Shown in pieces: positions 1 through 39,749 of a stretch of DNA of 39,749 nucleotides. This DNA is from an uncultured Verrucomicrobiota bacterium (GTDB lineage: Bacteria > Verrucomicrobiota > Verrucomicrobiia > Limisphaerales > CAIQOK01). Within the stretch, counting starts at the first letter, position 1. Every line of letters starts with the position of its first letter. The stretch lies in assembly GCA_903873415.1 (NCBI GenBank), contig CAIQOK010000160.1:1-39749 (forward strand), written 5' to 3'. A program made the position numbers and the translations under genes. The notes below the pieces were generated by a model that saw only the letters and a program-made list of their open reading frames with translations, was not told the origin of the DNA and searched no databases.

Positions 1-131
1 AATCAGCTTTATTGCCATGTTCAAACGTAGCTGAAAACCGTAGACTTTTTAGCACCAGACTTTAGCACTGGCTTGTCTTTGAAAACCTTAAAACTCACGA
101 AAGCATTGATTTTATTGGTTGTAAGCGGGAT

Positions 132-206
132 TGGTAGCGCGTACGGGAATCGAACCCGTCTTTCAGCCTTGAGAAGGCCACGTCCTAGCCGATAGACGAA
201 CACGCC
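132..206 (-). tRNA. tRNA-Glu (anticodon CTC)
   Basis: The reverse strand folds into a full cloverleaf. It has a 7-bp acceptor stem containing G-U pairs, a D-arm, an anticodon stem TGGCC/GGCTG around the loop TTCTCAA, and a T-arm ACGGG/CCCGT enclosing TTCGATT. The middle three bases of the loop that form the anticodon are CTC, which reads the glutamate codon GAG. The discriminator base is A and the 3' CCA is encoded in the DNA (plus-strand TGG at 132-134). The gene stands alone, with proS further upstream on the same strand. A tRNA-scanning program would confirm the identity. Small ORFs overlapping this stretch are not genes. Confidence 0.95.
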
Positions 207-220
207 TGCCAGAGGTTTTT

Positions 221-250
221 ATACTAGGATGGCAGGACCCTTTCTGTCAA
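221..250 (-). promoter_or_regulatory. sigma70-type promoter of tRNA-Glu
   Basis: Read on the minus strand there is a perfect -35 hexamer TTGACA (245-250), an 18-bp spacer and a -10 TAGTAT (221-226). The -10 ends 15 bases before the tRNA 5' end, so transcription would start a few bases before the mature tRNA. This is the best housekeeping promoter match in the window. The rest of the 207-546 interval shows no convincing gene. Confidence 0.7.
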
Positions 251-541
251 CGGTTACGATGCGGCAATCAGGGGCGACGGTTCCGCCTCTGCCAAGGCAG
301 AATCTCAGCTCGGCCACGTGCCCGTTGACCCTGTCCGTCACATCCCTGCCGCCGGCCGTGAGCAACCGGCCATACTAATCCGTGAACGCCCGGGTTGCGA
401 CGATCTCGACTGCATTGTTTTTCGGTGCTTCTGCCGTCGACTCTTCGACCACGGCGCAAATCAGGAGCGCCACTTAGTCCTCGGATCCGGGACTTGTTTG
501 TGAGCAAGTCCAATCAACCGGGCGTATGCAAACCGAGACGG

Positions 542-560
542 CCGTGTTACTTCGACACGG
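542..560 (-). terminator. stem-loop over the proS stop codon
   Basis: CCGTGT and ACACGG form a 6-bp stem around a 7-base loop that spans the proS stop codon. No U-tract follows on the minus strand. This is at best a weak or Rho-assisted 3' end for proS; it could also be chance. Confidence 0.25.
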
Positions 561-2271
561 GTGTTAGCTCGCGTATCAACTGCAACACCTTTTCCACCGC
601 CGCATTGGGCGGGACTGCGAGCATGGGGCCGGTGCGGGGTTTAATTTCCACCTCGGCCTTGGCCAACGATTTTTCCCCGATCCCAATGCGAATCGGAAAA
701 CCCACCAGCTCGGAATCCTTGAACTTCACTCCCGGCCGTTCATCGCGGTCGTCGAGAATCACATCCACACCCCGCGCCGACAGTTCCGCGTAGAGTTTTT
801 GCGCCAATTGCATCACCGCACTCTCCGGTGCCACCCCCAGCGGGGTGATGCACACCGTGTAGGGGGCCACAGTGACGGGCCAGAGGATGCCGTCTTTGTC
901 GTTGTTTTGCTCAATGATCGCCTGCAGGGTTCGGGTGACCCCGATTCCGTAGCATCCCATGACGCAGGGGTGGCGTTGGCCGTCCTCGGCGAGGAAGGTG
1001 GCGTTGAGTTTTTCGCTGTATTTGGTTCCGAGTTTGAAGACGTGGCCCACCTCGATAGCGCGGCGGATTTTCAATGGCTTTGCGCACTTGGCGCACGGCT
1101 CACCGGCGCTGACTGTTCGCAGGTCGGCCCATCTGGTCACAGCGATGTCGCGGTCGATGGAAACACTTTTCAAGTGGAACCCGTCTTGGTTGGCGCCGGT
1201 TGTCATGTCGTTGGCTCCGCGCAAACGCTCGTCGGCATAAACCGACAGTTGGGTGACCCCCACAGCGCCGAGGCTGCCGGGATTGGCCCCGAGAACGTTG
1301 AAGATCTCCTGCGCCTCGGCGGCGCGAAAGAGGGTTGTTCCCAGAATGCCGGCCAGTTTGGCCTCATTCATCTGGTCGTCTCCGCGCACCAAAATCAACA
1401 CCGGCTTGCTGTCGGCCATGAACACCAGTGTTTTGATTTGCCGGTTGGCTGGCACGCCGAAGGGCGCCTTGCCCAGCGCCTCGATGGTCAGGACGCCGGG
1501 GGTGGGGAATTTCTCGACGCCCGCGCCGGGTTCGCGCGCCGCTGTCTTTGGAACGCCGCTGGTGGCTTTCTCCAGATTCGCCGCGTAGCCGCAACCCTCG
1601 CAGAAAGCCACCTCGTTCTCGCCCGTCTCGGCCGGCACCATGTATTCGTGCGAGTAATTGCCCCCGATAACTCCGGTGTCAGCCTCCACCGGGAAGTTTT
1701 GCAGCCCGCAGCGGTCGAAAATGCGCTTATAGGCGTCATACATCTTTTTGTAGCTGGCCATCGCCGCCTCGTCGCTGGCATCGAAGCTGTAGGAGTCCTT
1801 CATTATGAATTCCTTGGCGCGCATCAGGCCGAAGCGCGGGCGGATTTCGTCGCGGAATTTCACGCTGACCTGGTAGAAATTGAGCGGCATCTGGCGGTAG
1901 GAATTAATCTCACCGGCGGCGAGGGAGGTGATGACCTCCTCGGCGGTTGGGCTTAAAACCCATTCTTTTTTCGAGCGGTCGCGCACTTTGTAGAGCACGT
2001 CGGCGGCTGTCTCGTAGCGACCGCTCTGCTGCCAGAGCTCCGTGGGTTGAATTGCCGGCATGAGCACTTCCAAACCGCCGCTGCGGTCCATTTCGTCCCG
2101 GATGATTTGTTCCACCTTGTGCAAGGCCCGCAACCCCAGCGGCAGAAAGGTGTAAAGTCCGCCGCTGAGCTTGCGGATCAGGCCGGCGCGCAAGAGCAGC
2201 TTGTGCGAGGCGATTTCCGCGTCCGCAGGCGTTTCCTTCAAAGTCGGAATCAAAGTCTTAGTCCAAAACAT
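547..2271 (-). CDS. proS: prolyl-tRNA synthetase (bacterial, with editing domain)
   Basis: Class II aminoacyl-tRNA synthetase that charges tRNA-Pro with proline in the cytoplasm. The 574-residue length matches the bacterial ProRS type that carries an inserted editing domain (about 570). The N-terminus (MFWTKTLIPTLKETPADAE) is typical of the family. Motif 2 is visible as FRDEIRPRFGLMRAKEF near residue 140-155, followed by the family signature KDSYSF. Motif 3 is the GCYGIGVTRTL segment near residue 440-450. The region of roughly residues 220-390 between motifs 2 and 3 corresponds to the INS editing domain that clears mischarged alanyl-tRNA-Pro. The C-terminal anticodon-binding domain contains the DDRDERPGVKFKDSEL segment. 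The start is ATG with no Shine-Dalgarno. A weak TTGGCA-17-CACAAT promoter lies about 30 bases upstream. The gene appears monocistronic. Confidence 0.97.
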   Translation of the reverse strand: MFWTKTLIPTLKETPADAEIASHKLLLRAGLIRKLSGGLYTFLPLGLRALHKVEQIIRDEMDRSGGLEVLMPAIQPTELWQQSGRYETAADVLYKVRDRSKKEWVLSPTAEEVITSLAAGEINSYRQMPLNFYQVSVKFRDEIRPRFGLMRAKEFIMKDSYSFDASDEAAMASYKKMYDAYKRIFDRCGLQNFPVEADTGVIGGNYSHEYMVPAETGENEVAFCEGCGYAANLEKATSGVPKTAAREPGAGVEKFPTPGVLTIEALGKAPFGVPANRQIKTLVFMADSKPVLILVRGDDQMNEAKLAGILGTTLFRAAEAQEIFNVLGANPGSLGAVGVTQLSVYADERLRGANDMTTGANQDGFHLKSVSIDRDIAVTRWADLRTVSAGEPCAKCAKPLKIRRAIEVGHVFKLGTKYSEKLNATFLAEDGQRHPCVMGCYGIGVTRTLQAIIEQNNDKDGILWPVTVAPYTVCITPLGVAPESAVMQLAQKLYAELSARGVDVILDDRDERPGVKFKDSELVGFPIRIGIGEKSLAKAEVEIKPRTGPMLAVPPNAAVEKVLQLIRELTPVSK

Positions 2272-2389
2272 AATTGAAGGCGGATTGTGGCGGGCGCGGG
2301 CCCGCTTGCCAATTCTATTCCCTCAGCCTGGCACCGCTTGGGGCTCTAAGGGCTTCAGCCTCCGGTAACATTTAGCCGTGAGTCGACAC

Positions 2390-2460
2390 GGGGGTGACGG
2401 AAAATCGCCTTGCTGGGCGGAAGGCGACAGTCAACTCCGGACCGCACCCCCACGTTTTTT
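2390..2460 (+). terminator. structured RNA 3' end / intrinsic terminator-like element
   Basis: GGGGGTG (2390-2396) plus CGG (2398-2400) pair with CCG (2442-2444) plus CACCCCC (2445-2451), giving a 10-bp stem with one bulged base. Inside it sits a second perfect hairpin, TCGCCTT (2405-2411) with AAGGCGA (2421-2427). Three bases after the outer stem comes a run of six T (2455-2460). This has the form of a Rho-independent end of a plus-strand transcript, yet the only upstream gene (proS) runs the other way. A short non-coding RNA starting after about 2280 would explain it. No RNA family was recognised. Confidence 0.4.
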
Positions 2461-2488
2461 GTTAAGTTGTTGCGCTGTAATATATAAT
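2459..2488 (+). promoter_or_regulatory. candidate sigma70 promoter
   Basis: A perfect -10 TATAAT (2483-2488) lies 18 bp downstream of TTGTTA (2459-2464, four of six matches to TTGACA). It sits in a locally AT-rich patch of an otherwise GC-rich region and points toward the 2500-3061 interval, which ends in a strong terminator. The -10 box itself is convincing; the -35 is only fair. Confidence 0.4.
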
Positions 2489-2712
2489 AAAAACGGAGTT
2501 GCGGCGGCTTGAAAACTGCTCTGTGTGTTCCGTGCGGATTGTTTCAGGACTTTTAATGATCGGTTGGATGGCGGCTATGCCAGCCGCAGCCGCCCTTTCC
2601 GCTCCCGGCGGGTTGGCGGGGGGCAGCGGCACACTTCCATTCAGGTCCAGATCAGAGGTTCTACTGACACCCAGTCGGGTCACTGGCTGCCCGGTCCTAT
2701 GGTGGCGCGTGG

Positions 2713-3021
2713 ATGCGTATTGTGCGGACGTTGCACCGGGTCATTTCAACATCGTCAATCGGAGCCCTCACCCGGCTCGAAGTTCCTTGGACCGTAAGGA
2801 TCGCTGGGGTGGGAGGGCAGACTTTCAACCCTGTGACGGCGGGGCCGAACGACCAATTGATTTTTCGAGGGGAATCCGAACGGATTGGCAGCGGGCGTTT
2901 CTCACACTTTCGAGTGGTCACGCCAGACGCCGCCCTCGGGTGGCTGATGCTGGATTTCCGCCAGCTCAGCAGCCGCTTTGATCTTACCAACACCCGTCCT
3001 GTCAGGGAGACGGGAGTTTAG
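2713..3021 (+). CDS. hypothetical protein, possibly the remnant of a secreted protein gene
   Basis: A 102-codon ORF that I do not recognise. Its stop codon is only 9 bases before a near-perfect intrinsic terminator, and a candidate promoter lies at 2459-2488, so the interval is probably transcribed as one unit. The start at 2713 has no Shine-Dalgarno sequence. An upstream ORF in another frame (ATG near 2553) begins with a short hydrophobic, alanine-rich stretch that could be an export signal. This raises the possibility that the two pieces were once one reading frame, separated by an indel between about 2650 and 2720. The alternative is a non-coding transcript. No domain, repeat or membrane segment was seen in the 102 residues. 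Confidence 0.3.
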   Translation: MRIVRTLHRVISTSSIGALTRLEVPWTVRIAGVGGQTFNPVTAGPNDQLIFRGESERIGSGRFSHFRVVTPDAALGWLMLDFRQLSSRFDLTNTRPVRETGV

Positions 3022-3030
3022 CCTCCTCAT

Positions 3031-3061
3031 ACGCGCCCGGAATCGGGCGCGTCTTTTTTTT
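3031..3061 (+). terminator. strong intrinsic terminator
   Basis: A perfect 9-bp stem, ACGCGCCCG (3031-3039) with CGGGCGCGT (3044-3052), encloses the tetraloop GAAT and is followed by C and eight T (3054-3061). It is a textbook Rho-independent terminator for plus-strand transcription. It isolates the downstream metal locus from the 2488-3021 transcript. Confidence 0.9.
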
Positions 3062-3131
3062 GAGGGCTTTCCGCCATGATGGCGTATTAAGAGTGGAGCA
3101 ACGAAATGTTGCCACCAGAGAAAGCCAAATC

Positions 3132-3338
3132 ATGCAGCCCATGAATACAATTCTTTTCCCAGCCGTTTTGGCCGTGCCATCCACGGTGCAAGCGAGCATT
3201 CTCCGATCCGTCTCGGCCGCCGGAGAGAGCCTTGTCTCGACCACTGCCGGTCCTGATGACGAGATTGCGGCCTCGCCGCGGTTGAGGCAGCAGATGAGCG
3301 AGCGGGCATTCCGATTCCAAGTGGTGCCGATAAAGTAG
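3132..3338 (+). CDS. small hypothetical protein with possible signal peptide
   Basis: A 68-codon ORF starting at ATG 3132, with a second ATG at 3141. The N-terminus (MNTILFPAVLAVPSTVQAS) has a short hydrophobic core and small residues that could serve as a signal peptide, although no basic n-region is present. The rest is unremarkable and polar. It lies directly upstream of the sigma cassette on the same strand. There is no Shine-Dalgarno and no recognised family. It could be noise; only expression or conservation would settle it. Confidence 0.25.
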   Translation: MQPMNTILFPAVLAVPSTVQASILRSVSAAGESLVSTTAGPDDEIAASPRLRQQMSERAFRFQVVPIK

Positions 3339-3409
3339 TGGCGCTGCGGCCTGAAAATGGCAACTTGAGCCGGTGAGCTGTCGAAGGATCAGTCGCAGGC
3401 CTATCTAAC

Positions 3410-3748
3410 ATGAAACCCATAGAGCCATCCAAAAACAGTTTTCCGCTGCAACCGCTGCTGCGTGCCTGGCAAGTGAACTCAACCCTGCCCCCGCGCTTTG
3501 AGGAACAAGTGTGGCTGCGCATCGCGCAGCAGGAGGCTTTGCCGGTTCAGCCGCTGCGTCGTTTTTGGGAGTGGCTGGTGGCTGGTTGCGCGCGCCCGTC
3601 CTTCACCTTCGCTTACGCCACGGTTTTGCTGGCTGCCGGACTGGCCGGCGGACTTTGGCACGCCCGCCTTGAGACCACCCGTGTCACAGCGACGCTGGGG
3701 GCGCTCTACGTGCGCGCTGTGAACCCCTATTCCATTGAGGGGCGCTAA
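3410..3748 (+). CDS. small single-pass membrane protein, putative anti-sigma factor (CnrY-like position)
   Basis: A 112-residue protein with a hydrophilic N-terminal part of about 60 residues, one transmembrane helix at about residues 66-84 (AYATVLLAAGLAGGLW), and a short C-terminal tail expected in the periplasm. This is the layout of minimal anti-sigma factors such as CnrY, whose cytoplasmic N-terminus clamps an ECF sigma. I see no direct sequence match to CnrY, so the assignment rests on topology and position. The gene is first in the tight run anti-sigma / sensor / ECF sigma, with 3 bases between it and the next start. The N-terminal segment PRFEEQVWLRIAQQEA resembles the amphipathic helix found in many verrucomicrobial anti-sigma-like ORFs. 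Start ATG, no Shine-Dalgarno. Confidence 0.7.
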   Translation: MKPIEPSKNSFPLQPLLRAWQVNSTLPPRFEEQVWLRIAQQEALPVQPLRRFWEWLVAGCARPSFTFAYATVLLAAGLAGGLWHARLETTRVTATLGALYVRAVNPYSIEGR

Positions 3749-3751
3749 GGC

Positions 3752-4246
3752 ATGAAGCGCGCGGCATTCATTATTCCGGGGGGGGTTGCACTGGCAGCGC
3801 TTGCTTGGTGGGTGAGTTATTTTGTCGGGTCGGCACCCACCTGCTGTCTGCTGCGTGAACCGGCACCCGAGCTGGCCTGGCTGCAAAGGGAGTTTAAGGT
3901 TTCCAACCATGACCTGGTCCGGATTAAGCAGTTGCATGATGATTACGCTTCTGATTGCGCCGGGCGCTGCCGGAACATTGACGCCAAAAGCACCGTTTTG
4001 AAAGGGTTGTTGGCAGCCACAAACAGCGTGACCCCGCAAATTGAAGGCGCCCTGCGCGAAATAGCCCTCCTGCGTGTCGAGTGTCAGGTGGCGATGCTCC
4101 GGCACTTTTATGTGGTCAGCCAAACCATGCCCCCGCCTCAGGCGCATCGTTATCTTGACTGGGTGACCACCCGCACTCTGGGCGCCGGGCATTCCGCAAT
4201 GATGTCATCTCCACTACCTGCCGGAAATGAACACCCCGCCCACTGA
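3752..4246 (+). CDS. membrane-anchored periplasmic heavy-metal sensor (CnrX/CpxP-like)
   Basis: A 164-residue protein with an N-terminal membrane anchor at about residues 6-27 and an alpha-helical periplasmic domain. Potential soft-metal ligands are C31-C32 just after the anchor, H62, C69 and C73 in one helix, and C111, M115 and H118 in a later helix (segment VECQVAMLRHF). CnrX of Cupriavidus uses a similar four-helix fold with His/Glu/Met ligands to sense Ni and Co. Here the cysteines suggest a softer ion such as Cu(I), which is inference. It sits between the putative anti-sigma gene and the ECF sigma gene and overlaps the latter by 20 bases, so translation is probably coupled. Presumed role: on metal binding it relieves the anti-sigma protein's hold on the sigma factor. 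Confidence 0.75.
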   Translation: MKRAAFIIPGGVALAALAWWVSYFVGSAPTCCLLREPAPELAWLQREFKVSNHDLVRIKQLHDDYASDCAGRCRNIDAKSTVLKGLLAATNSVTPQIEGALREIALLRVECQVAMLRHFYVVSQTMPPPQAHRYLDWVTTRTLGAGHSAMMSSPLPAGNEHPAH

Positions 4247-4817
4247 GGCCGAGGACCGGCAGGATTTGGCGCGTTTGTGTGCCGGGCAGGACTCGGCGCT
4301 GGCGGCGTTGATGCAGCGCCATGGGGAAAGGCTTTTTCATTACTTCATCCGCCTGTTGCAAGACGAGGCTGAGGCGGCCGATCTGACCCAGGAAACTTTT
4401 GCGCGGGTTTATCTCCATCGCGCCCGCTATCAGCCCCGGCACAAATTTTCCACCTGGCTCTATACGATCGCCACCAATCTGGCCCGTGACAGGCAACGGT
4501 GGCTGGCCCGGCACCCCCAGATTTCCATTCATGCCTGCAGGGGCGGTGAGAGGGATTGGGCGGACCGGTTGCCCGCTTTTGGCAACACCCCGGCGGAACA
4601 TGTTGAGGCGCAGGAACGGGCGGATGCAGTGCGCCGGGCCTTGGCGGAATTGCCCGAGGATCTTCGAGTGCCCCTCGTGCTGGTTGAATATGAAGAGCAA
4701 TCCCATGCGGAGATCGCCGCCGTGATGGACTGTTCGGCCAAGGCCGTGGAGATGCGGATTTACCGGGCGCGCCAGTTTTTGCGTGACCGCCTGGTTTTTC
4801 TGCTGGCGGAGAAATGA
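4227..4817 (+). CDS. ECF-type RNA polymerase sigma factor (CnrH-like role)
   Basis: A 196-residue sigma70-family protein with only regions 2 and 4, as in extracytoplasmic-function sigma factors. Region 2 spans about residues 20-95. It has the core-binding segment DEAEAADLTQETFARVY and the DNA-melting/-10-reading segment HKFSTWLYTIATNLARDRQR. Region 4 spans about residues 130-190. It contains LPEDLRVPLVLVEYEEQSHAEIAAVM followed by the recognition helix SAKAVEMRIYRARQFLRD. A variable linker joins them. The gene overlaps the sensor gene and precedes the metal-binding and efflux genes, so it most likely directs transcription of this locus under control of the two upstream proteins. Start ATG 4227. 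Confidence 0.93.
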   Translation: MNTPPTEAEDRQDLARLCAGQDSALAALMQRHGERLFHYFIRLLQDEAEAADLTQETFARVYLHRARYQPRHKFSTWLYTIATNLARDRQRWLARHPQISIHACRGGERDWADRLPAFGNTPAEHVEAQERADAVRRALAELPEDLRVPLVLVEYEEQSHAEIAAVMDCSAKAVEMRIYRARQFLRDRLVFLLAEK

Positions 4818-4928
4818 AAAACGCCGGCACTCCCGGCAGCTCCCGTTTCGAAATAAAAAGTTAGAGTGGAATTCGCCGGCGCGGCGTATTATCACATGTG
4901 GCATAGGGTTGTGCCCGAAAAACTTAAT

Positions 4929-5207
4929 ATGAACATGAAAACAAACAATATTCTACGATCCCTTCTCCTGACCTTGCCAATCATCACCGCAACACTCCCC
5001 GTCGCGGCCGTGGATGCCCCCAAACCGGATAAGCTCACCACCTGTCCCGTGTCCGGTGAAAAGTTGGGGGAAATGGGGAAGCCGCACGTTTTTGTCTATA
5101 AAGGCCAGGAAGTTCAACTCTGCTGCAAGGATTGCAAGGGGAAATTTGACAAGGATCCGGCACCCTACATCCGCAAGATAGAAGCCGCCAGCAAGGCCAA
5201 AAAATAA
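4929..5207 (+). CDS. periplasmic YHS/TRASH-like metal-binding protein
   Basis: A 92-residue exported protein. Residues 1-28 form a clear signal peptide: basic n-region MNMKTNNILR, a leucine-rich core, and an A-V-A type cleavage region. The mature part has the cysteine pattern CPVSGEKLG near residue 40 and QLCCKDCKGKF near residue 69. The spacing and flanking residues are those of YHS/TRASH-like metal-binding domains, which often bind copper. A short lysine-rich tail follows. I chose ATG 4929 rather than an upstream in-frame start because only this one yields a proper signal peptide. It lies 110 bases after the sigma gene and before the efflux genes. Likely role: periplasmic metal carrier or buffer feeding the pump, analogous in place to CusF but not homologous in sequence. 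Confidence 0.85.
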   Translation: MNMKTNNILRSLLLTLPIITATLPVAAVDAPKPDKLTTCPVSGEKLGEMGKPHVFVYKGQEVQLCCKDCKGKFDKDPAPYIRKIEAASKAKK

Positions 5208-5295
5208 GGGCTTAATTGCCAATGGCGGTGAGGCATCGCCCACAGCTTGGCGACAAACTGTGAGCTGAAGCCGCAGGCTGAGTTTATCAGTCAAC

Positions 5296-5322
5296 CCCTT
5301 ACTGGAGCAGCTTCAGTAAGGG
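5296..5322. other. 12-bp hairpin in the leader of the efflux genes
   Basis: The arm CCCTTACTGGAG (5296-5307) pairs with 5311-5322 across a CAG loop, with one G-U wobble in twelve pairs. No T-tract follows in either direction, so it is not a standard terminator. It lies in the 320-base gap between the metal-binding gene and the outer-membrane component. An mRNA processing or stability element, an attenuator, or a protein binding site are all possible. The remainder of the gap shows no gene. Confidence 0.5.
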
Positions 5323-5574
5323 ATCCCTAGGAGCGGTGTAGATTCGACGTTGAACCGGAGTTTGTTGTGACGTTTTTCTGGTTCCATAAACGGGACTGGA
5401 CGGGGGTCTTAAACCAAGGAGAGGTCGGCATCCGGGCGGATTCAGTGAGGGATGTTGCATTCCCATTTCGGACGGACGCCCCTCTTTTTCGCAAGGCTTG
5501 GCGCGAGTGCCCGTGTGTGAATCCATGGTTTGGTTGCCGGGTTTGTGGGGCGAAGCGGCGGATTATTGATTACT

Positions 5575-6975
5575 GTGACTCAGTGTATTCTAAAAAAACG
5601 GTGGATCTTCCGGCTCGTTGGCGTCGCGGCCGTGGTCGCGGTTGTTCTGTCCGGATGCACGGGGTTTCCCACGCGTCTGGAGAGCGGGGCTCAGATGGAC
5701 CGGGCCTGGGTGCAAATGCGCTATCGTCCTGAGGGGGCGCGTCCGACCTTGCCGGCACTTTCAGGCCAGTCGTCGCTGGCGGAATACCTGCGCCACGCGA
5801 TGCTGGCCCATCCGCAAGTGGAGGCGGCGTATTTTGACTGGTATGCCTCGGTGGAGAATATCACCGTGGCCCGCTCGCTCCCGGATCCGCAGCTGACCTT
5901 TCAGGCGGACATTATGGATGTTGTCACGTCGGTGATGCCCGGTTTGACGCAAAGTTTTCCTGGACCAGGGAAACTGCGGGCGGCGGGGAACGCATCGGCG
6001 GAGGCGGGGCGTGGAAAGTATTTTGCGTTTGAAACCGCGGTGATGCAAAGCGCTTTCGCCCTCAAAAAAAGTTATTATCGACTTTGGTTTCTCGACGAAA
6101 AAATCCGGGTGGATGGCGAGATGCTGCAGCTGCTTGCCGAGCTGGAAAGAATTGCGCGTTCAAAAAACGAATCTGGCCAAGCCACCCTGCAGGACGTTTA
6201 TCGCGCCCAAATCGAGGAAGACCGGCTCGCAACCGAAGTCGCGGGGCTTGAGGATTCACGCTCCCTGTTGAGGGCCGAATTCAAAGCCGCCCTGGGTCTG
6301 ACTCGCGAGCAGCCCGATCCCCCCATGCCTGAGCGGTTTGAGGCCACCACCCTGGATTTAACGCCGGAACAAGTTCTCGACTCCGCGTTCGCGCGCAATC
6401 CCCAGCTCAAGGCGATGGCCGCCGAAGTGAGGTCGGCCGAGGCGTTGCTGCAACTGGCTTACCGGGCCAAGGTGCCTGACACCAGTCTGGGGCTGATGGC
6501 TGACGCGAAAATGGCGCCGATACTTTACCGTCCGCTGGCCGGCCTGACGCTGCCCATTTGGCGGGACAAATTAGCCGCCCAGATTGCTGCGGCCCAGGCC
6601 AATAAGTTCGCCGCCCAGGCACGAATGTCGCTCGAACAGATCAACCTCATCTTGGTTTTCGCGGAGAAAAGTTTCGATGGCCGGGAGAATTCCCGAACCC
6701 TTGCGCTCCTCAGGGAAAAGCTCCTACCCAAGGCGCGCCAGTCTCTGGAGTTGGCTCGATCCGCTTACCTGTCTGGCAAAACCGATTTTTTCAACCTGAT
6801 CGACGCCGAGCGCACCCTCTTGGATTTCCGTCTTTCGGAAATCAGCGCGCGGAGTGAACGGGAGATGATCCTCTCGGAACTCGGGCTGCTCATCGCCGGC
6901 GTTCCTCCTGAAACCGCGCCGCTCCTTGACTCCCGATCCAGTCCGCAACCGGCCCCCGGCCGCTCAACACCATGA
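5575..6975 (+). CDS. outer-membrane efflux lipoprotein (TolC/CusC/CzcC family)
   Basis: Outer-membrane channel subunit of the tripartite metal pump. The N-terminus has a basic segment (KKRWIFR), a hydrophobic core and a lipobox ending VVLSGC, so the mature protein is probably lipid-anchored. The rest shows the doubled outer-membrane efflux protein pattern: long amphipathic, alanine-rich helices with a repeat such as EYLRHAMLAHPQVEAA in the first half and EQVLDSAFARNPQLKAMAAEV in the second. Late in the protein the segment SLELARSAYLSGKTDFFNLIDAERTLLDFRL is a family hallmark. I prefer GTG 5575; TTG 5530 is in frame but adds 15 residues before the basic n-region. The stop overlaps the next start as ATGA, so the two genes are translationally coupled. 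Confidence 0.9.
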   Translation: MTQCILKKRWIFRLVGVAAVVAVVLSGCTGFPTRLESGAQMDRAWVQMRYRPEGARPTLPALSGQSSLAEYLRHAMLAHPQVEAAYFDWYASVENITVARSLPDPQLTFQADIMDVVTSVMPGLTQSFPGPGKLRAAGNASAEAGRGKYFAFETAVMQSAFALKKSYYRLWFLDEKIRVDGEMLQLLAELERIARSKNESGQATLQDVYRAQIEEDRLATEVAGLEDSRSLLRAEFKAALGLTREQPDPPMPERFEATTLDLTPEQVLDSAFARNPQLKAMAAEVRSAEALLQLAYRAKVPDTSLGLMADAKMAPILYRPLAGLTLPIWRDKLAAQIAAAQANKFAAQARMSLEQINLILVFAEKSFDGRENSRTLALLREKLLPKARQSLELARSAYLSGKTDFFNLIDAERTLLDFRLSEISARSEREMILSELGLLIAGVPPETAPLLDSRSSPQPAPGRSTP

Positions 6976-8693
6976 TGCCAATTCACCGACTTCTCTCTCT
7001 CCTGTTTCTGCTTGTTCTCGTTTTGGGATGCGTGTCGTGCGGCCGGGATCCGGCAGCGCCGGCAGTCCGGACTCTTTACACTTGCGGCATGCACCCGCAG
7101 ATCGTGCAGGATCATCCGGGCAATTGCCCGGTTTGCGGCATGAAACTCACACCGGTCCGGAAGCCGGCGGACGCCGCCGCGCCTTCCTCCGGCATCGTGA
7201 TCGATCCGGCCACCATTCAAACGATGGGCCTGCGCACAGGCACCGTCACACGGGGACCGCTGCGCCGCACCATCCGCACGGTGGCGAATGTGGACTATGA
7301 CGAAACCGGTTTGGCGGACGTCACCACCAAATACAAAGGATGGATCGAGAAGCTTTATGTCGATGCCACCGGGGCTTTGGTCAATCCGGGCGATCCGCTG
7401 TTTTCAATCTATTCGCCGGAGCTTTACAGCGCGCAAACCGAATATCTCGCGGCCCTGGCCGCCAGTTCCAATTCCCCGGGCGGTTACGGCCGCAGCCTGC
7501 TCGATAGCGCCCGGACCAAGCTGCGGTTCTACGACATCTCCGATGCGCAGATCCGGGAACTGGACACCGCGCATGAGCCGAAAAAGTCGCTGACGATCAG
7601 CGCGCCCATCAGCGGATTCGTCACCGAAAAAATGGTGGTTTCGGGGCAGATGGTGGAGGCGGGAATGAAATTGTACCGGCTTGCGGAGCTGGGTATCGTA
7701 TGGGTCTACGCGCAGATTTACGAACAGGATCTGGCGTCGGTCCAGCTCGGTCAGGAGGCGGTGATGATTCTGTCTTATTTGCCGGACCGAAAATTCCGGG
7801 GTCGTGTGACCTATGTTTACCCGACGGTGGACGATAAAACCCGCACCGCGCGGGTGCGGATGGAGTTTCACAATCCGGGCTATTTCCTCAAGCCGGGAAT
7901 GTTCGCGACGGTGGAACTGGAGTGCAACTTGGAGCCGTCGGTTCTTCTGGTGCCGGATTCGTCAGTGCTGCGCAGCGGCCACAAAAACACCGTCTTCGTC
8001 GCCCTGCCGGGCGGCAGGTTTGAGGCACGGACCGTGTCGCTCGGATTGCAGGCTCAGGATTCCATGGACCAGGTGCTGGCGGGTTTGAGCGAAGGCGAAA
8101 GAATTGTCACCTCCGGTCAGTTCCTGCTCGATTCGGAAAGCCAGCTGCGCGAGGCCATTGATAAGATGTCAGGATCCGCCCAAACCACGCCGGGGCAAAC
8201 GTCCGCAGCCGTCCAATCACTTGCCTTGTCCGAAGGGCGCGCCGAGCAGGTTGTCTGGGTTTGTCCCATGCCTGAGCATGTTTCCATCCAATATGATCAT
8301 CCCGGCAAATGCCCCATTTGCGCGATGACGTTGGTGCCGGTGCCTAAAAGCACGCTCGCCAAAATCAGCCCCGGCGGCCGTTTGCTTTACCACACCTGCC
8401 CGATGCCCGATCACGGCGACGTGCATGCGGACAAGCCCGGCAAATGCCCAAAGTGCGGCATGACCCTCATTCCCGTCATGAGCGCGCCGGCTTTTGCGAC
8501 CAACACACCGGGTTTGGCCGTACCGGAGAAACTGCCGCCGCTCTTCGCCTGCCCCATGCACCTTGAAATCGTCTCGGACAAGCCCGGCCAATGTCCCCGA
8601 TGCGCCATGGAACTGGTGGCAACCGGCTCGTTGCCCGACGGGAAAAAGGCCGTGGAAAACTGGCTCAAGCGCCGCGCCCCCGGCCAACCCTGA
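6972..8693 (+). CDS. RND efflux periplasmic adaptor (CusB-like) with four heavy-metal-binding modules
   Basis: Membrane-fusion subunit that links the inner-membrane pump to the outer-membrane channel. It has a lipoprotein-type signal (lipobox LVLGC, C20). A heavy-metal-binding module with the C-x-M-H...CPVCGM pattern starts at C38. The core adaptor lies at about residues 70-390, with beta-barrel and lipoyl/hairpin segments such as VSGQMVEAGMKLYRLAEL and FLKPGMFATVEL. Three further modules lie in the C-terminus starting at C431, C476 and C527, each with CPM(P/H)...KCP.C.MTL-type spacing. Most CusB proteins have none or one such module, so at 573 residues this one is long. The modules probably capture Cu(I)/Ag(I) and hand it to the pump, which is inference. 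Start ATG overlaps the upstream stop. The pump gene follows after 6 bases. Confidence 0.95.
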   Translation: MMPIHRLLSLLFLLVLVLGCVSCGRDPAAPAVRTLYTCGMHPQIVQDHPGNCPVCGMKLTPVRKPADAAAPSSGIVIDPATIQTMGLRTGTVTRGPLRRTIRTVANVDYDETGLADVTTKYKGWIEKLYVDATGALVNPGDPLFSIYSPELYSAQTEYLAALAASSNSPGGYGRSLLDSARTKLRFYDISDAQIRELDTAHEPKKSLTISAPISGFVTEKMVVSGQMVEAGMKLYRLAELGIVWVYAQIYEQDLASVQLGQEAVMILSYLPDRKFRGRVTYVYPTVDDKTRTARVRMEFHNPGYFLKPGMFATVELECNLEPSVLLVPDSSVLRSGHKNTVFVALPGGRFEARTVSLGLQAQDSMDQVLAGLSEGERIVTSGQFLLDSESQLREAIDKMSGSAQTTPGQTSAAVQSLALSEGRAEQVVWVCPMPEHVSIQYDHPGKCPICAMTLVPVPKSTLAKISPGGRLLYHTCPMPDHGDVHADKPGKCPKCGMTLIPVMSAPAFATNTPGLAVPEKLPPLFACPMHLEIVSDKPGQCPRCAMELVATGSLPDGKKAVENWLKRRAPGQP

Positions 8694-8699
8694 TCTCCC

Positions 8700-11600
8700 A
8701 TGCTCCAACGCGTCATCGATTTTTCGCTGAAGAACAAGTTTATAGTCCTGCTGATCACTGGGGCACTGCTGCTTGGCGGAATCTACGCGGTCCGGCACAT
8801 TCCTCTGGACGCGATCCCCGACCTGTCGGACACCCAGGTCATTATCTATACGCAGTGGGAGGGGCAGGCACCCAATCTTGTGGAGGACCAGGTTACCTAT
8901 GCCATTACCACCAAAATGCTCTCCGTCCCGCGGCAGAAGGCGGTGCGGGGCTATTCGTTTTACGGCTTCTCGTTTGTGTATGTGATTTTCGAAGACGGCA
9001 CCGATCCTTACTGGGCCCGGAGCCGGGTGTTGGAATACCTGAGCAGCATCGGTGGCCAGCTGCCCAAAGGGGTGACGCCCTCATTGGGGCCTGATGCGAC
9101 CGGCGTTGGCTGGGCTTTCATGTACTCATTGAACTCCACCAACCGTGATCTGGCCGAGCTGCGATCCATGCAGGATTGGTATTTGAAATACCAGCTCACC
9201 GCCGTCGAAGGCGTGTCGGAAATCGCATCGGTCGGCGGCTTCGTCAAACAATACCAGGTCACCGTGGATCCCTCAAAACTGCGCGCCTACAGCTTGGCAC
9301 TCAAGGACGTCCGCATGGCCATCGAGCGCAGCAACGGGGAAGTCGGCGGCCGTTCCCTAGAACTTTCCGAGCGCGAATTCATAGTCCGGGTCAAAGGCTA
9401 TGTGAAGAATCTGGAGGACCTGCGCAAAGTCGCCGTCGGTCTGGGCGCTAATGGCGTGCCGGTTCTGTTGCGCGATGTCGCCCATGTCCAGTTCGGTTCC
9501 GACATGCGGCGCGGCATCGCCGAGCAGAACGGGGATGGCGAAACTGTCGGCGGCGTGGTTGTCGTCCGTTACGGCGCCAACGCCCGCGAAGTCATCGGCA
9601 ACGTGAAGCGGAGGCTGGATGAAGCGATGAAAGCGCTGCCGGCCGATGTGAGCTGCACCGTGGTTTATGACCGCACCGGACTCATCGACCGCGCGGTCAG
9701 GACGCTGGAGGAAAAATTACTCGAGGAAAGCCTCGTGGTCGCCTTGGTGTGCCTCGCTTTCCTGCTCCACCTCCGCAGCGCCCTGGTCGCCATCCTCATT
9801 TTGCCCATCGCCGTGCTTATCGCCGTCCTCATCATGTTCTGCCAGGGCATCAGCTCCAACATCATGTCGCTCGGCGGCATCGCCATTGCCATTGGCGCGA
9901 TGGTCGATGCGGTGATCATCATGATCGAGAATGCGCACAAGCATCTGGAGCGCGATCAGGGCAGAAAGCCCCACTGGGAAATCATCCGTGCCGCAGCCGT
10001 CGAGGTGGGGCCGACTCTGTTCTACTCGCTGCTTGTCATCACGGTGTCGTTCGTGCCGGTGTTCACCTTGCAGGCTCAGGAAGGGCGCATGTTCAAACCC
10101 CTTGCATTTACCAAGACCTACTCGATGGCGGCGGCGGCCCTCCTGTCCATTACCCTGGCCCCCATCCTGATGGGATGGTTTATCCGCGGAAAGATCCCCT
10201 CTGAGGAAAAAAACCCGATCAACCGCCTGTTGGTCTGGATTTATCATCCGATGATTGATTTTGTCATCCGGTGGCGCTGGGCGGTTGTGTTCACTGCGGC
10301 ATTGGTGGTGGTCTGGGTTTTCCTACCGTGGAACGCGTTGGTGAGAGGCTTGATGCCCGAGGGGCGGGCGCGGGATTACGCGCTCAAAGCCGGCGCGGTT
10401 TTCCCTTATCAAAACATCGGTTCCGAATTCATGCCCCCGCTCTACGAAGGCGATCTGCTCTACATGCCGACGACTTTCCCCGGCATCTCGGTGACCAAGG
10501 CGCGCCAGATCATCCAGATCACCGACCGATTGATCAAGGGTTTCCCGGAGGTGAGGACCGTGTTTGGCAAGGTGGGGAGGGCGGAGACTGCCACCGATCC
10601 GGCGCCGATGGACATGATCGAAACGACGATCCAGCTGCAACCGGAGGAGCAGTGGCCGCTGGTGGATATTCTGGATGAAGCCGGCAAGGTCGTCGCGCAT
10701 CGCCGCCGCACCTCGGAGGAACTGGCTGACGCCATGAACAATGCCGTGCAAATTCCCGGACTTAACAATGCTTGGACCATGCCGATCAAGACGCGTATCG
10801 ACATGCTGTCCACCGGCATCAAAACGCTCGTGGGCATCAAGGTGGCGGGACCTGATTTGCAGGAGCTGGAACGGATCGGGATTGAAATTGAGTCGGTAAT
10901 CCGCCGGGTTCCCGGGACGGCCAGCGCCTACGCCGAGCGGGTGATGGGCGGCCGGTTTATTGAGTTTGAAATTGATCGCGATGCCATCGCCCGTTACGGA
11001 CTGACGCTGGGCGATGTGCAGGATGTTTTGTCGGTTGCGCTGGGAGGGATGGCGTTGACGACGACGGTGGAAGGTCTGCAACGCTATACGATTAGTCTGC
11101 GATATGACCGTGATTTTCGTTCGGACCTGCGGGCTTTGCGCGAGGATATCATGGTGCCCACGGCGGGCGGGGCCCAGGTGCCGCTGGGGCAGTTGGCCTC
11201 CTTAAAAATTGTCGACGGGCCGATGGGGATCAAAAGCGAGGGCGCGGTGCCCAATGCGTGGATTTATGTCGACCTGCGCGGGGTGGATGTGGGCACCTAT
11301 GTTGAGATGGCTCGGCACGCCGTGAATGAAGCGGTGGCTAATGATCAGGTCCACCTGCCGGCCGGCTACAACCTTTTCTGGAGCGGGCAGTATGAATACA
11401 TGCTCCGCGCCCGCCAACGGCTGCTTGTCGTGGTGCCTCTGACTCTGCTGATCATCCTGCTTATCATCTATCTCAATACCAAATCCCTGGTTAAAACGGC
11501 CATCGTGATGTTGGCGGTGCCGTTTTCTTTGGTGGGTGCTTTTTGGGTCGTTTATCTGCTCGGTTACAATCTCAGCGTCGCCGTGTGGGTGGGCATTATC

Positions 11601-11972
11601 GCATTGGCGGGACTCGATGCGGAAACCGGGGTGGTCATGCTGCTTTATCTGGATCTCGCTTTTGAGGAGTGGAGGCAAAGTGGAAAGCTGCGATCTGTCA
11701 GCGACCTGCGTGACGCCATTTACCATGGGGCGGTGAAACGGGTCCGCCCCAAAGCAATGACCGCCTGCGTGATCATCGCCGGCCTGGCGCCGATTCTATG
11801 GAGCCACGGGGCCGGGGCGGATGTGATGAAACGCATCGCCACGCCGATGATTGGCGGTGTGGTGACTTCCACGGTGATGGAACTGCTGGTCTATCCGGCC
11901 ATTTTTTATCTCTGGCGCTCTCGTAATCTGGCCCCGGCACCCATTTTTCACTTGAGGAATCCGGAAAAGTAG
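8700..11972 (+). CDS. cusA: heavy-metal RND efflux pump, CusA/CzcA family (probably Cu/Ag)
   Basis: Inner-membrane proton-driven pump of 1090 residues, the usual HME-RND size being about 1045. The N-terminus, including HIPLDAIPDLSDTQVI near residue 38-53, is characteristic. The transmembrane segment with GAMVDAVIIMIENAHKHLE near residue 400-420 carries the family's charged proton-relay residue. Twelve membrane helices are expected in two blocks, and both hydrophobic blocks are visible. M589 (in GDLLYMP), M639 (in APMDMIETTIQL) and M702 (in TRIDMLSTG) align by position and context with the three methionines of E. coli CusA (M573, M623, M672) that bind Cu(I)/Ag(I). This favours copper/silver over Co/Zn/Cd. 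An insertion of about 14 residues lies between the last two. It is the last gene of the metal locus. Confidence 0.95.
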   Translation: MLQRVIDFSLKNKFIVLLITGALLLGGIYAVRHIPLDAIPDLSDTQVIIYTQWEGQAPNLVEDQVTYAITTKMLSVPRQKAVRGYSFYGFSFVYVIFEDGTDPYWARSRVLEYLSSIGGQLPKGVTPSLGPDATGVGWAFMYSLNSTNRDLAELRSMQDWYLKYQLTAVEGVSEIASVGGFVKQYQVTVDPSKLRAYSLALKDVRMAIERSNGEVGGRSLELSEREFIVRVKGYVKNLEDLRKVAVGLGANGVPVLLRDVAHVQFGSDMRRGIAEQNGDGETVGGVVVVRYGANAREVIGNVKRRLDEAMKALPADVSCTVVYDRTGLIDRAVRTLEEKLLEESLVVALVCLAFLLHLRSALVAILILPIAVLIAVLIMFCQGISSNIMSLGGIAIAIGAMVDAVIIMIENAHKHLERDQGRKPHWEIIRAAAVEVGPTLFYSLLVITVSFVPVFTLQAQEGRMFKPLAFTKTYSMAAAALLSITLAPILMGWFIRGKIPSEEKNPINRLLVWIYHPMIDFVIRWRWAVVFTAALVVVWVFLPWNALVRGLMPEGRARDYALKAGAVFPYQNIGSEFMPPLYEGDLLYMPTTFPGISVTKARQIIQITDRLIKGFPEVRTVFGKVGRAETATDPAPMDMIETTIQLQPEEQWPLVDILDEAGKVVAHRRRTSEELADAMNNAVQIPGLNNAWTMPIKTRIDMLSTGIKTLVGIKVAGPDLQELERIGIEIESVIRRVPGTASAYAERVMGGRFIEFEIDRDAIARYGLTLGDVQDVLSVALGGMALTTTVEGLQRYTISLRYDRDFRSDLRALREDIMVPTAGGAQVPLGQLASLKIVDGPMGIKSEGAVPNAWIYVDLRGVDVGTYVEMARHAVNEAVANDQVHLPAGYNLFWSGQYEYMLRARQRLLVVVPLTLLIILLIIYLNTKSLVKTAIVMLAVPFSLVGAFWVVYLLGYNLSVAVWVGIIALAGLDAETGVVMLLYLDLAFEEWRQSGKLRSVSDLRDAIYHGAVKRVRPKAMTACVIIAGLAPILWSHGAGADVMKRIATPMIGGVVTSTVMELLVYPAIFYLWRSRNLAPAPIFHLRNPEK

Positions 11973-12633
11973 CGATGATAGATTCAGTTGTGGCGCGGCT
12001 GAGGCGCGCCGTGGTTCTTTGGAAAACAATTTAGAAGCCGGACATACCGGCGCTGACTTTACCCTGCCTACGCTCGTGTTAGAAACTATGTCCTTGAACC
12101 GTAGTTAATAAATCCAGGGGCTTTAACCGCGGTTGCAGCCGACAGGCCTTTATTGGAAGTCGAAAACAACCCGGCGGGTCCCGATCTGTTTCTAGTAAGT
12201 TCAAAGGAACTGTTATACACGGCACTGGCGGGGTTTTCCATTTCCGCATCAGACCTCTTTGCTTATTTCCCCCGGGATTCCCTCAGTTCCGATAGACCGG
12301 TTTTTTTGATCATGCTTGAGCTGCTTTTCGGTTCGGGCAGCAGCCGTGATCTTTTCCTGTTTGGAACCACGATGAGAACCGCCGACTCCGCGACGCTCAA
12401 GCTGACGTGAATACGTTGTAATGATCTCTGCCTCTATTGACTGCCGCCCATATCCGTTTTTATCCACGCAGTTCCGCATTGAATAGTGCTTTTGCTTTTC
12501 TGATTCACCCGGATTGGTAACCGAAACAACAGCCGTAGTGCCGGGAGCGCTGCGGTTCGGCTTCCGGGGCCGCAGGCGAGGTCCGGTGGAGTCGGATTCC
12601 AGAATGCCGCATCCTGCCACCCTTGGGGGCGGT
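11973..12633. other. 660-base gap without a convincing gene
   Basis: The gap follows the pump gene and precedes a convergent small gene. GGCGCG (11992-11997) and CGCGCC (12005-12010) could form a weak terminator-like hairpin for the efflux transcript, but only a short T-rich stretch follows. A 10-base perfect palindrome AACCGCGGTT lies at 12125-12134. Open frames of 85 codons (12153-12410, plus) and 123 codons (12249-12620, minus) overlap each other, have no recognisable domain and no ribosome-binding site, and are not supported as genes. Confidence 0.5.
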
Positions 12634-12990
12634 TCAATCCCGGGTTTCAGGTTTCAGTTGCCGGGTTCGGGATGTTTCCGGGCTCTCTACTGGGTTTTCC
12701 GCGGATGCCTGGGGTTCTGTCAGGCTCTTTTTTCCGCGCGCAATTTCCCCAAGCGTCTCTGACAGGAGCGCCTGCTCCTCCGTTCGCGCCGCCCGGCGGG
12801 TGGCCGCCAGATCCTGTATCGCCACCAAAATGGCTGCGGCAGTTAAGATCAGGCAGGCCAACCAGCAGGCCGGGAGGCCCAGAGGCCCGAGATAAGCCGC
12901 CAACCCTGTCTGGCTTGCCAAAAGGAAAGCCAAGCCCAGGGCCAGAAACAGCGCCCCCAACCAGCGCCGACGATTGACTGGAGTGGTCAT
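12634..12990 (-). CDS. small two-helix membrane protein of unknown function
   Basis: A 118-residue protein that I cannot assign to a family. The N-terminus is short and basic (NRRRW). It is followed by two transmembrane helices at about residues 10-29 (LGALFLALGLAFLLASQ) and 35-57 (GLPACWLACLILTAAAILVAI). A cytoplasmic, charged tail of about 60 residues follows, with an acidic/basic helical stretch (ATRRAARTEEQALLSETLGEIARG) that could form a coiled coil. The start is ATG with no Shine-Dalgarno. It is transcribed divergently from gltB and stands alone. The clean membrane topology makes it a probable real gene rather than a shadow. Confidence 0.7.
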   Translation of the reverse strand: MTTPVNRRRWLGALFLALGLAFLLASQTGLAAYLGPLGLPACWLACLILTAAAILVAIQDLAATRRAARTEEQALLSETLGEIARGKKSLTEPQASAENPVESPETSRTRQLKPETRD

Positions 12991-13170
12991 GGCTCCAACT
13001 TAGCTCACGGCCAGGTGGGGTGGAACTTTTTCCTGTGGCATCCGGGTTGGATGCAATCCGTAGTCTCCGCGTTAAAAAAATGAAATCAACTATTGCGAAG
13101 CGGGAAAGATTTGGTGAACACTAGCACAATTTGAGTGGTGCGGTCCGTACGATCCAACCCGATATAAAAG

Positions 13171-16100
13171 ATGAGCATCAAATTGGCAGTGCCAAACGAT
13201 AGCGGTGAACCCCGGCTTGGGTTCCCGCCCAAACAGGGCTTGTATGATCCGCAGTTTGAGCGTGACGCCTGCGGGTTGGGCTTCGTGGTGCACATGAAGG
13301 GCGCCAAGTCCCACCAGACCGTGAGCGATGCCCTGCAGATCCTGGTCAATTTGGATCACCGGGGCGCTTGTGGTTGCGAGGCCAACACGGGCGACGGAGC
13401 GGGCATTCTGGTTCAGGTCCCCCACGACTTTCTCAGCGCCGAAGCGGAACGCTTGGGTTTCAAGCTTCCCGAGCCGGGTGGGTATGGGGTCGGGATGTTG
13501 TTTCTTCCGAAAAACCCCGCCGAGCGCGCCGCAGTTCAGGCCGAGGTTTCCAGGATCGTAGCCGCCGAGGGCCAGACCTTGTTGGGCTGGCGCGAGGTGC
13601 CCACCGACAACTCGTCACTGGGCAGGACGGCTGTGGCCGCAGAGCCGTTCATGATGCAGGTGTTCGTCGGCCGGAGCAGCGGTTTGGCCGATGAGGCGGC
13701 ATTCGAACGCAAGCTCTACGTCATCCGCAAGCTGGCGGAGCAGGCCATTCGCTACGGTGCCCAATTTCCCGGAGGCAAGTGGTTCTATGTGTCCAGCCTT
13801 TCCAGCCGCACCCTGATCTACAAGGGCATGTTGATGCCGGAGCAGGTGGGCAAATACTATCCCGACCTGTGCAATCCCGCCCTGACCACGGCCTTGGCGC
13901 TGGTTCATTCTCGATTTTCAACCAATACATTTCCGAGCTGGGACCGGGCGCATCCAAACCGTTACATCGCGCACAACGGCGAAATCAACACGCTGCGCGG
14001 CAATGTGAACTGGATGAAGGCCTCCCAGGCCAACTTCGTGTCCGATGTGTTCGGGGCCGACATCAAAAAAGTCGTGCCGGTGATCAACGAGGACAACAGT
14101 GACTCGGCCCAGTTTGACAACGTGGTGGAGCTGCTGGCGCTTTCCGGCCGGGAATTGCCCCACGCTATGATGATGATGATTCCCGAGCCGTGGGAAAATC
14201 ACGAAAGCATGAGCGCGGAGCGCCGTGCTTTTTACGAGTTTCACTCCTGTCTCATGGAGCCGTGGGACGGCCCAGCCTCGGTCGCCTTTACCGACGGCCA
14301 CCGCATCGGCGCCTGCTTGGACCGCAACGGTCTCCGTCCCTCGCGTTATTACGTCACCAAGGACGACATGGTGATCATGGCCTCCGAGGCGGGTGTTCTG
14401 CCGATCGCCCCGGAGCGGGTGCAGCTCAAGGGACGCCTTCAACCCGGCCGCATGTTTTTGGTGGACACATTGGAGGGCAGAATTGTGGCCGATGAGGAGT
14501 TGAAGCAGAAATACGCCGGGGCGCATCCCTACCGCCAGTGGTTGGATGAGCACCACGTCCTGCTGGAAGATCTGGCGGAACCCCCGCACGTCACCGAACC
14601 GGCGCACCGCAAGGTTCTGCAGTGGCAACAGGCCTTTGGCTACACCTTCGAAGATCTGCGCTTCATCGTGGGTCCGATGGCTAATGACGGCGTGCAACCG
14701 CTCGGGTCCATGGGCACTGACACCCCGCTGGCGGTTCTCTCGAACAAGCCTCAGTTGCTCTATAACTATTTCAAGCAGCTCTTCGCTCAGGTCACCAATC
14801 CCCCGATCGACCCGATCCGCGAGGAGATTGTCACCTCCACCGAGACGATGGTGGGGGCCCGGGGTGGGCTGCTCAAGCCGACGGCTGAAAGCTGCGCTCT
14901 GATCAAGCTGGAGCATCCGCTTCTGACCAACGAGCAGCTGGAAAAGCTGCGTCATGTGAGCCGGGCGGGATTCCGTGCGGAAACACTCCCCATTCTCTTC
15001 AAGGCTGCGGACCGGAACGGCGGTTTGGAGGTGGCGCTCAACGGACTTTTCGCCTCCGCCGACCGCGCCATCCAGAACGGGGTCACGATTTTGATTCTCT
15101 CCGACCGTGGCGTTTCGCCGGAGCAGGCACCCATCCCCGCCCTGCTTGCGGTTGCCGGTCTGCACCATCATTTGATCCGGGCCGGGACCCGCTCCCGCGT
15201 CGGACTGGTCCTCGAGTCTGGCGAGCCCCGCGAGGTGCATCATTTCGCACTGCTTATCGGCTACGGCTGCAGCGCTATCAATCCGTATCTCGCGTATGAC
15301 ACCATCGACGACCTGATTGCTGAGAAGCTGCTGTTGAACACCGACCACAAGACGGCGGTGAAGAAGTACATCAAAGCGGCCATCAAGGGCGTGGTCAAGA
15401 CCATGGCCAAGATGGGGATTTCGACGGTGCAGAGCTACCGAGGTGCGCAGATTTTCGAGGCAATCGGTCTGAGTAGCGAGGTGGTGGACCGTTATTTCAC
15501 ATGGACCCCCAGCCGGATTCAAGGCGTGGGTTTGGACGTGATTGCGCAGGAGGTGCTCAAGCGCCATGCCCATGCATTTCCGGACCGTGAAATCAACGGC
15601 CAACTTGATTCGGGCGGCCAGTATCAATGGCGAGACAACGGTGAATATCACCTCTTCAATCCGCAGACGATCCACAAGCTGCAGCTGGCCTGCCGGCTCA
15701 ACAGCGACAAAATCTACCGTGAATATGCCGAGCTGATCAACAATCAGGCCAAGCATCTTTGCACTCTCCGCGGACTGCTGGAGTTCAATTGGGATGAAAA
15801 CGCCATTCCCATCGACGAGGTGGAGCCGGTTGAGTCCATTGTGAAGCGTTTCAAGACTGGGGCGATGAGCTACGGTTCCATTTCGCAGGAGGCGCACGAG
15901 ACGTTGGCCGTGGCGATGAACCGTCTGGGCGGCAAGTCCAACACCGGCGAGGGCGGTGAGGATCCCGAGCGTTACACGCTGATGCCGAATGGTGATTCCA
16001 AGAATTCCGCGATCAAACAGGTCGCCAGCGGCCGGTTCGGCGTGACCAGCCACTATCTGGTTAATGCCCGCGAATTGCAGATTAAGATGTCCCAAGGGGC

Positions 16101-17790
16101 CAAGCCCGGCGAGGGCGGCGAATTGCCCGGCAAGAAGGTTTATCCCTGGGTGGCCAAGACCCGTGGCACCACCGCCGGCGTCGGACTTATTTCCCCGCCC
16201 CCCCATCACGACATTTATTCCATCGAGGATTTGTCGGAGCTGATCCATGATCTCAAGAATTCCAACCGCGCTGCCAGGATCAGCGTGAAGCTGGTGGCCG
16301 AGGTGGGTGTTGGAACCGTCGCGGCCGGCGTGGCCAAGGCCCATGCCGATGTTGTGCTTATATCCGGTCATGATGGCGGGACCGGGGCGTCGCCGATTTC
16401 TTCCATCAAACATGCGGGCGGTCCGTGGGAGCTGGGGCTGGCCGAAGCGCACCAGACGTTGGTGCTGAATAATCTCCGCAGCCGCATCTATGTCGAGACC
16501 GACGGTCAGTTGAAGACGGGCCGCGATGTGGCGGTTGCGGCGCTGCTCGGGGCCGAGGAATTCGGCTTTGCCACGGCCCCGCTGGTGGTGATGGGCTGCA
16601 TCATGATGCGGGTTTGCCATCTCAACACCTGTCCGGTGGGTGTGGCGACCCAAGATCCGAAATTGCGCGCCCGGTTCACCGGCAGCGCGGATCATGTGGT
16701 GAATTTCATGCGTTTCATCGCCCAAGAGTTGCGAGAGATCATGGCTAAACTCGGGTTCCGCAAACTTGAGGACATGGTCGGGCGCACCGACAAGCTTGTT
16801 CCATGGAAGGCCATTGAGCATTGGAAAGCCAGCGGGCTGGATCTCACACCGATTCTGCACCAGCCGCAGGTCGGACCGGAGGTGGGCCGTTTTCGACAGC
16901 AGGCTCAGGACCACGGGCTGGAGAAATCCTTGGATGTGACCCGTTTGCTGGAAATCTGCCAGCCGGCCATTGAGCATGGCACCAAAGTGAGGGCCGAATT
17001 GCCTATCATCAATGTCAACCGGGTTGTCGGCACGATTGTGGGTAGCGAGATCACCAAGAAATACGGGCCGGAAGGCCTGCCCGAGGACACGGTGAGTTTG
17101 AAATTCCACGGCAGCGCCGGGCAGAGTCTGGGTGCCTTTATTCCCAAAGGGATGACTTTGGAGCTGGAAGGCGACGCGAACGATTATTTTGGCAAGGGCC
17201 TGAGTGGCGGCAAGTTGATTGTTTATCCTCCGAAAGCCTCCACGTTCAAGGCTGAGGAAAACATCATCATCGGCAACGTGGCCCTTTACGGGGCGACCGC
17301 CGGCGAGATTTTCGTGCGAGGCATGGCCGGCGAACGCTTTGCCGTCCGTAATTCCGGAGTCAATGCGGTGGTTGAAGGGGTCGGGGACCATGGCTGTGAA
17401 TACATGACCGGCGGGCGCGTGGTCGTGCTGGGTCGGACCGGTCGTAATTTCGCCGCCGGCATGAGCGGCGGGGTTGCGTATGTCCTCGACGAGGCGGGGG
17501 ATTTTAAGGACCGCTGCAACATGGAGCTGGTGGCGCTGGAAAAACTCACCGATCCCGGGGAGGTCGAGCAGCTCTGGAAGCTGATCCAGCGGCATCAGAC
17601 GTTCACACAGAGCGCTTTTGCCACTCGGGTTCTTCGTGACTGGTCAAACTATATCCCGAAATTTGTCAAGGTGCTCCCCCAAGACTACGCTCGTGTTCTC
17701 AAATCCCTCGAGAAGGCCCAATCACAGGGTTTAAGCGGCGAAGACGCCATTCTGGCGGCGTTCGAGGAGAACGTCAAAGGCGGTCATTGA
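13171..17790 (+). CDS. gltB: glutamate synthase, large (alpha) subunit
   Basis: Large subunit of NADPH-dependent glutamate synthase (GOGAT), which makes glutamate from glutamine and 2-oxoglutarate in ammonia assimilation. Length is 1539 residues, as expected. The class II glutamine amidotransferase domain begins at C34 in the segment [10 protein letters not shown]; this cysteine would become N-terminal after removal of the propeptide. The central and FMN-binding synthase domains follow. The segment [16 protein letters not shown] near residue 905 and the [15 protein letters not shown] loop are typical. The 3Fe-4S ligands are C1143, C1149 and C1154 (spacing C-x5-C-x4-C, ending CHLNTCPVG). The C-terminal GXGXG beta-helix domain contains repeated glycine-rich turns. 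It is followed after 40 bases by gltD, with which it forms the enzyme. Start ATG, no Shine-Dalgarno. Confidence 0.98.
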
Positions 17791-17830
17791 CCCGAGAGCA
17801 ATCAATCTCAACCCCCAACTGAATCAAGCG

Positions 17831-19315
17831 ATGGGAAAGCCAACCGGATTTTTAGAGTTTCAACGCGAACTGCCCAAGGACCGCACGCCGGAGACCCGGA
17901 TTGCGGACTGGAAGGAATTCCACCTGCATCTGCCCGAGGCTGAGCTCAAAAAACAGGGCGCGCGCTGCATGGATTGCGGCATTCCATTCTGCCACAGCGG
18001 TCAGCTGGTCAGTGGAATGGCCAGCGGATGTCCGGTCCACAACCTTATCCCTGAGTGGAATGATTTGGTGTATCGCGGCCGGTGGCGCGAAGCGCTCGAC
18101 CGCCTGCATAAGACAAACAACTTTCCCGAGTTCACCGGACGGGTTTGTCCTGCGCCGTGCGAGGGTTCCTGCGTGCTGGGAATGACCAGCCCGGCCGTGA
18201 CCATTAAGAACATCGAGTGCACCATTGCCGATCATGGATGGGAAAACGGGTGGATCAAGCCCGAACCCCCGAAAAAGCGGACCGGTAAAAAGGTGGCCGT
18301 GATCGGTTCCGGCCCTGCGGGTTTGAGTGCCGCAGCCCAGCTGAACAAGGCCGGACATTTGGTGACGGTTTTTGAGCGTGCAGATCGTCCTGGCGGCCTA
18401 CTCATGTATGGCATCCCCAACATGAAGCTCGACAAGAACGAGGTGGTGCTGCGCCGTATCCAGCAACTCGAAGCCGAAGGTGTCGCGTTCGTCTGCAACA
18501 CCGAGGTTGGTGTGAACTATCCGGCGGAGAAGTTGCTGAAGGAATTTGACGCCACAGTGCTCGCCACCGGGGCCACCAAGCCTCGCGATTTGCCCATCGA
18601 GGGCCGCTCGCTCAAGGGCATTCATTTCGCCATGGAATTTCTCACGGCCAACACCCGCACTGTTCTGGATGGCCGCAAGAACGGAGGCTACATCGACGCT
18701 GCCGGCAAGGATGTTGTTGTCATTGGCGGTGGTGATACCGGTACGGATTGCGTTGGCACTTCGATGCGGCATGGCTGCAAGTCGCTCGTGCAGGTTGAAA
18801 TTCTTCCCAAGCCGCCGATGGAACGCGCCAAGGACAATCCTTGGCCTGAATGGCCCAAGGTATACAAGATGGATTACGGTCAGGAGGAAGCCGCGGCCCG
18901 GTTTGGAGCCGATCCAAGGGTTTATCTCACCACGGCCACCCGATTCGAGGCCGACGAAAACGGCCATGTCAAGGCGGTCCATACCGTCCAAGTGGAATGG
19001 GCGCGGAATGACAAGGGCCAGTTTATTCCGAAGAACGTGCCCGGCACGGAACGGGTGATGCCGGCGCAGTTGGTTCTGCTGGCGATGGGGTTTCTGGGGC
19101 CGGAACAGCCCCTGCTCGAATCCCTCGGGGTCGAGCGTGATCAGCGCAGCAATGCGAAGGCCGAGTTCGAAAACTACACCACGAATCTGCCCGGCGTGTT
19201 TGCCTGCGGTGACTGCCGCCGCGGTCAGAGTCTGGTCGTCTGGGCTTTCAACGAGGGGCGGGGCGCCGCCCGCGAATGCGACCGCTATCTCATGGGCGCA
19301 ACGGATCTGCCCTGA
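17831..19315 (+). CDS. gltD: glutamate synthase, small (beta) subunit
   Basis: NADPH-oxidising partner of GltB; it passes electrons through FAD and iron-sulphur clusters to the large subunit. The 494 residues match the family. The N-terminal iron-sulphur domain has cysteines in [12 protein letters not shown] (about residues 41-52), [12 protein letters not shown] and CPAPCEGSC (about 97-105). The FAD-binding Rossmann motif is [12 protein letters not shown] at about 157-168. The NADPH-binding motif is [12 protein letters not shown] at about 296-307. The C-terminal FAD contact [18 protein letters not shown] is also present. It is encoded directly after gltB and presumably cotranscribed. Start ATG 17831. 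Confidence 0.97.
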
Positions 19316-19462
19316 CACCCAACCACTTTTCTCAACCCGACCGGCAGTGGGCTTGTCAGTCCGTGTGAATTGGCTTGCGCGCATGGCGACCGCCAATGCA
19401 TAGATATTGCCCTTCGTTCGCAATCGTCGGTGTTTTTTGTCCCAAAAACCAAAGCAACATTT

Positions 19463-20407
19463 GTGAAAATTTTTAGCGGCTCGGCCAATCCAATCCTCTC
19501 CCAATCGATCTGTTCTTCGATTGGAATGGAGCTGGGGAAGTGCACGGTGAAACCCTTCCCGAACGGTGAAACCTTCGTGAAAATCGAGGAGAACGTGCGC
19601 GGCGAGGACGTTTTCATCATCCAGCCCACTTCGCCGCCGGCCAACCATCATCTGATGGAACTCTTCATCATGATCGACGCGCTGCGGCGGGCCAGCGCCA
19701 AGCGGATCACGGCAGTGATGCCCTTTTACGGTTACGCCCGCCAGGACCGTAAGGACCAGCCCCGCGTGCCCATCACCGCCAAGCTGGTGGCCAACCTGCT
19801 GGTGGCCGCCGGGGCCAACCGCGTCCTCACCATGGATCTGCATGCCCAGCAGATCCAAGGCTTCTTCGACATCCCAGTTGACCATCTCTACGCCGCACCG
19901 GTTATTTACGAGTATCTCAAGAAGAAGCGGCTCACCGGACTGGTGGTGGTGAGCCCGGATGTTGGGGGGTTAAAGATGGCCCACGCCTATTCCCAGACAT
20001 TGAAGGCCGGGCTGGCCATTGTTGCCAAGCGACGCAAGAGCGCCACCGAGGTGGAATCGATGGCAGTCATTGGAAATGTGCGCGGGAAGAACGTTCTTTT
20101 GGTGGATGATCTGACGGAAACGGCAGGCACGCTGACGACGGCTGCAAAGCTTCTGAAGGAAAAAGGCGCCAAGCAAATCATCGCCTGCGTGTCGCATGCC
20201 ATCCTGCAGGAGATGGGGATTGAAAGATTGCGGAAATCAGTGATTGACGAACTGATCACAACTGATAGTGTGTTTCGCCCGGCGATTGACGGGGTGAACA
20301 TCACCACGTTGTCGGTGGCGGGGCTTCTCGGTGAGGCCATAAAACGGATTCACAGTAATTCATCGGTGAATTCGTTGTTTGAATTTAATGGCGGGCGTAC
20401 CAGCTGA
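19463..20407 (+). CDS. prs: ribose-phosphate pyrophosphokinase (PRPP synthetase)
   Basis: Makes phosphoribosyl pyrophosphate from ribose 5-phosphate and ATP for nucleotide, histidine and NAD synthesis. Starting at GTG 19463 the protein opens with (M)KIFSGSANPIL, the usual Prs N-terminus, and is 314 residues long, the standard size. A longer in-frame ORF exists but adds an untypical extension. Family landmarks are the flexible-loop segment YGYARQDRKDQPRVPI, the divalent-metal site MDLHAQQIQGFFDIPVDHLY, the segment VVSPDVGGLKMA, and the PRPP loop VDDLTETAGTL. The last differs from the commoner DDMIDTAGT but keeps the two aspartates and the TAGT core. It heads a run of translation genes. Confidence 0.95.
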   Translation: MKIFSGSANPILSQSICSSIGMELGKCTVKPFPNGETFVKIEENVRGEDVFIIQPTSPPANHHLMELFIMIDALRRASAKRITAVMPFYGYARQDRKDQPRVPITAKLVANLLVAAGANRVLTMDLHAQQIQGFFDIPVDHLYAAPVIYEYLKKKRLTGLVVVSPDVGGLKMAHAYSQTLKAGLAIVAKRRKSATEVESMAVIGNVRGKNVLLVDDLTETAGTLTTAAKLLKEKGAKQIIACVSHAILQEMGIERLRKSVIDELITTDSVFRPAIDGVNITTLSVAGLLGEAIKRIHSNSSVNSLFEFNGGRTS

Positions 20408-20441
20408 TGCTGGCACAAACGACCAAGAATCTTTTAAGAAA

Positions 20442-21173
20442 ATGAAATCAGTATTATTGAACGCCTCAGCCCGTGCCCTCGGCCGCCGTGCCGGATCAAA
20501 AGCCCTGCGTGCGTCAGGTCGCATCCCCGCCGTCATTTACGGCGGCAAAACCATCCCGCAAAACCTTGAGCTCAGCGCCAAGGAGTTCGGAGACCTGATG
20601 CACCATTCCGTTTCCGAAAATCTGCTGGTCGACTTGGTTGTCAAGGACGATGCGCGTCCCAAGCGCTTGGCGCTGTTGCAGGAAGTCCAACACCATCCTC
20701 TCAACCAGAGCGTGGTCCATGTCGATTTTCACGAGGTCGCCGAAGACGAGTTGGTAACCATCAGCGTCCCTGTTGAGACCCGTGGCGAGGCGGCCGGGGT
20801 CAAGAACAACGGCGGCCTTTTGGAGCATTCTCTTTTCAAACTCAAGGTGCGCGCTCTGCCCAAGGATCTTCCCGAGCAGATCGTCATTGACGTAACCTCC
20901 TTGGAAGTCAACCGCGCCATCCATGTCGGTGATATTCAGGCCCCGGCCGGAGTCGAGATCCTCGGTGACAAGACCGTTTCTGTGGTTGCCGTGGCCGCTC
21001 CTCGCGTGGAGGAAGAAGTTGCTCCCGCCGCCGGTGCCACCGCCGGAGAAGTCGAGATGATCAAGGAAAAGAAAGATGGCGATGCCGGAGCAGCGTCAGG
21101 CAAGGGCGCTGCCAAAGGTGGCGACAAAGCCGCTGCCGCCGGTGGAGAAAAGAAAGCCGAAAAGAAGAAGTGA
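20442..21173 (+). CDS. rplY: 50S ribosomal protein L25 (CTC/TL5 long form)
   Basis: 5S-rRNA-binding ribosomal protein of the long CTC type. The N-terminal L25 domain (about residues 1-95) includes the family segment RRAGSKALRASGRIPAVIYG. The C-terminal beta domain (about 100-190) includes PVETRGEAAGVKNNGGLLE and DVTSLEVNRAIHVGDI. A tail of about 50 residues rich in Ala, Lys, Glu and Gly follows and ends in KKAEKKK. The total is 243 residues from ATG 20442; an upstream in-frame start would add 21 unrelated residues. It lies 34 bases after prs and before pth, an arrangement common in bacteria (prs-ctc-pth). Confidence 0.93.
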   Translation: MKSVLLNASARALGRRAGSKALRASGRIPAVIYGGKTIPQNLELSAKEFGDLMHHSVSENLLVDLVVKDDARPKRLALLQEVQHHPLNQSVVHVDFHEVAEDELVTISVPVETRGEAAGVKNNGGLLEHSLFKLKVRALPKDLPEQIVIDVTSLEVNRAIHVGDIQAPAGVEILGDKTVSVVAVAAPRVEEEVAPAAGATAGEVEMIKEKKDGDAGAASGKGAAKGGDKAAAAGGEKKAEKKK

Positions 21174-21218
21174 TAAAATCTGCCGCCGGGCTGATGCCTG
21201 GCGGGGTTTTAGCCTGCC

Positions 21219-21827
21219 GTGGCGCCTTTACACCTCATTGTGGGACTGGGCAATCCGGGCAAGGAATACGCCGAAACGCGTCACAATGCGGGCTTTTTGC
21301 TGGTGGAAAAGCTCGCTCAGAAATGGCGAAGCGATTGGGCTTTGGAAAAAAAGTTCAACGCCCGTCTTGCTCGGCATGAACTGGACGGCCGCCGGGCGGT
21401 GCTTTGCGAGCCGCAGACATTCATGAACGCCAGCGGCGAGGCAGTCGCTTCTGTTGCCGGTTTTTATCGGGTTCCGTCCGGGCAGGTGCTGGTGGTGGTG
21501 GATGATGCGGATCTGCCGTTGGGCGAGTTGCGTCTGCGGCCAAGTGGGGGCACCGGTGGCCATCACGGGCTGGAGTCCGTTGAGAAGCATCTGGGCACGC
21601 GGGATTTCGCCCGGCTCAGGGTCGGTATCGGCCGGGCCGATGGAACTCGTGAGATAACCAATTTTGTCCTGGGTAAGTTCGGTCCGTCGGAAATGGAACT
21701 GGCGGAAAGAGTGTTGCAGGTGGCTTGCGACCAGGCGGAATGCTGGTGTGTTGCGGGAATACAGAAAGCAATGAATCAATTTAACGGGATCATCACCGGT
21801 CCCGCAAACGAAAGAAAAAAGCTGTGA
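21219..21827 (+). CDS. pth: peptidyl-tRNA hydrolase
   Basis: Releases tRNA from peptidyl-tRNAs that drop off the ribosome. The start is GTG. The N-terminus LHLIVGLGNPGKEYAETRHN contains the substrate-binding Asn12 and the catalytic His22 (equivalent to N10 and H20 of E. coli). PQTFMNASGEAV and VVDDADLPLGELRLR carry further conserved residues, including the catalytic-site Asp. GGTGGHHGLESVEKHLGT is the family's glycine-rich loop. The length of 202 residues is normal. It overlaps the rpsF start (GTGA), implying coupled translation. Confidence 0.96.
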   Translation: MAPLHLIVGLGNPGKEYAETRHNAGFLLVEKLAQKWRSDWALEKKFNARLARHELDGRRAVLCEPQTFMNASGEAVASVAGFYRVPSGQVLVVVDDADLPLGELRLRPSGGTGGHHGLESVEKHLGTRDFARLRVGIGRADGTREITNFVLGKFGPSEMELAERVLQVACDQAECWCVAGIQKAMNQFNGIITGPANERKKL

Positions 21828-22129
21828 AACGATACGAAGGCCTGTTCATATTGGAAAATGCCGGTAAAGAAGATGGCATCAAGGACACCATTGACACCAT
21901 CTCGTCCGAAATAGCCACCGCGGGTGGCAAAGTGGAAACCGTGCAGAAAATGGAGCGGAAGAATTTCACCCGAGTGGCCGACAAACGCCACAGTTCCGGT
22001 TTCTACGTGAACGTTATTTTCGAGAGCAAGCCCTTCGCTCTTGCCCAGCTGAAGACCCGCTTCGCCCTCAACCCCGAGGTCTTCCGGGTTCTGTTCACCA
22101 ACGCGGCCGTTCCCCAAGCCGCCAAGTAA
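21824..22129 (+). CDS. rpsF: 30S ribosomal protein S6
   Basis: A 101-residue ribosomal protein beginning at GTG 21824 (protein start MKRYEGLFILE). The typical S6 elements are the KRYEG opening, the conserved hydrophobic strands, and the FALNPEVFRVLFT segment. In most bacteria S6 pairs with S18 in the small-subunit platform. The start overlaps the pth stop and ssb follows after 24 bases. Confidence 0.93.
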   Translation: MKRYEGLFILENAGKEDGIKDTIDTISSEIATAGGKVETVQKMERKNFTRVADKRHSSGFYVNVIFESKPFALAQLKTRFALNPEVFRVLFTNAAVPQAAK

Positions 22130-22153
22130 AATTCTTACCCCCCCAACCCGACC

Positions 22154-22615
22154 ATGGCCAGCTTCAATAAAGTCATCCTCGCCGGCAACCTTACCCGGGA
22201 TCCGGAGCTGCGCTACACACCAAAGGGGACTGCCATCGCCAAGATCGGACTCGCGGTAAACCGGGTCTGGACCAACGAGGCGGGCGAAAAGAAGGAGGAG
22301 GTCACCTTCGTGGACGTGGATATTTTCGGGCGCACGGCGGAGAACGTGGGGCAGTACATGCGCAAAGGGCGGCCGATCTTGATCGAAGGCAGGCTCAAGC
22401 TCGACCAATGGGACGACAAGCAGACCGGGCAGAAGAAGAGCAAGCTGGGGGTGGTGGCCGAGACCGTTCAGTTTCTGGGTAGTCCGGGCGGCGGCGAAGG
22501 TGGCGGAAGCGCACCCCCCGCACCACGTCCCTCGCGCCCGTCTCCTTCCAGCGCGCCGGCCCCGGAACCCGTGGAAGGCGATGGTCCGCACGACAGTGAT
22601 GATGTTCCTTTCTGA
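22154..22615 (+). CDS. ssb: single-stranded DNA-binding protein
   Basis: Tetrameric SSB that coats single-stranded DNA in replication and repair. The OB-fold (about residues 1-110) opens with MASFNKVILAGNLTRDPELRYTP, the family signature. It includes FVDVDIFGRTAENVGQYMRKGRPILIEGRL and VVAETVQFLG. A Gly/Pro/Ser-rich linker follows, and the acidic tip ends DDVPF, which docks partner proteins. The length of 153 residues is normal. Confidence 0.97.
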   Translation: MASFNKVILAGNLTRDPELRYTPKGTAIAKIGLAVNRVWTNEAGEKKEEVTFVDVDIFGRTAENVGQYMRKGRPILIEGRLKLDQWDDKQTGQKKSKLGVVAETVQFLGSPGGGEGGGSAPPAPRPSRPSPSSAPAPEPVEGDGPHDSDDVPF

Positions 22616-22649
22616 TTAGTTACGGTTCACGCATAATATTATTTTTCGT

Positions 22650-23243
22650 ATGGCAAAAACTGAAGTTATCCTCACTCACAATATCGTGGGCCTGGGCGGC
22701 GAGTCCGATCAGGTCCGTGTCGCTGCTGGCTACGCCCGCAATTATCTTTTCCCCCAGCACCTGGCCATTCCGGTGACCCAGGCCAACAAGCGCCGGCTTG
22801 AGGCGCTCAAGCAGCGCCGCGCCGAGCGCGAGGCCCATGACTTCAACAGCATGAGCGAGCTCTCCAAGGGCGTCTCTAAACTGATTTGCGTCGTCAAGGT
22901 CAAGACCGGTGAGGACGGAAAGATTTTCGGCACGGTCACCACCGGGATGATCGCCGACGAGCTGAAGAACCAGTTCGAGATCACTCTGGACAAGCGCAAG
23001 ATTCATATCGAAACGCCTATCCGGAGCCTCGGCGATCATGAGATCGAATTGCGTCTTCATGCCGAAGTCAAAGCGACTTTGAAGGTGCGCGTCGAAAGCA
23101 CCACCCCGCTGGCCGAAAAGGCCCCGGAAGCTCCAGCCGCAGAATACCGAAGAGAGGATCGCCGCTCCAAAAGATCCGAGGAGCCCGCTAAAACTGAGTC
23201 AGGCGACAAAAAACCCCGCGCCTCAAAGCCTGCCAAGGCCTGA
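22650..23243 (+). CDS. rplI: 50S ribosomal protein L9 with C-terminal extension
   Basis: The first about 150 residues are standard L9. The N-terminal rRNA-binding domain includes GGESDQVRVAAGYARNYLFPQ. A long connecting helix and the C-terminal domain (GKIFGTVTTGMIADEL) follow. The protein then runs on for about 45 residues rich in Glu, Lys, Arg and Ala (from about residue 153), giving 197 in total against the usual 148 or so. The extension looks disordered. rpsR, usually found between ssb and rplI, is absent here; only 34 bases separate the two genes. A strong terminator follows the stop. Confidence 0.95.
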   Translation: MAKTEVILTHNIVGLGGESDQVRVAAGYARNYLFPQHLAIPVTQANKRRLEALKQRRAEREAHDFNSMSELSKGVSKLICVVKVKTGEDGKIFGTVTTGMIADELKNQFEITLDKRKIHIETPIRSLGDHEIELRLHAEVKATLKVRVESTTPLAEKAPEAPAAEYRREDRRSKRSEEPAKTESGDKKPRASKPAKA

Positions 23244-23270
23244 GAGCAACCTTTGTTTTTGGAATCACCA

Positions 23271-23303
23271 AACGCCAAGCCGACATCGGCTTGGCGTTTT
23301 TTT
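23271..23303. terminator. intrinsic terminator between convergent rplI and Bat cluster
   Basis: AACGCCAAGCCGA (23271-23283) pairs perfectly with 23286-23298, and a T-run to 23303 follows. It is an excellent terminator for the prs-rplI transcript. The last Bat gene ends exactly at the far edge, and its stop codon TGA is followed on the minus strand by an A-run and the same stem, then TTT. The element may therefore serve both directions. Confidence 0.9.
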
Positions 23304-23842
23304 CACCAGTCCTTCCGCACCCGTCGGCGATCGGCCGTTTTTTCTTTGGGGCTGAAAGGTAGCAGTGTTTCATCGTTCTTCTGGCCGTCAAGCAATTGCT
23401 TGGCCTGTTGTGAGGTCATCTGACCGTCCTTGGGTGGCTCCTCCGCTTTCTGTCCCTTGGGTTCCGCCCCTTGGCCGCTTTTTTTCCCCGCATCCTGCTC
23501 CGCCTTTTCAGGCTGCTCCTTAGGTTCGCCTGACTCCCCCGGTTTGGGTTGGTCCTTCTGCTCCTTGTTTTCCGGTTTCTGCTCGCCGGACTGCGGTTCA
23601 CTTTTTTGCTGGTCTTGCTGCGACTGCTGCTGGCTCTGCTGCTTGAGCAATTCGTCCAGCTTCTTGAGTTTCGGATCATCCGGGAAGAGCTTCAAACCCT
23701 GGCCCACAGTCTCGCGGGCCTTGGCGAGGTTGTTGGTGATATAGCTCTGGGCCCCGCCGTGGAAGAATTCTTCGGGCGTCTGGGCTTGAAGCCCCATTGC
23801 AACCAGCAGCAGGCTAATGCTGAGGAGGAGTTGTGATGGCAT
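23303..23842 (-). CDS. exported Gln/Lys/Glu-rich protein with short TPR-like region (BatC-like)
   Basis: A 179-residue protein. Residues 1-20 (MPSQLLLSISLLLVAMGLQA) form a signal peptide. About residues 21-62 look like one TPR-type helix pair (ARETVGQGLKLFPDDPKLKKLDELLKQ). The central about 80 residues are low-complexity Gln/Lys/Glu/Pro-rich. The C-terminus ends in a basic KDW motif seen in several VWA-cluster TPR proteins. I chose ATG 23842 because upstream in-frame codons add a non-signal-like extension. It overlaps the end of the preceding VWA gene by 29 bases. Periplasmic partner of the VWA proteins by position; function unknown. Confidence 0.8.
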   Translation of the reverse strand: MPSQLLLSISLLLVAMGLQAQTPEEFFHGGAQSYITNNLAKARETVGQGLKLFPDDPKLKKLDELLKQQSQQQSQQDQQKSEPQSGEQKPENKEQKDQPKPGESGEPKEQPEKAEQDAGKKSGQGAEPKGQKAEEPPKDGQMTSQQAKQLLDGQKNDETLLPFSPKEKTADRRRVRKDW

Positions 23843-25472
23843 CGATGTCCTTGAGTTTTTTGGTGAACTCCTGCAGGGGTTTGGCATTGGGATTTTTGTT
23901 TTGAAAGAGGGACTCCATGATTTCAAGTGCCTGGTGGTAGCTCCGGTTGCGAGTGGCCGCGTCGGCGGCGGCCTTGGCGCGCCGCGCCGCTTCTCTCAAC
24001 TCCATTAGTATTTGAATGTTACGCTTCACAAACTCCAGGTTGAACCGGGCGTCGGCGTCGTTTTTGTCAAGCGTCACGGCGCTTTGAAAGAACCGGACGG
24101 CGGCCTCCCAGTTTTCCTGGACGGCATCGATGGACTCGGCCGCCGCGCCGATGCGGTATTTGGAATTGCCCAGATTATGATAGGCGGCCTGCTGGAGTTT
24201 GACATCGCGCGCGGCGAGCACTGCGGTGAACTGCTTCACGGCGGCGTCGTAGTTGGTCGCCCGATAGGCAGCCGTTCCGGCGTTGAAACTCAGGCGGACA
24301 TCGTTGGTGTGTTGAGGAAGGATCCTCTGATATTCCTGCCATGACCCTTGAAAGTCTCCGGCCTTGTATTTTTCCAGGGCGCTGGCAGGCGATGCCCCGC
24401 CGATCTGCGGGAGCAGGCCTGCGAGCAGGAGCAGCACCGGCACCGCTGCGAGGGCATTTCCTGTGGCGGGCGGAGTCGGACGTTTGCGTTCCGGGAACAG
24501 GATTTCCACCAGCAGGAGCAGGATTCCAAGAGCCAGCGGCCAATGGTAACGCTCGTGGGCATGGCGGATCCATTTTTCCTTCGACTCGGTTTTGGGCAGA
24601 GGGGCCAGACCATCGCGGTAAAGCGTTTCCATGATGGAACCACCTCGCAGCGGAAGGTAAAAACCGTTCGCCGCTGCCGCAATCTCCTGCAGCAACCCTT
24701 CGTTCAAACGCGACTTGACCACGTTCCCAGCCTCGTCCCGGACATAGTCTGTTTTTCCAGCGGCATCCGTCACCCGGATCAGGTCGCCCTCTGCAGAGCC
24801 GATTCCTATCGTGTAGATGCGCAAGCCGGCCGCAGCCGCTTTTTTTGCCGCTGGCAGAGCATCCGAATACTGATCTTCACCGTCCGTAAAAAGAACCAGC
24901 ACGCGGTGGTTGTCGCCTTCCTTGAAGGCCTTGCCTGCCTCTTCGATGGCCTCGGCGATCGCGGTGCCCCCTTCCGGGATGGTGTTGACCGTAAGCGCGT
25001 CGACGCTCTGCCTGAATGCGACATCGTCAATGGTCAAGGGGCACTGTAAAAAGGCGTTGCCTGCGAAAGCCACCAAGCCGAGCCGGTCTGATTTGGCTTG
25101 CTGTATCAGGTCCAGGGCGGCGAGCTTGGCCCGCGCCAAGCGGTTCGGGGAGATATCCTCGGCGAGCATGCTCTTGGAGGTGTCGATTGCCACCACGATG
25201 TCCAGCCCTCGTTGGTTGACCTCCTGCCAGTCAAAGCCCCATTGGGGCCGCGCCAGAGCAAGCACCAGACATGCCGAGGCGGCGGTCAGCAGCCCGAAGC
25301 GGATTCTACGCCGGGCGGGCGAAGTGCCCGCCACCAGCCCCGGCAGCAGGCGGGACTGAATAAAGCGGCTCATGAGTTTTTGCCGGGTGCGCGCATCCCA
25401 TCCGTGGAAGAGGATGAGCGCAGGCGGGATCACCAGCAGCAGCCACAAAGCCTTGGAATTTTCAAAAATCAC
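23814..25472 (-). CDS. VWA-domain membrane protein with C-terminal TPR repeats (BatB-like)
   Basis: A 552-residue protein with two N-terminal membrane helices (about residues 7-22 and 58-75), then a von Willebrand factor A domain. The metal-ion-dependent adhesion site begins D97-T-S-K-S101, followed by the NTIPEGGTAI threonine and the VLFTDGED aspartate. A third helix lies at about 312-330 and a fourth hydrophobic segment at about 347-362. After that come TPR-like repeats to about residue 480 (SFNAGTAAYRATNYDAAVKQF, AAYHNLGNSKYRIG). In other genomes the VWA and TPR parts (BatB, BatC) are often separate or fused, as here. The start ATG overlaps the batA-like stop by 4 bases, so translation is coupled. 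Confidence 0.9.
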   Translation of the reverse strand: MIFENSKALWLLLVIPPALILFHGWDARTRQKLMSRFIQSRLLPGLVAGTSPARRRIRFGLLTAASACLVLALARPQWGFDWQEVNQRGLDIVVAIDTSKSMLAEDISPNRLARAKLAALDLIQQAKSDRLGLVAFAGNAFLQCPLTIDDVAFRQSVDALTVNTIPEGGTAIAEAIEEAGKAFKEGDNHRVLVLFTDGEDQYSDALPAAKKAAAAGLRIYTIGIGSAEGDLIRVTDAAGKTDYVRDEAGNVVKSRLNEGLLQEIAAAANGFYLPLRGGSIMETLYRDGLAPLPKTESKEKWIRHAHERYHWPLALGILLLLVEILFPERKRPTPPATGNALAAVPVLLLLAGLLPQIGGASPASALEKYKAGDFQGSWQEYQRILPQHTNDVRLSFNAGTAAYRATNYDAAVKQFTAVLAARDVKLQQAAYHNLGNSKYRIGAAAESIDAVQENWEAAVRFFQSAVTLDKNDADARFNLEFVKRNIQILMELREAARRAKAAADAATRNRSYHQALEIMESLFQNKNPNAKPLQEFTKKLKDIDAITTPPQH

Positions 25473-26470
25473 GGCAGCCTCCGAAACACAGTGTGCGCCA
25501 ACCCCACCTCCACCAGCAGCAGTCCCAGGGCCAGCGCCGTCACCCAGGGGAAAACCTCGCGGAAGCGTGTGAACTTTTTGACTTCCACCTCCGACTTTTC
25601 CAGCTTGTCGATTTCCGCATAAATCCTCTGGAAGTTCTCAGTGTTGTCTGCCCGGTAATACTTTCCACCCGTCATCTGCGCTATCTTTTGCAGCGTGTCC
25701 TCGTCGATGTCCACCCGTTGATTTTGATAGCCCACCTTGCGGCCCCCCATGTAGACAGGCATCGGGGCTTCGCCCTGCTTGCCTATGCCGATGGTGTAGA
25801 CTTTTACGCCGAGGGCCTGGGCAGCCTCGGCCACCGTGAGGGGCGGCAGCTTGCCGGCATTGTTCTGACCGTCGGTCATCAGGATCACAATTTTGCTCTT
25901 GGACTTGAGTTCGCGCAGCCGGTTGATGGCCGTGCCCAGACCCGATCCGATGGCCGTGCTGCTGCCATCGATGGCGTGCAAGTCAAGCCGCTCCTCCAGA
26001 TTACGGAAGAGGAACTCGTGGTCCAGTGTAAGCGGGGCGGCGATGAAGGCCTGAGTGGCAAAAGCAATCAGGCCGATCCGGTCATTGGGCCGTTTTTCGA
26101 TGAATTTCCTCAGCACCGCGCGCGCCATGTCGATGCGGCTCATCCTGCCCCCGGCCACCTCGAAATCTTCGGACGCCATGCTGCCGGAGAGGTCCAATGC
26201 CACGGCAATGTCGATGCCGCTGGCGGTGACCTTCGTCTCGCTGCGGGTCAGTCGGGGTTGGGCCAGGGCCAGAATCAATAATGTCAGGGCCAGCCAGCGC
26301 AGGGCCGCCAGCCAGGCTCCGGACCTGGAGCGGTTGACGGTGAAAAGGCCCCGGATTAGTTCCGTTGAGGAATAGATAAACGCGGCGGGTTGTCCGCGCC
26401 GGCCTTTGAACCAGGCGGCCACGGGTAGCAGCAGGAGCAGGAGTAAAAAAGCGGGGTGGGCAAAGTCCAT
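25469..26470 (-). CDS. VWA-domain membrane protein (BatA-like)
   Basis: A 333-residue protein starting at ATG 26470 (MDFAHPAFLLLLLLLP), the typical opening of BatA. It has membrane helices at about residues 5-21 and 52-71, then a VWA domain with MIDAS residues D93-L-S-G-S97, the DGSSTAIG threonine and the ILMTDGQNN aspartate. A C-terminal helix lies at about 308-325. Long in-frame extensions upstream of the start encode nothing recognisable and overlap the previous gene. Bat proteins are implicated in stress tolerance and in cell-envelope processes in several bacteria, though their biochemical task is not settled. The MIDAS is intact, so metal-dependent partner binding is likely. Confidence 0.9.
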   Translation of the reverse strand: MDFAHPAFLLLLLLLPVAAWFKGRRGQPAAFIYSSTELIRGLFTVNRSRSGAWLAALRWLALTLLILALAQPRLTRSETKVTASGIDIAVALDLSGSMASEDFEVAGGRMSRIDMARAVLRKFIEKRPNDRIGLIAFATQAFIAAPLTLDHEFLFRNLEERLDLHAIDGSSTAIGSGLGTAINRLRELKSKSKIVILMTDGQNNAGKLPPLTVAEAAQALGVKVYTIGIGKQGEAPMPVYMGGRKVGYQNQRVDIDEDTLQKIAQMTGGKYYRADNTENFQRIYAEIDKLEKSEVEVKKFTRFREVFPWVTALALGLLLVEVGLAHTVFRRLP

Positions 26471-26481
26471 GGGGCGGCGTG

Positions 26482-27036
26482 CTAGTTGGGGGCGCTCGTT
26501 TTGGAGTCGGAGCCCGCGGGCCCGGCTCCAGGACTGGTTTCCTCCACCAGCCTGAGTGCCGAGTGATGAAACGCGCGAAGCTCGGCTTCGCCCGGCTCGT
26601 ATTTGGCGAACTTGACCAGGTCGCAGCCGGCCAGAAAATTGGCGAGACTGGCTTTTTGCTCGGGCGACAGCAAGGCCGAGCCGCTGAGCTCGCGCAAGAA
26701 CTCTTCGGTCGTCCGTTCCGGTGCGCGCAATTCGAATCGATCCTCCAGGTAAAACCGGACTGTGTCGGAAACCAGAACACAAAAGGGCTTGGGCTGGGAG
26801 AGCATTGCCAGCGCCTGATCGAGTTTTTCCCTCGCCCGGAGGTGGGCCGGCACGGGCGGGGCCGCAGGCCGGGCTTGGGTCACTTTGCGCCGGCGTTTCC
26901 ACAGCCAATACAGAATGATGCCCGCGGCCGCGGCGCCCAAGGCGACCCAGAGCCAGACCCGGCCGACGGGCAGCTCCATCGGGGGCTTGATGTCGCGGAT
27001 GTCGTTGACGGCCTGAACTGTGCTGTTGGTGGTCAT
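26482..27036 (-). CDS. single-pass membrane protein of the Bat cluster (DUF4381/BatD C-terminus-like)
   Basis: A 184-residue protein. The N-terminus contains NDIRDIKPPMELP, a motif that precedes the membrane helix in BatD- and DUF4381-type proteins. One transmembrane helix follows at about residues 30-47 (WLWVALGAAAAGIILYWLWKRRRK). A cytoplasmic helical domain of about 120 residues comes next, with the segment VSDTVRFYLEDRFELRAPERTTEEFL common to this family. The large periplasmic beta domains of full-length BatD are missing. The start is ATG 27036, 10 bases after the DUF58 stop. Its place between DUF58 and VWA genes fits an accessory subunit of one membrane complex. Confidence 0.8.
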   Translation of the reverse strand: MTTNSTVQAVNDIRDIKPPMELPVGRVWLWVALGAAAAGIILYWLWKRRRKVTQARPAAPPVPAHLRAREKLDQALAMLSQPKPFCVLVSDTVRFYLEDRFELRAPERTTEEFLRELSGSALLSPEQKASLANFLAGCDLVKFAKYEPGEAELRAFHHSALRLVEETSPGAGPAGSDSKTSAPN

Positions 27037-27046
27037 CTTGGCGGGG

Positions 27047-27955
27047 TCATCCGTGGCGGCGGCGCTTCTCGCGAGTCTCGAAAAAACGTCCCAGAGTGGC
27101 GCCATACGGTTCGTCCGTGCGCAGTTGAATGGAATCGATTCCCGAGGAGCGGAGTTGGCGGGCCAGAGCGGTGAGCTGCTTTTGCTGTCGCAGCGCAAAA
27201 GCGTCCCGGGCGCTGCCGCTCAGGGTGTTCAATTCCACCACCTCACCCGTTTCGGCATCTTCCAGCACCAACCTCCCAAGTGCCGGAAGCTCCAGCTCAA
27301 ACCGGTCGGTCACCTGGACGGCGACGACGTCGTGCTTGCGGTTGAGCATTCGCAGGGCAGTCTGCGCGGCCTTGGGCAGGGTCCCGGAGCCCTCGGGGGT
27401 GATGAAATCCGACACGACCACGGTGATGGCGCGGTGGGCGGTGACCCGGGCCATGAATTCCAGGGCGGTAACGAGGTTTGTGCCCCGCCGCTCGGGCTCG
27501 AAAAACAAGACTTCGCGGATGACGCGCAGCACGTGGCTGCGGCCTTTGCGTGGTGGAATGAACTTTTCCACATCGTCGGCGAATAGGATCAGCCCCACTT
27601 TGTCGTTGTTGCGGATGGCGGAGAAGGCCAGCACGGAGGCGATCTCTGCGGCCAGTTCGCGTTTGGACTGGTCGCGCGAGCCGAACCGGCCCGACCCGCT
27701 CACATCCACGATCAGCATGAGGGTGAGCTCGCGTTCCTCCACGAATTTCTTGATGAAGGGATGGTTCATCCGCGCCGTGACGTTCCAGTCAATCGCGCGG
27801 ACGTCGTCCCCGGGTTGGTATTCGCGCACCTCGTCGAAGTTCATGCCCTGGCCCTTGAAGACGGAATGGTATTGGCCCGCGAGCGTTTCGGTCACGATGC
27901 GGTTTGTGCGCAGCTCGATCTGCCGGATTTTCTTAAGGATTTCGCGTGGAATCAT
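27047..27955 (-). CDS. DUF58-domain protein
   Basis: A 302-residue protein beginning MIPREILKKIRQIELRTNRIV, the family's usual start. The DUF58 signature YQPGDDVRAIDWNVTARMN lies at about residues 48-66. A VWA-like fold follows, with DVSGSG (a degenerate MIDAS) and VVSDFITPEG. No membrane helix or signal peptide is seen, so it is cytoplasmic. DUF58 proteins usually sit next to a MoxR-type AAA+ ATPase; none is encoded on either side here. It is the first gene of the five-gene cluster. ATG 27955 gives the conserved N-terminus; no Shine-Dalgarno. Confidence 0.9.
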   Translation of the reverse strand: MIPREILKKIRQIELRTNRIVTETLAGQYHSVFKGQGMNFDEVREYQPGDDVRAIDWNVTARMNHPFIKKFVEERELTLMLIVDVSGSGRFGSRDQSKRELAAEIASVLAFSAIRNNDKVGLILFADDVEKFIPPRKGRSHVLRVIREVLFFEPERRGTNLVTALEFMARVTAHRAITVVVSDFITPEGSGTLPKAAQTALRMLNRKHDVVAVQVTDRFELELPALGRLVLEDAETGEVVELNTLSGSARDAFALRQQKQLTALARQLRSSGIDSIQLRTDEPYGATLGRFFETREKRRRHG

Positions 27956-28625
27956 GCCGGGCAAAAGGATGGGGGATAAATTTGGTTCCGGTGAACAACT
28001 TTGCCGCCGCTGTTTAGTTGACGGGGTGGCGCGAAGCCCTCCGAAGCCGCGCCGGACAGAGGCGCGGGAGTTTTCCACCGGACCCGGCATTAAGATGTTT
28101 CAGAAGGTCGTTCACTTTTTTGTTAACCCGATTGCATTAAGTCCATGTTCGCCGGACGCGCCGGCAAAGCAAATATTTTCCTTTAGTCCGCTTACGCCCG
28201 GTATTTGTTCAAATTAAACGGATTGTAAACACCAACTCCTTTGAGGAACCCAAACGTCAAACGCTGCCACTATTACAGCCGATCTGGCATGGCTGAAGAG
28301 GCGTGATAAAATGGAGGCATGAAATCCGGCTTTTTTGCTCCTAGATCATCGCACGGTGCCGCCTGGGAAATCCGCCGGGCGCGGCCGGGGTCCACGCTGC
28401 AAGTGCCGATATCGGACTTTCTGGGGGCCCGGTCGCGTTTGCGTATTTTTTTCTCCGGCCTGCACCCTGATGCTTTTAATGCGGCGGCCGTCGGTCAGAT
28501 TCATGTCCGCCGTCGTGTTGCCGCCGGCGCGCTTTGGCGTGGTCTGTGCGACCGGATTGGAGTGTCGGGGTCGGATGAGAGTGAGCGGCGGCGAGAGGTA
28601 GCCGGCCGTTTGCTGGAGTGCGGCA
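27956..28625. other. 670-base gap between Bat cluster and vsr
   Basis: The gap separates divergently transcribed units, so it should hold the promoter of the Bat cluster (minus) and of vsr (plus), but I found no strong sigma70 match. An ORF at 28319-28633 (104 codons) overlaps the vsr start by 8 bases. It has a GGAGG only one base before its ATG, which is too close to work well, and shows no recognisable domain. I do not count it as a gene. The left part, about 28090-28260, is AT-richer than its surroundings. Confidence 0.45.
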
Positions 28626-29048
28626 ATGGCTGACATGTTCTCCAAGGCGAAACGCTCCGCGGTCATGTTGCTGATTCGCGGGCGTGGCAACAAGGGCACC
28701 GAGCTGGCTCTGGTGGCAGTGTTGCGGCATCACCACATCACCGGATGGCGGAGGAACCAAAAGGTGTTTGGCAAACCGGATTTTGTGTTCAGGGCGGAAC
28801 GCCTGGCGCTGTTTGTGGACGGGTGTTTCTGGCATGGGTGTCCGCGCTGTTATCGAAGGCCCAAATCGAACCGGAGGTTTTGGGATGCGAAAGTGCTGCG
28901 GAATCGGGAGCGCGACCGTCGGGTGTCGCGCGAGTTGCGCCGCCGGGGATGGCGGGTGCTGCGGGTTTGGGAGCATTCTTTGAAACTGCGGCCCGCAGCA
29001 TGTGTTCGTAGAATCCAGGCATCCTTGCGCCCCGGCAACGAAGTTTAA
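28626..29048 (+). CDS. vsr: very-short-patch-repair (Vsr) type endonuclease
   Basis: DNA mismatch endonuclease that nicks 5' of T in T:G mismatches created by deamination of 5-methylcytosine. The 140 residues open with MADMFSKAKRSAVMLLIRGRG, close to the family consensus. Catalytic-core motifs are the PDFVF aspartate, VDGCFWHGCPRC (His of FWH plus zinc-binding cysteines) and the ERDRRVSRELRRRGWRVLRVWEHSL segment. The first active-site histidine of E. coli Vsr corresponds to Asp in VDG here, as in a large subgroup of the family. GGAG about 7 bases before ATG is a usable ribosome-binding site. No cytosine methyltransferase or restriction gene is adjacent. Confidence 0.92.
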   Translation: MADMFSKAKRSAVMLLIRGRGNKGTELALVAVLRHHHITGWRRNQKVFGKPDFVFRAERLALFVDGCFWHGCPRCYRRPKSNRRFWDAKVLRNRERDRRVSRELRRRGWRVLRVWEHSLKLRPAACVRRIQASLRPGNEV

Positions 29049-29070
29049 CGACGGGATGGCGGATGTGGAT

Positions 29071-29086
29071 CCGCCTCCGGCGGTTT
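29071..29086 (+). terminator. weak terminator-like hairpin after vsr
   Basis: CCGCC-TCC-GGCGG followed by TTT lies 23 bases after the vsr stop, in the gap facing the convergent hypE end. The stem is short and the T-run minimal, so this is a tentative call. Confidence 0.3.
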
Positions 29087-29278
29087 GGATTGGCGCTTTT
29101 GAGGCTGTCGGCCGGCGTGTGACAAACACAGTCGTAATGATTGACCTATCCGGCCCCGAATTCGCACTTCTTATTGAGGCGACTGGAGTGCAAGTTGCAG
29201 GTTCATCACCCGGAACCGAGGCCATGGGACGAGGCGTTGGAGGTGCGGCGGAAATCCCCCGGACACGAAGTTTTCGGT

Positions 29279-30331
29279 TTAACAAATGCGGGGCAGTTGT
29301 TCGCCGCCGGGCATGTCCAGTATACGACGTCCCCCCAGAGTGCTGCGCAGGTAAACCCGTCCGGACCGCTCTGATGTTACCCGGCCGATTTGCCGGATGT
29401 CCGCCTCGGGTGCCTGGTCCCTGAGTAACGAGATGGCTTGCCTGACTTGGGCCTCCGGCACGAAGGCTGTAAAGCGTCCCTCGCAGGCAACCAGCATCGG
29501 ATCCAGGCCGAGGATTTCGCAGGCGGCGCGCACATCGGGGCGCACCGGCACACAGGCCTCCTCCAAATCGAGGCTGAAATGGGATGTTTGGGCGATTTCA
29601 TTCAGGGCGCTGGTCAATCCCCCGCGGGTCAGATCGCGCAAGCAGTGAACCGCCACGCCCTCCGCCAGCAGGGCCAGAACACTCTGGTGGACCGGGGCGG
29701 AATCGCTCTCGATCCGGCTCTCGAATTCCAGCCCCTCGCGCAAGGCCATGATGGCCATGCCGTGTCGCCCCAGATCGCCATTGACGAGTATGGCATCTCC
29801 GGGGCGCACGCTCTCTGGTGCGATGACCAAGGATGTTTCGATCACCCCGAGGCCGGTTGTATTGATAAAGAGTCCGTCACCCTTGCCCTTGTCGACCACT
29901 TTGGTGTCACCCGTGATGATTTGCGCTCCGCATAGCCGGGCGGCAGCGCTCATGGAGCAGACGATCCGCCAGAGAGTCTCCATCGGCAGGCCCTCTTCAA
30001 GGATGAAGGCGGAGGTCAGGTAGAGCGGACGCGCCCCGCTCATGGCCAGATCATTGACGGTCCCGTGAACGGCCAGCGAACCGATGTCACCACCCGGGAA
30101 AAACAAGGGCCTAACGACGTAGGAGTCCGTCGTCAGGGCAAGCCGGCCAGGCGGCACGGTGAGCTGCGCTGAATCGTGCCTCAGCAACAGAATCGGGTTG
30201 CCGAAGGCCGTGATGAAAATCCTCTCCAGTAGCTGGTGCATCAGGCGTCCGCCGCCGCCGTGGGCCATGAGCACCCGCGGGTATTCGGTGATGGGGATCG
30301 GGCAGGAGGCCTGAAGATCGGGTGTGCTCAT
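29279..30331 (-). CDS. hypE: hydrogenase maturation protein HypE
   Basis: Dehydrates the carbamoyl group that HypF attaches to its C-terminal cysteine, forming the thiocyanate from which the CN ligands of the [NiFe] site are made. The 350-residue protein has the PurM-like ATP-binding segments ([14 protein letters not shown] near residue 23, [16 protein letters not shown] and [15 protein letters not shown] near 68-105, [13 protein letters not shown]). The essential tail ends PRIC, with the reactive cysteine as last residue. The start overlaps the hypD stop by 4 bases (ATGA). It is the last gene of the hyp run. Confidence 0.96.
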
Positions 30332-31440
30332 GGAAGGTTGGATGCGGCGGTCGGCTCTTGGAGTCGGTAGCGATGGTAAGCCGCACAGGCGCCTTCACCC
30401 GAAACCATCGGCGCGCCGAGCGGGTGATCGGGAGTGCAGCGGGTGCCGAAGGCCGGGCATTGATTTGGTTTTTTCAGGCCTCGCAGCACCTTTCCGCTCA
30501 GGCACTCTGCGGGTTCCGCGACAATTTGACGGGACAGGCCGAATCGTTTTTCGGCGTCGAAGCCCGCATAAGCCTCACGAATGCCCAAGCCACTGCGGGG
30601 AATGTTTCCCAAGCCGCGCCATTGGCGGGGCACGATCTCGAAGACGTCGTGGATCAGCGCCCTGGCCGCGGGATTGCCTGCGGTTTCAACGCAGCGGATA
30701 TATTGGTTTTCCAACTCTGCGCGGCCTGATTCAAGTTGCCCTACCGCCATGAGAATGCCGTGCAATATATCCACCGGCTCAAATCCGGTGACCACGATGG
30801 GGACGCGGTGGCGGGTGACTAATGGGAGGTATTCCTCGCAGCCCATGACAGCGCACACGTGGCCGGCTGCGAGGAAGGCGTGGATGCGGCAATCGGGGGC
30901 GGAGAGCAGCAGTTCGATGGCGGGAGGCACGCGCACATGGGAGACGAGCAGGGAGAAGTTGCTCAGGCCGCGGCGGTTTGCTTCAAGCACCGCCAAAGCC
31001 GTGGCGGGTGCGGTCGTTTCAAAACCAACGGCGAAAAAGACGATGTGGCGGTCCGGATTTTGGCCTGCGATCTTCACTGCGTCCAGCGGTGAATAGACCA
31101 CGCGGATGTCGCCGCCCTCGGACTTGATCCGCAGTAGATCGCTGTGTTTGCCGGGAACCCGGAGCATGTCGCCGAAGGAGGTGAAAATGACGTCCGTTCG
31201 GGCCGCTATTTGGAGGGCCTGTTCGATCATCTCCAGCGGGGTAACGCACACCGGGCAGCCTGGGCCATGCACCAAGGTGATGGAGCTTGGCAGGAGTTCA
31301 TTGAGGCCAAATCGCAGGATGGCGTGGGTTTGGCCGCCGCAAATTTCCATCAGTGTCCACGGCCGTGTGGTGACGCGCCGGATGCGTTGCGCCAGTTGGC
31401 GGACCAAGGTTGAATCCCTGTATTCTTCCAGGTATTTCAT
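30328..31440 (-). CDS. hypD: hydrogenase maturation protein HypD
   Basis: Iron-sulphur protein that, with HypC, assembles the Fe(CN)2CO unit of [NiFe]-hydrogenase. The 370 residues carry the family motifs: EICGGQTH at about 33-40, [11 protein letters not shown] at about 58-68, [10 protein letters not shown] near 150, and the 4Fe-4S cysteines around the C-terminal [20 protein letters not shown] and GEGACAAY segments. Start ATG 31440 (MKYLEEYRD) is the conserved N-terminus. A perfect 8-bp hairpin lies 16 bases upstream of the start, and hypC lies a further about 170 bases upstream. Confidence 0.96.
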
Positions 31441-31455
31441 TCTGGATTCCGAAGC

Positions 31456-31474
31456 TGCGGCTTGAGAAGCCGCA
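31456..31474 (-). promoter_or_regulatory. hairpin in the hypD leader
   Basis: TGCGGCTT (31456-31463) pairs perfectly with AAGCCGCA (31467-31474) across a 3-base loop, 15 bases before the hypD start codon. There is no T-run, so it is not an intrinsic terminator for the hyp transcript. It could block or expose ribosome loading at hypD or stabilise a processed mRNA. The hypC-hypD gap of 201 bases contains no other gene. Confidence 0.4.
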
Positions 31475-31641
31475 ATAAAGCAGGGATGGGGAAGGGGGGT
31501 GTTTCAGTCCGTTTGCGGATGAACGCATGTCCGCTTTGGACTTCTTGGCATCCGTGTTCATGCTTGGTCATGCCCGGTGGGATCATGTTTTTCAGGTTCG
31601 TGTCCTGCCCCGTTGCGGCTTCGGCCGGGATGCTGGAGAAG

Positions 31642-31896
31642 TCATCGGGCCCGATCCTCGATTTCGCCCAGTTCCTTGATGGCGGCCAGATAGGCGAAGA
31701 CTTGACGGGCCTCCGTCTCATCCACCCGGCTCAGCGCGAGGCCGGCGTGGACGATGACGTAATCCCCGGGCGCGGCTTCGGGGACGAGCGCGAGGCTGAC
31801 TTCCTTGACTACGCCGTCGAAGTTGACCAGCCCTGGACGGGTCAGCAGGCTGGCGTCAGAGACGCGTTCGATTTTTCCCGGGATGGCGAGGCACAT
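31642..31896 (-). CDS. hypC: hydrogenase maturation chaperone HypC
   Basis: Small chaperone that carries the Fe(CN)2CO unit with HypD and delivers it to the hydrogenase large subunit. Its 84 residues open with MCLAIPGKI; Cys2 is the essential ligand. The middle has the family segment VNFDGVVKEVSLALVPEAAPGDYVIVHAGLALSRVD. The C-terminus is slightly longer than average. The start lies inside the 3' end of hypF, with a 55-base overlap in another frame, so the two are probably coupled. Confidence 0.94.
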   Translation of the reverse strand: MCLAIPGKIERVSDASLLTRPGLVNFDGVVKEVSLALVPEAAPGDYVIVHAGLALSRVDETEARQVFAYLAAIKELGEIEDRAR

Positions 31897-34304
31897 GGGG
31901 AAGATTTGAGTTGTGCAGCCCTTTGTGCGGCCGCGATTTGGCCCAAGGCGATCCCGCCGTCGTTGGTGGGGATCCGGTGATGCCAGAAGGGTTGAAATCC
32001 CGCCTGTCGCAGGCGGGTGATGGTTTGTTCCAGAAGGTACTGGTTTTGAAAGCAGCCGCCCGAGAGAACCACAAACTCGCGGTTGAATCGGGTGGCGACC
32101 GTGACAATACCCTCGGCCAGGGTGTTATGAAATTTGGCCGCGATGAATTCAACGCAAACTCCGGCTTCAATTTCTGCGAAGATCAATTCGATCATGGCTG
32201 CCCAATCAAGCTGAAGAGTATCGCCGTTCGCCGTCAGCGGGAGGGGGTAGCGGGCTTCGGTTTCCGTGGTCGCCGCCGCAAATTCCAGATCCATGGCCGC
32301 CTGACCTTCAAAGGTCATCCGTTGCCGCAGTCCGATAATGGCGGCTATGGCGTCGAACAAGCGCCCCGCGCTGGTGGTTTGCGGTGAGTGGAGGTTTTGA
32401 GCGAGCATTTTCTGCAGCGCGGCTTTTTCCGGGCCGGTGAAGCTGGCCAGCGGAGCGAGTTTCTGCCGGTCGAACAGGGCCGGGCCGAAAAGCTCGTGCA
32501 GCAGTCCCAGCGCCGCCCGCCGGGGTTCCCGGGCTGCCGTGTCGCCGCCCGGCAAACGGAAGGGGCGCAGGTGGGCGACGCGTTGGATGGCGGCACCCGA
32601 CACCAGAAAGAATTCGCCGCCCCAGAGCAGGCCGTCGGGTCCGTAACCCGTGCCGTCCCATGCGACGCCCAAGGCGGGCATTTCGAGTTGGTTGTCCACC
32701 ATGCAGGAAAGCACATGCGCCACATGATGTTGAACGCCAAACACCGGAGCGGCTCCGGACCGCGCAAATCGCGTGGAGAAATAATCCGGATGCAGATCGG
32801 CGGCGATGACGTCGGGTTTAACGTGGTGAAGATTCTGCCAGCTCCCAATTTCACGCTCGAAGGCCTGATTGGCCTCCGCGGTTTGCAGATCGCCAAGATG
32901 TTGGCTTAGAAACACATTCGGACCCGCTGCCAGAGCGATGGAGTTTTTCAGGTCCGCCCCGACGGCTAAGATTGTTGTATCCCGGCCCTTGGGGGATTGG
33001 GAGCGGGGGAAGTTCCAAGGTTTTCGGCTGTGCCTGCCGGTGGCGGCGGCAAAAGAAACGGGGAGCGGCGCCAAGCCTCTGGCCCGGCGAAGAACCATTT
33101 CGCGGCCTGCCATCACGCGGACAACTGAGTCGTCGACCGGTCGGGCGATCGGGCGGTTGTGGGTCAGGAAAAATGCGGCGATGTCCCCAAGCCTGGCGGC
33201 CGCCTCGGGGCCATCCGTACAAACCGGCTCGCCGCTGAGGTTTCCGCTCGTGGCTACCAATGGGAATGCCAGTTCGCCCATCAGCACGTGATGCAGCGGG
33301 TTTGAAGGCAGCATGACCCCGAGGTTTGGATTTCCCGGAGCAACGCTGGCGGCGATCCCGTGGGATGATCCGGCCCCGGGGGCGTCTGGCCCGGAACGCA
33401 GCGGTCCCCGGGGCCATTGGGGTGTCAACCGTTGCAGGAGGACGATGGGGGCATGGGGTGAAGTCAGCAACCGCTCTTCCAAAGGCGTAACGCGGCAGGC
33501 CTGTTGGACTCGTTGCAGCGAGGGGAACAAAAGGGCAAACGGTTTTTCCGGCCTTCGCTTGCGCAGACGCAATGTGTTGACTGCCTCTTCGTTCCGCGCG
33601 TCAGCCATCAAATGGAATCCGCCCACGCCCTTGACGGCGACGATTTCTCCGCGGCGCAGAGCATCGGCGGCGGCTTTCAGGGCCGCAGGGCCGCAGCTTA
33701 GCAATGCGCCGGCTGGAGTCTGGAATTCCAAGTGCGGGCCGCAGACTGGGCAGGCGTTGGGCTGGGCATGAAACCGGCGGTTGCCGGGATCCTCATATTC
33801 CCTCCGGCACTCCTGGCAGAGTGGAAAGGACTTCATCACGGTGTTGGCCCGGTCGTAAGGCAAGGCTTCGATGATGCTGTAGCGGGGGCCGCAATTGGTG
33901 CAATTGGTGAAAGGATACAGATGCCGGCGGTTGCCGGGGTCGGACATCTCGCGCAAACAGTCCTGACAGCAGGCGATATCCGGCAACACCAAGGTGGTCG
34001 TTTCTCCGCCGGATTCGCTGGGTCGGATTTCAAAGCTGGAGTATCCGGCCGACTCAAGCCAGTCGACTTTGAGGTTATGGATAAAACAAAGCGGGGGTTT
34101 TTCAACGCATAAGCGGAGAAGGAATTTTTCGAGCGTGAGGGGCGGACCTTCCACCTCGAAACCGACTCCCTGCGGGGAGTTTCGCACCCAGCCGTTCAGG
34201 TCCAACTCCTTGGCCAGCCGATAGAGGAACGGGCGAAAGCCCACGCCTTGGACGGCACCCTGCGCGTAGGCTTTGAGTCGTAGGATTTGAGTGGGCGGTT
34301 TCAT
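31842..34304 (-). CDS. hypF: carbamoyltransferase HypF
   Basis: Makes carbamoyl-adenylate from carbamoyl phosphate and transfers the carbamoyl group to HypE. From ATG 34304 the protein has 820 residues. An acylphosphatase domain (about 5-95) includes QGVGFRPFLYRLA. Two zinc fingers (about 105-180) have C-x2-C pairs in CCQDC, CTNCGP, CQEC and CPVCGP. A YrdC-like domain (about 200-390) includes RKRRPEKPFALL. A Kae1-like domain contains the metal-binding HHVAHVLS and near the C-terminus VVLSGGCFQNQYL and TNDGGIALGQ. A longer in-frame N-terminal extension runs into hypA and is not typical. It is encoded 1 base after the hypA stop. Confidence 0.95.
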   Translation of the reverse strand: MKPPTQILRLKAYAQGAVQGVGFRPFLYRLAKELDLNGWVRNSPQGVGFEVEGPPLTLEKFLLRLCVEKPPLCFIHNLKVDWLESAGYSSFEIRPSESGGETTTLVLPDIACCQDCLREMSDPGNRRHLYPFTNCTNCGPRYSIIEALPYDRANTVMKSFPLCQECRREYEDPGNRRFHAQPNACPVCGPHLEFQTPAGALLSCGPAALKAAADALRRGEIVAVKGVGGFHLMADARNEEAVNTLRLRKRRPEKPFALLFPSLQRVQQACRVTPLEERLLTSPHAPIVLLQRLTPQWPRGPLRSGPDAPGAGSSHGIAASVAPGNPNLGVMLPSNPLHHVLMGELAFPLVATSGNLSGEPVCTDGPEAAARLGDIAAFFLTHNRPIARPVDDSVVRVMAGREMVLRRARGLAPLPVSFAAATGRHSRKPWNFPRSQSPKGRDTTILAVGADLKNSIALAAGPNVFLSQHLGDLQTAEANQAFEREIGSWQNLHHVKPDVIAADLHPDYFSTRFARSGAAPVFGVQHHVAHVLSCMVDNQLEMPALGVAWDGTGYGPDGLLWGGEFFLVSGAAIQRVAHLRPFRLPGGDTAAREPRRAALGLLHELFGPALFDRQKLAPLASFTGPEKAALQKMLAQNLHSPQTTSAGRLFDAIAAIIGLRQRMTFEGQAAMDLEFAAATTETEARYPLPLTANGDTLQLDWAAMIELIFAEIEAGVCVEFIAAKFHNTLAEGIVTVATRFNREFVVLSGGCFQNQYLLEQTITRLRQAGFQPFWHHRIPTNDGGIALGQIAAAQRAAQLKSSPCASPSREKSNASLTPAC

Positions 34305-34305
34305 G

Positions 34306-34653
34306 TCAGGGTTCAAGCTCGAAACCCTGGAGCACAAGATCGGTCGAGTGCAACGGGGCCACGTCCGTCTGGGAACAGCGGGGGCAGATTTCGGGGAGTT
34401 GGCGGCCTTGGAATTCATTTCCGCATCGGCGGCAGCGTAGAAGGGGGGGCACCTCGGTCAATTCCAGTGTGGCATGCTCAAAGAGCGGCCGATCCTTCTT
34501 GAGAATATCAAAGCTGAATCGCATGTGGCCGTCGCTGTGGCTGGTCAGGGGGTTGTAGCGCAGATGGATGCTGCGTATCCGCGCGGACTTTTTGATCCGG
34601 GCTTGCCGTTCCACTTCCTCCAACAGGGCGCTGATCAGATGAACTTCGTGCAT
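34306..34653 (-). CDS. hypA: hydrogenase/urease nickel-insertion protein HypA
   Basis: Nickel metallochaperone of 115 residues. The N-terminus MHEVHLISALLEEVERQA keeps the Met-His-Glu nickel site. The zinc-binding loop has CRRCGNEF and CPRCSQTD (two C-x2-C pairs). The start is decided by a perfect AGGAGG five bases upstream of the ATG, one of the few strong Shine-Dalgarno sites in the window. It is the first gene of the hypAFCDE run. The GTPase HypB, its normal partner, is not encoded here. Confidence 0.94.
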   Translation of the reverse strand: MHEVHLISALLEEVERQARIKKSARIRSIHLRYNPLTSHSDGHMRFSFDILKKDRPLFEHATLELTEVPPLLRCRRCGNEFQGRQLPEICPRCSQTDVAPLHSTDLVLQGFELEP

Positions 34654-35086
34654 GGATGCCTCCTAGGTATGGGGTTGATCGTAGCCCTATGCCGGCGGTT
34701 CGGACAAAACCCCGGTTGCCCAAGCCTGAGCGTTTTTTGTTCCCTTGCGCCGCAGTCCCTGACCATCGATCACACCCCGGGAGCGCCTCAGCCAGGCGCG
34801 AGGGGTGGAATCACACCCGGATTGCCCGGGGACTGACCAAGCAGTCCTGAGGTTTACGATGGCGGTGCATACTGAAGGCTTCTTTACTAAACATGTCATC
34901 GTGATCTGCGGCATAAGGCCGAAAAAGTCCGATTTCGAGGCTTTCTCGTGCCGTTCTGCGCCATGCCGCGTTGGGCGGTTTTCAACCGGCGGTGGAGGGT
35001 GTTGGCGGGAAAAGGTTTAAGTGGGGGAGGGGGTGCTTGCCGCATTGGTCAGCCTGCAGCTGGAAAGGACAGTGCACTAACCTAGC
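34654..35086. other. 433-base leader region upstream of hypA
   Basis: This gap separates the response-regulator gene from the hyp genes and should contain the hyp promoter. Visible structure includes the hairpin GCGCCT (34783-34788) with AGGCGC (34794-34799), and just downstream a GGGTG/CACCC pair. No recognisable sigma54 or sigma70 promoter was found on the minus strand. Small ORFs in it have no domain and no ribosome-binding site. Confidence 0.45.
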
Positions 35087-35746
35087 TCAAGGCGTGTTTT
35101 TTTTCCGGAGCTGACGCACGTTGGTGGACGGGAAATATTTTGCCACTGCCTGGGCGCGGGAGTGGACGTGGAGCTTTTCGTAAATCCGCCGCATGTAGGT
35201 TCGCACGGAGGAAAACCGGATGCCCAGGCGATCGGCGATTTCCTTGGTCAGATCGCCATGGGCAAGCCCCTGCAAGATCTCCAGCTCGCGGGGGGACAAG
35301 GTTTTGTCTGTAGGGGAGGAGGAGCCGAGGTGGAAAAAATCCACCACCTTGCGGGCGATCTGGCTGCTCATCGGTGCGCCACCGGTTTGCAAGTCCAGAA
35401 GGGCGTTCAAAATCCCGGCTGGGGGTGTTTCTTTGAGCAGATAGCCCGTGGCACCCGCGGTCAGCGCCTCGAAGATATGGTCCGGATTGTCGTAGACGGT
35501 GAGCATGATGAATCTGGTGGTGGTGAGGCGGGGCTTCAATCGGCGCATGCACTCCACGCCGCTCATGTCCGGGAGGTTTATGTCCATCAGGACGATATCC
35601 GGGTTGTCGGCCGGGATTTTTTCGAGCGCCGTTTCAGCGTCCGGATAGGCGCTCAAACAGCGGAGATCCTGCCCGCTGCCGAGCAATCGGACTAATCCAG
35701 CCCGGAATCCGTCGTCGTCTTCCACAATGGAAACTGTGATTTGCAT
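35087..35746 (-). CDS. NarL/LuxR-family response regulator
   Basis: A 219-residue two-component regulator. The receiver domain (about 1-120) has the acidic pocket E9-D10-D11, phospho-acceptor D55 in LMDINLPDMSG, the conserved Thr in MLTVYDN and the Lys in YLLKE. The LuxR-type helix-turn-helix (about 145-210) is LSPRELEILQGLAHGDLTKEIADRLGIRFSSVRTYMRRIYEKLHVHSRAQAV. It is encoded 3 bases after the kinase ORF, so the pair is cotranscribed. The protein ends after an A8 tract in the coding strand (last residues RKKNTP). Its targets are unknown. Confidence 0.95.
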   Translation of the reverse strand: MQITVSIVEDDDGFRAGLVRLLGSGQDLRCLSAYPDAETALEKIPADNPDIVLMDINLPDMSGVECMRRLKPRLTTTRFIMLTVYDNPDHIFEALTAGATGYLLKETPPAGILNALLDLQTGGAPMSSQIARKVVDFFHLGSSSPTDKTLSPRELEILQGLAHGDLTKEIADRLGIRFSSVRTYMRRIYEKLHVHSRAQAVAKYFPSTNVRQLRKKNTP

Positions 35747-35749
35747 AGG

Positions 35750-36853
35750 TCAATTTTCCGGGCGGTTTGCGCTTCGCCCCGCGTCGTTTTTCGCAAAGCC
35801 CATCTCCAGGTGGATGCGGGTGCCGTGTCCCGGTTGGCTTTGGATTTGGAGTTTACCTCCAATATTCTTGGCCCGTTCGCGCATGTTGGAAAGTCCGTGG
35901 CCGCTGGCCGTGCGAATCGGGGCGGCGGGAGTGGCCGAGGGCTTCAAGTCAAACCCTTTCCCGTCGTCCTCCACGCTGAGTTGAAAGCCGTCCGCTTTCA
36001 GCCTGATCTGAATGCGGACCTGGGAGGCGGCGGCATGTTTGACGATGTTATACACGGCTTCCTTTACCAGCAGGAAGAGGTTGTGGCGAACAGGTGCGCT
36101 GAGCGGGATGGTGGGAAGGTCTTGGGGAATTTCCAGACGGCACCGGATCCCCGTCAGGCGGAGATAGTCTTCGACAAAGTTGCAGGTGTAGGTGACGAAA
36201 CTGTCAAAAGCGTCGTGCTGCGGATTGACCGCCCAGACGATTTCGGCCAGTGAACGGGTCAGGTCGCGGGACCGGCGTGCTATGCGTTTCAGGTCGGTAT
36301 GGACCTGTGCTGGGATGGCACCAGTCCCTTGGGCCATCTCGCTCAGGAGTATGATTTCCGAGAGGCTTGCGCCCAGGGTGTCGTGCATGTCTTTGGCGAT
36401 TCTTGAGCGTTTCCGTTCGACGGCGTGTTCGCTCTCAAGCTGCTGTAGTCTGTTTCGCATCCTGCGGATGCCGAAGTAGCGGGCGATTGCGGCAACCCAC
36501 CCCAAGGTGGCAAGCGAGGCGGCGGTAATAAACCAAGGGGTTTTCCAGAATGGGGCAAGCACGGTGATCATCAGGGCGTCGCCCACCTCGTTCCAAATCC
36601 CATCATTGTTGCAGGCCTTGACCCGGAAGCGGTATTCTCCAGGGGCCAGATGGCTGAAGTGGGCGACGCGTTCGCGGCCGGCATCTATCCATTCACGGTC
36701 GAGTCCATCCAGCCTGTATTTAAAGGTGATGTTTCGCGGGGCGCTAAACTTCAAGGCGGTGAATCTAATGTCCATCCGCTGATGGCGGGCCGGAAGCAGG
36801 AGCGGTTTTTTTTCGTCGCTGAATCCAGGATGGAAATGCCCTGCGCGTTGCAT
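35750..36853 (-). CDS. histidine kinase part of a propeller sensor kinase (frame-shifted 3' half)
   Basis: This 367-codon frame encodes the C-terminal half of the sensor kinase. From about residue 17 it continues the upstream protein. First comes a Y_Y_Y domain (FKYRLDGLDREWIDAGRERVAHFSHLAPGEYRFRVKACNNDGIWNE, about 44-89). One transmembrane helix follows at about 104-124, then the HisKA_3 dimerisation region with phospho-acceptor H157 in DMHDTLG. A HATPase domain completes it, with an N-box (VKEAVYNIVKHA), VEDDGKGFD and GHGLSNMRERA. Residues 1-16 before the A8 tract are probably out of frame. On its own this frame has no sensor domain and no convincing translation start. It needs the 36751-38838 frame to make a normal protein, by a -1 shift or correction of one base. 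Confidence 0.85.
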   Translation of the reverse strand: MQRAGHFHPGFSDEKKPLLLPARHQRMDIRFTALKFSAPRNITFKYRLDGLDREWIDAGRERVAHFSHLAPGEYRFRVKACNNDGIWNEVGDALMITVLAPFWKTPWFITAASLATLGWVAAIARYFGIRRMRNRLQQLESEHAVERKRSRIAKDMHDTLGASLSEIILLSEMAQGTGAIPAQVHTDLKRIARRSRDLTRSLAEIVWAVNPQHDAFDSFVTYTCNFVEDYLRLTGIRCRLEIPQDLPTIPLSAPVRHNLFLLVKEAVYNIVKHAAASQVRIQIRLKADGFQLSVEDDGKGFDLKPSATPAAPIRTASGHGLSNMRERAKNIGGKLQIQSQPGHGTRIHLEMGFAKNDAGRSANRPEN

Positions 36854-38838
36854 GGCGGCATCCCGTCTCTATGGATGTTCACTTGGTTGCCGTCCACTAT
36901 CACATCTTCGATATATACCGGTGGCGGCAGGGGGGTGTCGGAGGGTTGATCCTGCACCAGTTCCAGAAGGCCGGAGAATGTGGGGAACCAAAGGTGTCCG
37001 TCCCGGGCGTGAAACGCGTTTGGCCAGAACCCCCGGGTGGCCTGGAGGTTGGGAACGCCTTCCTCCTGTCCGTAGAGCACGGAGCGCACTCGGCTGGCTT
37101 GTCCTGCCTCCACGGCGTTGAAATCCTCCAGCCGCACGCGGAACAGGGCTTGGTTTCCAGCCAGCCAGAGCCAGCCCTGCGCATCGGCGACTATTTGTAC
37201 GATCTGGTTTTCGTAGAGTCCCTGCTCCGTAGTGAAGCGGGTGAAACGTCCCGCCTTGAATCTTCCCAGTCCGGCTCCGGCGTAGCCAATCCACAGGCTG
37301 TTATCTTTTGTGGTGCAAAGGGTAAGAATAGCCCTGAGCTTCGGCAGGGTCCGGGAGGTCTCGTCCACCGGCACGTCGTCAGCCCCCACCCGCAACAAGA
37401 CACCATCGGTCGTTCCAGCCCAGAGGTTGCCTGAACCGTCCATCGCCAGCGAGGTCACCGGATTATTGGCGTGTGGGAGGGCGAAGGTTTGAAACTTTTC
37501 CCCGCGCAGTCGTTGCAGGGCGAAGGGACTGTCGGTGCCGACCCACACGTCTCCCGTCGGGGTGGGCAGGAGCGAGCGGATGTGGGAACTGGCCAGACCA
37601 TTTTCTGTGGCGAAAATACGGGTGCCTCCGTTGTTCAAATACAGAAGCCCCCTGAACTGGGTGCCTACCCAGACGCCGGCGCTTGAATCGGCCGCCACGC
37701 AAGTGAAGCTCGGGATATGCTCGATGTTGTTGGTCGCCAGCACGCTCCAGCCTCCGGCTTGTCTCCGGGTCAGCGAGGCTGAGACGGCCCAGATAGCCCC
37801 CAGCCTGTCCTCACAGGCCGAATAGACGGCTGCGGGGGGAACCTGGACGTCCACATTATGCAACCTGGCGATCTGGCGGTGGAGGCGGTTAAGACCGCCG
37901 CCGGTGCCAACCCAGATGTTGCCCTCCGAGTCTTCGGTCACGCACAGGATGTTGTGGTGGGATGTGCTGACATGCTTGAATTCCCCGTTGTCATAGGAGA
38001 ACAAACCGGCTCCGGCGGTGCCAATCCAGACCGTGCCGGCGTGGTCTTCAAAGAGGCTGGTGGCGCGCATGTTGGGATCGATATCGGCCAATTCGCCCAG
38101 ATTCGTCAATGCCCCACCCTCCGCATACTTGAGCAATTGCCGGCCGCAGAACAGCCAGATGCCCTCAGAGCGCGCACCGGCAATGCGCAGCGACAGGCCG
38201 GGAAGCTTCACGAGCTCTTCAAATCGTCCTTTGCGGAACACCCCGGCGGAGAATTTTGTGGCGAACCAGAGTTCGCCTTTTGTGCTGCTGGCCAAAAAAC
38301 AACCTCCGCGGCTGCTAAGGCCGTCTTCCTCCGCAAAGGACCGGACGCCGTGGTTGAGGATGCGTACGAGGTGGTTGCCCAGACTGGAGGCGGAGAGCCA
38401 CACGCCATTGTCCCGGTCGATCGCCATGTCGGTCAGGGGTTGTTTGGGAAGGCCATCATAGGAGCTGAACGAAAAGCTTTGTTCTTTGTCCAGGCAAAAG
38501 GCGCCGCCCCGCGTCTTGAAAAGCCAAAGGCGTCCCCGCCTATCCACTGCCAAGCCTCTGTTCTCGCCCACTTGGAGGCCCGGCACGTCCTGCACCTCGA
38601 ACTCCCGGAACTTCAGGCCGTCAAACCGGACCAGTGCATTCAAGGTCGCCACCCAGAGGAATCCATCGGAGGTCTGGGCTACTCCGACCACCGCGTTGCC
38701 GGGCAGCCCCTCCTTGGCCTGCCATACTTGTGCGAACCAGTCCGCATTCCAAGGGGTCGCAGGAGCGTGAAAACCGGCCAAGCAGGTCAGGAGGGCAACC
38801 CGGTGAAGCAGGAAAAAGAATTTTATTTTCCGGGTCAC
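36751..38838 (-). CDS. periplasmic beta-propeller sensor part of a Reg_prop kinase (frame-shifted 5' half)
   Basis: A 695-codon frame starting at GTG 38838. It has a signal peptide (about residues 1-29, TRKIKFFFLLHRVALLTCLAGFHA without its first residue), then Reg_prop blades characterised by (D/N)xWxGT repeats: GTVWIGTAGAGLFSY, GNIWVGTGGGLNRL, GDVWVGTDS, GNLWAGTTDGVLL and SLWIGYAGAGLGRF. These make two seven-bladed propellers facing the periplasm. The frame ends with the opening of the Y_Y_Y domain (PPPVYIEDVIVDGNQV), then runs out of family at N678 and stops 18 codons later. The missing remainder is in the overlapping -1 frame. Such sensors often detect carbohydrates or other extracellular ligands in Bacteroidota and Verrucomicrobiota. 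A fused product would be about 1029 residues, the usual size. Confidence 0.88.
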   Translation of the reverse strand: MTRKIKFFFLLHRVALLTCLAGFHAPATPWNADWFAQVWQAKEGLPGNAVVGVAQTSDGFLWVATLNALVRFDGLKFREFEVQDVPGLQVGENRGLAVDRRGRLWLFKTRGGAFCLDKEQSFSFSSYDGLPKQPLTDMAIDRDNGVWLSASSLGNHLVRILNHGVRSFAEEDGLSSRGGCFLASSTKGELWFATKFSAGVFRKGRFEELVKLPGLSLRIAGARSEGIWLFCGRQLLKYAEGGALTNLGELADIDPNMRATSLFEDHAGTVWIGTAGAGLFSYDNGEFKHVSTSHHNILCVTEDSEGNIWVGTGGGLNRLHRQIARLHNVDVQVPPAAVYSACEDRLGAIWAVSASLTRRQAGGWSVLATNNIEHIPSFTCVAADSSAGVWVGTQFRGLLYLNNGGTRIFATENGLASSHIRSLLPTPTGDVWVGTDSPFALQRLRGEKFQTFALPHANNPVTSLAMDGSGNLWAGTTDGVLLRVGADDVPVDETSRTLPKLRAILTLCTTKDNSLWIGYAGAGLGRFKAGRFTRFTTEQGLYENQIVQIVADAQGWLWLAGNQALFRVRLEDFNAVEAGQASRVRSVLYGQEEGVPNLQATRGFWPNAFHARDGHLWFPTFSGLLELVQDQPSDTPLPPPVYIEDVIVDGNQVNIHRDGMPPCNAQGISILDSATKKNRSCFRPAISGWTLDSPP
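36805..36813 (-). other. A8 tract with slippery heptamer at the sensor/kinase frame break
   Basis: The coding strand reads ACG-AAA-AAA-AAC-CGC in the sensor frame. The heptamer A-AAA-AAC (36811-36805) is a canonical X-XXY-YYZ slippery site in the correct phase. A -1 slip continues as CCG-CTC-CTG into the kinase frame (residue 17 onward). Directly downstream CCGCT and AGCGG could pair across about 20 bases, a weak stem. Competing explanations are a one-base error in homopolymer length, a genuine inactivating indel, or phase variation. Confidence 0.6.
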
Positions 38839-38954
38839 AGGATCAGATTACCCAGCCAACCCGCTGTGAGCAATCCCGTCATTCTTGGTCCTTGTCCATC
38901 ATTTGGGCGACAAGACGTCCTAAGAGCGCATGGTAGAGTCTTCGGCAATGAACC

Positions 38955-38969
38955 AAAACGTAACGTTTT
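38955..38969. promoter_or_regulatory. perfect 15-bp palindrome in a divergent promoter region
   Basis: AAAACGT-A-ACGTTTT is a perfect inverted repeat in the 249-base gap between the sensor-kinase gene (minus) and the surface-protein gene (plus). AT-rich palindromes with a central CG are common operators (for example LacI-type), and the position would allow control of both directions. No regulator of that class is encoded nearby. Neither start in this gap has a Shine-Dalgarno sequence. Confidence 0.45.
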
Positions 38970-39087
38970 CCAACGCCCATGAATCCATCGTTCCGGTGTT
39001 TCAAGGAAGGCAGTTGGCCGGATCGTGTGCTCGCAACTGACGCCCGGACCCGACGAAACGCGGTTCTTTTGATTTAAAACCAGTCTT

Positions 39088-39749
39088 ATGAAAATCATCC
39101 AAAAAACCCTCGCAGCCCTTCTCCTGACCGTCGCGGGTCTGATGCCCGCTCAACGTTGCTTTGCCCAAAGCACCAATGGAACCTGGAATTTAAACGGGGC
39201 CGCCAAGGGTTGGAACACGGTAGGGAACTGGACGAACGGAATTGTGGCCTTCGGCACGAACGCCACGGCCTATTTTACCGGAAATGCCACGGCCAACATG
39301 GGCAGCGCCAACGGCGACTGGTCTATCGGGCACTTGCTGATTGGTGACACTAATACCCCGGGCACAAATACCTTTACCATCAAATCCAACGGCAACGGCT
39401 TGAGGGATGTGAGTGAGATCACAGTCACCTTCAGCAACACGCTTTACAACTGGGGCAACTCTGCCGGGCCGGCTTATTCCGCCTTGAAGACGGTGGGACC
39501 TTCCGGTCTCGTTAAAAATGGCCCCGGCACATGGCTTCTAAACGTTAATAGCACTTACAGCGGCCTAACCACCATCACCGCGGGAACAATGAAGCTCGGC
39601 CAGAACTACAGTATCCGACCGGCGGATCCATGCCTCAGGGTGCGCAGATTTCCTGATCAAGAAGGTTCGGATGTCTTGGCCCGCTACCTGACCCAGGCTT
39701 GCGGTGTGAGGTTTTTCACCTCGGCAGTGCTCACGGTTCCAATCCTAGG
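39088..39749 (+). CDS. secreted autotransporter-associated beta-strand repeat (PATR) protein, 5' part
   Basis: ATG 39088 opens a frame that runs to the window edge, so the gene is truncated at its 3' end. A signal peptide covers about residues 1-27 (MKIIQKTLAALLLTVAGLMPAQ, then FAQ cleavage). The mature part is Asn/Gly/Thr-rich with the dust-of-aromatic pattern WNLNG...GWNTVGNWTNG. It includes a clear PATR repeat at about residues 140-171 (GLVKNGPGTWLLNVNSTYSG, then LTTITAGTMKLG), typical of very large surface or autotransporter-like proteins in Verrucomicrobiota. After KLGQNYS the sequence becomes basic and non-repetitive and no longer looks like PATR. A frame error or a join near 39615 is possible. 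Confidence 0.75.
   Translation, partial: MKIIQKTLAALLLTVAGLMPAQRCFAQSTNGTWNLNGAAKGWNTVGNWTNGIVAFGTNATAYFTGNATANMGSANGDWSIGHLLIGDTNTPGTNTFTIKSNGNGLRDVSEITVTFSNTLYNWGNSAGPAYSALKTVGPSGLVKNGPGTWLLNVNSTYSGLTTITAGTMKLGQNYSIRPADPCLRVRRFPDQEGSDVLARYLTQACGVRFFTSAVLTVPIL

Follow-up and report, generated by a model that had tools for sequence, protein, structure and literature searches.

A candidate CnrYXH-type sigma relay beside a copper-type RND pump in Verrucomicrobiota

The window, the whole stretch of 39,749 nucleotides that we analysed, is one complete contig of a 3.8 Mb genome that is 97.8% complete. A small regulatory unit and the genes of an efflux pump lie on its forward strand, where we identified the following features:

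3031–3052, + strand: intrinsic-terminator-like hairpin of 9 pairs, 8 of them G-C, followed by CTTTTTTTT
3060–3089, + strand: H-type promoter 1, TTGAGGGCT-N13-GCGTATTA, 22.4 bits, before S-Y-X-H
3132–3338, + strand: S, small exported ORF of 68 aa between the first promoter and Y
3410–3748, + strand: Y, 112 aa, single-pass, putative anti-sigma factor
3752–4246, + strand: X, 164 aa, membrane-anchored predicted metal sensor with the CnrX fold
4227–4817, + strand: H, 196 aa, ECF sigma factor (regions 2 and 4)
4862–4891, + strand: H-type promoter 2, TAGAGTGGA-N13-GCGTATTA, 16.0 bits, with 37 nt between it and the YHS gene
4929–5207, + strand: exported YHS-domain protein with a CCKDC motif, whose gene would open the pump operon; the Pfam YHS match is sub-threshold
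5575–6975, + strand: C, outer-membrane efflux protein (Pfam OEP) with a GTG start; a TTG at 5530 is also in frame
6972–8693, + strand: B, CusB-type adaptor with four HMBD heavy-metal-binding repeats (Pfam)
8700–11972, + strand: A, CusA/CzcA-family RND pump (TIGR00914) with the Met triad M589/M639/M702

The frames of Y, X and H are open, lie in order on the same strand and are coupled, with a gap of 3 bases between Y and X and an overlap of 20 bases between X and H, as in a CnrYXH-type relay. The ORF calls agree with the coordinates, gap and overlap given in the initial annotation. That annotation extended the sigma cassette to 5207, a span that has to be shortened, as 4929–5207 encodes a YHS-type protein outside the relay; upstream of Y, it had overlooked both S and the promoter at 3060–3089. 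Y and X each contain a single hydrophobic stretch (residues ~64–82 and ~4–25, respectively). Pfam recognizes Sigma70_r2 (3e-16) and r4_2 (3.5e-15) in H and, below the cut-off, Metal_resist PF13801 in X (E 0.0018), and the NCBIfam CusA/CzcA model scores A at 1125 bits against a cut-off of 701. Elsewhere in the window, a 1225-codon open frame on the minus strand (13918–17595) runs antisense to a glutamate synthase-like ORF (13171–17790) and is most likely a by-product of codon usage.

Is X a relative of CnrX, the sensor of the nickel and cobalt relay? A profile of 35 X proteins searched against the PDB gave NccX (4clv, E 1.7e-7) and CnrX (6e-5) as top matches, and hhalign matched the profile to an alignment of CnrX and its sphingomonad relatives with a prob of 97 (E 6.8e-11). 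When the profile was run against 1176 ORFs from six plasmid loci, the six CnrX-family genes came out on top and all the rest had E >= 1. An AF2 model of X, built from an input of two alignment rows and unreliable at its termini, reached a pLDDT of about 87 in the core. The best eight folds in a structure search with this model were all CnrX (Z 8.7–9.5; best superposition with an rmsd of 2.2 over 103 residues), and the best 15 Foldseek matches were all CnrX or NccX (prob 1.00). Middling Z values arise by chance in helical bundles, so the fold result was weighed jointly with the sequence result. X is thus a membrane-anchored homolog of CnrX in both sequence and fold, as expected for a member of such a relay.

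The metal site of X has been altered. H42, H46, E63, H119 and M123 are invariant in the CnrX-family alignment. In the gap-free alignment with X, H42 corresponds to L41, H46 to a K/R/Q column (position 45) and M123 to V122, while E63 corresponds to H62 and H119 to H118. Three of the five ligand positions are lost and H119 alone is kept, so X does not carry the Ni/Co site; with H42, H46 and M123 missing and E63 replaced by His, it falls outside the Ni/Co Cnr/Ncc group. The cassette is a homologous variant that, by analogy, would work like those relays. Among 77 near-full relatives, three cysteines are near-invariant (C69 in 77/77, C73 and C111 each in 76/77), and the two histidines are also largely kept (H62 in 73/77, H118 in 72/77). 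All five cysteines listed in the initial annotation exist; C69, C73 and C111 are conserved, but C31 and C32 are not, and we rejected these two as members of the metal site on that ground.

In the CnrX structure, E63 and H119 converge on one metal. Residues of equal sum face each other in an antiparallel hairpin, and since 62 + 118 and 69 + 111 both equal 180, C69 should face C111. By this reckoning, the C69/C111 pair should lie two turns below H62/H118, with C73 one further turn down. The simplest reading of this conservation is that C69, C73 and C111 may form a three-thiolate Cu(I) site; the Cys3His2 set could also bind Zn(II) or serve as a redox switch. No relative of this Cys-type X was found in the plasmids searched. 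M123 of CnrX is required for signalling (PMC7689651), and its absence from X means that the coupling between X and Y must differ in detail.

Y had no match in Pfam or NCBIfam, and a search of its sequence against the PDB gave no credible match. Its conserved residues fall in a cytosolic stretch (L17, F30, V34, W35 and I38) and in the periplasmic tail (Y100 and P106). The hhalign match of the Y profile to CnrY is weak (prob 57). Against the 1176 ORFs, the Y of Sphingorhabdus YGSMI21 came first (E 1e-4) and CnrY itself was not found; the matched stretch reads FEEQVWLRI in the window and FDNNVWLRI in Sphingorhabdus. CnrY wraps CnrH with two helices (PMC7406223). Its position, its topology and the link to the Sphingorhabdus protein suggest that Y is an anti-sigma factor.

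The region 4 match in H runs to residue 185 and the protein stops soon afterwards, at residue 196, with no Cys-rich tail; CorE-type copper sensing by H was rejected for this reason. In the careful sigma-factor tree, the H group joined CnrH at 76/97 (a node that was not starred); in the quick tree, H and CnrH were not grouped, and a joint clade was not rejected (AU p 0.68). S has a signal-like N-terminus, an ASPR..RQ motif and the C-terminal end FQVVPIK, and it had no match in Pfam. S-like exported ORFs precede Y in roughly 24 of 81 loci; they carry SPR/SPK motifs, often end like FQVAPLK and in some cases have tails rich in Cys, His and Met, and the family is fast-evolving. That S takes part in periplasmic copper handling is our guess.

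The three methionines of the pump align with the Met triad of CusA, as in an HME-RND pump of that type, at positions where CnrA has S/A/E. Methionine occupies all three positions in 34 of the 39 HME pumps near cassettes and in 3 of 20 distant HME pumps elsewhere in the order (Fisher p 7e-8; 2 of the 20 control sequences did not read as pumps, and the picture is unchanged by them). The copper-type pump proposed in the initial annotation is therefore upheld, both by the triad and by the control pumps, most of which lack it. From these residues, the C-B-A pump probably exports Cu(I)/Ag(I).

The same cassette recurs in other Verrucomicrobiota. A single-sequence search found X in 48 of 337 genomes of the phylum and a profile search found it in 60 of 146 genomes of the order; Y was found in 24 of 58 genomes searched, and one scan of genome contigs gave a single relative, L063. 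Gene order was scored in about 80 fetched regions containing 79 X genes. Y lies directly upstream of X in 79/79 loci and H lies downstream of X in 73/79, directly adjacent in 69 and behind pump genes in 4. This conservation rules out chance as the cause of the order and, together with the homology and fold of X and the promoter held in common with CnrH (below), bears out the YXH plan that had been proposed. In the four loci with pump genes before H (L069, L088, L141 and L143), C-B-A come after X and before H, all in one orientation, a placement that makes a functional link between relay and pump hard to doubt. We also observed, in L146 (genome G417), an additional Y-X pair that lacks an H gene and directly adjoins a complete cassette, and a group of four loci (L080, L082, L083 and L084) in which Y lacks the first conserved Trp and X starts DDLxWL, with no pump within the fetched region.

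For linkage to efflux genes, 40 randomly chosen ECF loci from the same order's genomes served as controls. With a limit of 9.5 kb, X has an HME pump nearby in 28/62 loci of the order and in 10/16 from the wider phylum, compared with 1/40 controls (p 8e-7). Over the same distance, B was present in 31/62, 10/16 and 0/40, and a YHS gene in 23/62, 11/16 and 0/40, respectively. For about half of the cassettes, the surrounding 9.5 kb contain no pump, and contig ends account for part of these. The initial annotation had named cassettes away from efflux genes as evidence against its reading; such cassettes do occur, in about half of the loci, and several of them have promoter sites in trans.

A shared promoter emerged from the sequences upstream of 81 Y genes. 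In a gapped-word count, GAGGG-N16-CGTA occurred in 14 of them, against a shuffle maximum of 4 for any word, and a two-box matrix converged on TTGAGGGAT-N13-GCGTATTA, with a spacer of 13 in 49/49 matrix sites even with 12–14 permitted. At a threshold of >=16 bits, sites were present in 53/81 Y upstreams (the training set) compared with 0/40 control ECF upstreams, and upstream of 18/35 YHS genes, nearly all of them outside the training set. Overall, the cassette regions (about 1.28 Mb) contained 104 sites and the control sequence (about 0.69 Mb) contained 1.

The two top sites in the window are those at 3060–3089 and 4862–4891, so that, as in the Cnr system, one promoter stands before Y and another before the pump operon. 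The first is the sole zero-mismatch match to TGAGKGNT-N13-GCGTATTA in the 3.8 Mb genome; the hairpin at 3031–3052 lies directly before it and separates the unit from upstream sequence, and, by analogy with cnrYp, transcription is expected to start near 3095. The shared promoter that the initial annotation proposed to look for upstream of 3410, 4929 and 5575 was thus found before S-Y and before 4929, but not at 5575, where the best score was 6.3 bits and an own promoter for C was rejected. Lacking its own site, C is probably read through from 4929, and the YHS gene and C-B-A would then be co-transcribed. H is presumably the factor that reads this motif.

Furthermore, the motif occurs at genes unlinked to the cassette. 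It lies before a YHS gene in genome G379 and before a CusB gene with HMBD repeats in genome G472, in both cases on a contig other than that of the cassette, and elsewhere in genome G477 before a DUF3347-like protein. Its presence before unlinked YHS and CusB genes indicates that the relay can act in trans, which accounts for some, not all, of the genomes in which the pump is distant. DUF3347-like exported proteins and small exported CxxC proteins were also seen behind the motif (L069, L141, L143, L155, L252, L067 at ~9700, L151 and L167), and these are likely further members of the regulon.

The start sites of cnrYp and cnrCp have been mapped experimentally on pMOL28 (PMC9045368). The sequence upstream of the mapped start reads TTCAAGGGGGA...CCGTATAA for cnrYp and CCGAGGGGAA...CCGTATAG for cnrCp, which are the boxes of the verrucomicrobial motif set one base further apart. 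The fixed matrix gives them 3.9 and 8.2 bits; these low scores come from the extra spacer base and other differences, and the match to cnr rests on the two core boxes. Written as [GA]AGGG-N16/17-CGTA, the pattern finds both cnr promoters and, in 45 kb of pMOL28 (+ strand), a single further site. In five sphingomonad copper loci, it stands before Y in 5/5 and before copA in 4/5, and it occurs 5 times in the 693 kb control. A pattern learned from Verrucomicrobiota only thus matches mapped CnrH promoters, which amounts to its recovery across phyla.

How might such a relay work? At rest, Y, with its cytosolic N-terminus, one span and short periplasmic tail, would hold H, and X would keep Y in its inhibiting form. 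As periplasmic Cu(I) or Ag(I) increases, the metal would be bound by C69, C73 and C111, adjoining H62/H118 on the CnrX-fold hairpin, and metal-bound X would alter Y so that H is released. Free H would then read both promoters: that of S-Y-X-H, giving autoregulation, and the one that precedes the genes for the YHS protein and the CusCBA-type pump. This scheme builds on what was computed directly, namely the genes and their order, the homology and fold of X, the conserved residues, the type of the pump and the common promoter. From these, we infer the identity of the metal, the Y-H and Y-X contacts and the release of H. We consider it quite probable that Y-X-H is a transmembrane sigma relay of the CnrYXH type that has been adapted to copper. 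The fuller picture, in which X is a three-thiolate Cu(I) sensor on the CnrX fold, the promoter code has been kept from Cupriavidus to Verrucomicrobiota and S is an exported copper-handling partner of the sensor, is offered tentatively, at somewhat less than even chances.

Could the same relay respond to a different signal? X might use C69, C73, C111, H62 and H118 to sense Zn(II), Cd(II) or a different soft metal, with the copper-type pump as one target among several. Zn(II) is also commonly bound by Cys3His2 sets, CnrX binds Zn, Co and Ni according to PDB titles, and a nearby pump is missing from about half of the cassettes. We nevertheless regard this as unlikely, given that the Cu(I)/Ag(I) triad marks nearly all linked pumps and is lacking from most other HME pumps of the order, and that YHS, HMBD and DUF3347-like partners recur behind the same promoter.

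Two further readings appear much less probable. The cysteines of X could form a disulfide, such that H is freed by oxidation of the thiols, whether by oxidants or driven by copper, and not by metal coordination; the three near-invariant periplasmic cysteines include a CxxxC on one helix face that is oxidisable. The co-conservation of H62 and H118, at the positions of the CnrX ligands E63 and H119, and a neighbourhood of metal genes without redox genes make this very improbable. Least probable of all, by a small step, is that X is a periplasmic chaperone or buffer like CpxP, Spy or ZraP that lies by chance beside an ordinary ECF/anti-sigma pair. ZraP, Spy and CpxP do share the fold class and appear among the structure matches at Z 6.6–8.0, but X is membrane-anchored, its best matches by both sequence and fold are CnrX and NccX, the Y-X-H order is fixed in nearly all loci and the CnrH promoter code is common to the cassette.

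No relay of this kind has been studied better than CnrYXH, which is tied to Ni/Co. The existence of a widespread homologous version that combines a putative thiolate site with a copper-type pump suggests a general device for periplasmic metal sensing, in which evolution may have swapped the metal site and retained the promoter code. We found no description of a verrucomicrobial or copper-type CnrYXH in the open-licence literature; the parts belong to known families, and what is new, within the scope of our searches, is how they are combined, the changed site and the conservation of the promoter code. The analysis proposes a copper-efflux regulator for Verrucomicrobiota, of a type for which that literature gave no example, and it defines residues, promoters and gene sets with which the evolution of metal specificity in transmembrane sigma relays can be studied.

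Among known systems, CnrYXH-CBA(T) of Cupriavidus metallidurans pMOL28, along with NccYXH, shares the order Y-X-H-C-B-A with the window. The X proteins are homologous, there are two promoters, before Y and before the pump operon, and the -35 GAGGG/AAGGG and -10 CGTAT boxes are common to both. On the other hand, H42, H46 and M123 of CnrX are absent from the X of the window, which has C69/C73/C111 instead and His in place of E63; the pump has the CusA triad in place of the S/A/E of CnrA; the unit has the additional S and YHS genes; the promoter spacer is one base shorter; and the signal is probably Cu/Ag rather than Ni/Co.

E. coli CusCFBA is controlled by the two-component system CusRS. It has the pump family and the Met triad in common with the window and differs in its control, which in the window would be an ECF sigma relay. 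CorE of Myxococcus xanthus is a copper-dependent ECF sigma factor whose sensing relies on a Cys-rich domain at its own C-terminus and involves no anti-sigma factor (PMC3107203). H resembles it in being an ECF sigma factor tied to copper genes and differs in lacking the Cys-rich domain.

The YXH genes of sphingomonad plasmids (L105–L109; e.g., pHMP9 and pTA15-1), for which no characterisation was found in the open-licence literature, appear from their sequences to be a second copper-linked YXH type. Y, X and H stand in order with copABCD beside them, downstream, and the promoter boxes are the same as in Verrucomicrobiota, before Y and mostly before copA. Unlike the X of the window, the sphingomonad X retains the His/Glu/Met set of CnrX, and its presumed targets are a multicopper oxidase and CopB, whereas the presumed target in the window is an RND pump.
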